DNA of 64,000 nucleotides from Armatimonadota bacterium (lineage in GTDB: Bacteria > Armatimonadota > Zipacnadia > Zipacnadales > JABUFB01), in NCBI GenBank assembly GCA_013314775.1, contig JABUFB010000008.1:789036-853035 (forward strand), given 5' to 3'. A program made the translations under genes and the position numbers. The notes under the pieces were generated by a model. It was not told the DNA's origin, did no database searches, and was given only the letters and a program-made list of their open reading frames with translations. Of this stretch, positions 1-64,000 are shown one piece after another. The stretch's first letter is position 1. Each line of letters begins with the position of its first letter.

Positions 1-1257
1 GGGATGGGTTGCCCGGGCATGTCCGAACAGGGTTTCCACCCGCGCGCACTGCGAAATGAGCTTGTCCAGGCCCTGCCGGAGTACGCGTTTCATCCCGAGA
101 AGTGTGGCCCGGTGATCTACCCGGACGCCCGCGAGCTTGGCCGATTCTGCAGGATGCGCACGCAGGCGGCTGAGTGGCTGCTGAGCAAGCGCTCCTACGA
201 TGTGTTCGGGGTAGTCTTCAGCAGCCTGGATTGGGCCGGACATGGTTACGCGCAGGACTTTGAACGCGGCGGGGTCGCACTGGAAGTGGCCCGGACGATT
301 GACGCGCAGATCGGCGAGCTGCTGGCCATGTTTGACTGGCCGCGTACCCCGGTAATGATGCTCTCAGACCACGGCATGCGCTGCGCCCGGCGGCAGGCGA
401 ACCTCTATGTCCTCTTCCACCAGCTCGGCCTGATGAAGTTCCGCTGGGATGGTGACAGGGGGAGGGCAAGCCTGAGATCGGCGCTGGTGAGAGGCTGGAA
501 CATGGCCAAGCGTGTGCTGCCGTCGGATTGGGTGCGACACATTCGGCGGGCGACTGACCGGCAGCGTGAAGCGGTGTTGAACTCAGGACCGAGAGTGGGC
601 ATTGACTGGGAGCAGACCGTGGCGGCGCCGGTGGGGCCCTACGGGACAGTGCGGCTGAACGTGCGAGGACGCGATCCGTTAGGCATCGTCGCCCCCGAAG
701 AGTATGCGGAAGTCAGACAGGGGGTTGTCGAAAAGCTGAGAGACATCAAGGATCCGGGGACCGGGCGGCCGCTGTTCGGGAGGGTACTCACGCGCGAGGA
801 AGCGTACAGCGGCTGGGCGCTGCAGGGTGCACCGGACATTGTCTTGGCCGATCCCCCACCGGACCTGGCATTCGGTGTGGCCTTTGACGAGGCGGACATG
901 GCGCCATTCCTGGAACAAACTGATGTGGTGGCTCCTATGGTGCCCCACGGAGGCGTGCATGCGAGCACGGGGATCATGATGCTGAGCGGAGACGTCGCCG
1001 CGGCAGGGAGCTGGTCCGGAGAGACGGCCTGCTCGCTGGAAGACTTCACCCCGACGGCGCTGCACGTGCTGGGCCTTCCAGTGCCGACGTACATGGATGG
1101 CCGCGTGCTCACGGAGCATCTTGCGGGCGACATTGCGCGGAAGGATGTCCTGCGCGCCACTGCAGCCCCTCCGGACGTGCGCGGCAACGAGGCGCTCTAC
1201 ACGCAGAAGGACGAAGAAGACTTCCGCGAGCGGCTTCGCGCTTTGGGATACGTCTGA
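1..1257 (+). CDS. Type I phosphodiesterase/nucleotide pyrophosphatase-like hydrolase (5' end outside window)
   Basis: The open frame runs in from the window edge, so the N-terminus is missing; the ATG at position 4 is internal. The 417 visible residues belong to the alkaline phosphatase superfamily (PF01663-like). Visible metal-site elements are SSLDWAGHGY near residue 75 (Asp and His), LSDHGM near residue 121, and HGGVHASTG near residue 318, which supply the second-metal Asp/His set. The nucleophile Thr/Ser and first Asp should lie upstream of the window. The family hydrolyses phosphodiesters, phosphonates or glycan-linked phosphate and is hard to assign by sequence; the substrate is unknown. 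It sits 75 bp before a sulfatase of the same superfamily and may share its transcript. Confidence 0.8.
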   Translation, partial: GMGCPGMSEQGFHPRALRNELVQALPEYAFHPEKCGPVIYPDARELGRFCRMRTQAAEWLLSKRSYDVFGVVFSSLDWAGHGYAQDFERGGVALEVARTIDAQIGELLAMFDWPRTPVMMLSDHGMRCARRQANLYVLFHQLGLMKFRWDGDRGRASLRSALVRGWNMAKRVLPSDWVRHIRRATDRQREAVLNSGPRVGIDWEQTVAAPVGPYGTVRLNVRGRDPLGIVAPEEYAEVRQGVVEKLRDIKDPGTGRPLFGRVLTREEAYSGWALQGAPDIVLADPPPDLAFGVAFDEADMAPFLEQTDVVAPMVPHGGVHASTGIMMLSGDVAAAGSWSGETACSLEDFTPTALHVLGLPVPTYMDGRVLTEHLAGDIARKDVLRATAAPPDVRGNEALYTQKDEEDFRERLRALGYV

Positions 1258-1332
1258 TCCCCCGTTCGATGGGGACTTCCGTCATCATTGCGGCACCGGT
1301 ACGGCCCCCAGAGACATGGAGCGAAACATAAC

Positions 1333-2826
1333 ATGCCCCGGGAAAACTGGAAGCGCCCGAACCTGCTCTTTGTTCTCGTGGATCAGATGCGATATACCGC
1401 TATGGGCTGCGCCGGAAATGGGCAGGTCCACACGCCAAACCTCGACCGGCTGGCAGCCGAAGGCGTCACTTTCGATAACGCTGTCGCCACCGTGGGCGTC
1501 TGCACTCCGGCCCGTGCGTGTCTCATGACCGGTCGCTACCCGCTGTCCCACACGGTTCTCACCAACAACTCCATGCTACCCAACGACATGCTTTCCATGG
1601 GGAAGATGCTGCGCAACGAGGGATACGCCACGGGGCATATCGGCAAGTGGCATCTGTCCGGCGAGGCCTATATCGGTCAGACCGCATACAACGACTTCCA
1701 GAACGGCTACGTTCCCCCGGGTGAGCTTCGCCACGGGTTCGACTACTGGGCCACACACCACTGCTCCCATGCCTACTGGGAGGCGACCTACTACCGGGAC
1801 ACGCCGGAGCCCATCCGCGTTGAAGGCTGGGAACCGGACGCCCAGACGGATCTCGCCATTGAGTTCATCCGCGAGCACGTTGCCGATGATATCACCGGGC
1901 GGGATCCCTTCGCGCTGGTAGTGTCCTGGGGACCACCCCATACACCCTTCACCTGCCCGCCGGAGTTCCGCGAGTTGTACGACCCCGACCGCCTGGAGTT
2001 GCGCGAGAACGTTCTCTTGCCGCCCGAAGGGTTCCCGTGCACCGCCGAACTGACCGAGGTTGCCGATCCCGAGGCAGTCCTGCGGGACTGGACAGCCAGC
2101 TACTACGGCGCGATTACCAGCCTGGACCAGAACCTCGGGCGACTCATGGAGACGCTCCAGCGCCAGGGCATCGCCGACGACACAATCGTTGTCTTCACTT
2201 CCGACCACGGCGAGATGCTGGGCTCCCACGGGCAGATGTACAAGGTGCAGCCCTGGGACGAGTCGGTGCGCGTGCCACTGCTGATTCGCTATCCTCGCGC
2301 TATTCGTGGGGGCAGACGTCTTGAAGCCCCGGTCGGCCAGCCGGACGTCCTGCCGACCCTCCTGGGGCTGATGGGCTTGGACATTCCGGAGGGCATCGAG
2401 GGGGACGACCTGTCACCGGTCTTGCGAGATGAGAGCGCTGATCCGGTGGATCGATCGGCGTATATGCTGTGGGTGTGCTCCGCGCTCACGTGGGGGAAGA
2501 AATGGCAGTATGTGGACGACTACCGCGGACTTGGAGCGCCCCGCGGCTTTGTCCGACCGTACCGCGGCATCCGCACCCGAACGCACACCTACGTTCGCGA
2601 CCGGTCGGGACCCTGGGTGCTGTACGACAACGAACGCGACCCGTACCAGATGGCGAACCTGGTGGAGACCCGCAGTGCAGGCGCAGTGCCGCAGGAACTT
2701 GAGCGCGAATTGCAGGAGTGGATCGAAAAAACCGGGGACCTGTTCGAGGATACGGACTACTACCGGCACCTGATCGACCTGGAGACGGGTCTTTGCATGG
2801 AACCGGAACGGCTGAGACAGCGCTAG
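1333..2826 (+). CDS. Sulfatase (type I, Cys-type formylglycine)
   Basis: A 497-residue sulfatase. The ATG at 1333 is chosen because GGAG lies 11 bases upstream and the protein then begins just before the NLLFVLVDQMR strand that carries the first metal ligand (Asp17, Gln18). The sulfatase signature CTPAR is at residue 57, where Cys57 would be oxidised to formylglycine; it continues to LMTGRYP. SDHGEMLGSHG near residue 293 provides the second metal-site Asp/His. No signal peptide is evident, so a cytoplasmic location is likely unless an upstream start is used. It would release sulfate from a sulfated sugar or aryl ester; the substrate cannot be read. A formylglycine-generating enzyme is needed and is not in the window. 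Confidence 0.9.
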   Translation: MPRENWKRPNLLFVLVDQMRYTAMGCAGNGQVHTPNLDRLAAEGVTFDNAVATVGVCTPARACLMTGRYPLSHTVLTNNSMLPNDMLSMGKMLRNEGYATGHIGKWHLSGEAYIGQTAYNDFQNGYVPPGELRHGFDYWATHHCSHAYWEATYYRDTPEPIRVEGWEPDAQTDLAIEFIREHVADDITGRDPFALVVSWGPPHTPFTCPPEFRELYDPDRLELRENVLLPPEGFPCTAELTEVADPEAVLRDWTASYYGAITSLDQNLGRLMETLQRQGIADDTIVVFTSDHGEMLGSHGQMYKVQPWDESVRVPLLIRYPRAIRGGRRLEAPVGQPDVLPTLLGLMGLDIPEGIEGDDLSPVLRDESADPVDRSAYMLWVCSALTWGKKWQYVDDYRGLGAPRGFVRPYRGIRTRTHTYVRDRSGPWVLYDNERDPYQMANLVETRSAGAVPQELERELQEWIEKTGDLFEDTDYYRHLIDLETGLCMEPERLRQR

Positions 2827-2933
2827 GCAACTGGTGCTGCGGGATCGGGCAGGAGAACTGCCGCCGCGTGTCGAAACCGGTCTGCTGTGATGCGGCTGCG
2901 CTCATGGGACGACCGGATTAGCGGTGACAGCGA

Positions 2934-3767
2934 ATGAACGAGACGGACAGGGGCGCGAGACCCGGGCTGTTGCGCGCCGTGGGAGCCGCCCTGTTCGGCT
3001 TGAGCACTGCGATTGTAGTCTTCTCTCTGGCAGGTACGTGGGCTCTGGCGAACCTCGATGTTCCCGATGCCAACTATGAGCGTCTCTCCCAGGCACTCGG
3101 GATAGCGAACATCGTTCTCGCATCAGGCGCGTGCATGGCCTGGCTGTGGGCGGTGGGGGGTGGCCGGACGGCAGTAGAGGTGCTGCTGCTCTGCGCCGCC
3201 ATTAGCGGAAGCGTGGAAGCCGTTGGTGTGGCGACCGGTATCCCCTTCGGTGAATACAGCTATACGGATCAGCTCGGACCGAAGCTCGGCGGCGTACTGC
3301 CGGCGGTCATCCCCCTTGCCTGGTTCATGATGATGTACCCCGCTCTGCAGATGGCGCAACAGACGCGCCTCCGTGTGCCAGGAAAAGCCGCGCTCGCCGG
3401 TCTTGCCATGGTGACCTGGGACCTCGCCCTGGACCCGGCAATGACCGCGGGCGCCAGAGCATGGGAGTGGCAGGAGGGCGGCGTCTACTATGGCATCCCC
3501 TTTCAGAACTTCCTCGGATGGTTCCTGACTGCTTTCCTCCTGGCGCTGGCTTGCCTGGCCGTACTGGGAAAGAAGCCGGCCGACAGATCGGCAATGCCTC
3601 TCGCGCTTTACCTGGTGCAGAGTCTCTTCCCGGCGCTGCTCGCAGTCCTGTACGGGCGACCGTGGACCGCCGTCGTCTGGCTCGCCGGGCTGGCGGTGCT
3701 TTGGGGACTGGTCAGGTGGTATGCGTCCCCGGCGGAAACTCCGCGAAGAGAGAACGGATCGGCTTGA
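2934..3767 (+). CDS. cruF: Carotenoid biosynthesis protein, CruF-type 1',2'-hydratase
   Basis: A 277-residue polytopic membrane protein (about seven hydrophobic segments) of the DUF422/CruF family. Family marks are visible: GIPFGEYSYTDQLGPKLGG near residue 101, IPLAWFMMMYP, WDLALDPAM near residue 162 and YYGIPFQNFLGW near residue 185. Known members (CruF, and archaeal bacterioruberin hydratase) add water to the terminal psi end of acyclic carotenoids, giving a tertiary hydroxyl. The gene overlaps the next glycosyltransferase gene by four bases (TTGA), so translation is probably coupled; the hydroxyl made here is the expected site of glycosylation. Hydratase chemistry is inferred from the family and from the company it keeps. 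Confidence 0.85.
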   Translation: MNETDRGARPGLLRAVGAALFGLSTAIVVFSLAGTWALANLDVPDANYERLSQALGIANIVLASGACMAWLWAVGGGRTAVEVLLLCAAISGSVEAVGVATGIPFGEYSYTDQLGPKLGGVLPAVIPLAWFMMMYPALQMAQQTRLRVPGKAALAGLAMVTWDLALDPAMTAGARAWEWQEGGVYYGIPFQNFLGWFLTAFLLALACLAVLGKKPADRSAMPLALYLVQSLFPALLAVLYGRPWTAVVWLAGLAVLWGLVRWYASPAETPRRENGSA

Positions 3768-4855
3768 TCGCGCTTCTATGGGCGGCAGGGATCATCCTGG
3801 GCATGCAGATAACAGTCCTGGCGGTCAACCTGACCTACTGGTACAGGCGCAGGCTGGCCGAATCCACACCTGTTAGCATTTCCGTTCTGATACCCGCGCG
3901 CGACGAGATCCGCAACCTCCCCACGCTGCTATCGCTGCTCGCCGAGCAGAGCCATGCCCCACTGGAAGTACTGGTCTGCGATGACGGCTCGACCGACGGG
4001 ACCACTGAATGGTTGGTGGAACACGCTGAGGAGTATGGTGTGGGATGGTTCGCCGGGGCGCAACGCCCGGATGGCTGGACGGGCAAGAACTGGGCTTGCG
4101 CGCAGCTTGCAGGACGGGCCAGCGGGGAGTGGCTGCTCTTCATGGATGCCGACGTGCGTCCCGGTCCCGAGTTCCTCGGCAGGTTCGCGGGGTGGTGCGG
4201 GGCGAGCGAGGCCGCACTCGTAACAGCTCTCCCGCGCATTTGCCCCTCCGGGCTGGGAGACGGCCTGCTTATCGGCATGGTCCCGTGGTCGGTTTTCACG
4301 CTGCTTCCCCTGTTTCTGGCGGAACGTCACCCACACCCTGCATTCGCCTTCGCCAACGGACAAATGATGGGCTTTTCGAGAGACACTTATGGGCAGCTTG
4401 ATCCCCATCGCCGGGTGCGTTCATCCTTGTTGGAGGATGTGGAGATCGCGCGGCTCGTGAAGCGAGAGGGCGGCCAGGTGCTCATCGGGGACGCCACTGA
4501 TCTTGCAGCCGTGGAGATGTACAGCGGCCTGCGTGAGGCCTTCGACGGCTTCTCCAAGAACGCCGCAGTCATCTGCGGCGGAAGGTTGCAAGCGGTTATC
4601 TGCGCGGCCCTCACGGGGCTGGTGAATATTCTGCCCCTTGTGTTGGGGATCGCCGGCTCTTCCCCCGCATGGGCGCTGGTCGGCACGTCGATGGCGTTGT
4701 ACGGCTGGTCCGTGTCGATGCTCCGGCTGCCATTTTGGTATGCGCTCTGCTGCCCGGCCGCCATGGTTCTCGGCGTGGCCGTTATGCTGCGGTCCGTGGT
4801 CTGGTATTCGATGAAGCGCGTGACATGGAAGCGGAGGGTGTACGGGGAGCCATGA
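3764..4855 (+). CDS. Family 2 glycosyltransferase, probable carotenoid glycosyltransferase (CruG-like)
   Basis: A membrane-anchored GT2 of 363 residues. The TTG at 3764 overlaps the cruF stop; the next in-frame ATG is at 3803, just inside the first hydrophobic segment, and is the alternative start. The GT-A core shows SVLIPARDE, VLVCDDGSTDGT, a DxD-type FMDADVRPG motif and, later, the EDVEIARLVKREGG motif that corresponds to the catalytic ED..L..R. Two or three hydrophobic helices close the protein. GT2 enzymes of this layout next to cruF attach a sugar to the carotenoid tertiary hydroxyl. The stop overlaps the acyltransferase start (ATGA), which makes cruF, this gene and the acyltransferase a tight three-gene unit. 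Confidence 0.82.
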   Translation: MIALLWAAGIILGMQITVLAVNLTYWYRRRLAESTPVSISVLIPARDEIRNLPTLLSLLAEQSHAPLEVLVCDDGSTDGTTEWLVEHAEEYGVGWFAGAQRPDGWTGKNWACAQLAGRASGEWLLFMDADVRPGPEFLGRFAGWCGASEAALVTALPRICPSGLGDGLLIGMVPWSVFTLLPLFLAERHPHPAFAFANGQMMGFSRDTYGQLDPHRRVRSSLLEDVEIARLVKREGGQVLIGDATDLAAVEMYSGLREAFDGFSKNAAVICGGRLQAVICAALTGLVNILPLVLGIAGSSPAWALVGTSMALYGWSVSMLRLPFWYALCCPAAMVLGVAVMLRSVVWYSMKRVTWKRRVYGEP

Positions 4856-5583
4856 AACGGGTGAAAGCCTGGTTTGCCGACTGGCTCATAATGAGGTCGC
4901 TGCGCAGCCACTTTCGCGGCGTGTATCTGCTTGATCGCAGTGTGCCTGACCCCGGCAGGCCCCTGATTGTCTTCGCGAACCACCACTACTGGTGGGATGG
5001 TTATCTGCTGCACCTGTTCGCCCGTCACTGGCGCCCTGGGCAGAGCATGGTGTGGATGCGAGAACTGACCCCATTCCCGCCCTTCGAGGCCATCGGCGCC
5101 CTGCCCTTCCCGGAAGACGATCCCATCGCCCGGGCGGCGACCCTGAAGCGCACGCTCCGGGCATTGCGCTCGGGGCCTTCGCTGCTGTTCCTTTTCCCCG
5201 AGGGAGACATGCATCCCGCGCCGCAGCTAGCGCCCTTCAAGGAGGGGCTGCACTGGCTGCACACGCGCCTGCCCCAGGTGGAACTGAAGCCGGTGGCGAT
5301 CCACATTGAGCAGGGCATCCACCAGCACCCGGAGGCCTATGTTATCGCCGGACCGCCTTTCCGGTGTGACAGCGCGGACAGGCCCACATGGCTCAGGGAA
5401 GCAAGCCGGACCATTTCAGAGCTACTCGAGGAGTTGGCGCCGGAACGCCGCCCTGCGATTTCTGAGTTCACCTGCATCCTGGCGGGGCGCCTGTCGACGG
5501 ATGAGTACCGGTGCAGTGGGAACCGGGAGCGCGGCCCGAAGCCAGTGGAGAGCGAGCATGCCGCTATGGTCCCACGGGAATAG
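4852..5583 (+). CDS. PlsC-type 1-acyltransferase, probable carotenoid-glycoside acyltransferase
   Basis: A 243-residue lysophospholipid-acyltransferase-fold protein. The Hx4D catalytic motif is NHHYWWD near residue 44, and the FPEGDMHPAP block near residue 116 matches the FPEG acyl-glycerol phosphate-binding motif. The ATG at 4852 is fixed by its ATGA overlap with the glycosyltransferase. In green sulfur bacteria the pair CruC (glycosyltransferase) and CruD (acyltransferase) makes carotenoid glucoside esters; the same gene logic here suggests fatty acylation of the carotenoid sugar. A role in phospholipid synthesis cannot be excluded. The last 20 bases overlap, tail to tail, the end of the minus-strand membrane protein gene. 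Confidence 0.8.
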   Translation: MKRVKAWFADWLIMRSLRSHFRGVYLLDRSVPDPGRPLIVFANHHYWWDGYLLHLFARHWRPGQSMVWMRELTPFPPFEAIGALPFPEDDPIARAATLKRTLRALRSGPSLLFLFPEGDMHPAPQLAPFKEGLHWLHTRLPQVELKPVAIHIEQGIHQHPEAYVIAGPPFRCDSADRPTWLREASRTISELLEELAPERRPAISEFTCILAGRLSTDEYRCSGNRERGPKPVESEHAAMVPRE

Positions 5584-5965
5584 ACATCGCATGGAGAAAG
5601 TCGAAGAACAATAGAAAGAGCCCCTGAATGACCACTGCCCATCCCGCACCGCGCAGGACAGGCCTGAGACGGGTGGCCAGCACTACCCCCACTGCTACGT
5701 ATAACACGTCGAGCCCGGCGTTGATGAGGAGCAGGCGTCGCAGATCGGACAGCGGCGCGATCGTCCCCATAAGGCCCGCAATGCCGATGGCCGCGTCTAT
5801 GGCGCACCAGATACCCGTGACGAACCAGAATCCACGCCAGGCCTCGTGTTTCGTGCGCCACAGGCCGACTACGGCCGCCACCAGCCACACAACTGACCAG
5901 ATGATCAGTTGCAGCGCGATGACCAGTCCGGGGTGCTCCCACAGCGGGTTCGCCACGATGCTCAC
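5564..5965 (-). CDS. Small four-helix membrane protein (DUF6992-like), carotenoid operon
   Basis: A 133-residue protein that is almost entirely hydrophobic, with four predicted transmembrane helices and short charged loops (WRTKHEAWRGFW, LSDLRRLLLIN). It resembles the small DUF6992-type membrane proteins by length and pattern, though I cannot verify family membership. The start at 5965 lies five bases after the crtB stop, so it is the third gene of crtI-crtB-this. Location suggests a membrane-bound partner or transport/insertion role for carotenoids, which is inference only. The coding end overlaps the convergent acyltransferase gene by 20 bases. Confidence 0.7.
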   Translation of the reverse strand: MSIVANPLWEHPGLVIALQLIIWSVVWLVAAVVGLWRTKHEAWRGFWFVTGIWCAIDAAIGIAGLMGTIAPLSDLRRLLLINAGLDVLYVAVGVVLATRLRPVLRGAGWAVVIQGLFLLFFDFLHAMSIPVGP

Positions 5966-5970
5966 TCCCG

Positions 5971-6927
5971 TCAGGCCTGGTGCCGCGTGCTGCGCCTTGC
6001 GCTGAGCAGTCGCAGGTAGATGCCGGGCAGACGGCAGGCCTTGGCCAGTTGCGGTACCTGCGCCCTTCGCGAGAAAACATCATAGCCCTGGCGCTCGATC
6101 TGTCCCAGTATCCCGGCGTACAGCTCCGAAGCGGCAGCGATGGCGAACTGCCCGTCGGCTGACAGCATCGGGATACCCGGCCGCGCCTCGGAGTACAGGC
6201 GGCGCGCCCTGTCTATCTGGAACCGCATGAAGCGCCGCCAGTTTTCGTTCACGACCCCCTGTGCAAGGTGCGTCTCGTCGATTCCGTAGGCGTTCAGTTC
6301 GTCCTGGGGCAGGTAGATACGGCCCATACCGTAATCCTGCGCGACATCCCGCAGGATGTTCGTCAGTTGCATGGCGATCCCAAGCTTGAGCGCATACGGG
6401 GCCGCCTCTTCCCCACTGAAGCCGATGATCTTCATGCTCATCAGCCCCACCGTCGAGGCCACCCCATAGCAGTAATCCACAAGGTCATCGAAGGAGCTGT
6501 AGCGCGTCTGGTGCAGATCCCGGGAGACGCTCTCAATCAGTTTGGCGGGAAGCGTATCCGGTATCCTGTACTGGGTCCGCACATGGGACCATGCCAGCAG
6601 CACCGGGTGGTCCGGCGGGGGAACCGGCGCAGCCACGGCGTCCCGCCAACTGCGCATCCTCTCGGCCGCGTCGACACCCTTCTCATCGACGATATCATCC
6701 GTGGACCGGCAGAATGCATAGAGAGCGCGCACTGCGCGGCGTTTCTGCGCGGGTAGCAAGGCGCTTGCGAAAAAGAACGTCCGGCTGTGCTCGAAAGTGA
6801 TCCGTCGGCATACCGAGAAGGCCAGTTCCAACTCTGCGGGCGACGCGGACACGGCCGGCGCGTGGGACGTTCCCTGCAGTGACGATAGCGCCTCCGCCGT
6901 CAAGCGGTCCTCCCACTCAGCTTGCAT
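5971..6927 (-). CDS. crtB: Phytoene/squalene synthase family protein, probable 15-cis-phytoene synthase
   Basis: A 318-residue trans-isoprenyl diphosphate synthase, head-to-head type. The first aspartate-rich motif is DDIVDE near residue 76 and the second is DVAQDYGMGRIYLP near residue 197, both needed to bind diphosphate through magnesium. It should condense two geranylgeranyl diphosphates to phytoene; squalene or dehydrosqualene synthesis from farnesyl diphosphate is the alternative that sequence cannot exclude. The gene is 24 bp downstream of crtI and five bases upstream of the small membrane protein gene on the same strand, which favours phytoene synthase. Length and motif spacing are normal for the family. 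Confidence 0.88.
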   Translation of the reverse strand: MQAEWEDRLTAEALSSLQGTSHAPAVSASPAELELAFSVCRRITFEHSRTFFFASALLPAQKRRAVRALYAFCRSTDDIVDEKGVDAAERMRSWRDAVAAPVPPPDHPVLLAWSHVRTQYRIPDTLPAKLIESVSRDLHQTRYSSFDDLVDYCYGVASTVGLMSMKIIGFSGEEAAPYALKLGIAMQLTNILRDVAQDYGMGRIYLPQDELNAYGIDETHLAQGVVNENWRRFMRFQIDRARRLYSEARPGIPMLSADGQFAIAAASELYAGILGQIERQGYDVFSRRAQVPQLAKACRLPGIYLRLLSARRSTRHQA

Positions 6928-6951
6928 CCGTCTCGTGCACCTCCGATCGCT

Positions 6952-8442
6952 CTACGGGGCCAGACCCAGATCACGCAGGATGCGTTCCGTAACCAATCGC
7001 GCGGACAACAGTACCAGTGGGAGCCCCGTTCCCGGGTGGGTGCTCGCACCGGCGAAGTAGAGATTGCGGAAGCGACTGTGCCGATTGTGAGGGCGCAAAT
7101 ACCCTACCTGCAGGAAATTGTGACTCAGGCCGAAGGCAGAACCCTTCACGAGGTTGAGCTCGCGCTCGTAGCTTTCAGGCGTCATCGTCGCCTCGAAGTC
7201 GATGCGCCGGTCGACGTCCGGCACACCGACACGTTCGAGGCCTGAGAGCACTGCCTCGCGCGCCCGAGCCTGCATCGCAGGCCAGTCTTGCCCAGCCTGG
7301 CTGTCGAGATGCCCCACCGGGACCAGCACCGTAAGCGCGTCGCCCCCGGGGGGAGCGGTGGCCGGGTCAGACCTGCTGGGAGCGGCCACGTAGAAGGATG
7401 GCTCATCGGGCAATGAGTGCTCCCGGAATATCCTGTCGAAGGATTCGCGATAGCGGTGTTCGGACAGAAACACGTTGTGGTGCAGAAGCGCGGAAGACCG
7501 TTCGCCCTTCAGCCCCCAGTAGAACATGATGGCAGACGAGGTGTACTGCTTGGCGGCCAGTCGGGCCGCACTGCCGTCGTCCGGGAGGAGATTTGCGTAC
7601 ACGTAGGGCAGGTCGGCAGTGGCCACAACGAGGTCCGCCGACAGAGTAGCTCCCGCCTGCGTCATGACTCCCTCTGCGATGGTGCCGGAGACGAGTATGC
7701 GTGAGACAGGAGTATCGAACTCGAATCGGACCCCGAGGGATCGCGCAACTGCAGCCAGGGCTTCGACCACCCGGTAGATCCCGCCTTCAGGGAACCAGAC
7801 GCCTTCGGCGATCTCGCTGAACTGCAGCAGCGCGTAGGTCGCCATGGCGGCATAGGGACTGAGACCCAGGTACATGTTCTGGAAGGAGAAGGCGGCTCTG
7901 AGACGCGGGTCACGAAAGTGGCCGGCGACGAAAGGAAAGTGCTTCTGGAGCGCTCTGAGGCGGAACATTAGCGGCAGGTTCGCCGGGCTGAAGTAGTCCA
8001 GCAGTGTGAAAAAGTTCCTGCCCACGAACCGCTGAAGGGAAGTCTCGAGGAATACATCCCCCGCCGCGAGGAACTGCAAGAGCCTGGCGAATGAGCCGGC
8101 CTCGATGCTCTGCATTTGCTCCCGCATATGCACCATGTCCGAAGTGATATCGAGAGCGCCGCCCGTGCTGAAGTGCACCCTGTAGGTGGGGTCTACGCGC
8201 AGCAGCTTGAGGTGATCAGTGACATTCTCCCCGAGCGCGGCGAAAGTCTCCTCAAAGATCGGCGGCATGAGGTACAGGGTCGGCCCGGTGTCGAAACAGT
8301 ACTCGCCGGACACCAGGCGACCACAGCGTCCACCCGGCGCCTTCAGCCGCTCCAGCACCGTAACTTCGAACCCACGAGCCGCCAGTCTGGCAGCAACACT
8401 GATTCCCGACAGCCCTGCGCCTATGACAACAGCCTTCGGCAT
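6952..8442 (-). CDS. crtI: Phytoene desaturase, CrtI-type FAD-dependent
   Basis: A 496-residue flavoprotein that begins with the dinucleotide-binding signature VVIGAGLSGISVAARLAARG and ends with the CrtI C-terminal block FAGASTHPGTGLPLVLLSA. The ATG at 8442 is chosen because a perfect AGGAGG (8453-8458) is ten bases upstream and the Rossmann strand starts at residue 4. A nearer ATG at 8451 is only one base from that site. CrtI enzymes introduce double bonds and isomerise phytoene to lycopene or a related acyclic polyene. The exact number of desaturations is not readable. It leads the crtI-crtB-membrane protein unit and follows the photolyase gene by 205 bp on the same strand. Confidence 0.88.
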   Translation of the reverse strand: MPKAVVIGAGLSGISVAARLAARGFEVTVLERLKAPGGRCGRLVSGEYCFDTGPTLYLMPPIFEETFAALGENVTDHLKLLRVDPTYRVHFSTGGALDITSDMVHMREQMQSIEAGSFARLLQFLAAGDVFLETSLQRFVGRNFFTLLDYFSPANLPLMFRLRALQKHFPFVAGHFRDPRLRAAFSFQNMYLGLSPYAAMATYALLQFSEIAEGVWFPEGGIYRVVEALAAVARSLGVRFEFDTPVSRILVSGTIAEGVMTQAGATLSADLVVATADLPYVYANLLPDDGSAARLAAKQYTSSAIMFYWGLKGERSSALLHHNVFLSEHRYRESFDRIFREHSLPDEPSFYVAAPSRSDPATAPPGGDALTVLVPVGHLDSQAGQDWPAMQARAREAVLSGLERVGVPDVDRRIDFEATMTPESYERELNLVKGSAFGLSHNFLQVGYLRPHNRHSRFRNLYFAGASTHPGTGLPLVLLSARLVTERILRDLGLAP

Positions 8443-8647
8443 GCAGGTCATACCTCCTGACGCACCCGGGCCCCAGCTCGAGAGGAGTTCCGCATCAGTC
8501 GGAGCATACCTCTCGGTGCGTCCCTCAGGGCGTTGTCGGGGCCGTGCGGCGCCAGGCATGAGAGAGCGGTTCGACCGGACATTCCCTGCGCGCCGCGTGT
8601 TAGCGATAGCCGCTCGCGTCAATCCGTCTCCAGCGCTGCCTCCCCCT

Positions 8648-10201
8648 CTATAGCATCCTGCGCCTCAATTCGTCCGCGCGGCTGCGGATCGCGCGCGATA
8701 CGTCCTGCGGCAGCCGGGCCGCGTTCCGCAGCTGCAGAGCCATGCGCGGGTTTTCCTTCAGCGCAGGCCCGTTCCTCAGCAGGAAGTCCCAGTAGAGGGT
8801 GGTGAACGGGCAGGCATCTTCACCTGTACGCTCACCGGGCCTGTACCGGCAGGTCTTGCAATAGTTGCTCATGTGCTGGATGTACTTGCCGGAGGCGGCG
8901 TAGGGCTTGGATGCCATCAGGCCGCCATCGGCATATTGTGACATCCCATACACATTGGGGAGCTCGACCCACTCGACGGCGTCCACGTAGATGGCGAGAT
9001 ACCACTCGTGCACCCGCCGCGGCTCCACTCCGAGAAGCAGCGCGAATAGCCCGGTCACCATCAACCGCTGAATGTGATGCGCATAGCCGTACTCCAGTGT
9101 CTGGCCGATGACCTCACGCAAACAGGCCATCTCGGTATCCCCAGTCCAGTAGAACCTGGGCAGAGGTGCTTCGGCATTGAGTGCGTTGCGGTCGAGATAC
9201 CCGGGCATGAACCGCCAGTAGATGCCCCGGACGTACTCGCGCCAGCCGATGATCTGGCGGATAAACCCTTCCACCGAAGGGAGATCGGCTGCGCCGGCGT
9301 CGAGTGCATTTTCCGCAGCCGCCACCGCCTCCCGGGGGTCGAGCAGTTTCAGGTTCATCGCCGCGGACAGCCGCGAATGGTACAGGCAGGGCTGCCCGGT
9401 CCACATGGCGTCCTGGTAAGGTCCGAAGAAAGACAGGCGGTTGGCGACGAAATCCTGAAGCGCCGCGGACGCTTGATCCGGCGTTACAGGCCAGTCGAAC
9501 CGGTGTAGACTCCCCGGGTGGTCGCTGAACCGCTGCGTCACCAGTCGGATGACATCGCGCGTTGTTTCATCAGGGGGAAAGCCCAACGGGTCTGGAACGT
9601 TTTCGGGCCCCGACTCACCGAAGGCAGATCGGTTCTCCGTATCGAAGTTCCACTGTCCTCCTCGCGGCCCGTCGCCTTCCATCAGAGCGCCGGTCCGCCG
9701 CCTGACCTCGCGATAAAAGTACTCCATACGGAGCTGCTTTCTGCCCTCCGCATGGCGGTTGAAATCATCCAGGGAGCAGATGAAGTGGCGATCGGGGCGT
9801 ACCTGCAGGTCTACACCCGCCTCTCGGACGGCCGCCAGGAGTTCCTCGCGCACCCTCCATTCCCCGGGTTCGGCCATCACGACGCACCGCGGTCTGAGAT
9901 CCTCGATGGCGCGGCGCAGTTCCCCGGAAAGCGTGCCCGTATTGTCGGGATCGGTAAGATCGCTGTAACGGACCATGATGTCACGCGCACGCAGGGAGTC
10001 CCTGAAGTGTCGCATGGCACTGAGGAAGAGAGCTATGCGCGCCTTGTGTGACCACACGTGGACGGCCTCCCCGGATGCTTCTGCCATCCAGACCGCGTCG
10101 CGGGACCGGTCGAATCCGTCAAGTGCCGGGGACGCCAGGGAGAGCTGATCTCCCAGGACGATCACCAGGTTACGCAAGGGCGCGGGGGCATGGGGGATCA
10201 T
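8648..10201 (-). CDS. Cryptochrome/photolyase family protein, FeS-BCP ((6-4) photolyase-type)
   Basis: A 517-residue protein of the prokaryotic iron-sulfur cryptochrome/photolyase group, best known from Agrobacterium PhrB. N-terminal LVIVLGDQLS is the typical start of this group. Four cysteines that fit the [4Fe-4S] set are Cys360, Cys448, Cys451 and Cys464 (SNYCKTCRY, EDACPF). The central helical FAD region is present (QPCLYHSRLSAAMNLKLL, GFIRQIIGWREYVRG, YAHHIQRLMVTG). It would repair UV lesions with blue light and FADH-. The ATG at 10201 has GGGAG eight bases upstream. Its place just upstream of crtI fits a light-stress locus; regulatory linkage is inferred. Confidence 0.9.
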   Translation of the reverse strand: MIPHAPAPLRNLVIVLGDQLSLASPALDGFDRSRDAVWMAEASGEAVHVWSHKARIALFLSAMRHFRDSLRARDIMVRYSDLTDPDNTGTLSGELRRAIEDLRPRCVVMAEPGEWRVREELLAAVREAGVDLQVRPDRHFICSLDDFNRHAEGRKQLRMEYFYREVRRRTGALMEGDGPRGGQWNFDTENRSAFGESGPENVPDPLGFPPDETTRDVIRLVTQRFSDHPGSLHRFDWPVTPDQASAALQDFVANRLSFFGPYQDAMWTGQPCLYHSRLSAAMNLKLLDPREAVAAAENALDAGAADLPSVEGFIRQIIGWREYVRGIYWRFMPGYLDRNALNAEAPLPRFYWTGDTEMACLREVIGQTLEYGYAHHIQRLMVTGLFALLLGVEPRRVHEWYLAIYVDAVEWVELPNVYGMSQYADGGLMASKPYAASGKYIQHMSNYCKTCRYRPGERTGEDACPFTTLYWDFLLRNGPALKENPRMALQLRNAARLPQDVSRAIRSRADELRRRML

Positions 10202-10244
10202 CCAGTCGCTCCCTCAGTGGAAAAGCACTGCGTTCCGCGCTTCG

Positions 10245-12401
10245 TCAATCAGCGTGTCTCACCACGACAATGCCGAGGAAGCCGTCGACGGTCAATATGT
10301 CTCCCGTTTGGATCAGCTCGGTAGCGTCGGGCACGCCAGTCACGCAGGGCAGGCCGTACTCCCGGGCGATAATGGCGCCATGTATGAGCATCCCGCCTCG
10401 TCGCTCGACCACGGCGCAGCAGACGGGGACGACGAAGGTCATATTGGGGTCAATGGCGTCGCAGACCAGCACATCGCCTGCCTCAACCTTGAACAGGTCT
10501 TCATTGGTGCGGATGACTCGCGCAGGCCCGGTGGACACACCGGGTCCTGCAGGCTGTCCCGTGAGTTGGCGCGGCCTGATTGCCACCCGCGGGGCAGGTG
10601 CGATAGCGGATGCCGTCTGTGGGACGAAACCCGGGTCCAGCAGCGCGGAGGCCACGTCGGCGTCCGCCACAGCACTCGCCCCAGGGGTCCCACGACCCGC
10701 AAGTCGCCGGCGCCCCTCCATAATGGCCGCCGAAACCTGCGCCTCCAGTCTCCCCAGGTACACATTATCATCGTCACGCAGGCGGTAGCTCGACCGGGCA
10801 AGGTCCAGCAGTTCCAACGCCCATGGACGCTGATCCTCAGGCAGGGAATCCAGGAAACGGCTCTCGAGTGTCTCGCGGGACGGGGAATCCGGCCCCCGCC
10901 GGTCGGGCTGAACCCGCGAGGCCTGAAGCGCCAGCCGGGCGATCCGTGTGGTGTCGGCGCCCGCCTGGCTTTCTGCCGGCAAAACCAACTGAGCCAGTTC
11001 AACGATCATCCGCTGGACGGGCAGCGGGAGTTCGGCGCCCTGTTCGATCATTCCGGCAAGCGCTGGATTCTGCCGGATCGCATCCGCGATCTGCTCCAGC
11101 AGGGCATTTCGCTTCACGCTCTCCATCTCACCTGTCTGAAGCAATGCAATGAACTCGAAAGGGTCCTCGGGCCGCACCGCATCATTGTAGACCTGCCCGA
11201 ACAGCCTCGCGCCATGGGCGTACGGGATGAAATGCTCCCAGTAGGTATCCGTCCAGTGACGCGCAAGGGCTTCCCTGCGCTGTATCTCCCGAGCGAGTGA
11301 AGCGTCGTCAAGACTTGCGAGATCGATCTGCGCCAGGGCCCTGCCTTCTTCGATGAGCGCAGGAATCAGTTCGCCTTCGACGCGCTGGCGCAATATCTTC
11401 AGATTATCGAAGCTGCGCCGCAGGCTGAGATGCCACGCCTTGCTCTCATCTGCGGCCTCGCCGGTGGTGATTGGCCGTGACTGCAGCACATGAAGGACGC
11501 CACCGCGTACCGTCCATTCCACGTCCTGTGGGCTCCCGAAGAGCGCCTCGGCCCGCAGCGCATGATCCAGTACCAGCGTGAGTTCCCGTTCGTCGACGGG
11601 CGGCGAGGCAGCTTCTCGGGCGGAGAGCGGGACAAGCTCGACCCCGCGCTCTGAAGTCCGCATAGCGCTCTCTCGTCTGGGCTGATGATGGCTGAGCACG
11701 CGTCGCGAGGCACGATCCAGGAACCAGCGATCCGGCTCAACGGTACCGTCCACCAGTCCCTGGTTGAGGCCGTACACAGCTTCTACGATGGCCCGTCCGG
11801 CATCTTCCGGGTCACGGCTGAAACACACCCCGGAAGCCTGCCCTGCAACGATCTCCTGGATCACCACCGCCATCGCGCTGTCAGCCACGTCAAGACCCAA
11901 TTCCTTGCGATACAGCAGCGCACCGTCAGACCACAGCGACGCCCAGACCAGGCGGATATGCTCCAGGATACTGTTGGCGCCGCGCACATTCACGTACGAC
12001 TCGTGGAGCCCGGCGAATGAGGTGCCCTCGGCATCTTCTGCCAGGGCAGAGGACCGGACAGCGGCAGGCACTGCGGAGAATACCTGTGCGATGCCCCGAG
12101 CGATCTCTTCATACATACCTGCCGGCATCGGCGTGCTCAGGAACATGCTGCGGATGCGCAGGGCAGCGTCCCACATCTCCTCCCAGCGCATGTCTTCGAA
12201 ACTCTTGCGGTTCAGTTCCAGCAGGATGCGTTCTCGCAGACCCGTGACGGTTACATACTCGCGGTAAGCCTCGGCGCGAAGAACGAGAGCCGATGGCACG
12301 TTCATTCCCGCAGCATACATCCGCGCAAGCGCCAGGGCCTTGCCTCCCGCGTCCGGCGGATACTCTTCGGCGATCTGTTCCAGCGACATTAGCAGCTTCA
12401 C
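10245..12401 (-). CDS. PEP/pyruvate-binding and PEP-utilising mobile-domain enzyme (PEP synthase/rifampicin phosphotransferase-like)
   Basis: A 718-residue dikinase-like protein. The N-terminal part (about residues 1-310) is the ATP-grasp PPDK domain, with GGKALALARMYAAGMNVPSA, SSALAEDAEGTSFAGLHES and QDVEWTVRGGVLHVLQSRP. A long helical middle follows, then the swivelling phosphohistidine domain with RRGGMLIHGAIIAREYGLP and the catalytic His. A PEP/pyruvate TIM-barrel domain is absent, so it is not a complete PEP synthase; the layout matches the antibiotic-phosphotransferase-like group of this superfamily. The substrate is unknown. The GTG at 12401 overlaps the upstream gene's stop (GTGA); ATG at 12389 is the alternative start. 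Confidence 0.8.
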   Translation of the reverse strand: MKLLMSLEQIAEEYPPDAGGKALALARMYAAGMNVPSALVLRAEAYREYVTVTGLRERILLELNRKSFEDMRWEEMWDAALRIRSMFLSTPMPAGMYEEIARGIAQVFSAVPAAVRSSALAEDAEGTSFAGLHESYVNVRGANSILEHIRLVWASLWSDGALLYRKELGLDVADSAMAVVIQEIVAGQASGVCFSRDPEDAGRAIVEAVYGLNQGLVDGTVEPDRWFLDRASRRVLSHHQPRRESAMRTSERGVELVPLSAREAASPPVDERELTLVLDHALRAEALFGSPQDVEWTVRGGVLHVLQSRPITTGEAADESKAWHLSLRRSFDNLKILRQRVEGELIPALIEEGRALAQIDLASLDDASLAREIQRREALARHWTDTYWEHFIPYAHGARLFGQVYNDAVRPEDPFEFIALLQTGEMESVKRNALLEQIADAIRQNPALAGMIEQGAELPLPVQRMIVELAQLVLPAESQAGADTTRIARLALQASRVQPDRRGPDSPSRETLESRFLDSLPEDQRPWALELLDLARSSYRLRDDDNVYLGRLEAQVSAAIMEGRRRLAGRGTPGASAVADADVASALLDPGFVPQTASAIAPAPRVAIRPRQLTGQPAGPGVSTGPARVIRTNEDLFKVEAGDVLVCDAIDPNMTFVVPVCCAVVERRGGMLIHGAIIAREYGLPCVTGVPDATELIQTGDILTVDGFLGIVVVRHAD

Positions 12402-12859
12402 GGTTCCAGGCGCAACTCCATCACGTGCTGGAATCGGGTCACAAGGTAATAGGTCTCGATACGCAGCGCAACAAGCTCGAAGGTGGGCGAAGACACGAAG
12501 TCTCTCAGGTGAGGGTGGCGCGCCAGGTACTTCTTGCGCAGAGCGATGTATTCCACTTCAGGCAGCTTGACCTCGCGGCCAACCGCTGTTGCCGCACAGG
12601 CCTCGTGGAAATCCGCGTCGGTGTTGCCGCGGTTATCAATGAGCACGGAGACACGGGGATCACTGGTGAGGTTTGCGAACTTCCGCGTGTTGCGTGAAGT
12701 CCCAAAGAGAATAGTGCGCATATCGTCTGACACGACGAAAGCCACCAGACTGCAGTACGGGTGCCCTTCGTGGCTGGTAGCGAGGACAGCCAGCGCCTGA
12801 CCTTGGAGGAGCTCCTTCAGCTGTCTCCACGCGTCCTGTCTTGAATCCAACACTCTCAC
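12398..12859 (-). CDS. Pyridoxamine 5'-phosphate oxidase-family flavin-binding protein
   Basis: A 153-residue split-barrel protein of the PNPOx-like superfamily: GQALAVLATSHEGHPYCSLVAF at the start, then RKFANLTSDPRVSVLID, and a C-terminal strand ELVALRIETYYLVT. Such proteins bind FMN, F420 or haem and act as small oxidoreductases; the cofactor is not certain. GTG at 12859 is the outer start; a second GTG at 12853, preceded by AAGGTGAGA, may be the true one. The gene is the first of a minus-strand series with the PEP-utilising enzyme, photolyase and crtI. Confidence 0.75.
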   Translation of the reverse strand: MRVLDSRQDAWRQLKELLQGQALAVLATSHEGHPYCSLVAFVVSDDMRTILFGTSRNTRKFANLTSDPRVSVLIDNRGNTDADFHEACAATAVGREVKLPEVEYIALRKKYLARHPHLRDFVSSPTFELVALRIETYYLVTRFQHVMELRLEP

Positions 12860-12994
12860 CTTTCGCGCCGAGATTGTGACGAACGGAGACCGCTGGCCGA
12901 GACAGTGTCTGCGGAATCTTCGCTTCCCGGGGGCATGTTGCCTTCCCTCTGTCTGTGCTCCATCGTCGGTTAGCTTGCGCTCCGTGGCTTCCGG

Positions 12995-14572
12995 TTAGCC
13001 AGGCAAGGGCACTTCCTCGCCTGTAGCTCGGAGAACCGGCATCTGCGCGTTGACACCGGCCAGGTACTCCCTCAACTCCTCGGCCAGATCGGCGCGAAGG
13101 CTGACCTTGTCGTCGGCCAGATTTCTCGTTTCGCCAAGATCGCCTGCCACGTCGAACAGCTCGTAACGCTGGTCCGCGTGGTAGTAGATCAGCTTCCAAT
13201 CGCCCCGGCGGATGGTGCTCGAAGCCCCGATGCCGGGCCCGGTGGGTCCCCAGTTGTTGGGATAATGCCAGAAAAGAGAACGCTGCCCGGAAGGTTCATC
13301 GCCCCGCAGGAGTGGCGCGAAGCTCATGCCGTCCATTGCGCCGCCGGGTTGGGTATGTTGAGGAGCACCCGCCATCTCGAGAATGGTGGGGAAGAAGTCC
13401 TCGATAATGACCGGACTGTTGCACACCGTCCCGGCGCGTGTGACTCCCGGCCATCGGACGATCATCGGCTCCCGGATCCCACCCTCGTGAGCCGAACCCT
13501 TCCCACTGGACAGCGGCCTGTTGTGAGTATGCAGCTCGCCGCCGCGACCGTGAGCGCTCAGGCCACCGTTGTCGGACATGAAGAGCACAATCGTGTTGTC
13601 GGTGATGCCCCGGGCCTGAATGTTGTCCAGGATGTCCCCCAGCGACTTGTCCATTCCCTCCAGCAAAGCCGCATACTGGGCTTCGGTGTAGTCCAGACCC
13701 GCGTCGAGATAACGCTTTATGAACCGCTTGTCTTCGGCGAACGGCACATGCACGGCGTAGTGGGACATGTACAGGAAGAATGGCACGCCGTCGGCCACGG
13801 CCTGATCCATCTGCCGGTTCGCCTCGATGGTGAGGGCCTCGGTGAGGAAGATGTCCTGGCCGTGGTACTGGTCAAGGCCGGGGACATCCCATACATGCCC
13901 GCCACCACGCCATTGGGCGCTGAAGTTCTGAGTGCCGAGGTAACTGCCAGGACCGCCCGCGGCGTGTCCTGCGATATTGATGTCAAAGCCGATGTTGAGC
14001 GGGTCTGCGCCGGGCGTGTCGAGAGCACCAAAATGCGCCTTCCCAACATGGATCGTCCGGTACCCCGCCTTCCCGAGCAGCGCTGGGAGAGCTGTCGCAT
14101 GCACCGCGCGCTCCATCGAGGGGTCTGGACTAAGACCGTTCGCGTTCCAGTCGGGGATGATCAGGTCAGGGTGCTCCGGGTCGGTGTTCCTGTTGCGGTG
14201 AAGCGTCCAGTTGGTGACGCGATGGCGCGCGGCATTCAGCCCCGTCATCAGAGATACCCGGCTGGGCGAGCAAACGCAGCATGCGTAGGCCTGGGTGAAT
14301 TTGACGCCGCTGTCGGCCAGGCGCTCCATATTGGGCGTGTGGTAGCGGTTGTTGAATGGGGTGCGCCTCTCGTGGAACGGCAGGGATGTGTCCTGCCAAC
14401 CCATGTCGTCCACCAGAAACAGCACAATATTCGGCGGCATCGCTCTCTCCTCACGATTTCCAGCGTTAGCTGCCGTAGCCTGTGCGCCGAAGGCTGGCCC
14501 CGCTGCGGCTCCCCCGGCCGCCAGCGCTCCCAGGCGAAGTAACTCCCGACGGGTCATGGTCGGCCTGCTCAT
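12995..14572 (-). CDS. Tat-exported arylsulfatase
   Basis: A 525-residue sulfatase with a twin-arginine leader: MTRRELLRLGALAAGG followed by an Ala-rich stretch and an AFGAQA-type cleavage region. I start at ATG 14572; ATG 14557, directly at the twin-arginine motif, is equally possible. LFLVDDMGWQD (Asp55, Asp56) opens the metal site, and CSPSR at residue 101 is the formylglycine signature, extended by VSLMTG. SDNGGLSAHGRGGELHTHN provides later active-site residues. It therefore acts outside the cytoplasm and probably removes sulfate from a polysaccharide or aryl sulfate. Tat export fits a protein folded, and perhaps matured, before export. The sulfatase lies downstream of a dehydroquinase-like and an oxidoreductase gene on the same strand. 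Confidence 0.88.
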   Translation of the reverse strand: MSRPTMTRRELLRLGALAAGGAAAGPAFGAQATAANAGNREERAMPPNIVLFLVDDMGWQDTSLPFHERRTPFNNRYHTPNMERLADSGVKFTQAYACCVCSPSRVSLMTGLNAARHRVTNWTLHRNRNTDPEHPDLIIPDWNANGLSPDPSMERAVHATALPALLGKAGYRTIHVGKAHFGALDTPGADPLNIGFDINIAGHAAGGPGSYLGTQNFSAQWRGGGHVWDVPGLDQYHGQDIFLTEALTIEANRQMDQAVADGVPFFLYMSHYAVHVPFAEDKRFIKRYLDAGLDYTEAQYAALLEGMDKSLGDILDNIQARGITDNTIVLFMSDNGGLSAHGRGGELHTHNRPLSSGKGSAHEGGIREPMIVRWPGVTRAGTVCNSPVIIEDFFPTILEMAGAPQHTQPGGAMDGMSFAPLLRGDEPSGQRSLFWHYPNNWGPTGPGIGASSTIRRGDWKLIYYHADQRYELFDVAGDLGETRNLADDKVSLRADLAEELREYLAGVNAQMPVLRATGEEVPLPG

Positions 14573-14762
14573 ACTTGCGCTCCGGCCGCAGTCGGGCAGA
14601 AGTGCACGATGGAGTTCCATTCGTTGGTTGTAGCGTCCTCATCGTCAAACCGGTCACGGTGGAAGCGACTGCACCTCGATACTCAGGGCGCGGAATTACG
14701 GTCTCGCACGTGCCGCGCGGAGAATAGACCCGCAGTGCGCCAAGGCCGCGTGTGCGGCGCCG

Positions 14763-15545
14763 CTACCCGCCTTCGGGATAGCGCGGGGGCCACTGCAACT
14801 CGTTCAGCACGCCCCTGGCTGACCGCACCAGCGGCTGCGGACCTTGCACCGAACTCTCCATCGCGAAGGTCAGCAGGGAGCCGAGCATCGGCGCCACGTA
14901 GCGCTGCAGACGGCCGTACTTCCCGCTGCACAGATGCACGAAGGGTGTACGGAGTTCCCGCCTCAGCAGGACCGTCGTCCGGAATGCCTCAACCACCTCG
15001 TCCTCGGTGTCCGCGCGCACAACGATCTTCGGGATGTCCGCACCACGCGACACAAAATCACTCAAGTGCTCGAGGATTTCCTCACTGTTGAGGAACTCGT
15101 TCGGGGCATGCGAGGACATGATCACCTCGGCTCCCCTGGAGTGGACGCGGTCGATCAAACGCTTCTGCTTCTCAATCGCCTTCTGGTCGCGGGTACGCTC
15201 ACGAGGCGCAGGATCGTGCAGATCGCCCATGATGTCGCACGCGGCGGCGCCTGCGTCTACGGCCAGCAGCAGCAAATCAGCGCGGGCATCATCGTCCATT
15301 ATGTCAGCGGCGAGATTGCCCGAACGGTAGCATAGCGGCATCATCGGCCGTCCCGTGCAGTGAAAGACGCGCGAGAGTTCCTCAAGTGTGAGCCTGTCCC
15401 GCTCCCAGGATGCCAAGTTCACCGCGAAGGCCTCAGCGCCCTCGTGTTCGCATTTCAGAATACTGGCGATGGTCGCTTCCGGCGTTGCTGCCTCGATGAT
15501 GGCCGCGAGACAGGGTGACTGCAGCCGCAGGAACGATGGTCGCAT
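14763..15545 (-). CDS. Type I 3-dehydroquinate dehydratase-like protein (divergent)
   Basis: A 260-residue TIM-barrel-like protein. The catalytic pair of type I dehydroquinases can be placed: His in IMSSHAPNEF near residue 145 and the Schiff-base Lys in DIPKIVVRADT near residue 173. A substrate Arg (CYRSGN), the RLQRYVAPMLGS block and GPQP near the C-terminus also match. The usual early E-x-R pair seems to be lost, because the equivalent strand reads EAFAVNLASW. It may dehydrate 3-dehydroquinate or a related sugar-derived compound. AAGGAG seven bases upstream supports the ATG at 15545. It is 12 bp downstream of a Gfo/Idh/MocA oxidoreductase gene, which hints at a catabolic rather than shikimate role. 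Confidence 0.7.
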   Translation of the reverse strand: MRPSFLRLQSPCLAAIIEAATPEATIASILKCEHEGAEAFAVNLASWERDRLTLEELSRVFHCTGRPMMPLCYRSGNLAADIMDDDARADLLLLAVDAGAAACDIMGDLHDPAPRERTRDQKAIEKQKRLIDRVHSRGAEVIMSSHAPNEFLNSEEILEHLSDFVSRGADIPKIVVRADTEDEVVEAFRTTVLLRRELRTPFVHLCSGKYGRLQRYVAPMLGSLLTFAMESSVQGPQPLVRSARGVLNELQWPPRYPEGG

Positions 15546-15557
15546 CGGTCCACTCCT

Positions 15558-16637
15558 TCAGTCCTGGTTCTGGAAATCCCACGTGAACTCGGGGTTCTGG
15601 GCCTTGATCACCTGGATGATGCGGCTCACCTCCAGGGCTTCGGTGTTCGCGACGGGAAATGGCACATTCTCGCGCACAGCCCGGTACAGATGTCGAGCGG
15701 TCTCAATCTCAACGTGGACCCACATGTTCGTATCGGGCTGGACCGCGTGCGTCTCGTCTCGCCAGGGAAGCTCCGTATCGCTCCAATGACCACCGTTTAG
15801 GGGCGGCGAACCGGTGCCGGCGGTGGCTTCGGGGAAGTCGAAGCCCGGTTCGAGATAGCGCAGGCGAATGCGCCGCTCATCCTCGCAGAGCAGGCTTCCC
15901 CGGCTACCGTAGACGGTGCAGAAGGCGCCGGGGAGGGCCACATTGTTGCTGATCTCCAGATCGACGACGGTCCCGTTCTCGCCGGTCAAGATGACTTTCA
16001 CGTGGGTCTCCGCATCTCCGATGGCATTGACGGCCTTCAGATTGCCCCAGATGTCTCTTACCGGGCCGCCGATGAACTGCAGAGCATGGTCGATAATGTG
16101 GGACCCCCAGTTGTTCAACTGCCCGCCACCGTAACGCAGATAGGCCTGCCAGTCGGCCCGGCGCGAGAAGTTATGGTGGCGGCACAGCTTGACCTGTATG
16201 ATCTCACCAAGGATGCCGCTGCGGACGATCCCGAAGATCTGTTGCATCGCCGGTTCGAAGCGATGATTGTGCAGGAAGAAGAGCTTTCCGGGGTAATTCC
16301 GGTCAGCCTGGCGCAACTGCTCGATTTCGCTGAAGGACTGGGCGATGGGCTTCTCCAGCAAGACGAGCTTGCCGGCGGCAAGGGCTTGCAAGGCGTTGTC
16401 CACGTGGGTCATTGAACGCGTTGCGATGATCACAAGCTCGACGTTGGGATCCGCGAGCAGGTCTTCGGCGTCGGTGTAACCCGCACAATTGTACCTGGCC
16501 ACCAGCCTGTCGACCTTCGCTTGTTCGATGTCGCATCCTGCCACAACTTCGAACATCCCGGTCTGAGCCGCAAATTGCTCCACATGCACAAACCCGATCC
16601 GCCCCAACCCCCATGCTCCCAGTTTGATTGCTGACAT
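15558..16637 (-). CDS. Gfo/Idh/MocA family oxidoreductase
   Basis: A 359-residue NAD(P)-dependent oxidoreductase. The Rossmann part begins IKLGAWGLGRIGFVHVEQF; the family motif LLEKPIAQS, with the catalytic Lys, is near residue 94, and NNWGSHIIDHALQFIGGP near residue 169 carries the conserved active-site His. Family members oxidise or reduce sugars, inositols and their derivatives; the substrate is not readable. ATG 16637 is preferred over ATG 16652 because GGAG sits eight bases before it. It heads a minus-strand unit with the dehydroquinase-like gene and perhaps the Tat sulfatase, suggesting breakdown of a modified sugar. Confidence 0.88.
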   Translation of the reverse strand: MSAIKLGAWGLGRIGFVHVEQFAAQTGMFEVVAGCDIEQAKVDRLVARYNCAGYTDAEDLLADPNVELVIIATRSMTHVDNALQALAAGKLVLLEKPIAQSFSEIEQLRQADRNYPGKLFFLHNHRFEPAMQQIFGIVRSGILGEIIQVKLCRHHNFSRRADWQAYLRYGGGQLNNWGSHIIDHALQFIGGPVRDIWGNLKAVNAIGDAETHVKVILTGENGTVVDLEISNNVALPGAFCTVYGSRGSLLCEDERRIRLRYLEPGFDFPEATAGTGSPPLNGGHWSDTELPWRDETHAVQPDTNMWVHVEIETARHLYRAVRENVPFPVANTEALEVSRIIQVIKAQNPEFTWDFQNQD

Positions 16638-17399
16638 ATCTGGGTCTCCCATAGATCAATAGTTCACTTGCCGGCCAGCGCACGGTGTTGCGAGACCTCA
16701 AGCTGCGAGCCCCGTGTCTCTCGGTGGCCCGCGCCTTTAGCCAAGCACAGGTGTGACGAGCCCCTGTTCGCTGACGAGACGGCCGTCAGATAAGGCCGAG
16801 ACCATTTGCCGTCAGTTCATTCTTGCGCGGACGGATGACCGGCTCATTCAGCACACATCCGGCCGGCAAGTGGCGCTGACCCACCGCGGCGAGTTCAGCC
16901 GCCGATTTGCGCTCCAAAGCACCCAGGACGGCCCGGTCCTTATCGATGACTTGCCTCAATTCAGCGATATCCCCGTGTTCACGCAAGACGCTAAGGTCTC
17001 CACGCAGAGTGAAACCGGCACACCCTGTGACAGGTTGCCAGGCGGCAAGAGCTCGATGGGGTCTATGCAGGGTGCTATCCCGATTCAGCCCTGGACGTGA
17101 CCCCACGAAACGACTCCAGCGACGGTCATACCTGCGAGGGATATCGCGGAGAGCCGGTTGCGAGCAAGCGGGTCAATTCATCTCCTTTGCACACATCCGC
17201 GGCCGCCGCTGCCGCGAGAGAGTCCCAGGGCCGCAGCGTATTGGGAAAGCACTCCCGCTTCCCGGCCGACGGCGACCACGACCTTCCCGCCACCTGGCGC
17301 CACCAACGACAAGGGACCTCAGGTGGGTCGAACCGACTGAGCCTGCCTGGTGGGCCTGTGGTCTTGCGCTCGCCCGGCGGCCCCTGACCCGGGGCGTGC
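16638..17399. other. Stretch with no recognisable gene (762 bp)
   Basis: No open frame here shows a family signature, a convincing ribosome site and a plausible protein composition together. The best candidate is a 106-codon minus-strand frame (16786-17106) whose second half looks protein-like (repeated Leu/Glu/Arg helix composition) but which I do not recognise; it could be the remnant of a gene. The part from 17150 to 17399 is very GC-rich with many short complementary runs. I see no tRNA T-loop, no rnpB or tmRNA motif and no clear terminator. It lies downstream of the giant kinase lipoprotein gene and upstream of the oxidoreductase gene, so it may hold the promoter of the latter. Confidence 0.5.
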
Positions 17400-20300
17400 T
17401 CACGCCGCTCGCAAGGCCCGGCATGCCCCATTTCCAATGTCGTGGGAGGGCAAGGCCCGCGCGGACACCCGCACGGGGATTGCTTGTGGGTCAGCGGCGC
17501 TGCCAAAGCACTCCTGCATAACCTGTCGAAGGACCCTGGCGCGTCCTGTCAGTACCCGCACAGCATCTTCCAGTTCCACGTCAGATAACGTCCTGGCGAG
17601 GAGTCTGCGCAGCCCATCGGGGTCGTTACAGAGCTTCTCGATCCGCTCTATCGTGGGCAGCATATCCTCAATGGTCATGTGTTCATCGATATAGGTGAGC
17701 CCGTAGCGGCCACGGCCCATGTCAACGATACGGCTCTTCATCGCCATCCGGAAGGTTGCGTCATCAGCGAAGGGATTGTTCTCAAGCAGGCGCTTCCCGC
17801 AGACATCGGCCATCCCGTGGTCGATGCTGATCACCCGACCGTCGCGCGTGACCAGGTAGTTTCCCATGTGCCGGTCGTGATCGCCCAGGAATGCGGCGAG
17901 CACCCGGTCGCGAGCGATCTGAGGCTTCAGCGCGATCTGGGCCTCATGGCTCAGATGCTTGAGGCAGGTGCCGTTGGCATTGCGGACATAGATGCCCTCT
18001 CGTACCTGGCCGCCGATGGTCATTTTCCCCTGGGCGCAGGCCGGAACCTCCACGCCGACAATGTCCCCGACGTCCGCGTAAACTTGCTCTGCGCGCAGGT
18101 CGTAGTGATCCGCAAAGCCCTCGCCTGACCCTTTGAAGATACCATGCTTCTGCAATCCGTTCTCCGTCTTGCGCCAGACCCAGTAGGGATCAGAATACGT
18201 CCCCTGCTCGCCGGGCAGGGCCATCTGCACTTTCTGCACTCCGGGTTCGGCGTCAATCGTCGCGACCTCGTCCGTGCTGATCTTGGCGTTGTGGCCGTCA
18301 TCCGGGCCTGGCTCAGCCTGGGCAAAACGTCTTCGGGTCTCGACGATGGTCCGAACCCGCCGCGTCTTCTCAGCCAGCATTTTCACCTGCGGGGTATCTC
18401 CTGCGCCCAGTTGCCGCAGAAGCGACAGGCGCTGGTGATAGCCGACCAGCGCCGCTTCGTACTCGCCCCTGATCACGAGACGATCCAGGTCGTCCGTGAG
18501 ACGACTTGACTGCTGGCGGAAGTAGACCGGGGCCTCCGCGGGTTGAGGCGGTGCCACCTGCTTCGTGCCCGGCACAGCTTTGAGTTCCTGGAGCGCCCGG
18601 GTCGCTTGCTTAGTCTGGACGCCCCATTCCTGAATGCGTTTGTCCAGGAGTTCCTGCCACGCACGAGCTTCTGCCGACATGCCCGCCTCTGCTGCAGCAT
18701 ACGCCTCGCGAGCGATGCGCAACTCTTCCAGGCGCTCCCAACCGATGCCCGGCTCTCCACGGCGGAACTGAGAGCCGGCCTGGTCCAGCATCTCGCGCAC
18801 CCTGTCACCCGATGCCCGCAGAGCGGCGCGGGCTTCGGCGGATGGCGCCCCGTCTCCGATCTCTTCCAGCGCCCTGCGCAGATGCTGGGAGTGCTGGGCA
18901 CCCAGTTCGCCTGCCGCCTGCGCGGAGGACGCAGTCTCTTCGGCCGCCTTGATGAGACTGCGCAGGTGCTCGGTGGTAATGCCGTGCTGGATCATGATCT
19001 TCTTCATCACGTCCACGTCACCCGCACCCCAGGCGGCGAACAGCTCCCCGAACAGTCGCCCGGCTTCCGCCTCGGCGCGCCCGTCAGAACCGGTGAGGAC
19101 CCCGAGGGTGCCGCCGGTTGCTTCGCCCACTTTCCCGATGGCAAGCTGCATCGCCATGTCGAGGCCGCGTTCCTGTACCCAGGTGCTGGTGGTGAAGAAA
19201 CGGCTGAACTGGTCCACCAGCATCTTCCCGGCGCTGCTCTGGGAGAGCAAGGCGGGAAGCTTGCCGATGCCCAACGCGGCTGAGGCCGCCTCTTTGGCCG
19301 TGACCACTGCGGACGTGGCCGGGCGCGCTTCGCCGATCCAACCCCAGTTCTTGAAGAAGACCACCTTTCCGTCCACCCGCCAGGCCGCACCCGGCCCCAG
19401 CCAGGTGAGGACATTGGCGATGTTGACGCAGTCGCCCCACCACTCGAGGGCTGTTTCCTGGTAGTCGCTCTTCTCGAAGTAGGGGACTCCGGTGTCCACG
19501 TCAAGCATCTGTTTGGGGACTTCAGCCAGACGCTTCACATCCACATTGGCAAAGGCGGCCTTTATGGCGGCGCGCATGCGGAGAGCGTCGTCGGCATCCA
19601 CGCTCTGGCCGGCTTCCGGGTACGCGGTGCGCATGAGCTTCATGAACTCGTCATTGGACAGCCTATCCAGGCCCTGGAGTGCCACGCCCCGCTCGTGGAG
19701 GCTCTGGATAAGCAGTATCCCGCAGTGCTGCCGGGCGACATCGTTCTGAAACTGCGATGCGAGGCTCTCCAGGGCGTCCTCACGGCCCACAGTAGCGCTG
19801 ACGGCGCTGAACACGCCCATTTTGAGGAACCCGACGACCGCACCGAGCCAGCCCTTCTCACCGCCTTTCGCCAGCCGTTGGTCCAGTTCGCCACGCAGGT
19901 CCGCCGCTTCGCCTTCAGCCTTGGCGTCGATCGCCTTGAGATAGGCGTGCTCCAGTGTCCAGGCCATGGCCCGGGCACGGTCCTCGAGGCCCGCTTTCTC
20001 GACGGTGATGAATCGCCGGGCCTCCTCGGCCGTTAGCGGCGCGCCGCCAGGTTCGCCCCCCGACAGCAACTCCACGACCTTGCGGTAACCGTGCAATGCG
20101 TGACGGATGTCGCCGTTCTGGTGAAAGTAGATGGCTTCGAGCATCCGAACTTCGGCCTCCGGGGCGCCAGCATCTATGGCGTCACGGGCCGCCACCCGGA
20201 ACAGGTCTCCTTGCTCCGAAGCAAGATACAGTTCGGCCCTGGCTAAGGCGCGCAGGCCCTGCGTGTCTCGGATGACCCGGGTTGCCGTGTCCCGGTTCTC

Positions 20301-22919
20301 CTCCACGTAGGCCTTCCTACCCTTGGCCTCCGCTTCGAGAATGATGCCGTCGTAATAAGTTTCGAGGGTCTCCTTGATGAGCTTGTCCTGCTCTGCCAGA
20401 ATCTGGGCATGCTGCTTTGTGAGGTCGTTGATGAGCCGCCTGACCACATCATCTGCCCGGTCTGTGGGCTGGGGCTTCGGCCCCCAGGCATCGTCCCAGA
20501 AGTCGATCCCGAACTTGATCGCGGCCTCGAGGTATGTGGCCGATTCCGTTTCAGGCAGTTTCTCCAGAAGCCCGCGCAGGTAGGTCAGACGCTGCCGGAT
20601 CGCTCGCGCCACCTCCGATTGGGCCCGCAGAAGCGCCACGGCCTCGGCCCTCTTACGCTCCGCAGTACGGACAGAATCCCAGAGGCCATCCGCCCATTTC
20701 TTCTCCAGAGCCCGTTCCTGGTCGATCTCCCGGAGGGTCTCCTCTAACGCATCGAACAGATGCCTCCGTTCTTCCTCTCGCGCGATGGTCGGCTCCGGTT
20801 CCTCCGCGGGCTCATATTCCGGCAGTCCAGAGGGCAGGATGTCATTCCATTCCGTACGCCACCAGCCGGGCTGCGGCCATGTATCGCGGTCCTTCGAAGT
20901 CCCCAGCTCGATGGGTCGGCCCGTATGCGCTTCGAAGATGCGGTCGGCCAGTGCGAGCCAGCGCTCCTGGTACAGCCAGAATCTGTCGACGTCATTCCGA
21001 TGGGTGATCGCCGTCTCGGCGAGTCGGTTCCAGGCCGATGCCCAGCCACACCACGCCTGCCGATCCCAGAAGTCAGCGGAATCCACGGACACGTCGCGCA
21101 GGGACGACTCGTACCAGACCATCGCCTGAAGCATAACGGGCCACAGGTCAGCCCTGTTCATGACATCGCAGGCGTAGGCCATCTCACCGAGAGTGGTCCA
21201 GTCTCTGAGAGCCGCGGGATCCAGGGCGCGGGCGGCGCCCAATATGGCGGTGGCGTCATGGATGAAAGGCGCCACGTCGTCGGGTGTCCGCGCGGCAAAG
21301 CGCACCAGGTCGCTCGCCGCCACCCAGAGTGTGCCCGAAAGGCCGCTCAATCGCTGGGCACGCTGCCGGCGGAAATCCAGGGCTCTCTCGGCGGCCCCTT
21401 CCTCTCCCGATGCCGCGGCTGCTTTTTCGTCGGCCTCGAGTTCCTCGATTAGTTGGCGCCCGGCCTTGTTGACGTCCGCCGGTCCCTTGAGCGCCTCCAG
21501 GTGGGCCGGATTGCTACCGTCACGAACGAAAGTGAACTCGAACTCGAAAATGAGACGGAAGCCCTCCACAGTGAAGACATGCACTGTAGCCTTGTGCTTC
21601 CCATTTGACATTCCCCAGTGCTCACCGCCGCCCCACTGGTGGCACTCGCCGTCCGCTCCAAATCTGCGGTGCAGAAATCGCGTCTGTCCGTTGCAGACCA
21701 CCGCAACCACGTGATCTTTGAGGTAGGGTTGCGCGATGGGGAACTCAAGCATCGCCTCCTCCCAGTTGGGGTCCTCGGACACCAGTTCTGCCAGAGGCTT
21801 GTCAGCTGGCAGCCCGCGCTTGCGGGCATCATCCCGGTACCGGGCGACTTCCGCCAGGTCCAGGTAGCTCAGCGTGGTGAATGCGAACAAGTCCGCAGTG
21901 CTGGAGGGGCTTTCGCAGGTGATCTCGTCGTTGAGTTCCGGCCCGTTCTCGTCGCAGCCCACCGTGATGTCTGTGAGAAAGAAGATGCGGCCTTTGGGAG
22001 GGGGCCCGGATGGTTCGCTCGAGGGACGCCTGGGCTTCCAGATCTGGGCGATCGCCCACTCGGCCATCTTCCGCACCCGCGCGTCCTTGTCCGTGAGGGC
22101 CAGTTGCAGGGCAGGCAAGGCCTTGACGGCCGATGGACCCATGCCGCCAAGGGTCTGAGCCGTTTGCAGGCGGATGTCGGGGAGCGGGTCGCTCAGGCGC
22201 TCGATGAGGTCGTCGATAGACAGCCCCCCGCTAGCCGCCTGCGGCGTTGCGGCCGGCTGTTCGGGGGCAGTAGGAGCCGTGCCGGGGCCTGCTCCGGTCG
22301 CCGGCGTCCCTCCTGGCCGGGCTGGTTCCTGACCCGCCGGCAGAACTGCCTGCGCAGGCTCTGCAGCGCCGGGCACTCCGCCCTGCCGGACGCCCTCAAC
22401 TGGTGCGCGCATACCCTCCAGGCCTCGCAGCTTCAGCTTCGCAAGATCGCTGACTCCCGCGTCGACATCACGGCTTGCGGCTTCCAGCAGTCCTAACCCG
22501 GCGGCGGGGGCACCTTTCACGCAGGCGACGGACCGCACCGCAGTCTGACGAACGCGTGGATCTGGGTCCCTCAGCGCGGTCTCAAAGCCCCCGACGACTT
22601 CGGGCGTCATCTCCCGGGCCCCCGACAGCGCGGCGACGGATGTCAGACGAACCGCAACGTCAGGGTCCTCGATTGCCTTGCGCAACAGAGCCAGCTCCTC
22701 ATCCCCGAAAGTCTCCAAAGCGGCAAGCTCCTGCGCGGCGGCCAGGCGTTCGCAGCGGCTGTCCGAAGCGATTCGGACGGCGATGCGCTCCAGTTGAGGC
22801 TGTTCAATTCGGGTGGTCTCGGCCTGCTGAGCCCTGCAAGAGCTGATAATGGCCAGAAGCAAGAGCGCTGGAACCGAGATCCGGATCGGAGCGATGTAAC
22901 CGTGACGGACGTGTAGCAT
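17400..22919 (-). CDS. Giant HEAT-repeat lipoprotein with C-terminal PI3/4-kinase-like domain
   Basis: A 1,839-residue protein. ATG 22919 is fixed by GGGAGGT seven bases upstream. A lipoprotein leader (ISVPALLLLAIISSC) gives an acylated Cys28. HEAT-type helical repeats occupy about residues 45-165 and 228-290, split by a Pro/Ala/Gly-rich linker. An unassigned beta-rich region (about 300-450), long Glu/Arg-rich helical or coiled-coil parts (about 690-900), a TPR-like part and further helices follow. The C-terminal 250 residues carry kinase features: GIFKGSG (Lys1596), RAEQVYAD (Glu1611), GDHDRHMGN (Asp1682, His1684, Asn1687) and SIDHG (Asp1700). This pattern matches bacterial PI3/4-kinase-like proteins. 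The substrate and the source of ATP outside the cytoplasm are unknown. A secreted beta-propeller gene lies 39 bp upstream. Confidence 0.8.
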   Translation of the reverse strand: MLHVRHGYIAPIRISVPALLLLAIISSCRAQQAETTRIEQPQLERIAVRIASDSRCERLAAAQELAALETFGDEELALLRKAIEDPDVAVRLTSVAALSGAREMTPEVVGGFETALRDPDPRVRQTAVRSVACVKGAPAAGLGLLEAASRDVDAGVSDLAKLKLRGLEGMRAPVEGVRQGGVPGAAEPAQAVLPAGQEPARPGGTPATGAGPGTAPTAPEQPAATPQAASGGLSIDDLIERLSDPLPDIRLQTAQTLGGMGPSAVKALPALQLALTDKDARVRKMAEWAIAQIWKPRRPSSEPSGPPPKGRIFFLTDITVGCDENGPELNDEITCESPSSTADLFAFTTLSYLDLAEVARYRDDARKRGLPADKPLAELVSEDPNWEEAMLEFPIAQPYLKDHVVAVVCNGQTRFLHRRFGADGECHQWGGGEHWGMSNGKHKATVHVFTVEGFRLIFEFEFTFVRDGSNPAHLEALKGPADVNKAGRQLIEELEADEKAAAASGEEGAAERALDFRRQRAQRLSGLSGTLWVAASDLVRFAARTPDDVAPFIHDATAILGAARALDPAALRDWTTLGEMAYACDVMNRADLWPVMLQAMVWYESSLRDVSVDSADFWDRQAWCGWASAWNRLAETAITHRNDVDRFWLYQERWLALADRIFEAHTGRPIELGTSKDRDTWPQPGWWRTEWNDILPSGLPEYEPAEEPEPTIAREEERRHLFDALEETLREIDQERALEKKWADGLWDSVRTAERKRAEAVALLRAQSEVARAIRQRLTYLRGLLEKLPETESATYLEAAIKFGIDFWDDAWGPKPQPTDRADDVVRRLINDLTKQHAQILAEQDKLIKETLETYYDGIILEAEAKGRKAYVEENRDTATRVIRDTQGLRALARAELYLASEQGDLFRVAARDAIDAGAPEAEVRMLEAIYFHQNGDIRHALHGYRKVVELLSGGEPGGAPLTAEEARRFITVEKAGLEDRARAMAWTLEHAYLKAIDAKAEGEAADLRGELDQRLAKGGEKGWLGAVVGFLKMGVFSAVSATVGREDALESLASQFQNDVARQHCGILLIQSLHERGVALQGLDRLSNDEFMKLMRTAYPEAGQSVDADDALRMRAAIKAAFANVDVKRLAEVPKQMLDVDTGVPYFEKSDYQETALEWWGDCVNIANVLTWLGPGAAWRVDGKVVFFKNWGWIGEARPATSAVVTAKEAASAALGIGKLPALLSQSSAGKMLVDQFSRFFTTSTWVQERGLDMAMQLAIGKVGEATGGTLGVLTGSDGRAEAEAGRLFGELFAAWGAGDVDVMKKIMIQHGITTEHLRSLIKAAEETASSAQAAGELGAQHSQHLRRALEEIGDGAPSAEARAALRASGDRVREMLDQAGSQFRRGEPGIGWERLEELRIAREAYAAAEAGMSAEARAWQELLDKRIQEWGVQTKQATRALQELKAVPGTKQVAPPQPAEAPVYFRQQSSRLTDDLDRLVIRGEYEAALVGYHQRLSLLRQLGAGDTPQVKMLAEKTRRVRTIVETRRRFAQAEPGPDDGHNAKISTDEVATIDAEPGVQKVQMALPGEQGTYSDPYWVWRKTENGLQKHGIFKGSGEGFADHYDLRAEQVYADVGDIVGVEVPACAQGKMTIGGQVREGIYVRNANGTCLKHLSHEAQIALKPQIARDRVLAAFLGDHDRHMGNYLVTRDGRVISIDHGMADVCGKRLLENNPFADDATFRMAMKSRIVDMGRGRYGLTYIDEHMTIEDMLPTIERIEKLCNDPDGLRRLLARTLSDVELEDAVRVLTGRARVLRQVMQECFGSAADPQAIPVRVSARALPSHDIGNGACRALRAA

Positions 22920-22958
22920 CAGTCTTACCTCCCGCGTGCGCAGCACGTCGATGGTTGC

Positions 22959-24134
22959 TCACTGCCCGATCGCGTACAGGTTCCCATCACCCGATGCCAC
23001 CAAGAGCAGGCCGTTTCGGGCAATGACCGGTGGCGACTGGATGGCGCCCTGGGTATCGAAGTGCCAACGCACTGTGCCGTCGGCTGCGATTGCGTACAGT
23101 CTGCCGTCGGTGGTCCCCAGGAATACCGTGCCCGCGCCGTCAATGATCGGGGGGCAGACGGCCGGAGCCTGGGTTAGCAAGTCCCAACGGATGCTTCCAT
23201 CAGGCCAGAGCGCATAGAGCCGTCGGTCGTCGCAGGGGATGTAGAGCGCGCCGTCGGGCCCCACCGCGGGTTGAGATGACGGCAGGGCCTGGTCCGGAAA
23301 CTCTGCGGACCACGCTTGCTCCCCGTCCGGCATGTAAGCGGAGACTGATCCCCAGGCCGAACAGACAATGACGGTGCCATCCGGAGTGATGACAGGAGAG
23401 AAATCGAAGCTGAAATCCGGCTCCGCACGCCACTTGATCTTCCCGTCGGGACTGATGGCGTACAATGCCCGGCTCATGTCGGAGGCGCAAACGTATATGG
23501 TCCCATCTTCACCCACAGCCGGGCAACCGTCCACTGCTTGCCCGATGTCGATCTGCCAGGCCACCATGCCGTCGGGGCTGATCGCGTGGAGTTTGCCGCC
23601 CTCGTCGCCGAAATACACCGTTCCGTCACGCGCCACCGCCGGGGAGCTCTGGATACCCTCGTCCAATTGAACGAACCAGCGCAAGTCGGTCCTCCCACCC
23701 ACGCCCTGCGCAGTGAGATCCTTCGCGGGCTCCGCCGGAATTGCGAGCAGTCTTCGCGTCACCGGAGTGCCCACGTAAATGGTTCCATCAGGGCCGATGG
23801 CGGGCACGGACTTGCCCACAGGTCCCGCCAGGTAACTCCAGTTTGCGCGTCCGTCCGGTGTGAGGGCAAACACCCGGTCACCGGAGGTCAGGTAAATGGT
23901 CCCATCCACCCCCACCGAGGGCGAGGCGAGGCAGGTCGAGCCTGTGTGGTACTTCCAAAGGACCGAGGGGGCTGAGGGGCCGAGCAGGGGAGTACAACCG
24001 GAGTTTCGGAGATCGTGCTGGTACTTCGGCCAGGCCGGAACAGGCTTCGCATCGTCCTCGGCCTGCATCACGTCTGCGCAAATCGGCACGATCGCTGTCA
24101 AGAGAAGAACTGTGCTGGCAGCAAAGGTCTTCAT
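22959..24134 (-). CDS. Exported PQQ-like beta-propeller repeat protein
   Basis: A 391-residue secreted protein: a signal peptide (MKTFAASTVLLLTAIVPICA) is followed by about eight blade repeats of the form 'GPDGTIYVGT...LYAISPDG...W'. Repeats can be followed from near residue 50 to the end, e.g. VGVDGTIYLTSGDRVFALTPDG and IGPDGTIYVGT. No catalytic site or quinone-ligand pattern is evident, so it is probably a protein- or surface-binding propeller rather than a dehydrogenase. ATG 24134 is chosen because it begins the signal peptide; in-frame codons upstream encode no sensible leader. It is 39 bp upstream of the kinase lipoprotein gene and probably cotranscribed, so the two may act together in the envelope. 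Confidence 0.85.
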   Translation of the reverse strand: MKTFAASTVLLLTAIVPICADVMQAEDDAKPVPAWPKYQHDLRNSGCTPLLGPSAPSVLWKYHTGSTCLASPSVGVDGTIYLTSGDRVFALTPDGRANWSYLAGPVGKSVPAIGPDGTIYVGTPVTRRLLAIPAEPAKDLTAQGVGGRTDLRWFVQLDEGIQSSPAVARDGTVYFGDEGGKLHAISPDGMVAWQIDIGQAVDGCPAVGEDGTIYVCASDMSRALYAISPDGKIKWRAEPDFSFDFSPVITPDGTVIVCSAWGSVSAYMPDGEQAWSAEFPDQALPSSQPAVGPDGALYIPCDDRRLYALWPDGSIRWDLLTQAPAVCPPIIDGAGTVFLGTTDGRLYAIAADGTVRWHFDTQGAIQSPPVIARNGLLLVASGDGNLYAIGQ

Positions 24135-24332
24135 GGCGCCATCCCCACATCCATGAGCGGCAGCAATGCCGCTCGCATGGCCGACACACGCCGGCGGAGA
24201 ACCCGGCACGCGCTGCCGGGGCGCTTCCACTCACCACTTCGGTGGCTGCAGCGCCGGTTCCTGCAAGCGCCCGATGCGTCAGGGTCGAGCCGGCTTGGGT
24301 CGGCGTCCAGGCCGGCGGACCGCCGCCAGCGC

Positions 24333-24362
24333 TTGACGCCCCGTTCCGGCGGGTGCTACCAT
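24333..24362 (+). promoter_or_regulatory. Candidate sigma70-type promoter of moxR
   Basis: TTGACG (24333-24338) and TACCAT (24357-24362) are separated by 18 bases. The -10 box ends seven bases before the moxR ATG, so a start at the usual distance would give a nearly leaderless mRNA; no Shine-Dalgarno sequence is visible. Read from sequence only. Confidence 0.45.
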
Positions 24363-24369
24363 CCCCCGC

Positions 24370-25398
24370 ATGACCGAGACCCCTGCCTCCGAGCCACCGC
24401 TGGAGTCTATGGATGACGCTACTGCCGCCGAACTACTCGCACGAGGGCGCGATGCTCTGTTGCGTGAAGTGGGCAAGGTGATTGTCGGCCAGCGGGATGT
24501 AGTGGACCAGCTCCTGATCGCCTTGTTTTCCGAAGGCCACTGCCTCTTCATCGGGGTGCCCGGGCTGGGCAAGACCCTGCTGATCCGGACGGTCGCGGAA
24601 TGCCTGCACCTGAAGTTCTCCCGCATCCAGTTCACACCGGACCTCATGCCTGCGGATATCACCGGGACGGACCTGATCCAGGTGGACCCGGCCACGGGGC
24701 AGCGCAGCTACCAGTTCGTGACCGGACCGATCTTCGCCAACGTTGTGCTGGCGGACGAAATCAACCGCACCCCGCCCAAGACCCAGAGCGCCCTCTTGCA
24801 GGCCATGCAGGAGCGCCACGTGACAGCCGGCGGCCGGACATACCACCTGCCGCCCCCGTTCTTCGTGCTGGCCACCCAGAACCCCATCGAGCAGGAGGGC
24901 ACCTACCCCTTGCCCGAAGCACAGCTTGACCGGTTCATGCTCAGCGTTCACCTGGATTATCCATCCGAGGAAGAAGAGCGAGCCATCGTGGCGTCAACGA
25001 CATCCGAGTGGTCGCCTCAGGTGGAGAAGGTCATGTCTGGCGAGGAAGCCCTGCGCCTGCAGAAGGTGGTGCGACGGGTGCCGGTGAGCCAGGACGCTTT
25101 GGACTACGCGGTGCGTCTGGCGCGCGCCACACGCCCCGGCGATCCGGCGGCTCCGGGTTTCGTCAGCAACTGGGTCACGTGGGGCGCAGGGCCGAGGGCC
25201 TCCCAGGCGATGATCCTCGGCGCCAAAGCACGGGCGCTCATGGATGGCCGCTACGCGGCCTCGCGAGAGGACGTGGCAGCGCTTGCTCTGCCTGTACTGC
25301 GCCACCGGGTGATCCCGAGTTTCGCTGCCGAGGCGGATGGTATCTCGTCGGCGGACATCATTCAGCGACTTCTCCACACGGTTCCCTTGGAGAAGTAG
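24370..25398 (+). CDS. moxR: MoxR-family AAA+ ATPase
   Basis: A 342-residue AAA+ protein of the MoxR family. The Walker A motif is GVPGLGKT near residue 64, Walker B with sensor context is [20 protein letters not shown] near residue 127, and the family stretch [23 protein letters not shown] follows, with the lid domain after it. MoxR proteins act as chaperone-like ATPases, usually with von Willebrand A-domain partners that insert metals or assemble complexes. Here no vWA or DUF58 gene is adjacent: the neighbours are minus-strand genes on both sides. The gene thus appears to be a single-gene unit with its own promoter. Confidence 0.92.
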
Positions 25399-25447
25399 AA
25401 CGACGACCGGCCGGCCGCCGCACTTGGGTGTCCGCCCAGGGCCTCGT

Positions 25448-26830
25448 TCAAAACAGCACGCTCATTCCCGCCGGGGTCGTCGCCCACCATTTGAGCATGT
25501 GTATCCGATAGGCCGCATACCGCGGGTTACGCGAGGGCGACTCCTCCACGGGTATGGCCGCCAGCTTGCCCACGTCCTCGTGCTCGAATTGCTTCAGGAA
25601 CGCGCCCACGGTCATCGTCGAGGCTTCATCGATGCTCTTGGCGGTGGTCTTCGCGATTGCCGTGCACGCCACCACCACATCACCACAGCAGACTAGCCCC
25701 GCGCGGTCGGCGGTGAGTTCGCAGCGCTGCTGCCACGCATGGCCTAGCTTCTTGAGACGATCGATCTCGTCGCGGCTCAACTGGGCATCCCAGTATTTCA
25801 CGGCGCCGCCCAGGAAGTCCCGCAGCGTGCTTGCCAGGTCGCCGACAAGCTGTGCCTTGCGGTTGGTGACGATTTTCACCATCTGCATCTGTGCCAGATA
25901 GCCGGTGTTCAGGTGGCCGATCTCCCGGCCGATCTGGAACAGCGTTTCATCGGGGGTCATGGCCCTCAGAACACCGGTGGGCACGGCGAGTAGAGGCGGT
26001 CGATCCTTGATCAGCACCGGGTGCATGCAGCGTTCCGGGAACACGAACAGCTCGGGCATTTCCACCCCGAGGCGCTCAGAGGCCTGTTTCGCTGCCTGGA
26101 AAATCTTCTCATGCAGACCTGGGTTGGCGTGAGCGCAGAGGTTCAGCACATAGTCCCACGCTTCGATGTCCTTCCACAGTTCCTGGATCTTGGCCACGGC
26201 CTCGGCGATAACCGGCTCTGATTCCCATTTCGCGAGGAACTGGCGGTCCTGCTCATACTCCCAGAGATGTGGATCGCCGGCGCTTCTCGTATCCGTTGAT
26301 TCTGCCACTTCATCACCCTCCCCTTCCTCGACGTAATCACCCTCTTCTTCGTCTTCTCCCCAGGTACCGATTACGTTCTCATCCACGTCTCCCGCCACGA
26401 ATGGGTCACCGCCATCATCGCCAAAGTCAACGGGCTCGTCATCATCTACATAGTCCGCGATATCCGCCACGTCGTCCGTGAGGGCCCCCCTGTTCCGAGC
26501 AACAAACGGGTCCGGAGCGATGGACTGAAGCCGCTCTAGCCGCTCAGCCGAAGCCGGGTCGACCTGTCTCATGAGTTGCCAGGCGACCTCGTTCTTCGGG
26601 TCTGCATGGAGCACGGTCTCCAACTCGTGCGAAGCCTTCCGCGGCTCTTCCAACGCGATGAACCGCTGGGCAAGCCACAGGTGGGCGTCGAGATAGGTCG
26701 GGTCTTCCTTGATCGCCTCTCGCGCTAGTTGCAGCCCACGGTCCATGTGCCCGCGCGACATTTCCTGCTCGGCCTGGTGGAACTTGAACATCGCGATCTT
26801 GCGCTGGGGGGAAACGTCGTCCATCACCAT
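25448..26830 (-). CDS. TPR protein with degenerate M48-peptidase-like domain
   Basis: A 460-residue protein without a signal peptide. Residues 10-85 form two to three TPR repeats (AEQEMSRGHMDRGLQLAREA, YLDAHLWLAQRFIALEEPRK). Residues about 120-185 are strongly acidic and probably disordered. The C-terminal part resembles the M48 protease fold: the zinc-helix equivalent reads REIGH instead of HExxH, while ELTADRAGLVCCGD retains the ExxxD-type third-ligand motif. The loss of the first histidine suggests an inactive, scaffold-type protein. ATG 26830 has GGGAGG ten bases upstream; ATG 26824 is the alternative. It converges with moxR, with 49 bp between the two stops. Confidence 0.72.
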   Translation of the reverse strand: MVMDDVSPQRKIAMFKFHQAEQEMSRGHMDRGLQLAREAIKEDPTYLDAHLWLAQRFIALEEPRKASHELETVLHADPKNEVAWQLMRQVDPASAERLERLQSIAPDPFVARNRGALTDDVADIADYVDDDEPVDFGDDGGDPFVAGDVDENVIGTWGEDEEEGDYVEEGEGDEVAESTDTRSAGDPHLWEYEQDRQFLAKWESEPVIAEAVAKIQELWKDIEAWDYVLNLCAHANPGLHEKIFQAAKQASERLGVEMPELFVFPERCMHPVLIKDRPPLLAVPTGVLRAMTPDETLFQIGREIGHLNTGYLAQMQMVKIVTNRKAQLVGDLASTLRDFLGGAVKYWDAQLSRDEIDRLKKLGHAWQQRCELTADRAGLVCCGDVVVACTAIAKTTAKSIDEASTMTVGAFLKQFEHEDVGKLAAIPVEESPSRNPRYAAYRIHMLKWWATTPAGMSVLF

Positions 26831-26982
26831 GGTACGGATGCCTCCCGGTTCACTCCCGCTGCGTCCGAGCATTTGCAGCTTTCATCTGATTCGCCGGCGA
26901 TACGGTCATTCCTTCCGGCTTCCGCAAAAGTTCCTCAATATGTCTTGATTCGCAACAATGGGGCGCTCCGCACCAGACCCGC

Positions 26983-28393
26983 CTAACCACGGCGGAAGCG
27001 CACAACCAGATTGCCCACATTGCTGACACAATGGAGCGCATGCAGGGCTATCCAACCGTCGAGCCCTGCCGGCTTCATTTCGCGCGCGACCCTGGCGATC
27101 TCGCCCAGCCTGCGTGCGCACAGTGCCAGCCCCTCCGGTGTATCGGCAAATCCCGAGTAGTTCCACATGAGCCAGCGCGCCTCAGCAAGGAGCGGCCCGG
27201 CATCATCCGCCCCCCCCCAGATCGATGGGGTCAATGTCCGGGAGCACCGGCGCGGGAAGATCGCGGCAAACCCGGCCGGCTTCATTCCCGGCACGACGCC
27301 CAAAGACCACGCAGTCGGTAAGCGCGGCGCCGCCGGGACGATCTGCGCCGAAAACGCCGCCGGTACATTCTCCTGCGGCGTACAGGCCGGTCACCCCCGT
27401 CCATCCGTGGGCATCGATAGCGATTCCGCCGGGGGTGTAGTGGGCAAGAGGTGATACCCTCACCGGGCGTTCGCGAGCAGGCGCCGCCCCGGGCACGGCC
27501 TCCAGAACCGCTGCGAGCTCCGGATCACCACTCCAGTCAAGGTGGGTCATGTCCGCGAGGGCATCGAAACGCGCATCATCCCGCTCGGGGATAGATGCCC
27601 GACCTTTCCAGATGTCCGCCAGTTCCCGGCGCTCAACAGGAGTTCCGTCCGTCAGGGTGAACTTGGCCGATGCAAGAGCAAGACCGAACACGAGGATATC
27701 CTGCGGTTCCGGGCCTTCCGCGAGCCCGACAGTGTGGAACTTGCAGAAGCCCATGTCTCGCACCCGCGCTCCCGCGTCCAGGGCCAGCAAGAGGCAGTCG
27801 CCCATCGGACTGGCGGGGTTGTCATGCCGCGGGTATATGGCGGAGTGGCCTCCACCGCACAGAATCGTGGCCTTCGCAGAAATGCCCACGGTCGTTCCCT
27901 TTTCCAGGTCAAGACCAATCGCCCCGACACAGGCGCCCTCGTGCATCAGGAGCCGCGAGACACAGACTGGCCAGCGCATTTCAACGCCCTGTTTTCTCGC
28001 GAAGGCGGCAAGTCTCTGTGTCATTGGTCTACCCCACCAGCGCGTGGGGCCGGTCATGGTGAGGGTCCCATGCTTCACCTTCGCTTCGACCCCAAACCTC
28101 TGCAGCAGCTCCGTCAATGCCGGCCCGCTGTCATATGCGAGAATACGCTGCAGACAAGGATCGGCGCAGTCACTATCGTGCTCCTGCAACGCCGCCAGGT
28201 AGCCGGCTTCGTCCCGTCCACCCACAGCGCCGGACAGATGCCCTCCGGCAGCCGCGGAGCAGTTGTCGACCCCCGGCTCCGTCTTCGAGACGAGAAGCAC
28301 ATTGCGGCCCAGCGTGGCCGCTTCTATCGCTGCGCGCAGGCCCGCAAGCCCGCCACCAATCACGAGAACATCTACGCTGATCTGTTCAACCAT
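26983..28393 (-). pseudogene. SdhA/NadB-type FAD flavoprotein, frameshifted at a G9 tract
   Basis: The first part (28393 down to a TGA at 27203) encodes the FAD domain of the fumarate reductase/L-aspartate oxidase family: VLVIGGGLAGLRAA at the start and AHYTPGGIAIDAHGWTGV, GLYAAGECTGG and GGAALTDCVVFGRRAG near the end. The C-terminal helical part (LMWNYSGFADTPEG and following, to 26983) continues in another frame. The switch falls on nine consecutive G (27210-27218 as C on the plus strand); eight G would join both parts into one protein of about 470 residues. The start at 28393 has GGAG six bases upstream. The gene is a pseudogene, a phase-variable gene or a sequencing error; the substrate is unknown because the family is broad. 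Confidence 0.82.
27210..27218. repeat. Nine-base C/G homopolymer inside a coding region
   Basis: Nine C on the plus strand (G on the coding strand) lie exactly where the flavoprotein reading frame shifts by one. It is the longest single-base run I noticed in the window. Confidence 0.9.
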
Positions 28394-28437
28394 CGGTGAC
28401 TCCGGTGTCACCCGGTCGCTAAGCGCCGGGGCATGAG

Positions 28438-28485
28438 AAAAGGGCGCGAACCTGCGAACCTATCGTCGCTCGTTCCGCGCCCTTT
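28438..28485 (-). terminator. Probable intrinsic terminator of the RNase G transcription unit
   Basis: Arms AAAGGGCGCG (28439-28448) and CGCGCCCTTT (28476-28485) form ten perfect pairs around a 27-base loop that contains a tandem GCGAACCT repeat. On the minus strand the stem is followed by TTTTCTC. It lies 39 bp past the RNase G stop. The T tract is short and the loop long, so moderate confidence. Confidence 0.5.
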
Positions 28486-28523
28486 GGTTCAACGTCGCCA
28501 CGCCATTGTCCTGCGAAGACGCG

Positions 28524-30212
28524 CTACTTCCCGACGGGCGTTGCCCTGGCGTAGGACCGAGTGCTGGCGGTCACCCGGGCCCTGACTTCGCCCTCTGTCT
28601 TGGGCGAGACCTCCGGCAGTTCCACCACGATCCCGTCGATCACCGCGATTAGCGCTTCGCCAGGGATCGGCAAGACAACGTCGGGGGTGATCGTCAGCTT
28701 GCGCCCCTTGCGGAAGCTTGGGAACTGCTTCTCGATTTCCTTCTTCGTGCCTGCATGGATGTCATACCGTTCGGGGTGGATGCCCTCGTCGGCGCGGAAG
28801 TGCAACTGCTTACCAAGCTCCTCTTCCAGCCTGTCCGCATCCTCGCCCTGAGGACCGATGAGCGTGAGGCAGACGCGGGGGTCGGAGACGACCGCGAAGG
28901 CCTCGGCGTCCTCCTGTGCGGCCCGCAGGCGCAATTCCTCGGAAATCCGCCCTGCCATGGTTTCGGCGCTCAGGATGAAACCGTGGCCCTGACAGCACGG
29001 GCAGGCTGTGGTGAGCTTCTGCTGCAGGCTCATGCTGGTTCTCTTGCGGGTCATCTCCACCAGTCCAAGAGGCGTGATGTGCATGATCCGGGTGCGCATC
29101 CGGTCCTCTTTGAACGCCCCGCGCAGTGCAGTCATCACCTTCTCACGATGTTTCTGCTTGTCCATGTCGATGAAGTCGATGACGATGATGCCGCCAATGT
29201 CCCGCAAGCGCAACTGTCTGGCGATCTCCTCGGCAGCCTCAATGTTGGTGCGCAGAACCGTATCCTCAAGGGTCTTGGCGCCGGTAAACTTGCCGCTATT
29301 CACGTCGATAGTAGTAAGGGCCTCAGTCTGCTCGATATTGATGTGCCCGCCGTGGGGCAGCCAGACTTTGGGCAGAAGCGCCCGCATAATCGCCTTCTCC
29401 AGGTCGAAGTGGGCGAAAATAGGCTCCGGACCCTTGTAAAGCTGCACTCGGTTGCGCAGTTCGGGGGCAACGTTGTCCAACAGGTTGAGCACCTTATCAT
29501 ACGTGACCTTGTCGTCTACGTAGAAGTGCTCGGTGTCTTCGTTCATCACGTCTCGCACGACCTCGAACACAAGCGTGAGGTCCTCATGCACAAGGGCCGG
29601 AGCCTTCACCTGGCGGGCTTTCCCCTGAATCGAGCGCCAGAGCTTGGTGAGGAACTTCACATCGTCCTCGAAGTCTTTGCGCTGGGCGCCTTCGGCCCGA
29701 GTGCGGACGATCATCCCGAACTCTTCCGGCTTGAGGGATTGGGCGATGTCGCGAAGCCTCGCCCGTTCCTTATCGTCGGTGATCTTCTTGGAGACGCCCA
29801 CTTTCCCCCGCCCGTCATGGGTAAGCACAAGGTAGCGGCCAGGCAAGGCGATGCGTCGCGTTGCGCGGGCGCCTTTAAGCTCTACCGGGCCCTTGGTCAC
29901 CTGGACGAGGATCTTGTCGCCTTCCTTGAGAACTTCGCGGATCGGCGGGAACCCGTTCATCTTGTGGCGCATCTGCTGCCTGGAGGGTTCTTCCTCCATA
30001 GCGTCGGAAACGTGGATGAACACGTTCCTCTCCACGCCGCAGTTCACGAAAGCCGCATCCAGCGCCGGCACGACGTTTTCCACGACTCCCATATAGATGT
30101 TGCCCACAAGGCTGTCTTCGCGCTCGTACATCACCTCGACGAGTCTCTTATTCTCAACAATCGCGACTCGCGTCTCTCGTCCGTGGACATTGACTACGAT
30201 GTCTGTTCCCAT
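28524..30212 (-). CDS. rng: Ribonuclease E/G family protein
   Basis: A 562-residue Rne/Rng-family endoribonuclease, close to RNase G in length, with no long C-terminal scaffold tail. The N-terminal S1 RNA-binding domain spans about residues 38-130 (SLVGNIYMGVVENVVPALDAA). The catalytic DNase I-like region has TTIDVNSGKFTG near residue 300 and IIVIDFIDM near residue 343, which hold the two magnesium-binding aspartates. CPCCQGHG near residue 405 is the zinc-link motif for dimer formation. It cleaves single-stranded AU-rich RNA and processes rRNA and mRNA. It is the third gene behind TIGR03960 and TIGR03936, a well-known neighbourhood, with a 140-bp gap before it. Confidence 0.93.
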   Translation of the reverse strand: MGTDIVVNVHGRETRVAIVENKRLVEVMYEREDSLVGNIYMGVVENVVPALDAAFVNCGVERNVFIHVSDAMEEEPSRQQMRHKMNGFPPIREVLKEGDKILVQVTKGPVELKGARATRRIALPGRYLVLTHDGRGKVGVSKKITDDKERARLRDIAQSLKPEEFGMIVRTRAEGAQRKDFEDDVKFLTKLWRSIQGKARQVKAPALVHEDLTLVFEVVRDVMNEDTEHFYVDDKVTYDKVLNLLDNVAPELRNRVQLYKGPEPIFAHFDLEKAIMRALLPKVWLPHGGHINIEQTEALTTIDVNSGKFTGAKTLEDTVLRTNIEAAEEIARQLRLRDIGGIIVIDFIDMDKQKHREKVMTALRGAFKEDRMRTRIMHITPLGLVEMTRKRTSMSLQQKLTTACPCCQGHGFILSAETMAGRISEELRLRAAQEDAEAFAVVSDPRVCLTLIGPQGEDADRLEEELGKQLHFRADEGIHPERYDIHAGTKKEIEKQFPSFRKGRKLTITPDVVLPIPGEALIAVIDGIVVELPEVSPKTEGEVRARVTASTRSYARATPVGK

Positions 30213-30352
30213 TGCTGCGATGATCCGCTTCCTTCTGGACCGGGGTTAGCGTGGGCCGGTGACACGCCACCGGATGCCATGAGGGCATCCCCGGCGCTCT
30301 GTGCCCATTCCCACGGGTCCAAGTTTCCTGTGTGTGCAGACCCCGGCGCCTG

Positions 30353-31015
30353 TTAGCACAGGGTGGTCCGGACTGGTCTGCGAAAAGCCACTGCGTCCGT
30401 CCCGAGAGCCCTGTTCAGGGCCTCGCACAGCTCCTGGGGCTTGGTGATCGCCCCGTCCCCCACTGCCAGTTCCATGTTGAGCATGGGCGGGTCACCCGGC
30501 GTCAATTCGAGACTGAGAATGCCGGGACGGATGTCCACGACCTTCTCCCCACTCTTGGTCCGCCGCACGATCTCCAGGCTTCCCGCTTCCAGCACGCCCT
30601 GGACGGCCCGGCGCAGGTTCTCGAAATCAACGCCCCGCAACGCCAACTCGACCCGGTACCCGGCCCGGCTCAGGTCGGCAAGGGGAGAGCGCCGCCCCCG
30701 TCCCTGCACCTGCACGTCCACGATCTCCAACCCCGGCGGCATCTGCGCGCCAAGGCGCTGCTTCAGCGTCTGGGCGTCCGCCGGCTCGTCAAGTTCCATC
30801 ACGCACAGTTCTGCGAGGCCCTCCATCCCCAGTGCCAATGAGGGACCGAAGGCGATTCGCGCATGGCGATTGAACCCCTGCGTGTACGTCACCGGCACTC
30901 CTGCCCGTCGCACGGCCCGGTCGAACGCGCGGGCCATATCAAGGTGGCCAACCAGTCGCGCCGGACCGCGTTTTGCGAACCGGATGACCGCGCAGGTTCG
31001 GGTGGAATCACTCAC
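30353..31015 (-). CDS. TIGR03936 family radical SAM-associated protein (DUF2344)
   Basis: A 220-residue protein of the family always found beside or fused to TIGR03960 radical SAM proteins. N-terminal VIRFAKRGPARLVGHLDMARAFDRAVRRAG and QGFNRHARIAFGPSLALGMEG are characteristic. The GTG at 31015 overlaps the end of the upstream radical SAM gene by eight bases, so the two are translated together. The pair is thought to modify tRNA or rRNA but the exact reaction is not settled as far as I know. Nothing unusual in length. Confidence 0.88.
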   Translation of the reverse strand: MSDSTRTCAVIRFAKRGPARLVGHLDMARAFDRAVRRAGVPVTYTQGFNRHARIAFGPSLALGMEGLAELCVMELDEPADAQTLKQRLGAQMPPGLEIVDVQVQGRGRRSPLADLSRAGYRVELALRGVDFENLRRAVQGVLEAGSLEIVRRTKSGEKVVDIRPGILSLELTPGDPPMLNMELAVGDGAITKPQELCEALNRALGTDAVAFRRPVRTTLC

Positions 31016-32801
31016 GGTTTCGCACCCCGCACACCACCGGGCAGTCAGCCCACTCGTTCACGCCGCATCCGTGGCAGCCGGCCCGGCGACAGTCCGGCGT
31101 CAACTCGCCCCGGAGCCCCCGTTCTCGCTCACACAAGAGAAAGGCCTTGTCCGCACCTGCAACAATGTGATCCCACGGCAGCCGCTCATCCAGGGCGAAC
31201 TGCCGCATTGCGCGCTGCTGCAGGTTCATCCCGCAGGCCTCGAATGCTCGGTTCCAGAGTGAGAAATCGAATCGATCGCTCCAGGCGTCCAGCACCGCCC
31301 CGGCGCGATAGGCCTCCAAAATCGCCGCCGAGGTATCTCGGTCGCCCCGTGCCAGTGCGGCTTCCAGACAGCTCATCCGGGCGTCATGACAAGCCAGGCG
31401 CACCTGATGGTCGCGGATCGCCGTCTCGAGCAATCTCTGGCGCCGCTGTATCTCGTCCACGCTGATCTGCCCGTCCCACTGCATAGGCGTGTGAGGCTTG
31501 GGCACGAGATTTGAGACGGACACATTGATCTTCATGCGGCCCGCGCGCTTGCCCATGGTCTGGCGGCCGATTTTCGCCACCTCGCGCACAAGCCCCGCGA
31601 TGGCCAGCACGTCCTCATCCGTCTCCGTGGGCAGGCCAATCATGAAGTAAAGCTTGATTGTGTTCCAGCCCGCTTCGAAAGCCGCCGCCACGGTGTCCAG
31701 CAGGTCCTGCTCCGTGACCCCTTTGTTGATCACATCCCGCAAGCGCTGAGACCCGGCTTCGGGCGCGAAAGTGAACCCTGACTTCCGCACGGCCTGGACC
31801 TTGCGAGCCAGCTCTACGCTGAAGGTGTCGATGCGAAGGGAAGGCAGGCCGATGGAGACCCCTTGCGGCGAAAGTTCAGCAAGCAGATTGTCGATCAGGG
31901 GGTGAATGTCGGTGTAGTCGGGGCAATTGAGAGACACCAGGGACAGCTCATCGTAACCGGTGGAGGCGATGATCTCGCGCGCCTGCCTCAGGAGCGTGTC
32001 TGGCGCCCTCTCCCGCACAGGCCGGTAGGTGTACCCGGCCTGGCAGAATCGACATCCGTGGGTGCAGCCGCGGGCGACCTCCACCTGTCCTCGGTCGTGG
32101 ATCACCTCGATCCAGGGCACCAAGGGACGAGTGGGGTACTCGGCGGCGTCGAGATTCTGGATGACGCGCTTGCGGATCTCGCAGGTTGCCGGGTCGTGGC
32201 GCGCCGGGACATACACGCCCTCGATGGCGGCCACCGCGTCGAGGGTCGACTCGCGTCCCCCGGTCCGAGAACACTTCACAGCGTTCAGCACATCCCCAAG
32301 GGCTTCTTCCCCGTCCCCCACCACGAATGCGTCGAAGAACGGCGCCAAGGGCTCCGGATTGCCGGCGCAGGGCCCTCCGCCCAGCACGAGTGGGTGGTCT
32401 TCCCCACGCTCAGCCGCGAGGAGCGGGATGCCGCCCAGTTCCAGGATGCTCAGTACCGTCGTGTAGGTCAGTTCGTGCTGCAAAGTGACGCCGAGGACGT
32501 CAAAGGAGGACAATGCCTCGCCGGTCTCCAGCGTACCGAGGGGAATGCCCTCGCGCCGGAGCAGGTCCACAGCGTCCTGCTGGGGATAGAAGACGCGCTC
32601 GCAGAAGGTGTCTTCGCGCAGATTCGCGATGTGCTGAAGAATCTGCAGGCCGACGTGGCACATCCCGACCTCATACAGGTCCGGGTAGCACAGGGCAATG
32701 CGCAGATCCACCGCGGCGGGGTCTTTGATGACCACGTTGTGCTCTGCTCCGGTGTACCTGGCCGGCTTCTCAACCTGCTCCAGCAGTTCGTCTTCTAACA
32801 T
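31008..32801 (-). CDS. TIGR03960 family B12-binding-type radical SAM protein
   Basis: A 597-residue radical SAM enzyme. The N-terminal region (about residues 40-170) has the B12-binding-like fold pattern (IALCYPDLYEVGMCHVGLQI, PLVLGGGPCAGNPEPLAPF). The radical SAM cluster motif is CTHGCRFCQAG near residue 255 (Cys-x3-Cys-x2-Cys). A C-terminal domain rich in Cys (CRRAGCHGCGVNEWADCPVVC) may hold another cluster. ATG 32801 is preferred to an in-frame TTG at 32810. It opens the minus-strand unit with the TIGR03936 partner and RNase G; the promoter on its upstream side is described separately. Confidence 0.9.
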   Translation of the reverse strand: MLEDELLEQVEKPARYTGAEHNVVIKDPAAVDLRIALCYPDLYEVGMCHVGLQILQHIANLREDTFCERVFYPQQDAVDLLRREGIPLGTLETGEALSSFDVLGVTLQHELTYTTVLSILELGGIPLLAAERGEDHPLVLGGGPCAGNPEPLAPFFDAFVVGDGEEALGDVLNAVKCSRTGGRESTLDAVAAIEGVYVPARHDPATCEIRKRVIQNLDAAEYPTRPLVPWIEVIHDRGQVEVARGCTHGCRFCQAGYTYRPVRERAPDTLLRQAREIIASTGYDELSLVSLNCPDYTDIHPLIDNLLAELSPQGVSIGLPSLRIDTFSVELARKVQAVRKSGFTFAPEAGSQRLRDVINKGVTEQDLLDTVAAAFEAGWNTIKLYFMIGLPTETDEDVLAIAGLVREVAKIGRQTMGKRAGRMKINVSVSNLVPKPHTPMQWDGQISVDEIQRRQRLLETAIRDHQVRLACHDARMSCLEAALARGDRDTSAAILEAYRAGAVLDAWSDRFDFSLWNRAFEACGMNLQQRAMRQFALDERLPWDHIVAGADKAFLLCERERGLRGELTPDCRRAGCHGCGVNEWADCPVVCGVRNRE

Positions 32802-32889
32802 CAGAATCAATACGAGCCCCGGCAGTCATTGCCCCGGGGCTCGCCAACTCCCTCACGACGGATCTTCCCCGCATTCCAACCACACCTTG

Positions 32890-32919
32890 ATATTAGCCAC
32901 CGCAAGGCGAACCTGTCAA
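32890..32919 (-). promoter_or_regulatory. Candidate sigma70 promoter of the TIGR03960-TIGR03936-rng unit
   Basis: On the minus strand a perfect TTGACA (32914-32919) is followed after 18 bases by TAATAT (32890-32895). The ATG is 88 bases downstream. It lies back to back with the nadD promoter; the two -35 boxes are about 30 bases apart. Confidence 0.6.
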
Positions 32920-32948
32920 GCATGGGGGGCGCATTCCGCGCGAGTAGA

Positions 32949-32977
32949 TTGTGGGGCCTGGGGCTTTGTGCTAAAAT
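32949..32977 (+). promoter_or_regulatory. Candidate sigma70 promoter of nadD
   Basis: TTGTGG (32949-32954), 17 bases, then TAAAAT (32972-32977). The -10 box ends seven bases before the nadD ATG and no Shine-Dalgarno sequence lies between them, which points to a leaderless message. Confidence 0.5.
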
Positions 32978-32984
32978 CGCGGCA

Positions 32985-33608
32985 ATGTTGACTGAGGCCC
33001 CTACTGCAGCCAGTGGCGCCCTGGGGTACCTGGGCGGCACATTCGACCCAATCCACTACGGCCATCTGCTCCTTGCTGAACAGGCCCGCGAGCAGCTCGG
33101 GCTGTCACGCGTGCTGTTCATCCCCAGTGGCCGGCCACCCCACAAGCTGGCGCGTGCGGTCTCGGATGCCGAACACCGCCTGCACATGACGGAACTGGCG
33201 ATCCAGGGGAATGACGCCTTCGAGGTCTCGTCTTGCGAGATCGAGCGTGACGGGCCCTCGTATACCATCGTAACGATCCGCGAGCTCAAGGCCGCAACCG
33301 GCGCCGAGATCGTGTTCATAACCGGGGCCGATTCGGTGCTGGAAATGCCGATGTGGCGCATGCCCGAAGCGATCCTGAGTGAGGCTACGGTGGTGACTCT
33401 CCCACGCCCGGGGTTCGATCTCGGGCGCATCGGTGAGGCGCTTGGCGACAGGCTTGCGGGGCGGGTGAGAGTGCTCGAAGGGCCGATGATAGCGCTCTCT
33501 TCAACAGATATTCGCGCTCGTGTGGCACGTGGGCTGAGCATTCGCTACATGGTGCCCGATGCGGTCGATCAATACATTCGCGCCCACGGGCTGTATGGTT
33601 CGCACTGA
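32985..33608 (+). CDS. nadD: Nicotinate-nucleotide adenylyltransferase
   Basis: A 207-residue nucleotidyltransferase. It has the GGTFDPIHYGHLLLAE motif near residue 15, with the two catalytic histidines of the HxGH-type site, and SSTDIRARVARGLSIRYMVP near residue 172, the SSTxIR motif. It converts nicotinate mononucleotide and ATP to deamido-NAD in NAD synthesis. ATG 32985 is used because the conserved first strand follows closely; longer frames upstream run through the promoter. It is first of a plus-strand housekeeping series with LCP, rsfS, a TPR membrane protein and recG. Confidence 0.93.
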   Translation: MLTEAPTAASGALGYLGGTFDPIHYGHLLLAEQAREQLGLSRVLFIPSGRPPHKLARAVSDAEHRLHMTELAIQGNDAFEVSSCEIERDGPSYTIVTIRELKAATGAEIVFITGADSVLEMPMWRMPEAILSEATVVTLPRPGFDLGRIGEALGDRLAGRVRVLEGPMIALSSTDIRARVARGLSIRYMVPDAVDQYIRAHGLYGSH

Positions 33609-33648
33609 CCGGACTTGCGCCCGGTACAGCTTGCCTGGCTGGTGACCC

Positions 33649-34911
33649 ATGCGACAGGCCTATCCCGTCCCCTTCATCAACAGCCTGGTGCACTTGGCGG
33701 CTTTCGCCCTTCTCGCCGCCATAGCGGCGGGAACGATTGACAGCGTTCGCGACCCCCATTCGCCGGCGCGGTTCCCCAGCGGCTTCCCGCACATGCTTAC
33801 TCCGCCGCCTCGGCTATCGGGGATCGGAGTTGGACCAGCGCGAATCCTGCTTGTGGGCGCCGATGATCGCGATTCCCGGGGACGAGCGGACACGATCATC
33901 GTTGCATACCTCAACCCCCGTCGCAACCGGGCAGCATTGCTCTCCATCCAGCGCGATACCCTTGTGGACATTCCCGGCCACAGGCGGGACAAGATCAACC
34001 ATGCCTACAAGTTTGGCGGCGTGCCCCTGCTGAAAACTTGCGTGGAGCGTCTGGTCGGGCAGAGCCTGGACGGGTACGTGAAGCTGGATTTCGAGACCTT
34101 CGAAGAATGCGTGGACAAACTGGGCGGAGTGGAGATCACGGTTGGCGACCCGGAGGGCCGAGGCCGGGGGATGAACTACGATGACAATGCGGGCAAGCTG
34201 CACATTCACCTGAAGCCCGGAAAGCAGACACTGAACGGCAAGCAGGCCATAGGTTTCGTACGCTACCGCAAAGACAGCGACATCATGCGGGCCGAGCGCC
34301 AGCGGGAATTCCTCAAAGCCGTGGTGCGCCAGCATTTCCGGCCGTCAGGCTGGCCGCGTACTATTGGGGCTGCGAAGCATGCGATCAGGAAAGTGGACAC
34401 CGATATCCCCTTAGGGCGCGCGCTCGCCATTGCCACCGCTCTCAAGGGGATCAAGCCCGAAGACATCATGACCGAGATGCTGCCGGTCGAACCAGCACCC
34501 GCACATGGCGTCTACTATAGCCGGGTAGATGAGGCAAAGGCTCAGGAGTTGCTCGCCAAACTGCGCGAGTTCCTCCAGGGAGAGAAGTCGAACACAGTTT
34601 CGGTGAAGGACTGCGGGGTCGTGGTGTTGAATGGTTCTGGCAAGACTGGCGCGGCGAAAAGACTTGCGGACCGGCTCCGAGCCGAGGGGGTGTTGGTAAC
34701 CGGTGTGGGAAATGCCGAGGATTCCGGCCATTCCCGCTCGGAAATCCGCTACCATCCGGCATCCCGGGGCGCGGCAGAGGAAATCCGGCAAATGCTCGGG
34801 GCCGCGTCAGCAAGGCTCATCGAGGATGAAGACTTCGACGCACCAGGCGCCGCGGGGATCGTGGTCACGGTGGGCAGAGACATCGCGTCCGGCGATAGAA
34901 CCAGAGATTGA
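33649..34911 (+). CDS. LytR-CpsA-Psr (LCP) family protein with LytR C-terminal domain
   Basis: A 420-residue envelope protein. A signal anchor covers about residues 8-30. The LCP domain follows (ARILLVGADDRDSRGRADTIIVAYL, RNRAALLSIQRDTLVDIPGH, GFVRYRKDSD), with the Arg and Asp residues that bind polyprenyl diphosphate. From about residue 318 a LytR_C domain begins (VVVLNGSGKTGAAKRLADRL). LCP enzymes transfer lipid-linked glycopolymers to peptidoglycan or another acceptor at the outer face of the inner membrane. nadD-LCP-rsfS is a common gene order. It ends 35 bases before the rsfS start. Confidence 0.9.
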   Translation: MRQAYPVPFINSLVHLAAFALLAAIAAGTIDSVRDPHSPARFPSGFPHMLTPPPRLSGIGVGPARILLVGADDRDSRGRADTIIVAYLNPRRNRAALLSIQRDTLVDIPGHRRDKINHAYKFGGVPLLKTCVERLVGQSLDGYVKLDFETFEECVDKLGGVEITVGDPEGRGRGMNYDDNAGKLHIHLKPGKQTLNGKQAIGFVRYRKDSDIMRAERQREFLKAVVRQHFRPSGWPRTIGAAKHAIRKVDTDIPLGRALAIATALKGIKPEDIMTEMLPVEPAPAHGVYYSRVDEAKAQELLAKLREFLQGEKSNTVSVKDCGVVVLNGSGKTGAAKRLADRLRAEGVLVTGVGNAEDSGHSRSEIRYHPASRGAAEEIRQMLGAASARLIEDEDFDAPGAAGIVVTVGRDIASGDRTRD

Positions 34912-34946
34912 TTCCGGGCCTGTGGAAGGGTCCGGGGAGGTGCGAA

Positions 34947-35303
34947 TTGGCGATCGAACCGCTGGAGAAGGCCCTGCTTCTCGCTGAGGGGATGGAACAA
35001 CGGCGCGCATTGGACGTAATGGTACTCCACATGGAGGAACTCATGACAGTGACTGACTATTTCGTCATCTGTCACGGGCGATCCCAGACCCACGTGGATG
35101 CCATTGCCGAGAGCCTGGAGGAGTGGGCAGAGCAGCACGGCCTGCGGCATTTGCACCGTGAAGGCGGGCGCGGATCGACCTGGGTGATTCTCGATTACGG
35201 CAGCGTCGTGGCCCACATTTTCACCGAGGAGGCGCGCGAGTTCTACGACCTTGAGCGCCTGTGGGGAGACGCCCCGGTTGTGGAACACGTGGCCGAAGCC
35301 TGA
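34947..35303 (+). CDS. rsfS: Ribosomal silencing factor RsfS
   Basis: A 118-residue Iojap/RsfS protein: ALDVMVLHMEELMTVTDYFVI, HVDAIAESLEEW and STWVILDYGSVVAHIFTEEA are family blocks. It binds uL14 on the 50S subunit and blocks subunit joining when nutrients are low. The TTG at 34947 is chosen over the outer TTG at 34908 because GGGGAGG (34934-34940) lies six bases before it and conserved sequence starts immediately after. The length is normal for the family. Confidence 0.92.
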   Translation: MAIEPLEKALLLAEGMEQRRALDVMVLHMEELMTVTDYFVICHGRSQTHVDAIAESLEEWAEQHGLRHLHREGGRGSTWVILDYGSVVAHIFTEEAREFYDLERLWGDAPVVEHVAEA

Positions 35304-35320
35304 CGGGGAGCCAGTTTCAG

Positions 35321-36028
35321 ATGGCTGATGACCCGCGCGATATCATTCGTCGCCGTGTACAGGCGAACCTGGAACGCCAGGCCGAGCAGGATTTGATGGC
35401 GGAACGGTGCGATCTGGTTCGCGCCGCCATTTCCCGCAATGACGGGGCCGAAGCGGTTCGCGCCGCCGAGAGCCTGGTGGAAGCGTACCCCGATTCGACC
35501 ACTGCCCACGAACTCATGGGCGACGCCCTCACACTGGCCGGCAAACGCACCCGCGCCAAAGATGAGTACAAGAGGGCGATGGAGATCGAGCCGGCAAACG
35601 CAGACGCCGAGCGCAAGTACGCGGAGGCCATGCTGTTTATCGGCCAGGTGGAGCGCACCCGCAACCTCCTGACAAGTGGCGACATCAGCATGCTCCGCGG
35701 CGCGATGCACAAGGACCCGAAACACGCAGCTCTGCGTTCGGTGCTCTTTCCAGGCCTGGGCCAGCTTTACAATGGCGACTACGAACGCGGTGTCGTCACC
35801 GTGCTTATCGCTTTCGTGCTCTTCGGCCTGGCGGCGTGGGGTGTCATGGAGTTCTTCACATCCGCCGTTATCACCAGTTCGGACCCCATGAGCGCCGGGG
35901 AAATCGTGGGTGCGCTGGTGGGCTGCATCGGCTACGTCTCGCTCCTGGGCTGGAGTGTCTGGGACGCCCAGCGTCGCTCGAGCGAGATGCCCACTCCCAG
36001 TATCGACCCGGACGCGGTCCAGAAATAG
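35321..36028 (+). CDS. TPR-containing membrane protein with TM2-like helical hairpin
   Basis: A 235-residue protein. The first 130 residues are helical with TPR-like repeats (DLVRAAISRNDGAEAVRAAESL, AHELMGDALTLAGKRTRAKD). A motif RSVLFPGLGQLYNGDYERG near residue 144, followed by two transmembrane helices (VVTVLIAFVLFGLAAWGV and EIVGALVGCIGYVSLLGWSV), resembles the TM2-type domain of small membrane proteins. ATG 35321 has GGGGAG ten bases upstream. It follows rsfS by 17 bp and precedes recG, so it belongs to the same operon; the function is not known. Confidence 0.72.
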   Translation: MADDPRDIIRRRVQANLERQAEQDLMAERCDLVRAAISRNDGAEAVRAAESLVEAYPDSTTAHELMGDALTLAGKRTRAKDEYKRAMEIEPANADAERKYAEAMLFIGQVERTRNLLTSGDISMLRGAMHKDPKHAALRSVLFPGLGQLYNGDYERGVVTVLIAFVLFGLAAWGVMEFFTSAVITSSDPMSAGEIVGALVGCIGYVSLLGWSVWDAQRRSSEMPTPSIDPDAVQK

Positions 36029-36142
36029 CCCGTGAGACCGGAGAGCCCCCGCTCGAAGAGACCATTCAGGACCGACCAAGACCCGGCGTCCGCCATCACC
36101 CGGCCCATCAAGCCCCTGGAACTTGAGGTTCGGCGGGGTTGC

Positions 36143-38431
36143 ATGGATGATGCCGTCGAAGGGGGCATGGCTGCTTTCATCGTCGCATGGGCCGACTGCA
36201 CGACGCCGATGCTGGATGAGTGGCTGGCGGCCCGCCTGGGGCGAATCGCCCAGGCATTCGGCGCCTACGGCGCATTTACCCCACAGGAGCGCGAGGTCCT
36301 CTGCCGCAGGACCATCCAGGCGCTGACCCTTTACCAGAGCAGGATTGCGCCCGACGCTGCCTCCTCTTCCCCACCTCCAGGCCCACTGCGTTTCTTGAAA
36401 GGCGTCGGCCCCAAACGCGAGGCCCAATTGGCGCAACTGGGCATACGCACCCCTGGGGACCTCCTGCGCCATTACCCATCACGCTATGAAGACCGCACCC
36501 GCATGAAGGCGGCCGCGAACCTGGAGCACCGGGAGAGTGCGTGCCTGCAAGTGGAGGTGATCGGTGCGGGTGAGTGCAGGCGCCGAGGCAAGATAGCAGT
36601 CGCCGAGGTCCCGGCGAAGGATTCATCGGGTGAGGTCAAGCTGGTGTGGTTCGGCCAACCTTACCGAGCCAGCCAGTTCGAGGCTGGAACGGTGCTGCTC
36701 GTGACCGGGCAGGCCATGATCCACAAGGGCGCTATGAGCTTCCATGTGAGCGAGACGGAAGTGATCCAACGTCCGGGTGAAACCGCGCCGGAACAGGCGC
36801 CTGAGGGCATTGTCCCGGTCTATCCGCTGGGTGCAGGGCTGACACAGACTTTTATGCGCGGCCTGATACGACATGCCCTGAAGGCCTGCGAGCCTTTGCC
36901 ATCCGGGGCTGTTCCGGAGAGGATCGCCCGGGAGCACGGGCTCATGGACTACCCCGAGGCGCTGCGAGAAGTGCATGCTCCCTCGAGCGAGGAGGCCCGC
37001 GCGAAGGCACGGGAGCGAATCGTCTTCGAGGAGCTCTTTGTCCTCCAGGCGGCTCTTGCGCAGCGCAGGCGCCAGCATGTCCAAACTCGCGCGGGCGCCG
37101 TTCTGCCCGCCCGAGAGTTGGTCGAACGGTTCGTGCAGTCCCTGCCCTTCCCACCAACGGGGGCGCAGTCCCGAGTGCTCAATGACGTCGCCGCTGACCT
37201 GGAGGCCACCGCTCCGGCGTGCCGACTGATCCACGGGGATGTGGGTGCTGGAAAGACAATCTGCGCGGCCTTCGCGCTCCTCGCGGCTGCATTGGGAGGA
37301 CGACAGGGCGCACTCCTTGCTCCCACTGAACTGCTGGCAGAGCAACATTTCGCGACCCTGACCCAACTCCTTCGGCCCTTCGAGGTCTCCTGCGCCCTGC
37401 TGACAGGGTCCATGGGAGAGTCCGCTCGCAGATATGCCCTCGGACAGATCCAGCGCGGCGATGCCCGGGTCATCGTCGGCACTCACGCCATCTTCCAGGA
37501 GGCGGTCACCTACCGGGATCTTGCGGTGGCGGTGGTGGATGAGCAGCACCGGTTCGGCGTCCGTCAGCGCGCGCAACTGGCTACGAAGGGCCTGCATCCC
37601 AACCTTTTTTTCATGTCGGCGACCCCGATTCCTCGTACACTCGCGCTGACCGCATATGGGGACTTCGACGTCTCGGTGCTGGATGAGTTGCCCCCGGGCA
37701 GGACGCCGGTGGTCACCCACCTCGCGTGGGGAAAGAGCCGCCATGCCGCGTATGAGACGGTGGTCGGCCGGTTAGTCCAGGGAGCCCAGGCGTACGTCAT
37801 CTGCCCTTTGGTGGAAGAACAGGAGGGCGAGGCGGCGTCGGCCGAACGTGAGTTCCGGCGGCTGTCTCTGGGACCTTTTGCCTCCTTCAAGCTGGGGCTT
37901 CTGCATGGCCGGATGGACGCGGAGCGCAGAGACCAGGTGATGACCCAATTCCGCGAGGGACACCTGGAGATACTCATCTCAACCACCGTAGTCGAGGTCG
38001 GCGTAGACGTGCCCAATGCCACCGTGATGCTCATCGAGAATGCCGAACGCTTCGGTCTTGCCCAGTTGCACCAGTTGCGTGGACGCGTCGCACGGGGCAC
38101 TCAGGCGGGCATCTGCATCCTGATGACCCGTGCCAGTACGCCCGAAGTGGTGGATCGCCTGCGGGTGCTGGAGCGAACCACAAACGGATTCGAGATCGCC
38201 GAGGAGGACCTGCGCAGGCGAGGTCCGGGAGAGCTCGCCGGCACCCGCCAAAGCGGTCTGCCGGACCTGCGCATGGCTGATCTGATCGGGGACACCCCGG
38301 CGCTGGTCAGGGCCCGCACCGAGGCCTTTGCGATCATTGAAGCCGACCCGGACCTGGCCCTTCCCGAGCACCAGGCGCTGCGAGATGCTCTCTGGGGCGA
38401 TGGCGACGGGCTCGCGGGTTGGGCACTGTGA
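36143..38431 (+). CDS. recG: ATP-dependent DNA helicase RecG
   Basis: A superfamily 2 helicase that remodels stalled forks and Holliday junctions. The N-terminal wedge domain contains LRFLKGVGPKREAQLAQLGI and an OB-fold. Helicase motifs are IHGDVGAGKTICA (Walker A), VVDEQHRFGVRQRAQL (DEQH box), FMSATPIPRTLALT, and the C-terminal VEVGVDVPNATVMLIENAERFGLAQ and GRVARG blocks. ATG 36143 is used, 762 residues; GTG at 36032, three bases after the previous stop, would add 37 residues with no clear domain. About 75 residues before the first conserved block may be a lineage-specific helical extension. Confidence 0.92.
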   Translation: MDDAVEGGMAAFIVAWADCTTPMLDEWLAARLGRIAQAFGAYGAFTPQEREVLCRRTIQALTLYQSRIAPDAASSSPPPGPLRFLKGVGPKREAQLAQLGIRTPGDLLRHYPSRYEDRTRMKAAANLEHRESACLQVEVIGAGECRRRGKIAVAEVPAKDSSGEVKLVWFGQPYRASQFEAGTVLLVTGQAMIHKGAMSFHVSETEVIQRPGETAPEQAPEGIVPVYPLGAGLTQTFMRGLIRHALKACEPLPSGAVPERIAREHGLMDYPEALREVHAPSSEEARAKARERIVFEELFVLQAALAQRRRQHVQTRAGAVLPARELVERFVQSLPFPPTGAQSRVLNDVAADLEATAPACRLIHGDVGAGKTICAAFALLAAALGGRQGALLAPTELLAEQHFATLTQLLRPFEVSCALLTGSMGESARRYALGQIQRGDARVIVGTHAIFQEAVTYRDLAVAVVDEQHRFGVRQRAQLATKGLHPNLFFMSATPIPRTLALTAYGDFDVSVLDELPPGRTPVVTHLAWGKSRHAAYETVVGRLVQGAQAYVICPLVEEQEGEAASAEREFRRLSLGPFASFKLGLLHGRMDAERRDQVMTQFREGHLEILISTTVVEVGVDVPNATVMLIENAERFGLAQLHQLRGRVARGTQAGICILMTRASTPEVVDRLRVLERTTNGFEIAEEDLRRRGPGELAGTRQSGLPDLRMADLIGDTPALVRARTEAFAIIEADPDLALPEHQALRDALWGDGDGLAGWAL

Positions 38432-38526
38432 GTCCGCTGCAGGTGCAAGCACTCGCCGAAACGAATTGATAGCTGGGCACGATGGTTCGGGATAAGCACG
38501 GGAACATCATCGGGGAGGCGAGTGCT

Positions 38527-39138
38527 GTGGCCCGAATGCCGACGACTATGCTCATAATTCTGGTTGTTTCGGCCTGTGCCCTATTGACCGGCTGCCCGGT
38601 TCCCGCTGACCGGGTCACGAGTACACAAGCCCGCCCTCCCGTCGAGCCAGGAAATGTCCCCCCACCTGAGCAAGTGGCGGCCGAGAGCAAGCCCGCCGTG
38701 AGCCCCGACCAGGTACCCTCCAACCGTGTGCAGTTCGAAGCATGGGTCCGTGAGACCTCACCCCACGCCCCTCAGACGACGGATGAAGAGCAGGCAGTGG
38801 CTGCTCTTGAACAGTGGCTGCGAACCGAATGCGAGATGAAAGAACTGGTCTTGCTCCCCGCCCCGCTCTGGGAAAGCCGGCAGATGCCCGACAAGTACTA
38901 CGAGTGGTACAAGGAAGACGAACTGGGGGTGTACCTGTGGGATGATCGCGAGCCCCCGGACCTGAAGCTCATAGTCGGACCGCCTGAGGCCTGCGCGTGG
39001 TGCATCGCTCATATGGGCAAGGAAAATGGCAAGTGGGTCCTCATGAAGGCCACCACGTCTCACGATGAAGCCGTGGATGAGGTCATCTACCAGCGAGGGA
39101 AGGGCTTCATCACGCGCGAAAAGGAGCCGGACGATTGA
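38527..39138 (+). CDS. Putative lipoprotein of unknown function
   Basis: A 203-residue protein with a lipoprotein leader (MLIILVVSACALLTGC; the lipobox is LLTGC). The GTG at 38527 is chosen because GGAGG lies eight bases upstream; ATG 38536 and ATG 38482 are other possibilities. A Pro-rich linker of about 40 residues follows the Cys. The mature domain (about residues 75-200) has many Trp and acidic residues (YYEWYKEDELGVYLWDDREPPD) and an ACAWCIAHMG segment with two cysteines. I do not recognise the family. It stands alone between recG and aspartate kinase. Confidence 0.65.
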   Translation: MARMPTTMLIILVVSACALLTGCPVPADRVTSTQARPPVEPGNVPPPEQVAAESKPAVSPDQVPSNRVQFEAWVRETSPHAPQTTDEEQAVAALEQWLRTECEMKELVLLPAPLWESRQMPDKYYEWYKEDELGVYLWDDREPPDLKLIVGPPEACAWCIAHMGKENGKWVLMKATTSHDEAVDEVIYQRGKGFITREKEPDD

Positions 39139-39162
39139 ACGGCGCCCCGGTCCATCTCCCCC

Positions 39163-39198
39163 TGTACAAGACCCCTCCAAACCGGGTATATGTATAGT
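39163..39198 (+). promoter_or_regulatory. Tentative promoter of the aspartate kinase gene
   Basis: The 112-bp gap before the kinase gene contains TGTACA (39163-39168) and, 18 bases on, TATATG (39187-39192), overlapped by TATAGT (39193-39198). These AT-rich hexamers stand out in GC-rich DNA but the match is imperfect. Confidence 0.3.
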
Positions 39199-39250
39199 CC
39201 TGCCCCGTGTTGGGCCTTCTGCAGATATCCCTGGATACGGGTGACAAACC

Positions 39251-40663
39251 ATGGCGTATAAGTCCTGCAAGTACGGTGGAAGCTCTCTGGCCGAGTTCGT
39301 ACAGGTCAAGAAAGTGGTGGACATTGTCACCAGCGACCCGAGTCGACGCATCGTAGTTGTCTCAGCCCCCGGCGAGCGGCCGAGCGTGAAGGAAGCTGGG
39401 GGCGAGGACACCAAGGTCACCGAGCTGCTGATCAAGGCCGTCGAGGCCCACAGTATCGGTACCGACTACAGCCATTACCTCGACGAAACCGTTTCCCGGT
39501 ATGACGAGATCCGGGCAGGTTTCGACCTCCCTGAAGAGCTGACGGAGGAGATCCGGGCAGACCTTCAGGCGCGGCTTGACGAGCCTGGCCTCGGCCCGGA
39601 GCGTTACCGCGACCTGGTGATCGCGGGTGGCGAGGACAATATGGCGCGCCTCTTCGCGGCGATCCTCAACAAGCTCGGGCACACCGCGCAGTACGTCGAC
39701 CCGCGCGCGGCCGGGATGCTCCTGGACGACAACCGCTGCGTCCTGCCGAAATCCTATGACCTGCTGGCTTCCCTGCGGGATCTTGAGGGAATTGTGGTTT
39801 TCCCCGGGTTTTTCGGCTACACCGAACCCGATGAGAACGGCAGGCAGTACGTGGTCACTTTCCCGCGCGGCGGTTCGGATATTACGGGCGCTATCCTTGC
39901 GGCGGCGGTGCGTGCGGATATTTACGAGAACTTCACAGACAGGGACGCGGTCTGTGCTGCGAATCCCAACATCGTCCCTAATGCGAAACCGGTGGCCCAT
40001 CTCACTTACCGCGAAATGCGCGAACTCTCCTACTCGGGCTTCAACATTTTCCAGGAGGAAGCCCCACTCCCGGCTATGCACCGGGACATCCCCATCAATA
40101 TCCGCAACACCAACGCCCCCGACGCGCCGGGAACCATGGTGACCCGCAGCAGAGAGAGCAAGCCGGGACAGGTCATGGGCATTGCCAGCAAAGACGGTTT
40201 CTGCACGCTCCTGGTCACCAAGTTCCTGATGAACCGGGAAGTAGGTTACGTCCGCAAGCTGATGCACATCATCGAGCAGGAACAAGTGCCGGTGGAGCAC
40301 ATGCCCTCCGGCATCGACGACGTCTCGGTCATCCTGCGCAAGAGCGACCTCAAGGGTGGCAAGGCGGGCATCATTCTGGACCGCATCAAGAACGAACTGG
40401 AGCCGGATGAGGCCCGGATCATACCGGCGGTCGACGACAATGGTGAGTCGGCCGAGCCAGGGCTGGCGCTGATCATGGTGGTCGGCGAGGGCATGAAGGA
40501 CACGCCGGGCATCGCTTGCAGGGTCACAGCCGCGCTGGCGGCGAGGAAGATCAACATCGAGGTGCTCAATCAGGGCGCCAGCGAGATCAGCCTCATGGTC
40601 GGGATCAGCGAGCGCGATCTCCACGCAGCCGTGGAGGCGCTTCACGCAGAGTTCTTCGAGTAG
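39251..40663 (+). CDS. lysC: Aspartate kinase
   Basis: A 470-residue monofunctional aspartokinase. The N-terminal CKYGGSSLAEF corresponds to the KFGGTSV motif (here KYGGSS), and VVVSAPGE, GGEDNMARLFAAIL and TFPRGGSDITGAILAAAV are the amino acid kinase core. Two ACT domains form the C-terminal part (FCTLLVTKFLMNREVGYVRK; GVGEG-like MVVGEGMKDTPGIACRVTAA), so feedback inhibition is likely. It makes aspartyl phosphate for lysine, threonine, methionine and peptidoglycan precursors. The length agrees with the longer group of aspartokinases. The ribosome site is weak. No other gene of the pathway is near. Confidence 0.92.
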   Translation: MAYKSCKYGGSSLAEFVQVKKVVDIVTSDPSRRIVVVSAPGERPSVKEAGGEDTKVTELLIKAVEAHSIGTDYSHYLDETVSRYDEIRAGFDLPEELTEEIRADLQARLDEPGLGPERYRDLVIAGGEDNMARLFAAILNKLGHTAQYVDPRAAGMLLDDNRCVLPKSYDLLASLRDLEGIVVFPGFFGYTEPDENGRQYVVTFPRGGSDITGAILAAAVRADIYENFTDRDAVCAANPNIVPNAKPVAHLTYREMRELSYSGFNIFQEEAPLPAMHRDIPINIRNTNAPDAPGTMVTRSRESKPGQVMGIASKDGFCTLLVTKFLMNREVGYVRKLMHIIEQEQVPVEHMPSGIDDVSVILRKSDLKGGKAGIILDRIKNELEPDEARIIPAVDDNGESAEPGLALIMVVGEGMKDTPGIACRVTAALAARKINIEVLNQGASEISLMVGISERDLHAAVEALHAEFFE

Positions 40664-40704
40664 AGACGAACCGGAGAGATGCCGTCCGGAATGCGAGGCC
40701 TGCC

Positions 40705-42906
40705 ATGCTCAGAATTGTCCTGATCAGTGCGATTGCATCAGTATGCCTGTCGGGAGTGAGCGCGGCGGCCGAGTATTTCGTCTCGCCAGACGGGAACGAC
40801 GAGAACGCCGGGACTCGCGCGGCACCCTGGCGGACGTTGGCGAAGGCCAATGCCGCGCTTTCCCCGGGCGATGCGGTTACGCTCCTGGACGGGAGCCACG
40901 CGGGCGTTATCGAGCCGGCGCAGTCTGGCGAGCCCGGGCGCCCCGTCACCTACCGCGCTGAAAACCCTCTGATGGCAGTGATCGCCGGCGGCCTTTCGTC
41001 CGACGGCGAACGAACCTGCGTACGCATCAAAGATCGGTCCCACATCGTCTTGGACGGCCTTTACCTCCTGCCCACCGCACGCGGCTGGATGAAACTGGAC
41101 CGCGCAAACCACTGCGTCATCCGCAACTGTAGGATGGAGAACGCAACCGGCCACTACTCCCCAATCACCTGCACCGACTGCCATTACAATCGGTACGAAA
41201 ACCTGGAGTGCCGGCGGTCCAACAACATCGGCGCTGACGGCCACGTGAGCGGGGACATGTGGAACAACTACAATGTCAGCCACTGCATCTTCGACCGTGT
41301 GCACATCAGCCGCGCCGGACATCGCCCCTTCGGGTTGTGGTTTGACTGCCCGAACAACGTGGTGCGAAGGTGCGTTTTCGACTGCCGGTGGGGGCGGAAC
41401 TTCGAGTTCTTCTCCACTCCGCGCCTGCTCGTGGAGGATTGCGTCATCACCAACGGCTTCGACGGATCGGGTTCAGCCGATGGACGCGCCAAACTCTTCA
41501 TCATCGACTCCATCTTCCGCCGAAATGTAATCTACCGCAATTATTACGGGCCGATGGTGATCAACGCCTACAAGTATCAGGACCTGCCCACGTTCGGCAT
41601 GATGCGCTCGCGGCTGTACAACAATACGTGGGCGCGGAACCACGAGTACGGGTACGAGATGGTGGACCTCAACCAGAATCCCGATCCGCACATGGTCCAC
41701 GGGAATGTCTTCCAGAACAATGTCTTCGCCTTCAACGACCCTGGTGGCGACGGCCTGGCGCTGTATCTCGTGAGCAACATCGCCGAGGACAATCGGTTTC
41801 TGCACAACCTGCTGTACGGCGACAGACCCGGCTGCAGGACGGTGCGCTATGACTGGGCCTGGCCTGCCCACAACAAGTGGGACGGCCTGCGCATGACGGC
41901 GGACGAGGCCAACGAGATGAAGCCCGGACAGTTCGCGGGGAACATCGACGCAGACCCCCTCTTCGTGGACATGGAGGCCGACGACTACCGCCTGAGCACC
42001 GGAAGCCCGGCGATTGACGCAGGCGCGCCCCTGGCGAGGGCAACAGCAGGCGGCTCTGGACGGATGATCGCAGTGGATGATGCCCGCTGGTTCTACGACG
42101 GTTTCGGGATTCCCGGTGAGGTCGGCGACACCGTCTTCGTCGGGGCCGGAAGAACCGCAGCGGTGGTTTTGAAGGCGGATATTGAGGCAAACACGGTCAC
42201 CCTGGACCGGGACCTGACATGGCAGGAAGGGGACGCCGTCACAGTGGCCTACGCCGGTGCCGCACCCGACCTCGGCGCGTATGAGACCGGGGCGGAAGGA
42301 CGGGACTGGCACCGCGCGCCGACGATCCCTCCGGGCCTGCGTGTGGAGACAATGGAGACCGCGACGAAGCCGGTGGTGGTCACCGACTTCGAAGTGGAAA
42401 ACCAGGAGGACTGGCACTACTACTGGAACTTCTCGCGCCAGCGCGCCACGGTGACAAAGCTTGAGACGGAGACGGCAGCTTCGGGTCGGCGCTCGATGCG
42501 CGTCGAGGCCACGGGCGACGGAGCCACACTTTCATGTGACATCAAGCCGCGCTGGTGGGATATCGATCGCTTCCCCACGGTCCGTGTAGCATACCGGATC
42601 CCGCCCGGAGTGCCTGTGGGCATGTGGGTGCATCCCTTCAAGTCAGCGACCTGGGGCACGGGGCAGGTATGCCTGGCGGCAAGCCCGGCGCTGCATCCAG
42701 GTGCGGCCCCGGCACTGCCGGGGAAAGTGCTGCTGGATGACGACCAGTGGCACGAAATCGAGCTTGATGCCCGGGCGATCCGACAAGTGTACCCGGGCGT
42801 GCGCCTGCTGCAGATGTTCCGCTTGTGGACCAATGCCAACGGCAAGCAGGGCCAGCAATTCTGGTTCGACAACTTCCGTATTCTCCCCGCTGGTGACGGC
42901 GGGTAG
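40705..42906 (+). CDS. Secreted right-handed parallel beta-helix protein
   Basis: A 733-residue exported protein. The signal peptide is MLRIVLISAIASVCLSGVSA, and the mature protein begins EYFVSPDGNDENAGTRAAPW, the typical entry to DUF1565/pectate-lyase-like beta-helices. Helix coils with Asn-ladder character run to about residue 440 (NHCVIRNCRMENATG, NNYNVSHCIFDRVHISRAG). A predicted jelly-roll carbohydrate-binding-like domain, from about residue 555, ends the protein (VTDFEVENQEDWHYYWNFS). It probably binds or cleaves a polysaccharide; no catalytic residues can be named. ATG 40705 is supported by GCGAGG seven bases upstream and by the signal peptide. Confidence 0.82.
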   Translation: MLRIVLISAIASVCLSGVSAAAEYFVSPDGNDENAGTRAAPWRTLAKANAALSPGDAVTLLDGSHAGVIEPAQSGEPGRPVTYRAENPLMAVIAGGLSSDGERTCVRIKDRSHIVLDGLYLLPTARGWMKLDRANHCVIRNCRMENATGHYSPITCTDCHYNRYENLECRRSNNIGADGHVSGDMWNNYNVSHCIFDRVHISRAGHRPFGLWFDCPNNVVRRCVFDCRWGRNFEFFSTPRLLVEDCVITNGFDGSGSADGRAKLFIIDSIFRRNVIYRNYYGPMVINAYKYQDLPTFGMMRSRLYNNTWARNHEYGYEMVDLNQNPDPHMVHGNVFQNNVFAFNDPGGDGLALYLVSNIAEDNRFLHNLLYGDRPGCRTVRYDWAWPAHNKWDGLRMTADEANEMKPGQFAGNIDADPLFVDMEADDYRLSTGSPAIDAGAPLARATAGGSGRMIAVDDARWFYDGFGIPGEVGDTVFVGAGRTAAVVLKADIEANTVTLDRDLTWQEGDAVTVAYAGAAPDLGAYETGAEGRDWHRAPTIPPGLRVETMETATKPVVVTDFEVENQEDWHYYWNFSRQRATVTKLETETAASGRRSMRVEATGDGATLSCDIKPRWWDIDRFPTVRVAYRIPPGVPVGMWVHPFKSATWGTGQVCLAASPALHPGAAPALPGKVLLDDDQWHEIELDARAIRQVYPGVRLLQMFRLWTNANGKQGQQFWFDNFRILPAGDGG

Positions 42907-42939
42907 TCAGCCCTGATATCACGGAAGGAGATGGGATGG

Positions 42940-43413
42940 ATGTCGGAACTGGTGACAGGCCAGAAAGCCCCGCAGTTCTCGCTCCCTGCAAGCACTGGGA
43001 ACAAAGTGGCGCTGAAGGACTTCAAGGGTAAGAACGTCGTCGTTCTGTACTTCTACCCGCGGGACAATACACCGGGCTGCACCAAAGAAGCCTGCAGTTT
43101 CCGTGACCTGCAGGCGGAGTTCGAGGAGGCCGGAGCGGTGATCCTCGGCGTCAGCACCGACAGCCTGGAATCCCACGACAAGTTCGCAGCGAAGTACGAC
43201 CTGCGTTTTCCGCTGCTTGCCGACAAGGACGCGGAAGTGGCGACGAAGTACGGCGTCTGGCAGGAGAAGAACATGTATGGCAAGAAGTCGATGGGCATCG
43301 TGCGCACCACTTTCGTCATCGACAAAGAGGGCAAGATCGCGAAGATCTGGCCGAAGGTGAAGGTCGAGGAACACGCGGATGAAGTGCTGGAGTTCGTGAA
43401 GTCGCTGGGGTAG
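42940..43413 (+). CDS. bcp: Thioredoxin-dependent thiol peroxidase (BCP/PrxQ)
   Basis: A 157-residue peroxiredoxin. The peroxidatic Cys is in NTPGCTKEACSFRD near residue 47, and the second Cys five residues on is the resolving Cys of the Prx Q type. VVLYFYPRD precedes it, and ILGVSTDSLESHDKFAAKY and IVRTTFVIDKEGKI follow as usual. It reduces hydroperoxides with thioredoxin. ATG 42940 is chosen since AAGGAG lies nine bases upstream; the ATG at 42931 abuts that site. It lies 33 bp after the beta-helix gene. Confidence 0.93.
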   Translation: MSELVTGQKAPQFSLPASTGNKVALKDFKGKNVVVLYFYPRDNTPGCTKEACSFRDLQAEFEEAGAVILGVSTDSLESHDKFAAKYDLRFPLLADKDAEVATKYGVWQEKNMYGKKSMGIVRTTFVIDKEGKIAKIWPKVKVEEHADEVLEFVKSLG

Positions 43414-43490
43414 CGAAGGCTATCGGACCCGGCCACCGCCATATCAACCGGCCTGCTGTCCGCCGACAGGCCCGGAGAGGTTAGCCGTTG

Positions 43491-45083
43491 ATGCTGACTG
43501 TGACGATCGACGATAGGACTGTTCGCGTGCCTGAGGGCACGACTATCCTCGAGGCCGCACGGCTCGCGGGAATTGTCATACCCACCCTCTGCTACCGCGA
43601 TGGCTGCCGTCCCGAGACCTCGTGCCTGGTGTGCGTGGTGCGAGTGGACCGGGGCAACCGGTTGGTGCCTGCCTGCGCGACGAAGGTCAGCGATGACATG
43701 ACGGTGGAGAGCGAGACCCCGGAGGTCCTCGCAGCGCGGAAAACCGCGCTGGAACTGCTCCTGGGCGACCACCTGGGCGACTGTCTCGGCCCGTGCCATA
43801 CCGTCTGCCCGGCGCGCATGGATATCCCGCGGATGATCCGCCACATCGCAACGGGTGAAATGGATGAGGCGGCGCGAGTGGTGCTGGAGCACATTCCCAT
43901 CCCCTCGATTTTGGGCCGCATCTGCCCGGCCCCCTGCGAGAAGGCCTGCAGGCGCGGGGATGTGGATTCACCTGTGGCGATCAAGCTTCTCAAGCGGTTC
44001 GTGGGGGACTACCTGCTGGGCCGCGAAACTCCCCGTCCCGTTCACTGCAGGCCGGAGTCGGGCAAGCGGGTGGCAATCGTCGGCGCCGGACCTGCAGGGC
44101 TTTCAGCGGCGTGGTACCTGCGGCGCATGGGCCACGCCTGCACCATCATCGACGACCGGCCGGAACCCGGCGGGATGCTGCGCTATGGCGTGACCGAGGA
44201 TGCCCTGCCGCCCCGGGTGCTTGATGGTGAGGTCGGCGCGATCCTGGCGGCGGGTGTTGAGCTGCGCTCCGGAGTCCGCGTGGGCGCAGACCTGCCACTG
44301 GCTGCCCTGCGAGACGAGTTCGACGCCGTGGTCCTTGCCACAGGAGACCCGGCTCAGGGAACCGGGGTCGGCGTCGAGATCATCCCGGAACGTGCGACTC
44401 ACGAGACAGGATTGCCGGGAGTTTTCGTCGCGGGTTCAGCGCTCACACCGTCGCGATCGGCGGTGCGGGCGGTGGGCAGCGGACGGTCTGCCGCGCTTGC
44501 GGTGAATGAGTTCCTGCACGGTCGGGCACCCAAGGGGGAACAGCGTCCTTACACGGTGCGCATGGGCCGCCTGAGCCCCGAAGAGTTGGCGGAGTTCGCT
44601 GCGGACACCCCGAAACATGGCCGCATCAACCCATCAGCGGGTGAGGCGCTAGGCTTCCTGGACGAGGAAGCCAAGGCGGAAGCGGACCGCTGCCTGCACT
44701 GTGACTGCGCCGGTCTGGAGAAGTGCGCGCTGCGGCTCTGGGGCATGAAGTACGGGGCAGACCTGCGCAACTGGTCCGGGAACGAACGCACATTCCGCCG
44801 CGAGACCTCCCACCCCAATCTCATCTACGAGCCAGGCAAGTGCATTGCATGCGGGCTGTGTGTGCAGATCGCCGAAGGCGAGCGGGAAGCCATGGGCCTC
44901 AGTTTCATCGGGCGCGGTTTTGACTTGCGCGTCGGCGCTCCCCTCGGTGCGGACATGCGCGAGGCAATCTCGGGACTGGCTCTCGAATGCGCGCAGGCGT
45001 GTCCCACCGGCGCCCTGGTCTACGTCCACCAGCCGGTTCCCATCCGAACCAGCCCGGACACGGAGGCGTCAGAATCCGCATGA
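43491..45083 (+). CDS. Multi-iron-sulfur FAD oxidoreductase, GltD-like but without the NAD(P)H domain
   Basis: A 530-residue composite redox protein. Residues 1-75 are a plant-type [2Fe-2S] domain like that of NuoG (CYRDGCRPETSCLVC, then PACAT). Residues about 95-170 are the GltD-like double-cluster domain (GDCLGPCHTVCPARMDIP, ICPAPCEKACRR). FAD binding begins with VAIVGAGPAGLSAAWYLRR near residue 186 and ends with GVFVAGSALTPS. The usual NADPH Rossmann insertion is missing: DAVVLATGD is followed within about 30 residues by the closing motif. Further Cys groups lie at CLHCDCAGLEKC and CIACGLC...CAQACPTGA. It probably passes electrons between ferredoxin-like partners. Its stop overlaps the next ABC gene (ATGA). 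Confidence 0.78.
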   Translation: MLTVTIDDRTVRVPEGTTILEAARLAGIVIPTLCYRDGCRPETSCLVCVVRVDRGNRLVPACATKVSDDMTVESETPEVLAARKTALELLLGDHLGDCLGPCHTVCPARMDIPRMIRHIATGEMDEAARVVLEHIPIPSILGRICPAPCEKACRRGDVDSPVAIKLLKRFVGDYLLGRETPRPVHCRPESGKRVAIVGAGPAGLSAAWYLRRMGHACTIIDDRPEPGGMLRYGVTEDALPPRVLDGEVGAILAAGVELRSGVRVGADLPLAALRDEFDAVVLATGDPAQGTGVGVEIIPERATHETGLPGVFVAGSALTPSRSAVRAVGSGRSAALAVNEFLHGRAPKGEQRPYTVRMGRLSPEELAEFAADTPKHGRINPSAGEALGFLDEEAKAEADRCLHCDCAGLEKCALRLWGMKYGADLRNWSGNERTFRRETSHPNLIYEPGKCIACGLCVQIAEGEREAMGLSFIGRGFDLRVGAPLGADMREAISGLALECAQACPTGALVYVHQPVPIRTSPDTEASESA

Positions 45084-45790
45084 GCCAGCTTCGGGACGGA
45101 CTCGTGGTGGAGAATCTGACCAAGAGCTTCGTGCTTCCCGACAACACGCCTTTGACAGTGCTGGACGGGATTTCTCTGGAGGCAGAGGCGGGCGACACGG
45201 TGGCCATCGTCGGCCCGTCAGGTTCGGGGAAGAGCACGCTGCTGAACATCATCGGTGGCCTGGAGCCCCCGACGAATGGCACGGTCAGGCTGGGTGAGAC
45301 AGACGTGACCTCGCTGTCAGGGGCTGAGCTTGCCCGGTACCGGGCGCAGCGCGTGGGGTTCATCTTCCAGGACCACCATCTGCTGCCGCAACTCAATGCC
45401 CTGGAGAACGTGCTGGTGCCGACCCTTGCCGCTCCCGGCATTGACGGTGCCGAGGCCCGTGCAGAGGAGCTGCTGGATCGCCTGGGCCTTGCTGCGCGCG
45501 CAGAAGCTTTCCCGGCTCGGCTCTCGGGCGGCGAAAGGCAGCGCGTGGCTGTGGCCCGGGCGCTTATGAACCGCCCCGGACTGCTCCTGTGCGACGAGCC
45601 TACGGGTAATCTGGATCGCAATACGGGCGAGCAGATTGTGGCCTTGCTGCTGGAGCTTGCCCGGGATGAAGGCGCAACGGTGTTGATGGTCACCCACAAT
45701 CTGGATCAGGCGGCGCGGATGGGCCGGACCCTTGCGCTATCAGATGGGAAGCTCGCCCCGCTTGACACCTCTCCGGAGGCCCCGGCTTGA
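45080..45790 (+). CDS. ABC transporter ATP-binding protein (LolD/MacB type)
   Basis: A 236-residue ATPase: Walker A GPSGSGKST near residue 44, Q-loop FIFQDHHLLPQL, signature LSGGERQRVAVARAL and Walker B LLLCDEPTGNLD, the DEPTGNLD form of the LolD/MacB/FtsE group. ATG 45080 overlaps the flavoprotein stop, and the end overlaps the permease start (TTGA), so three genes are translated in a chain. It drives the large permease that follows, in lipoprotein transport or another mechanotransmission task. Confidence 0.92.
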   Translation: MSQLRDGLVVENLTKSFVLPDNTPLTVLDGISLEAEAGDTVAIVGPSGSGKSTLLNIIGGLEPPTNGTVRLGETDVTSLSGAELARYRAQRVGFIFQDHHLLPQLNALENVLVPTLAAPGIDGAEARAEELLDRLGLAARAEAFPARLSGGERQRVAVARALMNRPGLLLCDEPTGNLDRNTGEQIVALLLELARDEGATVLMVTHNLDQAARMGRTLALSDGKLAPLDTSPEAPA

Positions 45791-48700
45791 CCCTCGCGCG
45801 ACTTGTGATTCGCAGCCTGATCTACCACCGGCGCACAGGGCTGGTGGCGGCCTTCGGGCTGGCGATTGCGACCGCGGTGATCACCGGATCGCTGGTTATC
45901 GGAGACTCCGTAAGCGGGAGCCTACGCGACACGGCTCTGAGCCGACTGGGCAGGATCACCCATGCCCTGGTATCTCCGCGCTATCTCCGTGCCGATCTCG
46001 CGAAGGAGATCTCCCCTGACTGCGTGGCGCTGCTTGCCGCGGACGGTGCCGCACGCGAGCCCCAGACTGAAGTCGTCATCCCGCGTGTCGCGGTCTACGC
46101 CGTCCCGCAGGGCTTCTGGAAGCAATACCACGACATCGCGCCGATGTCGGTGAAGACACTGTCCGACCGCGGCTGCATCTTGAACATGGCGCTTGCCCTG
46201 GACCTGGGAGTCTCAGAGGGCGACTCGATTCTGGTCACCCTGGAGAACCGCCCCGAGATTGCCCTGGACACCCTCTTCGCGCGGCGCGAGATCGGGGACA
46301 CCGCGCCCACGGTGCGGCTCAAGGTTGAACAGGTGCTTGGCAGAGGCCCAGCGGACTTCCGGCTGGACAGCCAGAATGCCACTCCCCGCAACGTGTTCGT
46401 GGACCGCGACTGGCTGGCCGAGCGTCTTGGCCGTGCGGGCCAGGCGAACGTGATTCTTGCGAGTACCGATCCGCAGGACGAGTATGCCACCGGCGCCCTG
46501 GAGAAAGGGCTCGAGCAGAGCGCGCAGCTGTCGGACTACGGCCTCACCCTCACAGCGACCGCCGGCGGGTACTTTTCGCTGGAGAGCAAGGGAACCTTGC
46601 TCAGCCGTACCCAGGCCGTCCGCGCCGAAAGCGCGGCGAAGGCTACGGGTGGTCAGGCGCGCGCCACGTCGGTGTATCTGGCCAGCGAGATCACGGCCCC
46701 GGGAAGGCCGGGAGCACGATCTATCGCCTACAGTGTGGTGTGTGGGATCGACGCGCCGTTGGCGCCCGGGAGTGGGGAGTTCCCGGGGCCGGATGAGGTC
46801 TGGCTCAACGACTGGGCCGCCAAGGACTTGGGCGTCTCCGTGGGGGATGATCTACGCATCGCATACATGGTGCCCGCGGAAAGTGGCGAGTACCCGGAGC
46901 GCGAGCTGGTCCTTCGGCTGACGCGCATCGTACCCCTCGCGAGGGAGTTCGCTGACCCTGCCTTAGTCCCGACCTTCGAGGGTATCACGGATGCCGTGAG
47001 CATTGACGCCTGGGACCCTCCGTTTCCGGTTGACCTGAACAAGGTCACCCAGCGTGACGAGGACTACTGGGACAAGTACCGGGCCACGCCGAAGGCTTTC
47101 GTGAATATGTCCGCGGCGAGTGACATGTGGCAGAGCGGACCGCAGGGGGAGGAATCGGACTGGATCACATCCGTGCGCATCTACCCGCCGGAGGGAGCGG
47201 ACCCGGAGGCCTACCAGCGCAACCTCGCCACTACCCTGCGTCGCGTATTGACCCCTGACGTGTCCGGGCTGTCCTTCCGTCCTCTGCGAGAGATGGCGCT
47301 GCGCGGGTCTCAGGGCACGTCGGACTTCGGGCAGCTGTTCCTGGGCCTGAGCATGTTCCTGGTGTTCGCGGGCGCAGCACTGGCGGCAATGCTGCTGAAG
47401 CTGTCCGTAGAGCAACGGTCTGCAGAATCCGGGATACTCGGCGCCTGCGGAGTGCCTCCAAAGATCGTGCGGACGGCACTCATTGCCGAAGGCATTGTGC
47501 TCACGGTGCTCGGGGTCGCCATCGGTGTCCCGGCGGGGGCATGGTATGCAGGAGCACTCATCCGAGGGCTCTCCAACTGGTGGGCCGGCGCCCTGGGTGC
47601 GACGGAGACCGTCTGGCTGCACCTGGTACCGGGCTCGTTGGTCGCCGGCGGTGTGACGGGCCTAGTGGTGGGCATCGGGACGGCGGTCTGGAGCACCCGG
47701 CGGCCGAAGGGGCGCACGGACCTGCAGCTTCTCGCGGGAGCGCAGGGCATCGCCGTCACGGGTATCGGCCGCTCCACTCGACGCCCGGTGATCGTCCTTG
47801 TGGCCTGCCTGGTGTGTGCCGCCGGGCTGTTCGCCGCTCCCTCGCTGAGCGAGGGCATGTCCGCCGAAGGCGCATTTTTCGGCATTGGATTCGCGCTCCT
47901 GGGAGCCACAGTGGCCGGGGCATCGGTGATATTGTCTCAAGCACTGGCGGGAAAATCCGTCACGCGTACATTGCCCCGTCTTGCCCTGCGCAATGCGGCG
48001 GCCAACGCCGCGCGAAGCCTCCTGATGCTGGGCCTCCTGGCCGCCGCCACCTTCATACTGGTGGCGGTCGGCGCGAACGCGCGGGATTTCTCCCGTATCG
48101 ACGTCACCCGCAAAGATTCGGGCACGGGCGGCTTCGCACTGCTTGCGAGGGCATCGGTCCCCCTGCCTTTCGACCCCGCGACCCCCGAAGGACGCCGAAA
48201 TCTGGGCTTCACCGATGAAGACGAGGCAGCGCTGAAAGGCGCGCGAATCTACTCTCTGCCTACGGGTCCGGGCGAGGATATCAGTTGCCTGAACATCTCG
48301 CGGCCCACACACCCGAGGTTGCTGGGAGTTCCCCGTGAGCTCGCGGAACGAGGCGGTTTTGGCGCGAACCCGGCGCCGGGATCCACGGCCGAGAACCCTT
48401 GGCTCTCGATCTGGGATTCCCCGGAAGATGTCACCGCGGTTGCCCTCGGCGATTTGGACAGCATCCGCTGGACCCTGCACTCGGCGCCGGGTAAGGTCTA
48501 TACCATGCCCGGGCCCGGCGGCGAAGACGTGCGCCTTCGGCTCGGGCCTACAGTCCAGGGCAGCATCTTTCAGGGCGTGCTCCTGGTCTCCGAGCCCGCG
48601 CTCCGACGCATCTACCCGCAGGTCTCAGGTCCATCCTGGTTTCTCGTGGAGACCCCGGAAGGCACCATGGATCGGGTGGCGGATGCCCTTCGGCGCGGCC

Positions 48701-49149
48701 TGGGCGAACTCGGGGTGGAGGTCAAACCCACCCGCGAGGTGTTGAATGAGTTCATGCAGGTACAGAATGCCTATCTATCCATGTTCCTTGCCCTGGGAGG
48801 GCTGGGGCTGCTGCTGGGCACGGTGGGCATCGCGGCGGTGCTCCTGAGATCCGCCCTGGAGCGCCGCGGGGAGCTTGCCCTGCTGATGGCTACCGGCTTC
48901 ACCCGGTCGCGACTGGCCTGGTTGCTGCTGGTCGAAAACGGGTCATTGCTCGTTGCCGGACTGGCATCCGGGACCCTCTGTGCGCTGGTGGCTGTCGCTC
49001 CGAGATTATCGTCCGTGGATGCGGCCGTCAACTGGGTGGCCATTGCGGACCTGCTCATACTGGTGCTCGCGGTGGGGGCCAGCGCCAGCTTCGTGACTGC
49101 AGTCCAGTCTGTGCGCGGACCGTTGTTGGGCGCTCTGCGAGAGGAATGA
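45787..49149 (+). CDS. Large FtsX-family ABC transporter permease
   Basis: A 1,120-residue membrane protein beginning with TTG 45787, overlapping the ATPase gene. One transmembrane helix near residues 17-38 (GLVAAFGLAIATAVITGSLV) is followed by a large extracytoplasmic domain (to about residue 510), a first FtsX set of three helices (FLGLSMFLVFAGAALAAMLL, LIAEGIVLTVLGVAIGVPAG), further helices in 655-770, a second large extracytoplasmic domain and a final FtsX set from about 995 to 1115. Duplicated FtsX domains in one chain mean a single protein could form the full transporter. Lipoprotein release or envelope remodelling is likely; the substrate is not known. Confidence 0.85.
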   Translation: MTLARLVIRSLIYHRRTGLVAAFGLAIATAVITGSLVIGDSVSGSLRDTALSRLGRITHALVSPRYLRADLAKEISPDCVALLAADGAAREPQTEVVIPRVAVYAVPQGFWKQYHDIAPMSVKTLSDRGCILNMALALDLGVSEGDSILVTLENRPEIALDTLFARREIGDTAPTVRLKVEQVLGRGPADFRLDSQNATPRNVFVDRDWLAERLGRAGQANVILASTDPQDEYATGALEKGLEQSAQLSDYGLTLTATAGGYFSLESKGTLLSRTQAVRAESAAKATGGQARATSVYLASEITAPGRPGARSIAYSVVCGIDAPLAPGSGEFPGPDEVWLNDWAAKDLGVSVGDDLRIAYMVPAESGEYPERELVLRLTRIVPLAREFADPALVPTFEGITDAVSIDAWDPPFPVDLNKVTQRDEDYWDKYRATPKAFVNMSAASDMWQSGPQGEESDWITSVRIYPPEGADPEAYQRNLATTLRRVLTPDVSGLSFRPLREMALRGSQGTSDFGQLFLGLSMFLVFAGAALAAMLLKLSVEQRSAESGILGACGVPPKIVRTALIAEGIVLTVLGVAIGVPAGAWYAGALIRGLSNWWAGALGATETVWLHLVPGSLVAGGVTGLVVGIGTAVWSTRRPKGRTDLQLLAGAQGIAVTGIGRSTRRPVIVLVACLVCAAGLFAAPSLSEGMSAEGAFFGIGFALLGATVAGASVILSQALAGKSVTRTLPRLALRNAAANAARSLLMLGLLAAATFILVAVGANARDFSRIDVTRKDSGTGGFALLARASVPLPFDPATPEGRRNLGFTDEDEAALKGARIYSLPTGPGEDISCLNISRPTHPRLLGVPRELAERGGFGANPAPGSTAENPWLSIWDSPEDVTAVALGDLDSIRWTLHSAPGKVYTMPGPGGEDVRLRLGPTVQGSIFQGVLLVSEPALRRIYPQVSGPSWFLVETPEGTMDRVADALRRGLGELGVEVKPTREVLNEFMQVQNAYLSMFLALGGLGLLLGTVGIAAVLLRSALERRGELALLMATGFTRSRLAWLLLVENGSLLVAGLASGTLCALVAVAPRLSSVDAAVNWVAIADLLILVLAVGASASFVTAVQSVRGPLLGALREE

Positions 49150-49188
49150 ATGGAAGCGCGGGACCTTCCCCCGCGTGGAGGTGAGACT

Positions 49189-50319
49189 GTGTACCACAGA
49201 CCGAATACTCTGCCCCGCGCGATTGCGTTCGTCTTCATCTTGACCGTGTGCGCCTCCACTGCCTGGTCGGCGTTACTGCCGGACTGGACGTGCTTCCGGG
49301 GCTCTCCTTATCTCAAAGGCGAACTCGGTGGGCCTTTCAGCGACCGGCCGAAGCTGCTATGGACCAAAGACATCGGCGGGGCCGTGGAATCAACGGCAGC
49401 CATCGTTGGCGGTGTGGTCTACGTGGGCAATGCGGACGGGCAGCTGGTGGCATTGAGCCTCAAGGACGGTAGCCGCAAGTGGGTCTACAAGGCCACGGAC
49501 AAGATCACCGCATCACCCTGCGTAACCAATGGTCTGGTCTGCGTGGGTGACGAGGGCGGCGTCTTCCACGCCGTGAAGGCCGCCACCGGGAAGCTGGCCT
49601 GGAAATACACGACAGGCGACAAGATCATCTCCTCAGCCACCCCCTACCGCGGGTCGGTGCTGGTGGGTTCGTATGACAACTACCTGTACCGTTTCGACAC
49701 CGACACCGGCAGCAAGATCTGGTCTTTCGGCACCGACGCCCAGGTTCACTGCACCCCCTGCGTCATCAACGGCACGGCCATCATCGATGGCTGCGACGGC
49801 GTCCTGCGCATGATCGATGTGGAGAAGGGGCGCGAGAGGGATTCGGTGGAGATCGGTGGCAACTATGCGGCATCCCCGGCATACTCCCAGGGCGCTGTGT
49901 TCGTGGGGAGCATGAACGGCGAGTACTTCGGGGTTCGGGTGAGTGACGGCAAGATCCTGTGGCGGGTTATCTCCCGCAAGAACGGTGGCGCGAGCTTTGG
50001 TTCCGGCGCTGTCTCCGGCAACTATGTGGTGTTCGGTTCGCGCAACAAGTCAGTCTTCTGTCTCGACCGGGAGACCGGGGCGACCCGGTGGGTGTTCCGA
50101 ACAAGGGGTGAAGTGGATTCGTCACCTGTTATTGCGGGGAGCCGGGTGTTCGTGGGGTGTGATGACGGGGCTGTGTACGGTCTGAATCTGAGCGATGGGA
50201 ATCAGTTCTGGAAGTTCACTGCGGGGGCTCGAGTAGCATCGTCCCCTGCCTTCGGGGCGAAGGGAACGCGGATGGTGATTGGCACTGACGACGGTGAGGT
50301 ACACTGTTTTGGGCGCTAA
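49189..50319 (+). CDS. Exported PQQ-like beta-propeller protein
   Basis: A 376-residue secreted protein. GTG 49189 is supported by GGAGG seven bases upstream and puts the signal peptide (AIAFVFILTVCASTAWSA) near the start; ATG 49150 is one base past the permease stop and is less likely. About seven BamB-like blades follow (VGGVVYVGNADGQLVALSLKDG, VCVGDEGGVFHAVKAATGKLAW, VFGSRNKSVFCLDRETGATRW). The blades show no enzyme site. It follows the FtsX transporter and precedes a second propeller gene by 46 bp, hinting that both act at the envelope with the transporter. Confidence 0.87.
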   Translation: MYHRPNTLPRAIAFVFILTVCASTAWSALLPDWTCFRGSPYLKGELGGPFSDRPKLLWTKDIGGAVESTAAIVGGVVYVGNADGQLVALSLKDGSRKWVYKATDKITASPCVTNGLVCVGDEGGVFHAVKAATGKLAWKYTTGDKIISSATPYRGSVLVGSYDNYLYRFDTDTGSKIWSFGTDAQVHCTPCVINGTAIIDGCDGVLRMIDVEKGRERDSVEIGGNYAASPAYSQGAVFVGSMNGEYFGVRVSDGKILWRVISRKNGGASFGSGAVSGNYVVFGSRNKSVFCLDRETGATRWVFRTRGEVDSSPVIAGSRVFVGCDDGAVYGLNLSDGNQFWKFTAGARVASSPAFGAKGTRMVIGTDDGEVHCFGR

Positions 50320-50365
50320 ATGAGCGCCGATATCTGACGCATCAAACACGCGAAAGGATGAGCCC

Positions 50366-51571
50366 ATGCGCAGCATGACCCGAGCAGGTGCGACACTCCT
50401 ACTCCTGGGCCTGATGTGTGGAGCATTTTCCGCCGACTGGCCGCAGTATATGGGCCCGACGGCCAACGGGATCGCCCCGGACACGGGGATCAACAAGGAC
50501 TGGAACGCCAAGCCGCCGAAGGTGGAGTGGAAGGTGGCGCTGGGCGACCGGGGATTCGCCGGACCGTGCGTGGCCGACGGCAAGGTCTTCATCATCGATC
50601 ACGCGGGCGACAAGGACATCGTCCGGGCGCTGAAACTGGACACAGGACAGGAAGTCTGGCGCTTCCCCTACCCGGACACTGCGCGCGAAAACTACGGATT
50701 CGCACGATCGACCCCCTGCTACAGCAACGGCCGCTTATACACACTGAGCCGCCTGGGGCTTGTGAACTGCCTGGATGCCACGGACGGCACACCATACTGG
50801 TCGGTAAACATCAGGCAGGACTTCGGTGGGCAGGCCCCGGAGTGGGATTACTCCGCTTCCCCCATCGTAGATGAGGGCAAGGTGATTCTCTGCCCCGGCG
50901 GGCAGACAGGCATTGTTGCGCTCGATGCCCGGAGTGGGGACACCGTTTGGACGGGCGGCAAGCCTGGGGTGCCGGGATACGCCTCGCCAGTAGTGGCCAA
51001 TATCCAGGGTGTGAAGCAATACGTCATATTCGCGGGCAAGCACATCTACGGCGCGGCGGCGGCGGACGGCAAGGTGCTCTGGTCGGTGCCGTGGGAGACG
51101 AGCTACGACGTGAACGCCGCGCAGCCCATCGTCGCTGGGAACTTTGTGTTCTTTTCCAGCAACTATGGCAAAGGCTGCAGCCTGATCGAGATTACCCCCG
51201 ACGGGGTCACGACCCATTGGACCAACAAGAACCTCCAGGCTCACTTCAACTCGCCTGTGTTCACCAACAACTGCTTCTTCGGAATCGGCGATCGCTACGG
51301 TCTGGTGTGCATCAACCCGCGCGACGGAGAGATACTGTGGAACAACCGCGAAATGGGCCAGAAGGGTGGCGTCGTTGCGGTGGACGGCGTCCTGATCGGC
51401 ATCAACTCCGATTCCGGCGCGGTCGTCATGTTCTCCAACTCCTTCGAGAGCTACCAGGAACTGGGACGTTTCACTCCCCTCGGTGGGCAGAGCTGGACCA
51501 TGCCGGTGATCGCAGACGGTAAGCTGATCATCCGCAACAAGGAAGCGATCTGCTGCGTAGACATCATGTAG
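50366..51571 (+). CDS. Exported PQQ-like beta-propeller protein
   Basis: A 401-residue secreted propeller. The signal peptide is MTRAGATLLLLGLMCGAFSA and the mature start DWPQYMGPTANGIAPDTG is typical of the 'outer membrane protein assembly BamB-like' propellers of Planctomycetes-type bacteria. Repeats include VADGKVFIIDHAGDKDIVRAL, DTGQEVWRFPY, CYSNGRLYTLSRLGLVNCLD and GLVCINPRDGEILW. It is the second propeller behind the ABC transporter. A strong terminator follows its stop, so it closes the operon that starts at or before the flavoprotein. Confidence 0.88.
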   Translation: MRSMTRAGATLLLLGLMCGAFSADWPQYMGPTANGIAPDTGINKDWNAKPPKVEWKVALGDRGFAGPCVADGKVFIIDHAGDKDIVRALKLDTGQEVWRFPYPDTARENYGFARSTPCYSNGRLYTLSRLGLVNCLDATDGTPYWSVNIRQDFGGQAPEWDYSASPIVDEGKVILCPGGQTGIVALDARSGDTVWTGGKPGVPGYASPVVANIQGVKQYVIFAGKHIYGAAAADGKVLWSVPWETSYDVNAAQPIVAGNFVFFSSNYGKGCSLIEITPDGVTTHWTNKNLQAHFNSPVFTNNCFFGIGDRYGLVCINPRDGEILWNNREMGQKGGVVAVDGVLIGINSDSGAVVMFSNSFESYQELGRFTPLGGQSWTMPVIADGKLIIRNKEAICCVDIM

Positions 51572-51593
51572 GCCGCCCCAGACGAGACCGTTT

Positions 51594-51631
51594 CGGGCGC
51601 CGCCGGGTCAACCTGGCGGCGTCCGGTTTTT
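51594..51631 (+). terminator. Rho-independent terminator after the beta-propeller gene
   Basis: CGGGCGCCGCC (51594-51604) and GGCGGCGTCCG (51615-51625) make an 11-bp stem (one G-U pair) with a ten-base loop that can close further (GGT/ACC). TTTTT (51627-51631) follows. It separates the flavoprotein-ABC-propeller unit from prs. Confidence 0.85.
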
Positions 51632-51657
51632 CAGGCGGCACTTCTGCAAGGTCGCCG

Positions 51658-51686
51658 TTGCCGAAACCAACCGGCGGGGCTATTAT
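51658..51686 (+). promoter_or_regulatory. Candidate sigma70 promoter of prs
   Basis: TTGCCG (51658-51663), 17 bases, then TATTAT (51681-51686), directly after the terminator and 42 bases before the prs ATG. AT-rich -10 in GC-rich surroundings. GGGAG lies nine bases before the ATG (51716-51720). Confidence 0.6.
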
Positions 51687-51728
51687 GGGCGCGGACCGGA
51701 CCCACTGCCGCCAGCGGGAGATGCACCC

Positions 51729-52664
51729 ATGAACAACGGCTTCAAGATTTTCGCCGGGAACTCCAACCTGCCCCTTGCCCAGGAGATCTGCGACTACCTC
51801 GATATGCCTCTGGGCGGGGTCACGATCTCGCGATTCTCCAACGAGAACGTGTTCGTACAGATCCAGGAGAGTGTGCGGGAGCAGGACTGTTTCGTGATCC
51901 AGTCGCTGTACCCGTCGCCCAGTGAAAGCCTTATGGAGCTAATGCTGCTGCTGGACGCTCTGCGCAGCGCGTCGGCGAAACGCATCACAGCGGTTATCCC
52001 GCACTACTCGTATGCACGCTCGGATAAGAAGGACAAGCCGAGGATCTCCATCGCGGCGCGACTGATCGCGGATGTTCTCGTCACCGCCGGGGCCAACCGG
52101 TTCCTCACCATGACCCTGCACTCGGAACAGGTGCGAGGCTTCTTCAGCGTGCCCACCGACCACCTGCTGGGGGCGCCGGTGATCTGCGACTACCTGAGCC
52201 GGATGGACCTGAGCAACGCGGTGGCGCTCTTCGACATGGGCCAGGACAAGCGCTCGGGCGGCTATGCTCAGAGACTGAACCTGCCGATCGCGGTCATCGA
52301 CAAGGTGCGGGTCAGCGACACGGAGGTCGAGATCAAGGCGATGATCGGGGATGTCTCGGGGAAGGATGTCATCATCTTCGACGATGAAATCAGCCGCGGC
52401 ACGTCTCTCGTCGCATCGGTTCAGGCGATCCAGAGCCAGCGGCCGAAGAGCGTTCGTGCCGCCAGCACCCACGGGCTCTTCTGCGGGCCGGCGATGGAAC
52501 TGATCGCCGAGTCACCGCTGGTTGAGGTCGTCAGCACCAACACCGTGCACGTCCCGAAGGAAAAACTCCTCCCCAAGAACACGGTCCTTTCGGTGGCGCC
52601 CCTGTTCGCAGAAGCGATCAAGCGCATACATTACGGCGAATCTGTGAGCACTCTCTTCGAGTAG
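51729..52664 (+). CDS. prs: Ribose-phosphate pyrophosphokinase
   Basis: A 311-residue PRPP synthase: FKIFAGNSNLPLAQEICDYL at the N-terminus, FSNENVFVQIQESVREQDCFVIQS, then IPHYSYARSDKKDKPRISIAARL, the ATP-binding block, and LHSEQVRGFF. The PRPP-binding loop reads IIFDDEISRGTSLV, where the common form is DDMIDTGGT, so the ribose-phosphate loop is atypical. It makes PRPP from ribose 5-phosphate and ATP for nucleotides, His, Trp and NAD. It is a single-gene unit with its own promoter between two terminator-like structures. Confidence 0.9.
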   Translation: MNNGFKIFAGNSNLPLAQEICDYLDMPLGGVTISRFSNENVFVQIQESVREQDCFVIQSLYPSPSESLMELMLLLDALRSASAKRITAVIPHYSYARSDKKDKPRISIAARLIADVLVTAGANRFLTMTLHSEQVRGFFSVPTDHLLGAPVICDYLSRMDLSNAVALFDMGQDKRSGGYAQRLNLPIAVIDKVRVSDTEVEIKAMIGDVSGKDVIIFDDEISRGTSLVASVQAIQSQRPKSVRAASTHGLFCGPAMELIAESPLVEVVSTNTVHVPKEKLLPKNTVLSVAPLFAEAIKRIHYGESVSTLFE

Positions 52665-52677
52665 GTGTCTACTCGAA
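52656..52677. terminator. Perfect inverted repeat spanning the stops of prs and the convergent oxidoreductase gene
   Basis: TTCGAGTAG (52656-52664) and CTACTCGAA (52669-52677) are perfectly complementary around GTGT. Both genes end in a Phe-Glu-stop written with the same codons, so the 9-bp stem contains both stop codons. No T tract follows on either strand; a bidirectional stop or a protective 3' hairpin is possible. Confidence 0.5.
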
Positions 52678-53718
52678 AGGCACCTGCTCCGTCTGTCCCG
52701 AGGCCCAGGACTTTTCCGCGGCTTCGAGGACGCCTATGACCCTCCTGCCGAATTCCCCACTGACCGGCACCGGCGCGCCCCGCAGCAGGTGATCGGCCAC
52801 GCCTTGCCAGTAGTTATGCCAGTCGGAGTCCAGGTACGCAACCTGCTGTTCCTTGCGGCCATGGGCGTCGATGGTCACCAGCGTCAACTCGCCTCCAGGA
52901 GGCCCGCATACCTGAAGCTGGTATCCCACGTTCCCGCCAGCACCTGTGTCGTGAATGCCGCCTTTCGTGCCCAGAATCCGCCACAGAGGTTTGCCGACCG
53001 CGGCGATGGTGGACCACGTCACATCGGCAACACAACCATTCTCAAAGCGGATAATGGCCCGGGTCTGATCCTCGTTGCTCATATTGTGCCAGACCAGTTT
53101 GTGGAAGAACCCATTCACACCCACAATGCGCGAAGGAATCATCGCGAGCACCCAGTCCACGGCATGCGGTCCCCAGAAAAAGAACCCGCCTCCGGACAGG
53201 CTTTTCTCCCGGTACCAGCCGTTCTGGGGCTCCCCAAAGCCTCCCGCTGTAAGCTCAACGTGGAAGACTTGCCCGATTGCGCCGCTCTCGACGATCTCTC
53301 GCACGCGCCGGTAGTTGCCATCGTGCCTGCGGTTGTGGTGAACCGCCAGCATTCTCCCGGCCCTCTTCCCCGCCTCAACCATCCGCGTCGCCTCGGCCAC
53401 GTTCAGGCACATAGCCTTTTCCACCACCACGTGCTTGCCTGCCGCGAAGGCTGCCTCGGTGAGTTCGCAGTGGGTGAAGTGGGGGGTGACGATGGACACC
53501 AGGTCGATATCCGGGTCCGCCCAGACGCCGGCGAGGTCGTTGTAAGTGCGGATGCCGGGGAACTCCTGTTTCGCCACCTCAGTGCGGGCCGGGTCGCGAT
53601 CACAGACCGCCACCAGCTTCAGCTCTGGAGTGTGGTTGATCCAGGCCGAGTGCGCCCAGCCGAAATTGTGTTGTGGTCCGTAGCCGATAACACAGCAGCC
53701 GATAGGCGCGTTCATCAT
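52669..53718 (-). CDS. Gfo/Idh/MocA family oxidoreductase
   Basis: A 349-residue NAD(P)-dependent oxidoreductase. GCCVIGYGPQHNFGWAH opens the Rossmann domain, VVEKAMCLNVAEA holds the catalytic Lys (VEKP-type motif with Ala), and GGFFFWGPHAVDWVLAMIP carries the His. Two ATG codons, 53718 and 53715, follow GGAG; either may serve. Last of a five-gene minus-strand operon, 21 bp behind the E1 beta gene. The substrate, probably a sugar or cyclitol derivative, is not readable. It converges on prs with four bases between the two stops. Confidence 0.88.
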   Translation of the reverse strand: MMNAPIGCCVIGYGPQHNFGWAHSAWINHTPELKLVAVCDRDPARTEVAKQEFPGIRTYNDLAGVWADPDIDLVSIVTPHFTHCELTEAAFAAGKHVVVEKAMCLNVAEATRMVEAGKRAGRMLAVHHNRRHDGNYRRVREIVESGAIGQVFHVELTAGGFGEPQNGWYREKSLSGGGFFFWGPHAVDWVLAMIPSRIVGVNGFFHKLVWHNMSNEDQTRAIIRFENGCVADVTWSTIAAVGKPLWRILGTKGGIHDTGAGGNVGYQLQVCGPPGGELTLVTIDAHGRKEQQVAYLDSDWHNYWQGVADHLLRGAPVPVSGEFGRRVIGVLEAAEKSWASGQTEQVPFE

Positions 53719-53739
53719 GTGTTCTCCAATCCGGGCGCT

Positions 53740-54699
53740 TCAACCGGCCATCTCGCGGATGGTCCGGGTGATGTCATGTACCTGCGGGATCACGGCGTCT
53801 TCCAGCGGCGGGCTGTACGGCATGGGGATGTTGCGGCTGCCCAGCACCCTCGGCGCGGTTTTCAGCGCACCCATATCGGCCTCGACCACCAGGCGCACGA
53901 TCTCCGCGCCCGCTCCAGCGCGCTCGGAAGCCTCGTGGACGACCAGAAGGCGGCCGGTCTTGCGCACACTGGCAAGCACTGTTTCCAGATCGAAGGGCAC
54001 CAGACTTCGTGGATCAACCACTTCAACGCTGATCTCACCCTCCAGCCGCTTCGCCGCCTCCTGTGCTTTGATCGCGGCGTAGGACCAGGCGACGAGCGTG
54101 ATGTCCGTGCCCTCCTTCCGCACGCTTCCCTTGCCCAGCGGGACCGTATACTCTTCATCCGGGACCTCGCCCGCCAGTGGGTGCAGCAGGCGGTGCTGGA
54201 TGAACACCACTGGCCAGTCGTCGCGGATCGCACTTTTCATGAGGCCCTTGGCGTCGTAGGGCGTGGAGGGCATGACCACCTTCAGGCCAGGGGTATGGAT
54301 AAGCCAGGCCTCAAGGCTTTGGCTGTGATGGCCACCCTCACGAGTGCCGCAGCCGGCCGGGGTCTTGATGACCATCGGGGCTTTGTACGCGCCGCCGGAC
54401 ATGAGACTTAGCTTCGCGGCTTGATTGCAGACCTGGTCCATGCAGACGCCCAGGAAATCGCAGTACATGATCTCCACAACGGGCCGTAGCCCGGCGGCGG
54501 CAGCACCCACCGCAAGACCCGTGAACCCGGCCTCGGAGATCGGCGTCTGCCATGCACGCCGCTCCCGGAAAGCAGCGAACAGATCGTCGGCCTCCCGCAC
54601 CGAGCCGATGTCCTCGCCGATAACGAACACGCTCTCGTCGCGCTCCATCTCCTCGCGGAGCGCTTCTCCGATGGCTGCGGCATATGTGATCTCTCGCAT
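53740..54699 (-). CDS. 2-oxoacid dehydrogenase E1 component, beta subunit
   Basis: A 319-residue E1 beta subunit with transketolase pyrimidine-binding and C-terminal domains: REITYAAAIGEALREEMERD, VFVIGEDIG, ISEAGFTGLAVGAAAAGLRP, and C-terminal EVVDPRSLVPFDLETVLASV. It forms an alpha2beta2 thiamine diphosphate enzyme with the preceding gene. ATG 54699 is fixed by AGGAGG seven bases upstream. The closest families are the pyruvate/acetoin dehydrogenase E1 enzymes. No E2 or E3 gene is next to it, so the acceptor of the acyl or aldehyde unit is unknown. Confidence 0.9.
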   Translation of the reverse strand: MREITYAAAIGEALREEMERDESVFVIGEDIGSVREADDLFAAFRERRAWQTPISEAGFTGLAVGAAAAGLRPVVEIMYCDFLGVCMDQVCNQAAKLSLMSGGAYKAPMVIKTPAGCGTREGGHHSQSLEAWLIHTPGLKVVMPSTPYDAKGLMKSAIRDDWPVVFIQHRLLHPLAGEVPDEEYTVPLGKGSVRKEGTDITLVAWSYAAIKAQEAAKRLEGEISVEVVDPRSLVPFDLETVLASVRKTGRLLVVHEASERAGAGAEIVRLVVEADMGALKTAPRVLGSRNIPMPYSPPLEDAVIPQVHDITRTIREMAG

Positions 54700-54739
54700 G
54701 AGTTGTCCTCCTGTTGTGAACCTGCGGTTGCAGCGCGGG

Positions 54740-55780
54740 TCAGACCTCGAATGCGTCCAGCAGGGATGGATCGGGCAGGGGGCTTTCGATGGCGAAGGCT
54801 TCCGCCTCATCCACTTCGGCCAATACAGACTGGGTCATACCCGCGATGCCTTCGTCATCGATGACATCCCGCTCGCGCAGCAGGGCTTCGAACAGGACGA
54901 TCGGGTCGCGCTTCTTCCACTCTTCACATTCGGCCGGGTTCTGATGGCCCGCGGACACCCCACAATGGCCTTCGTAGCGGTACGTCTTCGCTTCAATGAA
55001 GGTCGGGCCGCCGCCGGTGCGAGCGCGATGGACGGCCTCGCCGGCCGCCTCGTATACGGCGGTCACGTCCTGACCGTCCACCACCACGCCGGGCATGCCA
55101 TAACCCGCCGCGCGCGGCGCAAGATCGTTGGTGGCCGCTGACAGGCCGTATGGGGTGGTATTTGCATACAGGTTGTTCTCGCAGACGAACAGGACAGGCA
55201 GCTTCCACAGGGCCGCCAGGTTCATGGATTCGTGCACGGTGCCCTGGTTTGCAGCGCCGTCGCCGAAGAATGCCACCGACACCTGGTCGCCGCCCCGGTA
55301 CTTTGCAGCGAAGGCTGGTCCCAGCGCGATCGGAACCTGTCCACCCACGATCCCGTTGCCGCCCAGGAAGCCGTGCTCTACGTCGAACAGGTGCATTGAA
55401 CCGCCGAAACCTCTGCTCAGGCCGGTGGTGCGGCCCATCAGTTCGGCCAGCGCAGGCTTCAGGCCGCAGCCTTTGGCGATGGCGTGCCCGTGGGATCGAT
55501 GGCTGCTGACGATCAGGTCATCGTGGCGAAGATGAGTGCAGACGCCGACAGACACGGCCTCCTGCCCGATGGACAGGTGCACCGCCCCGCCGATCATTCC
55601 GCTGCTGGCGAAGTCGTATCCCACGCAAGACATGAGTTGGTCGGAGGTGCGCGCTTCCTCTTCGGGGTCGGCGATGGAGCAGTAACCCCGATAGTCATAA
55701 AAGTCCTTCAGGCGCTCCTCGAAGAACCGTATGCGCATCATCTGGCGCAGCATTCGAAGGGCGATGTCATCGGGTATCAT
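54740..55780 (-). CDS. 2-oxoacid dehydrogenase E1 component, alpha subunit
   Basis: A 346-residue thiamine diphosphate-dependent subunit. The ThDP motif FFGDGAANQGTVHESMN runs to the VLFVCENNLYA end near residue 205, and HGHAIAKGCGL and GRTTGLSRGFGGSMHLFD, with the phosphorylation-loop-like region, are family marks. SAGHQNPAECEEWKKRDPI closes the domain. ATG 55780 is preferred to ATG 55795 because GGAGGAG lies just upstream. It is 40 bp before E1 beta and 27 bp behind an MtaA/UroD-like gene. The substrate could be pyruvate, acetoin or a branched 2-oxoacid. Confidence 0.9.
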   Translation of the reverse strand: MIPDDIALRMLRQMMRIRFFEERLKDFYDYRGYCSIADPEEEARTSDQLMSCVGYDFASSGMIGGAVHLSIGQEAVSVGVCTHLRHDDLIVSSHRSHGHAIAKGCGLKPALAELMGRTTGLSRGFGGSMHLFDVEHGFLGGNGIVGGQVPIALGPAFAAKYRGGDQVSVAFFGDGAANQGTVHESMNLAALWKLPVLFVCENNLYANTTPYGLSAATNDLAPRAAGYGMPGVVVDGQDVTAVYEAAGEAVHRARTGGGPTFIEAKTYRYEGHCGVSAGHQNPAECEEWKKRDPIVLFEALLRERDVIDDEGIAGMTQSVLAEVDEAEAFAIESPLPDPSLLDAFEV

Positions 55781-55807
55781 GCCGGTCTCCTCCATTGGCT
55801 ACAAAGC

Positions 55808-57049
55808 TCACACGCTGATGGGATACGAGCCGAACTCAAGCGCAGCCTCGTAGGCCGCCTGGATATTCTGTGGCGGCGTATTCGGCTGAATGTTGTGCAC
55901 GGGGTTAAACACGAAACCGCCGCCCGGCGCGAAGATGCGGATCCGCTCCCGAACCTCATCGCGCACCTCCTCCGGCGTGCCGAAGGGCAGCGTGGACTGG
56001 GTCTCCACTCCCCCACCCCAGAAGGTGAGGCGATCACCGTACTCCTGCTTGAGCTTCACCGGATCCATTCCCGCGGCGGAAGTCTGGACGGGGTTGAGAG
56101 CATCCAGGCCCGCATCCACGAGCATCCCTATGAGATTGGCGATGCTGCCGCAGGAGTGCTCAAATATGCGCCAGGTTGTGTTCTCGTGAATCCACGCGAA
56201 CTGCGCTGCGAGCCCGGGAAGATAGAGTTCGGCGAATGTCTCGCGCGAGAACCACTCGGAACGTTGCGTTCCGAAGTCCAGTCCGGTAACCGCAATCACA
56301 TCGACCGCATTGCCCAATTCCCCCCAAAGCACCTCAAGATTCTCCAGCGCGGCCTGTGTGGAAAGCTCGAAGAGGGCCTTCACGTAGCCGGGATCTGCCG
56401 CAAGCAGCGTCCACCAGTCGGTGAGCGTCCCCACGTAGCGCAGCCCCAGGTACGGCCATGCGCCGAGGATCAGTGCCTTGTCGGTGCTTTTTCGCAAGCT
56501 GTTCGCCCTGCCCGAGAGCCACTCAAGGTCACCTTCGGACACGCGCCAGTTCAGCGAAGCTTTCTCAACCTCGGCAATCGGAGGCGGCTGCCAGTCCAGA
56601 TGCCAGTCGCCATACCCGATGGTGTCGAAGTAGAAGCCATCTTTGGGCATGCGGCAGGTGTACTTTCCCGTGCCCCCTTCGCTCGCTGGAAACAGCCAGT
56701 CACCATTGGGCCCGGTGTCCACGCTGAACCCTCCGGGCACGAGCACCCGGGTGCCATCCATGAGCGTCCAGGGCTTCCAGTTCTCTGCCCGCAATCCCAT
56801 GGTAAGTGCCGGCGGCTCCACAGGCAGGCAGTCCAGGCTCAGGCGCTCCACCAGGTCCATCTCCACTTCGCCCAGCATCTGATAGGCGTCATACACCTTG
56901 ACCGGGCGGTCCTCCAGCCCCAGACGCCTGCGCAGGCGGTCCAGAGACGTGGCGGCGATCCCCGTGACGAAACTGCCGCCGAGGTCGAGAGGCACCCGGT
57001 CGGGTTCGCGGTGGTCGAGTGCGGCAAGGACACGTTCGCGGCTGGTCAT
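55808..57049 (-). CDS. Uroporphyrinogen decarboxylase/MtaA-like protein (paralog 1)
   Basis: A 413-residue TIM-barrel protein of the UroD/cobalamin-methyltransferase superfamily: MTSRERVLAALDHREPDRVP at the N-terminus is the family start. A HSCG motif (H-x-C-G as in zinc ligands of MtaA-type enzymes) lies near residue 295, but the C-terminal FNPVHNIQPNTPP has Val where the third ligand Cys would be. Such proteins in Armatimonadota- and Planctomycetes-type genomes are often annotated as UroD without haem genes nearby; a methyl-transfer or demethylation role is a guess. GGAGG eight bases upstream supports ATG 57049. It is 28 bp behind paralog 2. Confidence 0.82.
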   Translation of the reverse strand: MTSRERVLAALDHREPDRVPLDLGGSFVTGIAATSLDRLRRRLGLEDRPVKVYDAYQMLGEVEMDLVERLSLDCLPVEPPALTMGLRAENWKPWTLMDGTRVLVPGGFSVDTGPNGDWLFPASEGGTGKYTCRMPKDGFYFDTIGYGDWHLDWQPPPIAEVEKASLNWRVSEGDLEWLSGRANSLRKSTDKALILGAWPYLGLRYVGTLTDWWTLLAADPGYVKALFELSTQAALENLEVLWGELGNAVDVIAVTGLDFGTQRSEWFSRETFAELYLPGLAAQFAWIHENTTWRIFEHSCGSIANLIGMLVDAGLDALNPVQTSAAGMDPVKLKQEYGDRLTFWGGGVETQSTLPFGTPEEVRDEVRERIRIFAPGGGFVFNPVHNIQPNTPPQNIQAAYEAALEFGSYPISV

Positions 57050-57077
57050 CGTTTGCCCTCCCGGGGGTACGGCCGAA

Positions 57078-58121
57078 TCAAAGCCACGAATTCTCATAGG
57101 CGGTGTCATACATGGCCACGATGTTCTCCGGCGGACTGATAGCCTGGATGTTGTGGCAGGGCCCAAGGATATAGCCGCCGCCGGCACCAAGAATGCGTAG
57201 ATTATCCAGGACTTCGGCAGCGACCTCATCCACGGTGCCGAAGGGGAGTGTCTGCTGATTGTCCATGGCCCCGTGGAAGACCAGTTTGTCGCCGAAATCG
57301 CGCTTGAGGGCCTCGCGATCCATGCCTTCGCAGCGCCACTGGATTGGATCGAGGACGTCCATTCCCACGGAAATCATGTTGGGAACGTTTTCCCGCACCG
57401 CTCCGTCACTATGGTGGAAGGCGTATGCCCCGGCGGAATGCACCAGGTCCACCATGCGCTTCATGTGCGGCATGAAAAACTCCTCAATGTGCTTGAGAGA
57501 GATGAGCAGCCCCTTCTGCGAGCCGACGTCTTCGGCAACCCACGACCAGATAACCATGCCGGGGATCATTTCGTATATGCGCTCGGCCTTCCGATAACAG
57601 TGGTCGTACAGCTTGCCCAGGACGTAGTGGACCATCTCGGGGTTCTCGACGAGGTCAATGTAGCCCTGGGCCACGCCACGCAGCCACTTGTAAGTGGCGA
57701 AGGGCTCTGACCAGCCGCCGCGGATGACCTGATCTTCTTTGCCCTTGACCTGGTCGGGGATGTGAGAGAAGTCCCACCAGTCGATGCTTGGCCACTGGTA
57801 CTCGGCCTCGATCTCGGCGACCGAGTTGAACCGAGCAAGAGGATGGTGGATCGCATCTTCATACTGCCCGATGCCGTAATCCGTGGCCTGGTATCCGATC
57901 CCGTATTCGTCGGTGTGCGGAGGTAGGTCGGGGCCGATCCATCGCGGGCCAACATCCACGATGGGGTCGAAATGCAGGCGCTCGGCCAATTGATCCATGT
58001 TGGCCAACCCGAGATACTCCAGGAGCTTACGGGTGGCCTCCGGGGTCGCCCGGTAATCGGCCGGGATGCGGTCGGCTCTTTCGTGGTTGAGGGTACGCAG
58101 CCATCGTTCGCGGGGAGTCAT
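57078..58121 (-). CDS. Uroporphyrinogen decarboxylase/MtaA-like protein (paralog 2)
   Basis: A 347-residue protein of the same superfamily, starting MTPRERWLRTLNHERADRIP. The motif equivalent to HSCG reads HHSDG (Cys replaced by Asp), while the C-terminal GPCHNIQAISPPENI retains the late Cys. The two paralogs therefore each keep a different part of the zinc-ligand set. GGAGGG near the ATG at 58121 supports the start. It is the first gene of the minus-strand five-gene operon and faces marR across 170 bp. Confidence 0.82.
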   Translation of the reverse strand: MTPRERWLRTLNHERADRIPADYRATPEATRKLLEYLGLANMDQLAERLHFDPIVDVGPRWIGPDLPPHTDEYGIGYQATDYGIGQYEDAIHHPLARFNSVAEIEAEYQWPSIDWWDFSHIPDQVKGKEDQVIRGGWSEPFATYKWLRGVAQGYIDLVENPEMVHYVLGKLYDHCYRKAERIYEMIPGMVIWSWVAEDVGSQKGLLISLKHIEEFFMPHMKRMVDLVHSAGAYAFHHSDGAVRENVPNMISVGMDVLDPIQWRCEGMDREALKRDFGDKLVFHGAMDNQQTLPFGTVDEVAAEVLDNLRILGAGGGYILGPCHNIQAISPPENIVAMYDTAYENSWL

Positions 58122-58240
58122 CTCGTCCCTCCGATGTCAGTGCGTTCGTGGTAAGCACTGTTCACCAGGCGCCGGGCGTTTCCTGCCTGGCCGGGCAGGT
58201 CTTTCGCGGCGGATGGCGAATCTTGCCGTTGGAAGTACCA

Positions 58241-58269
58241 TTGTCATTTATATATTTCACGTGTAAAAT
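58241..58269 (+). promoter_or_regulatory. Sigma70-type promoter of the marR-efflux operon
   Basis: TTGTCA (58241-58246), 17 bases, TAAAAT (58264-58269) on the plus strand in an AT-rich island. marR begins 23 bases past the -10 box, with GGAGG (58280-58284) between them. Confidence 0.65.
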
Positions 58270-58270
58270 A
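58253..58270. promoter_or_regulatory. Candidate MarR operator palindrome
   Basis: TATTTCACGTGTAAAATA is an 18-base imperfect palindrome (13 of 18 positions match its reverse complement) lying on the -10 box of the marR promoter. MarR proteins bind such 16-20 bp palindromes to repress their own operon. No second copy was seen. Confidence 0.5.
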
Positions 58271-58291
58271 CTGTTACCCGGAGGTTCTCAG

Positions 58292-58738
58292 GTGTCCTAC
58301 GCGCTGACCCTATCGATGCGTGTGTGGTTGTCGACGCTGCGGATGACCATGTCCGTGCGCCGGTGCACGCGTGCCATGTTCCAGGAGTACGACCTGTCGG
58401 GGCCACAGTTCGGAGTGCTTCGGGTACTGCATGCAGCGGGAGCTGACGGGTTGAAACTCAGCGAGGTCAGCGACGCTTTGCACGTCACTTGCGGGAATAT
58501 CACGAGCCTTGTGGATGGACTTGAGCAGCGGGGTCTTGTGGTGCGAGAGCCGCACCCGGGCGATCGGCGCGTGGTCATGGCGAGGTTGACGCAATCGGGC
58601 ACTGAAGTCTTCAACGAACTCGCGCCGCGGTATTCTGAGCGGATAGACGGCATCATGAGCTGTCTTACTGCTGAGGAGCAGGAGACGTTGGCCGACCTTC
58701 TCGACCGCGTGGCGGAGCACGTAGCCCGGGAGGAATGA
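58292..58738 (+). CDS. MarR-family transcriptional regulator
   Basis: A 148-residue winged-helix repressor: SGPQFGVLRVLHAAGADGLKLSEV leads to the recognition helix CGNITSLVDGLEQRGLV and the wing PHPGDRRVVMARLTQSG. GTG 58292 is set by GGAGG seven bases upstream; the longer frame back to 58148 crosses the promoter. It overlaps the TolC gene (ATGA), so regulator and export genes share one message and probably one autorepression circuit. The inducing ligand is not known. Regulation of the divergent UroD/E1 operon is also possible. Confidence 0.9.
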   Translation: MSYALTLSMRVWLSTLRMTMSVRRCTRAMFQEYDLSGPQFGVLRVLHAAGADGLKLSEVSDALHVTCGNITSLVDGLEQRGLVVREPHPGDRRVVMARLTQSGTEVFNELAPRYSERIDGIMSCLTAEEQETLADLLDRVAEHVAREE

Positions 58739-60312
58739 TGCCAGGAGTAATCGCATCGACGAATGGGGCGGGAGTTCCCGTCCCGATCAGCCGAGCCTAT
58801 GTTCTCCGAGCACTGTGGTGGCTCTACGTTGCAGGCGCTGCACTGACCTCGCTGACCACAGCAACTGCGGCAGATGATCAGGTAGGAGTCTTCGTGGTCG
58901 GGCCGGCCGGCGACACTCTTGCCCCGACCGGGGAGCAGCTTTCGCTGGGCCCTCAGCACGGCGACCCTTCGACAGGAACGGAACAGCCCGCGTGGACGCT
59001 GGATCTGCTCGCTCCCGAGACGAGCCCCACCACCTCTGGCAGCAGAGACGCTCCCTCCACGAACCTCGCGATCCGGCAGATCACGCCCGAGCAGGCAGCG
59101 CAGATCGCGGTTCGCGAAAGTCTCCAGCTTGACCTGAATACCGCCACGATCCAGCAGGCTGAGGCCGATCTTCTCCGTGCCCTGGGCCTGGATGATGTCA
59201 CCCTGAGCGCCGGGATGACCCTGGGCCGCACCGGCCCGTCCACGTCGACTGTCTATACGAAGCCCGACGGCACCACCGGGGTGCGCGAATCGGACAACAC
59301 GATCACCACCCAGCGTCTGTCTTTGAGCAAGACGCTGAGCATCGGCCGACAGCTTGAGCGCCAACGGAAGGTCGCGCGGAGATCCCTGGATCAGGCCCGA
59401 CTCTCACGGGACGTCGTCTCCCGCGCACTGGACCTCACTGCCCGCGAGCTCGCCTACGAAGTTCTGCGCACGGAACAGATCATCCGCGTGGCCGTGGACC
59501 AGGCCAATGCCCTCGCCGAACACCTGGCAGTGAGCAAGGATCTGCTGGAAGTGGGATCGGTGGCGCGTTTCGAGGTCGTTCAGGCCGAGACTGAACTGGC
59601 TCGAGCCCAGGGAGACGTGATCGCTGCCCGCACCGATTACGAGCGCGCCCTCGCCAGTCTGCGCCGTCTCCTCGTGATGCCCCAGGATCAGCCCCTGATG
59701 GTGATACCCGGAGAAGAGCCTCCGCTGCCGCAGGGTGACGAGAACGCCCTAGTGAAAATCGCGCTGGAACGACGACCGGAGGCTCTCGAAGCAGCCGCAG
59801 CTGTGGAGGTTGCCACGGCGCGCCTGCAGCTGGCGTTCACCTCCCGCAATGTCAGCGTCGGTGTGTCCGGGTCCATGTCGCGAGACGAGATCGGGCTCTC
59901 CACCAGCGACTGGCAATGGCAGATTGCGGTGTCAGCCACGAAGCCGATCTTCGACGGCCGCCAGGAGGAGAGCGAGGTTCTGGGGGCCCGTGCACGTCTG
60001 GATGCGGCGCAGGTGAGTCTGCGGGAAGTCCAGGAAGATATTGCGCTCGACGTGCGCGACGCCTCAATTCTGCTGCAAGACGCTCGCGAGCGCTTGCGAG
60101 TGGCCCGGCAGGGCCTCATCGAGGCTCGCGAGCGGTATGAGATCGCGCGGGTACGGTACGAGACAGGGTACGCCTTGGGCATTGAGGTGCTTGACGCCCA
60201 GGCATCTTTGACTCGCGCGGACGCGGATGTCGTGAACGCACAGTATAACCTCCAGGTGGCCACTGTCCGCCTGAGGTCCGCGGTGGGTCTGTGGGGTCAG
60301 CAAACGGAGTAG
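58738..60312 (+). CDS. TolC-family outer membrane efflux channel
   Basis: A 524-residue outer-membrane factor. The N-terminal leader contains a hydrophobic segment (WWLYVAGAALTSLTTATAA) and is longer than usual; a low-complexity Pro/Thr/Ser part follows to about residue 115. Two TolC repeats are seen: ITPEQAAQIAVRESLQLD to DLLEVGSVARFEVVQAETEL, and the second, with RYETGYALGIEVLDAQASLTRADADVVNAQYN at the end. It forms the exit duct for the adaptor and ABC pump encoded after it. ATG 58738 is used because the ATG at 58735 lies against the GGAGG. Presence of TolC argues for an outer membrane. Confidence 0.88.
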   Translation: MPGVIASTNGAGVPVPISRAYVLRALWWLYVAGAALTSLTTATAADDQVGVFVVGPAGDTLAPTGEQLSLGPQHGDPSTGTEQPAWTLDLLAPETSPTTSGSRDAPSTNLAIRQITPEQAAQIAVRESLQLDLNTATIQQAEADLLRALGLDDVTLSAGMTLGRTGPSTSTVYTKPDGTTGVRESDNTITTQRLSLSKTLSIGRQLERQRKVARRSLDQARLSRDVVSRALDLTARELAYEVLRTEQIIRVAVDQANALAEHLAVSKDLLEVGSVARFEVVQAETELARAQGDVIAARTDYERALASLRRLLVMPQDQPLMVIPGEEPPLPQGDENALVKIALERRPEALEAAAAVEVATARLQLAFTSRNVSVGVSGSMSRDEIGLSTSDWQWQIAVSATKPIFDGRQEESEVLGARARLDAAQVSLREVQEDIALDVRDASILLQDARERLRVARQGLIEARERYEIARVRYETGYALGIEVLDAQASLTRADADVVNAQYNLQVATVRLRSAVGLWGQQTE

Positions 60313-60358
60313 CCCGGAGCCGGCAGCAACGCTCCCTGCCCGGCGGAGGTCAGGCAAT

Positions 60359-62260
60359 ATGCGCATCGTGAGAAAGGCCGCTGGACCCGCAATCGCCATC
60401 CTCGTGCTGGTGGGACTGTGGTACTGGTTCTTCGGCAGGAAGAAGCAGGAGGCAGGCCCCCCGGTGGCGACGGCGACAGTGGAGCGGAGGGACCTGGTGG
60501 TGTCGGTTGTTGCAGTCGGCGCCATCGAGCCCCTGACCACAGTTGATGTAAAGGCCAACGTGGCCGGGGAGATCATCGAGATGGCCGTTGATCGCGGCGA
60601 CTCGGTGCTGAAGGGAGACCTCATCGCCCGCATTGACCCCACCGAGACGAAGACGCAATTTGAGCAGGCGCAGGCGAACGTCCAGTCCGCCAATGCCCGG
60701 GTCGCAGAACGCGCCACGGACCAGACGCGCCAGAGTCGTTCGACCAGCGCACAAGTCAGCGCTGCATCCAGTTCGATCCGTTCGGCGGATGCCCGAGTGC
60801 GACAGGCCGAGAGTTCGCTGGCATATCAGCGGCGGGTGACTGAGACCGAGATCCGGCAGGCCCAGGAGGCCGTGGAGACTGCGAAGGCCCGGGTCCGGGC
60901 AGCGGAGGCTCGGGCCAACGCGCAACCGGGCATCACAACCGCAGCAATCACGCGGGCTGAGGCTGCGCTCCGGGCCAGCAAGGAGAGCCTGTCCAAACTC
61001 ACGAGCGCAACACAGCCTCAGGAACGGGCTGCCGTCAAGGCGCAACTCGCAGCGGCGAAAATCGCGCTGGATACGGAAGAGAAGAAGTTGCAGCGGATCG
61101 AGCGTCTGCTACAACGCGGCGGGGCTTCCCAGCAAGAGCTGGATACACAGCAGAGCCTGGTCGCTGACGCCCAAGATCGCTACGCAAGTGCGCAGGCTGC
61201 GGCGGACACATTGTCCCAGAAACAAGCGGCAGAGCTCCAGGAGGCCCAGGCACAGGTGGATCAGGCCGAGGCGAGTCTGGAGACCGCGCGCGCCGGGGCA
61301 GTGGACATTGAGGTGGCCCGCGAGGAGCTTGCCACCGCGCGGGCGTCTTTGCGGGAGGCCGAGGCTGCTCTTGTCAGGGCGCAGGCGGGCAGAGCCCAGG
61401 ACGCAGTGAAAGAGGACGAACTCAAAGCTGCACGGGCCGCCGCGGGCGAAGCAAGAGCACAGCTGGCCGTTGCGCGGGCAAATACGCTCGCGGCAGTCAC
61501 GGCGGCGCATCAGGTCACTCAAGCCAGAGCGGATACCCTGAGCAGCAAGGCTCAGCTGGACAACGCCAGGAAGAACCTGGCGTACACCACGGTCGTCGCA
61601 CCTCGTGACGGCCTCGTTATCGACCGCTATGTGGAGGAGGGCACGGTCATCTCCTCGGGGCGATCCGCGGTGGCCACCGGGCCCAGCATCATCACGATCG
61701 CCGATGTGAGCCGCATGTTCGTCCTGGCCGAAGTGGACGAAGCGGACATCGGACAGGTGAAGGTCGGGCAGCCTGCGGAAGTCCAGGTGGAGACCCTCCC
61801 CGACAAGATCTTCGCCGGCAAGGTAGTCCAGATGTACCCGCGGGGAACCGTGGAAAACGATGTGGTCACCTTCATGGTGCGCGTGGAGATACTGGAGCCA
61901 AATCCACTCTTGAAGCCGGCAATGACGGCCGAGGTGAAAATCATCTGCGCCCGCAAGAGGCAGGTGCTCGCCGCGCCTACCGAGGCGATTTTCCGCATTG
62001 AGGGCCAGTCGGTCGCCGAACTGTACAAGGGCGAGGATGTGCCGCCTGAGCGGGTCCCGGTGGTGACAGGTCTCGCAGACTTCGAATGGACCGAGATTGT
62101 CTCGGGCCTGAAGGAAGGAGACCAACTGGTCCTTGAGTCGACGGGCGGAATGGGTGGCCCCGGCGGCAGGCCAGGCGACAACTCGCGCCCCGGCGGCTCA
62201 CAGGAAAACATGCGGCGCATGATGCGCATGGGCGGCGGTCCGGGAGGCGGACGGCGCTAA
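60359..62260 (+). CDS. MacA/HlyD-type periplasmic adaptor with very long coiled-coil hairpin
   Basis: A 633-residue membrane-fusion protein. A single N-terminal transmembrane helix (AIAILVLVGLWYWFF) is followed by the first half of a lipoyl domain (NVAGEIIEMAVDRGDSVLKG, about residue 63). An Ala/Glu/Gln/Arg-rich helical region of about 300 residues then precedes the second lipoyl half (TTVVAPRDGLVIDRYVEEG, about residue 408) and the beta-barrel and membrane-proximal parts. Typical MacA has a total length of about 370, so the hairpin is far longer. A Gly/Arg/Met-rich tail closes the protein. It links the ABC pump to the TolC channel and begins 46 bp after tolC. Confidence 0.87.
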   Translation: MRIVRKAAGPAIAILVLVGLWYWFFGRKKQEAGPPVATATVERRDLVVSVVAVGAIEPLTTVDVKANVAGEIIEMAVDRGDSVLKGDLIARIDPTETKTQFEQAQANVQSANARVAERATDQTRQSRSTSAQVSAASSSIRSADARVRQAESSLAYQRRVTETEIRQAQEAVETAKARVRAAEARANAQPGITTAAITRAEAALRASKESLSKLTSATQPQERAAVKAQLAAAKIALDTEEKKLQRIERLLQRGGASQQELDTQQSLVADAQDRYASAQAAADTLSQKQAAELQEAQAQVDQAEASLETARAGAVDIEVAREELATARASLREAEAALVRAQAGRAQDAVKEDELKAARAAAGEARAQLAVARANTLAAVTAAHQVTQARADTLSSKAQLDNARKNLAYTTVVAPRDGLVIDRYVEEGTVISSGRSAVATGPSIITIADVSRMFVLAEVDEADIGQVKVGQPAEVQVETLPDKIFAGKVVQMYPRGTVENDVVTFMVRVEILEPNPLLKPAMTAEVKIICARKRQVLAAPTEAIFRIEGQSVAELYKGEDVPPERVPVVTGLADFEWTEIVSGLKEGDQLVLESTGGMGGPGGRPGDNSRPGGSQENMRRMMRMGGGPGGGRR

Positions 62261-62264
62261 CGCT

Positions 62265-62990
62265 ATGCCTGTGATCGAACTGCAGGGAGTTGAGAAGACT
62301 TACCGCACCGGTGAAGTACTGGTGACCGTCCTGCGCGGCATCAACCTCGTGGTGGAAGAAGGCGAGTACGTCAGCATCATGGGGCCCTCAGGCTCCGGCA
62401 AGTCCACGCTGATGAACACTCTCGGATGCCTTGACAAGCCTACGGCCGGCACCTACCTGCTCGACGGTAAGGATGTCTCTCGCCTGGATGATGACGAACT
62501 GGCGGCGGTACGCAACCGCAAGTTGGGCTTCGTGTTTCAGTCCTACAACCTGCTTCCCCGCACCCCGGCCATCGCCAACGTTGAGTTGCCGCTCCTGTAC
62601 TCGCGCAATGGCCGCAACCGCCACGAGCGCGCCCGAGCGGCACTGGAGCGTGTGGGGCTGGGTGACCGCATCTACCACTTGCCGTCACAGCTTTCCGGCG
62701 GCGAACAGCAGCGCGTCGGCATTGCCAGGGCGCTCATCAATGAGCCCCGCATCCTACTCGCCGACGAGCCCACTGGAAACCTGGATTCCCGCACCGGCGC
62801 GGGTATCCTGGAACTGCTGCATGAACTCAATGAGCAAGGGATGACCATCGTAATGGTCACCCATGATGACAACGTCGCACACTGCACCAAACGGATCGTG
62901 CATATCCTGGACGGTGTCGTCGAGAGGGACGAACTGACAGACACCGGAAAGTGCGCCGTCACTGCCGATCCGAATGAGGAGCCCTCATGA
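62265..62990 (+). CDS. MacB-type ABC transporter ATP-binding protein
   Basis: A 241-residue ATPase: Walker A GPSGSGKST near residue 41, Q-loop FVFQSYNLLPRTPAIANVEL, signature LSGGEQQRVGIARAL and Walker B ILLADEPTGNLDSRTG. In E. coli MacB this domain is fused to the permease; here it is a separate gene, as in many other phyla. Start four bases after the adaptor, and the stop overlaps the permease start (ATGA). Confidence 0.93.
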   Translation: MPVIELQGVEKTYRTGEVLVTVLRGINLVVEEGEYVSIMGPSGSGKSTLMNTLGCLDKPTAGTYLLDGKDVSRLDDDELAAVRNRKLGFVFQSYNLLPRTPAIANVELPLLYSRNGRNRHERARAALERVGLGDRIYHLPSQLSGGEQQRVGIARALINEPRILLADEPTGNLDSRTGAGILELLHELNEQGMTIVMVTHDDNVAHCTKRIVHILDGVVERDELTDTGKCAVTADPNEEPS

Positions 62991-64000
62991 GCCCGATTGA
63001 GGCCCTGCGCGTGGCGCTGGTTGCCATCCGCGCCAACAAGATGCGCTCCATCCTCACCATGCTCGGCGTCATCATCGGCGTGGGCTCGGTCATCGCCATG
63101 CTTGCCATTGGAAGGGGCGCCAGCGCGGACGTGACCGAGCGCATCGCCGCCATGGGCACCAACATCCTCATCGTCTGGCCCGGCGCGGCGCGCGAAGGCC
63201 GGCTATTCGGGGGTGCCGGGCGCCGGGATACCCTCAAGATGGGAGATGTCCAGGCGATCCGCGAGGACTGCCCCTCCGTGAAGGATGTCGCGCCCCAGGT
63301 CAGCAGCAATGAGCAGGTGAAGTGGCGCAACAAGAGTGCCGAAGCCCAGATCCTCGCTGTCCCGCCCCAGTATGAGACGGTCAACAACCATCCCGCTGAG
63401 CGCGGCAGGTACTTCACCGAGGCTGAGAATCGCGGCCGCCAGATGGTCTGTCTAGTGGGCAGCACTGTGGTCCGCAATATCTTCGGCCGCAGCGACCCCG
63501 TCGGTGAGAAGCTGAAGATCAAGAACATCCCTTTCGAGGTGATCGGGGTTCTGACCGAGAAAGGTGGCGCGGGAGGCTTCCGGGATCCCGACGAGATCGT
63601 CGTCATCCCCCTGAATGTGGGCATGACGCGCCTGTGGGGACGGAACTACGTGGACCGCATCTTTGTGACCACTGAGACCCCGGCACAGCTTGAACCCGCA
63701 ACAAACGAGATCAACAAGCTCCTGCGCCGGCGGCACCGAATTCGCGAAGGCCGCGAAGACGATTTCAACGTGCGTGGTCAGACCGAGATCCTGCAGACCT
63801 TCGGCGAGACAGCGAAGACTTTCACCATGCTCCTGGGCGGCATCGCGGCCATGTCCCTGCTGGTGGGCGGCATTGGCGTCATGAATATCATGCTGGTGTC
63901 CGTGACTGAACGCACGCGGGAGATTGGTATTCGGAAAGCAGTGGGTGCGCGAAGCCATGACATCATGATGCAGTTCGCTATTGAGTCCGTTACCCTCTGC
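62987..64000 (+). CDS. MacB-type ABC transporter permease (3' end outside window)
   Basis: The open frame runs off the window; 338 residues are visible. SPIEALRVALVAIRANKMRSILTMLGVIIGVGSVIAML is the typical start of a MacB permease, with the first transmembrane helix, followed by the periplasmic MacB_PCD domain (MGTNILIVWPG, GERIKIKN-type stretch, PFEVIGVL), and the FtsX domain begins near residue 285 (MLLGGIAAMSLLVGGIGVMN, TERTREIGIRKAVGA). Only the last two helices should be missing. Together with the ATPase, adaptor and TolC genes it forms a tripartite ABC exporter of peptides, siderophores, lipids or antibiotics. Confidence 0.92.
   Translation, partial: MSPIEALRVALVAIRANKMRSILTMLGVIIGVGSVIAMLAIGRGASADVTERIAAMGTNILIVWPGAAREGRLFGGAGRRDTLKMGDVQAIREDCPSVKDVAPQVSSNEQVKWRNKSAEAQILAVPPQYETVNNHPAERGRYFTEAENRGRQMVCLVGSTVVRNIFGRSDPVGEKLKIKNIPFEVIGVLTEKGGAGGFRDPDEIVVIPLNVGMTRLWGRNYVDRIFVTTETPAQLEPATNEINKLLRRRHRIREGREDDFNVRGQTEILQTFGETAKTFTMLLGGIAAMSLLVGGIGVMNIMLVSVTERTREIGIRKAVGARSHDIMMQFAIESVTLC

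What the first reader, a model, noticed from the sequence alone, without database searches (positions are those of the whole stretch)
17400..22919. Exported 1,839-residue HEAT-repeat lipoprotein ending in a PI3/4-kinase-like domain
Seen: a lipobox at Cys28, HEAT repeats, long helical regions, and at the C-terminus a complete set of kinase residues (Lys1596, Glu1611, Asp1682-Arg-His1684, Asn1687, Asp1700). Known: the GDHDRHxGN...IDHG pattern belongs to PI3/4-kinase-like and related atypical kinases. Inference: a kinase anchored outside the cytoplasm, comparable in idea to FAM20 or CotH secretory kinases. I know of no described bacterial system with this layout; ATP supply and target are open.
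Basis: partly seen in the sequence, partly recalled or inferred. Interest (0 to 1): 0.8.

Follow-up and report, generated by a model that had tools for sequence, protein, structure and literature searches.

The report
Exported atypical kinase of Armatimonadota bacteria
This giant bacterial protein carries an export signal at one end and a genuine, fully conserved PI4-kinase/CotH/HipA-type kinase domain at the other, so it probably phosphorylates something outside the cell's inner membrane, where such chemistry in bacteria is almost unstudied.

Summary
AlphaFold of residues 1468-1839 gives a confident kinase fold (pLDDT 78.9, pTM 0.80). It aligns best with type II PI 4-kinases (Z 18.1), then CtkA (15.7), CotH (13.7), Fam20A (13.4), actin-fragmin kinase (12.7) and HipA (12.2).

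In 291 Armatimonadota genomes I found eight members, in seven genomes of two families, in two architectures: HEAT + helical + kinase, and a shorter helical + kinase form. Lys1596, Glu1611, Asp1682, Asn1687 and Asp1700 are identical down to about 21% overall identity. His1684 is not. dN/dS against a sister species is 0.12. All seven members with a visible N-terminus begin with a signal-like sequence, but the lipobox is not conserved (Pro at -1 in the sister, no candidate Cys in G003), so "lipoprotein" is unproven while "exported" stands. Immediate neighbours look exported too.

Most likely this is a Sec-exported atypical kinase acting at the cell envelope. Substrate, ATP source and activity are untested. 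Exported CotH-type proteins already exist in the phylum, so I call it a new variant of a known kind.

The parts
17400..22919 (-). Gene for the 1,839-aa exported HEAT/helical/kinase protein
   Evidence: ORF and translation; residues checked; dN/dS 0.12 against sister species
22926..22933 (-). Shine-Dalgarno-like GGGAGG upstream of the ATG
   Evidence: sequence
22830..22919 (-). N-terminal signal sequence, residues 1-30; Cys28 (ISSC) is a lipobox candidate, with an alternative SPase I type site C-x-A|QQAE shared with the sister species
   Evidence: hydropathy peak at residues 9-27; sister and G003 N-termini
22524..22670 (-). N-terminal HEAT-like stretch (about residues 84-132)
   Evidence: Cnd1/PDS5-type HEAT matches, (numbering minus 9)
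22032..22217 (-). Best HEAT_2 stretch (residues 235-296)
   Evidence: PF13646 E = 3.7e-15
18519..20300 (-). Conserved mainly helical middle region (residues 874-1467), shared with type 2 relatives; fold unresolved
   Evidence: alignment A4; AlphaFold pLDDT 57.5; no significant fold match
17499..18287 (-). Atypical kinase domain (residues 1545-1807)
   Evidence: AlphaFold; VIA-align Z 18.1 to PI4KII-beta over model residues 78-339
18132..18134 (-). Lys1596 (putative ATP lysine)
   Evidence: invariant
18087..18089 (-). Glu1611 (putative helix C glutamate)
   Evidence: invariant
17874..17876 (-). Asp1682 (putative catalytic base)
   Evidence: invariant
17859..17861 (-). Asn1687 (putative metal ligand)
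   Evidence: invariant
17820..17822 (-). Asp1700 (putative metal ligand, DFG-equivalent)
   Evidence: invariant
17403..17414 (-). Extreme C-terminus Leu-Arg-Ala-Ala; six of eight family members end in R-x(0-2)-AA after otherwise unalignable tails
   Evidence: none of the other listed window ORFs ends in AA
22959..24134 (-). Exported PQQ/BamB-like beta-propeller gene directly upstream, about 40 bp gap; the pair is kept in the sister species
   Evidence: PF13360 E = 2.9e-29; sister locus

Best explanation
It is a Sec-exported atypical kinase of the PI4K-II / CtkA / CotH / Fam20 / HipA fold group. The signal sequence takes the chain across the inner membrane (inferred from sequence, with neighbour support). 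The HEAT and long helical regions form a scaffold that holds the C-terminal kinase at the envelope or surface and presents a substrate (inferred). The kinase domain binds ATP through Lys1596/Glu1611 and metal through Asn1687/Asp1700, and transfers phosphate using Asp1682 (fold and residue conservation shown, chemistry inferred). The substrate is probably an exported protein, glycan or lipid handled together with the exported products of the neighbouring genes. Which of the three, and where ATP comes from, is not known.
For: Kinase fold: AlphaFold pLDDT 78.9, pTM 0.80; VIA-align Z 18.1, rmsd 3.6, 235 residues to PI4KII-beta, and Z 12-16 to CtkA, CotH, Fam20A, actin-fragmin kinase and HipA; Foldseek E about 1e-5 to VPS34/PI3K/PI4K. 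Catalytic K/E/D/N/D invariant in seven divergent sequences. Purifying selection, dN/dS about 0.12 overall and 0.10 in the kinase. Export: a hydrophobic N-terminal segment in every member with a visible N-terminus, in both architectures. Immediate neighbours look exported: PQQ propeller (window and sister), NPCBM/PDZ proteins (G002, G003; PDZ without NPCBM at G001:C34), and an 800-aa signal-bearing protein (three f24 genomes), mostly with gaps of about 10-45 bp (longer in G002 if its start lies inside the ORF).
Against: No activity data. The catalytic-loop Arg/His are not fully conserved. The ATP source outside the membrane is unexplained. The middle region has no confident model. Signal peptides were judged by eye and hydropathy, not by SignalP. 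Pfam PF00454 stays under its cut-off.
Confidence: 0.68

Rival explanations
1. Pseudokinase or re-purposed kinase fold: the domain binds nucleotide but acts as a scaffold or does other chemistry (AMPylation as in SelO, glutamylation as in SidJ).
For: Atypical kinase folds often switch chemistry (established for SelO and SidJ). The catalytic-loop His is Arg in G002 and the Arg is Val or Ile in type 2 relatives. ATP is scarce outside the membrane.
Against: All five core catalytic residues are invariant across two architectures at about 21% identity, which pseudokinases seldom keep; dN/dS 0.10 in the kinase.
Confidence: 0.2
2. Exported lipid kinase: as in type II PI4K, the substrate is a membrane lipid head group, with the helical region lying on the membrane. 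(A sub-case of the best explanation as to substrate.)
For: Best fold match is PI4K-II, Z 17.4-18.1, about two units above the next family; the only Pfam kinase hit of note for the window protein is PI3_PI4_kinase.
Against: Fold neighbours also include protein kinases (CtkA, CotH, Fam20, HipA) at Z 12-16, and Z does not tell the substrate; no inositol-lipid pathway was looked for.
Confidence: 0.2
3. Secreted toxin or effector: the C-terminal kinase is delivered into a neighbouring cell to phosphorylate its proteins, like CtkA or polymorphic-toxin kinases.
For: CtkA, a secreted bacterial kinase, is the second fold match. A lantibiotic-synthetase-type kinase toxin has been described (PMC3482391).
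Against: The C-terminal domain is not exchanged between relatives, whereas polymorphic toxins swap theirs; no small immunity-like gene was recognised next to it in the loci read; the neighbours are enzyme- and adaptor-like exported proteins.
Confidence: 0.08
4. Cytoplasmic protein: the N-terminal hydrophobic segment is not an export signal and HEAT plus kinase act inside the cell.
For: HEAT repeats and PI3K-like kinases are mostly cytosolic in characterised proteins; the lipobox is not conserved.
Against: A signal-like N-terminus occurs in all seven members where it can be seen, in two architectures, with exported neighbours.
Confidence: 0.05

Closest known systems
Type II phosphatidylinositol 4-kinase (PI4KII-alpha/beta)
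   Same: Closest solved fold (Z 17.4-18.1, 232-236 residues aligned); PF00454 family match in the catalytic stretch.
   Different: Only 14-17% identity; Pfam score below cut-off; PI4KII is a eukaryotic palmitoylated enzyme of the cytosolic face (from memory), whereas this is a bacterial export-signal protein with HEAT and helical regions.
CtkA (Helicobacter pylori) and HipA/HipT kinases
   Same: Bacterial, same kinase fold (CtkA Z 15.7, HipA 12.2, HipT 11.2-11.8); two family members hit HipA_C (best E = 5e-4).
   Different: CtkA and HipT are small; no antitoxin-like partner recognised here; no Sec signal in HipA (from memory).
CotH spore-coat kinase (PF08757) and its exported relatives
   Same: Same fold group (Z 13.7); CotH-family proteins with Sec-type signals occur in Armatimonadota.
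   Different: No PF08757 match; profile comparison with four CotH domains of the phylum not significant; the window genome has no CotH hit.
FAM20A/B/C secretory-pathway kinases
   Same: Fold Z about 13; kinase acting in an extracytoplasmic compartment (PMC7948968).
   Different: Animal Golgi enzymes; two members here contain no Cys at all, so FAM20-type disulphides are not possible in those.
Eukaryotic PIKKs (mTOR, ATM)
   Same: Same order of parts: HEAT repeats, long helical region, C-terminal PI3K-like kinase; ATM and mTOR appear at Z 11-11.7.
   Different: The kinase is nearer PI4KII and CtkA; the relatives without HEAT suggest an independent assembly; the protein is exported.

Membership tests
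Protein-kinase-like fold (PI3/4K, HipA, CotH, Fam20 group) | Two-lobed kinase fold | tested here: met
   AlphaFold; VIA-align Z 18.1; Foldseek
Protein-kinase-like fold (PI3/4K, HipA, CotH, Fam20 group) | ATP Lys, helix-C Glu, catalytic Asp, Asn, metal Asp | tested here: met
   All five invariant in seven sequences; their geometry in the model was not inspected
PF00454 PI3_PI4_kinase | Score above the curated gathering cut-off | tested here: not met
   19.1 bits against 27.1; 0 of 291 phylum genomes over the cut-off
CotH (PF08757) | Match to the CotH profile | tested here: not met
   No hit in the protein or genome; hhalign against four phylum CotH domains not significant (small alignment)
HipA kinase | HipA_C domain plus HipB-type antitoxin gene | tested here: inconclusive
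   Two members match HipA_C, best E = 5e-4; no antitoxin-like gene recognised in the loci read
FAM20 | FAM20-specific sequence and disulphides | tested here: inconclusive
   Fold Z about 13; no Pfam Fam20C hit; two members have no Cys
Bacterial lipoprotein | Lipobox conserved in orthologues | tested here: not met
   Window ISSC; sister TSPC with Pro at -1; G003 AFA|QA
Sec-exported protein | N-terminal signal sequence in orthologues | tested here: met
   Hydrophobic N-terminal segment after a basic start in window, G001, G003, G001:C34, G059, G261, G262; no SignalP run
Active kinase | Phosphotransfer activity | not testable with these tools
   needs biochemistry

The most novel reading that the evidence does not exclude
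A dedicated extracytoplasmic phosphorylation system of Armatimonadota: an exported PI4K/CotH-like kinase on a HEAT/helical scaffold, recruited through its C-terminal R-x-AA tail by an exported PDZ adaptor or paired with a signal-bearing 800-aa partner, and opposed by exported phosphatases. In G029 the relative of that partner sits next to an exported phosphodiesterase/pyrophosphatase-family protein that shares the post-signal motif GSxIVDExGxxVGTGP with the type 2 kinases.
Probability: 0.2. Interest if true: 0.82.

Novelty: new variant of a known kind. Interest (0 to 1): 0.58.

Why it matters
Phosphorylation by bacterial enzymes outside the inner membrane is almost unexplored, and it is unclear whether ATP is available there for a resident kinase. 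A conserved, exported kinase family with a complete catalytic set, linked in apparent operons to exported PDZ, NPCBM and propeller proteins, gives a specific, testable case. It also shows a HEAT + helical + PI3K-like-kinase layout in bacteria, resembling eukaryotic PIKKs, apparently assembled independently.

Tried and rejected
The viral-contig scan with the kinase alignment found no relative. Plasmid tblastn with a type 2 kinase found none. Sequence searches of PDB found no kinase at significance; the top hits of the profile search are short chance matches to designed propellers. The AlphaFold model of the middle region is low confidence (pLDDT 57.5) and its Foldseek hits are not significant, so I claim no fold for it. 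A first CotH profile comparison used wrong frames for two rows and is discarded; one search replaces it with four domains. Giant helical proteins of G259, G065 and G064 that carry the f24 partner domain looked like possible relatives, but the mid+kinase HMM does not hit them. The PDZ partner was not found beside the window gene; in the window genome the best partner matches cover only its NPCBM stretch, elsewhere. The genome-contig scan used one peptide pattern and returned only Armatimonadota, so relatives in other phyla are not excluded.

Full report
WHAT IS THERE. The gene lies on the minus strand, ATG at 22919, stop at 17400, 1,839 codons, with a good ribosome-binding sequence. Pfam sees HEAT repeats with confidence (HEAT_2 3.7e-15) but the kinase only weakly, as PF00454 at E = 0.0013 over 32 residues (residue numbers there are 9 higher because the translated ORF starts at an upstream GTG).

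WHERE IT COMES FROM. The window sits in a 6.1-Mb genome (G000). Zipacnadia is a class of Armatimonadota described from marine sediments (PMC10290634).

THE FAMILY. Of 291 Armatimonadota genomes, seven have the kinase: all four of the window's own family, and three of another family, f24. The other 42 genomes of the class searched have none. The eight proteins fall into two types. Type 1 (window, G001 87% identity, G003 52%, G002 45% and incomplete) is, where complete, 1,839 to about 1,950 aa with HEAT, helical and kinase regions. Type 2 (G001:C34, G059, G261, G262) is about 1,140-1,240 aa from its likely start and lacks the HEAT part. The G001 type 1 gene has a frameshift in a fragmented assembly, which may be an assembly error. 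dN/dS between window and G001 is 0.12 overall and 0.10 in the kinase domain, so the protein is under clear purifying selection.

THE KINASE. Across seven sequences at 21-53% identity to the window protein, the invariant columns include Lys1596, Glu1611, Asp1682, Asn1687 and Asp1700. His1684 (Arg in G002) and Arg1683 (Val or Ile in type 2) are not invariant. AlphaFold on residues 1468-1839 with six sequences gave pLDDT 78.9 and pTM 0.80. VIA-align puts type II PI 4-kinases first (Z 17.4-18.1, rmsd 3.6, about 235 residues), then CtkA (15.1-15.7), CotH (13.0-13.7), Fam20 (12.6-13.4), actin-fragmin kinase (12.7), HipA/HipT (11-12) and PI3K/PIKK (10.5-11.7). Sequence profiles do not place it in any of these: PF00454 is below cut-off, CotH is absent, and HipA_C appears in two members at best E = 5e-4. 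So it is a kinase of this fold group, and not a demonstrated member of any one named family.

EXPORT. Window: MLHVRHGYIAPIRISVPALLLLAIISSC-RAQQAE. Sister: VPVVLLLAITSPC-TAQQAE, where Pro at -1 spoils the lipobox, while C-x-A|QQAE fits signal peptidase I in both. G003: LLPLLLWLLPAFA|QA. Type 2 members also begin with signal-like sequences. Export is therefore well supported by sequence (no SignalP run was possible), and lipidation is not.

NEIGHBOURS. In the window and the sister, a signal-bearing PQQ/BamB-like propeller precedes the kinase by about 40 bp. In G003, G002 and at G001:C34, the next gene downstream encodes a signal-bearing protein with an N-terminal domain alike in all three, with NPCBM in the first two and a PDZ domain in all three (NPCBM E about 1e-38; PDZ weak, best E from 1e-5 to 0.008). 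In the three f24 genomes an 800-aa signal-bearing protein with no Pfam match sits about 12-15 bp upstream. A relative of it (607 aa) in G029 is followed by a Phosphodiest-family protein (PF01663, E = 3e-24) that shares a post-signal motif with type 2 kinases. G003 has an alkaline phosphatase gene divergent from the kinase. These are genomic associations only.

C-TERMINUS. After tails that do not otherwise align, six of eight members end in R-x(0-2)-AA (window ...RALRAA, G002 ...GLREAA, G262 ...VWRQAA, G001:C34 ...FRLKAA); none of the other listed window ORFs ends in AA. Because PDZ domains bind free C-termini (general knowledge; Tsp-type PDZ binds ...AA), the PDZ neighbour could bind this tail. 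Three of the six have the PDZ gene next door; the window and its sister do not, nor does G262.

HOW IT MOST LIKELY WORKS. Shown: fold, conserved catalytic set, selection, signal-like sequences, signal-bearing neighbours. Inferred: export, ATP binding, phosphotransfer, scaffold role of HEAT/helical parts. Unknown: substrate and ATP source. The layout recalls PIKKs, but the kinase is closer to PI4KII/CtkA and half of the family lacks HEAT, which favours an independent assembly.

NOVELTY. Exported CotH-fold proteins are present in the same phylum (23 of 291 genomes with PF08757; the N-termini that could be read look signal-bearing), so an exported atypical kinase is not a new kind. The family, its architecture and its operon partners appear undescribed in the papers searched. 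I found one published kinase-type polymorphic toxin (PMC3482391) and secreted effector kinases in pathogens (PMC12189002), which are delivered into host cells and differ from this case.

Noticed in passing
L024:4403-6370, L025:79-1947, L022:1718-3349: Signal-bearing protein directly downstream of the kinase in three loci: N-terminal domain alike in all three with an H-x9/10-DG pattern like prepilin-type proteins, then NPCBM (two of three), then PDZ.
   Followed up: partly
L035:1262-3670, L036:2959-5367, L026:9069-11468: About 800-aa signal-bearing protein with no Pfam match, 45% identical between genera, 12-15 bp upstream of the type 2 kinase in all three f24 genomes; seems to carry a repeated domain (DWVIY...WLHIGTR...HATGHGT...GGTFGYS).
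   Followed up: partly
L075:6225-8405: Exported phosphodiesterase/nucleotide pyrophosphatase family protein sharing the N-terminal motif GSxIVDExGxxVGTGP with type 2 kinases, next to a relative of the f24 partner protein.
   Followed up: partly
L072:1253-7948 and L073:2-5560: Giant mostly unannotated proteins (2,232 and 1,853 aa ORFs) that fuse the f24 partner domain to a very long, apparently helical region; no kinase found.
   Followed up: partly
window 49150-51571: Two further ORFs in tandem with propeller-like ends, one with a signal-like N-terminus; not analysed.
   Followed up: no
window 17400-22919, antisense: Several long antisense ORFs (up to 292 aa) inside the gene, as expected from about 64% GC; no evidence that they are genes.
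   Followed up: no
window 13341-13438 (+) and 58960-59051 (-): ARAGORN calls tRNA-Ser(cga) inside the sulfatase ORF and tRNA-Pro(cgg); the cmscan found no Rfam match in the window, so both look like false positives.
   Followed up: partly
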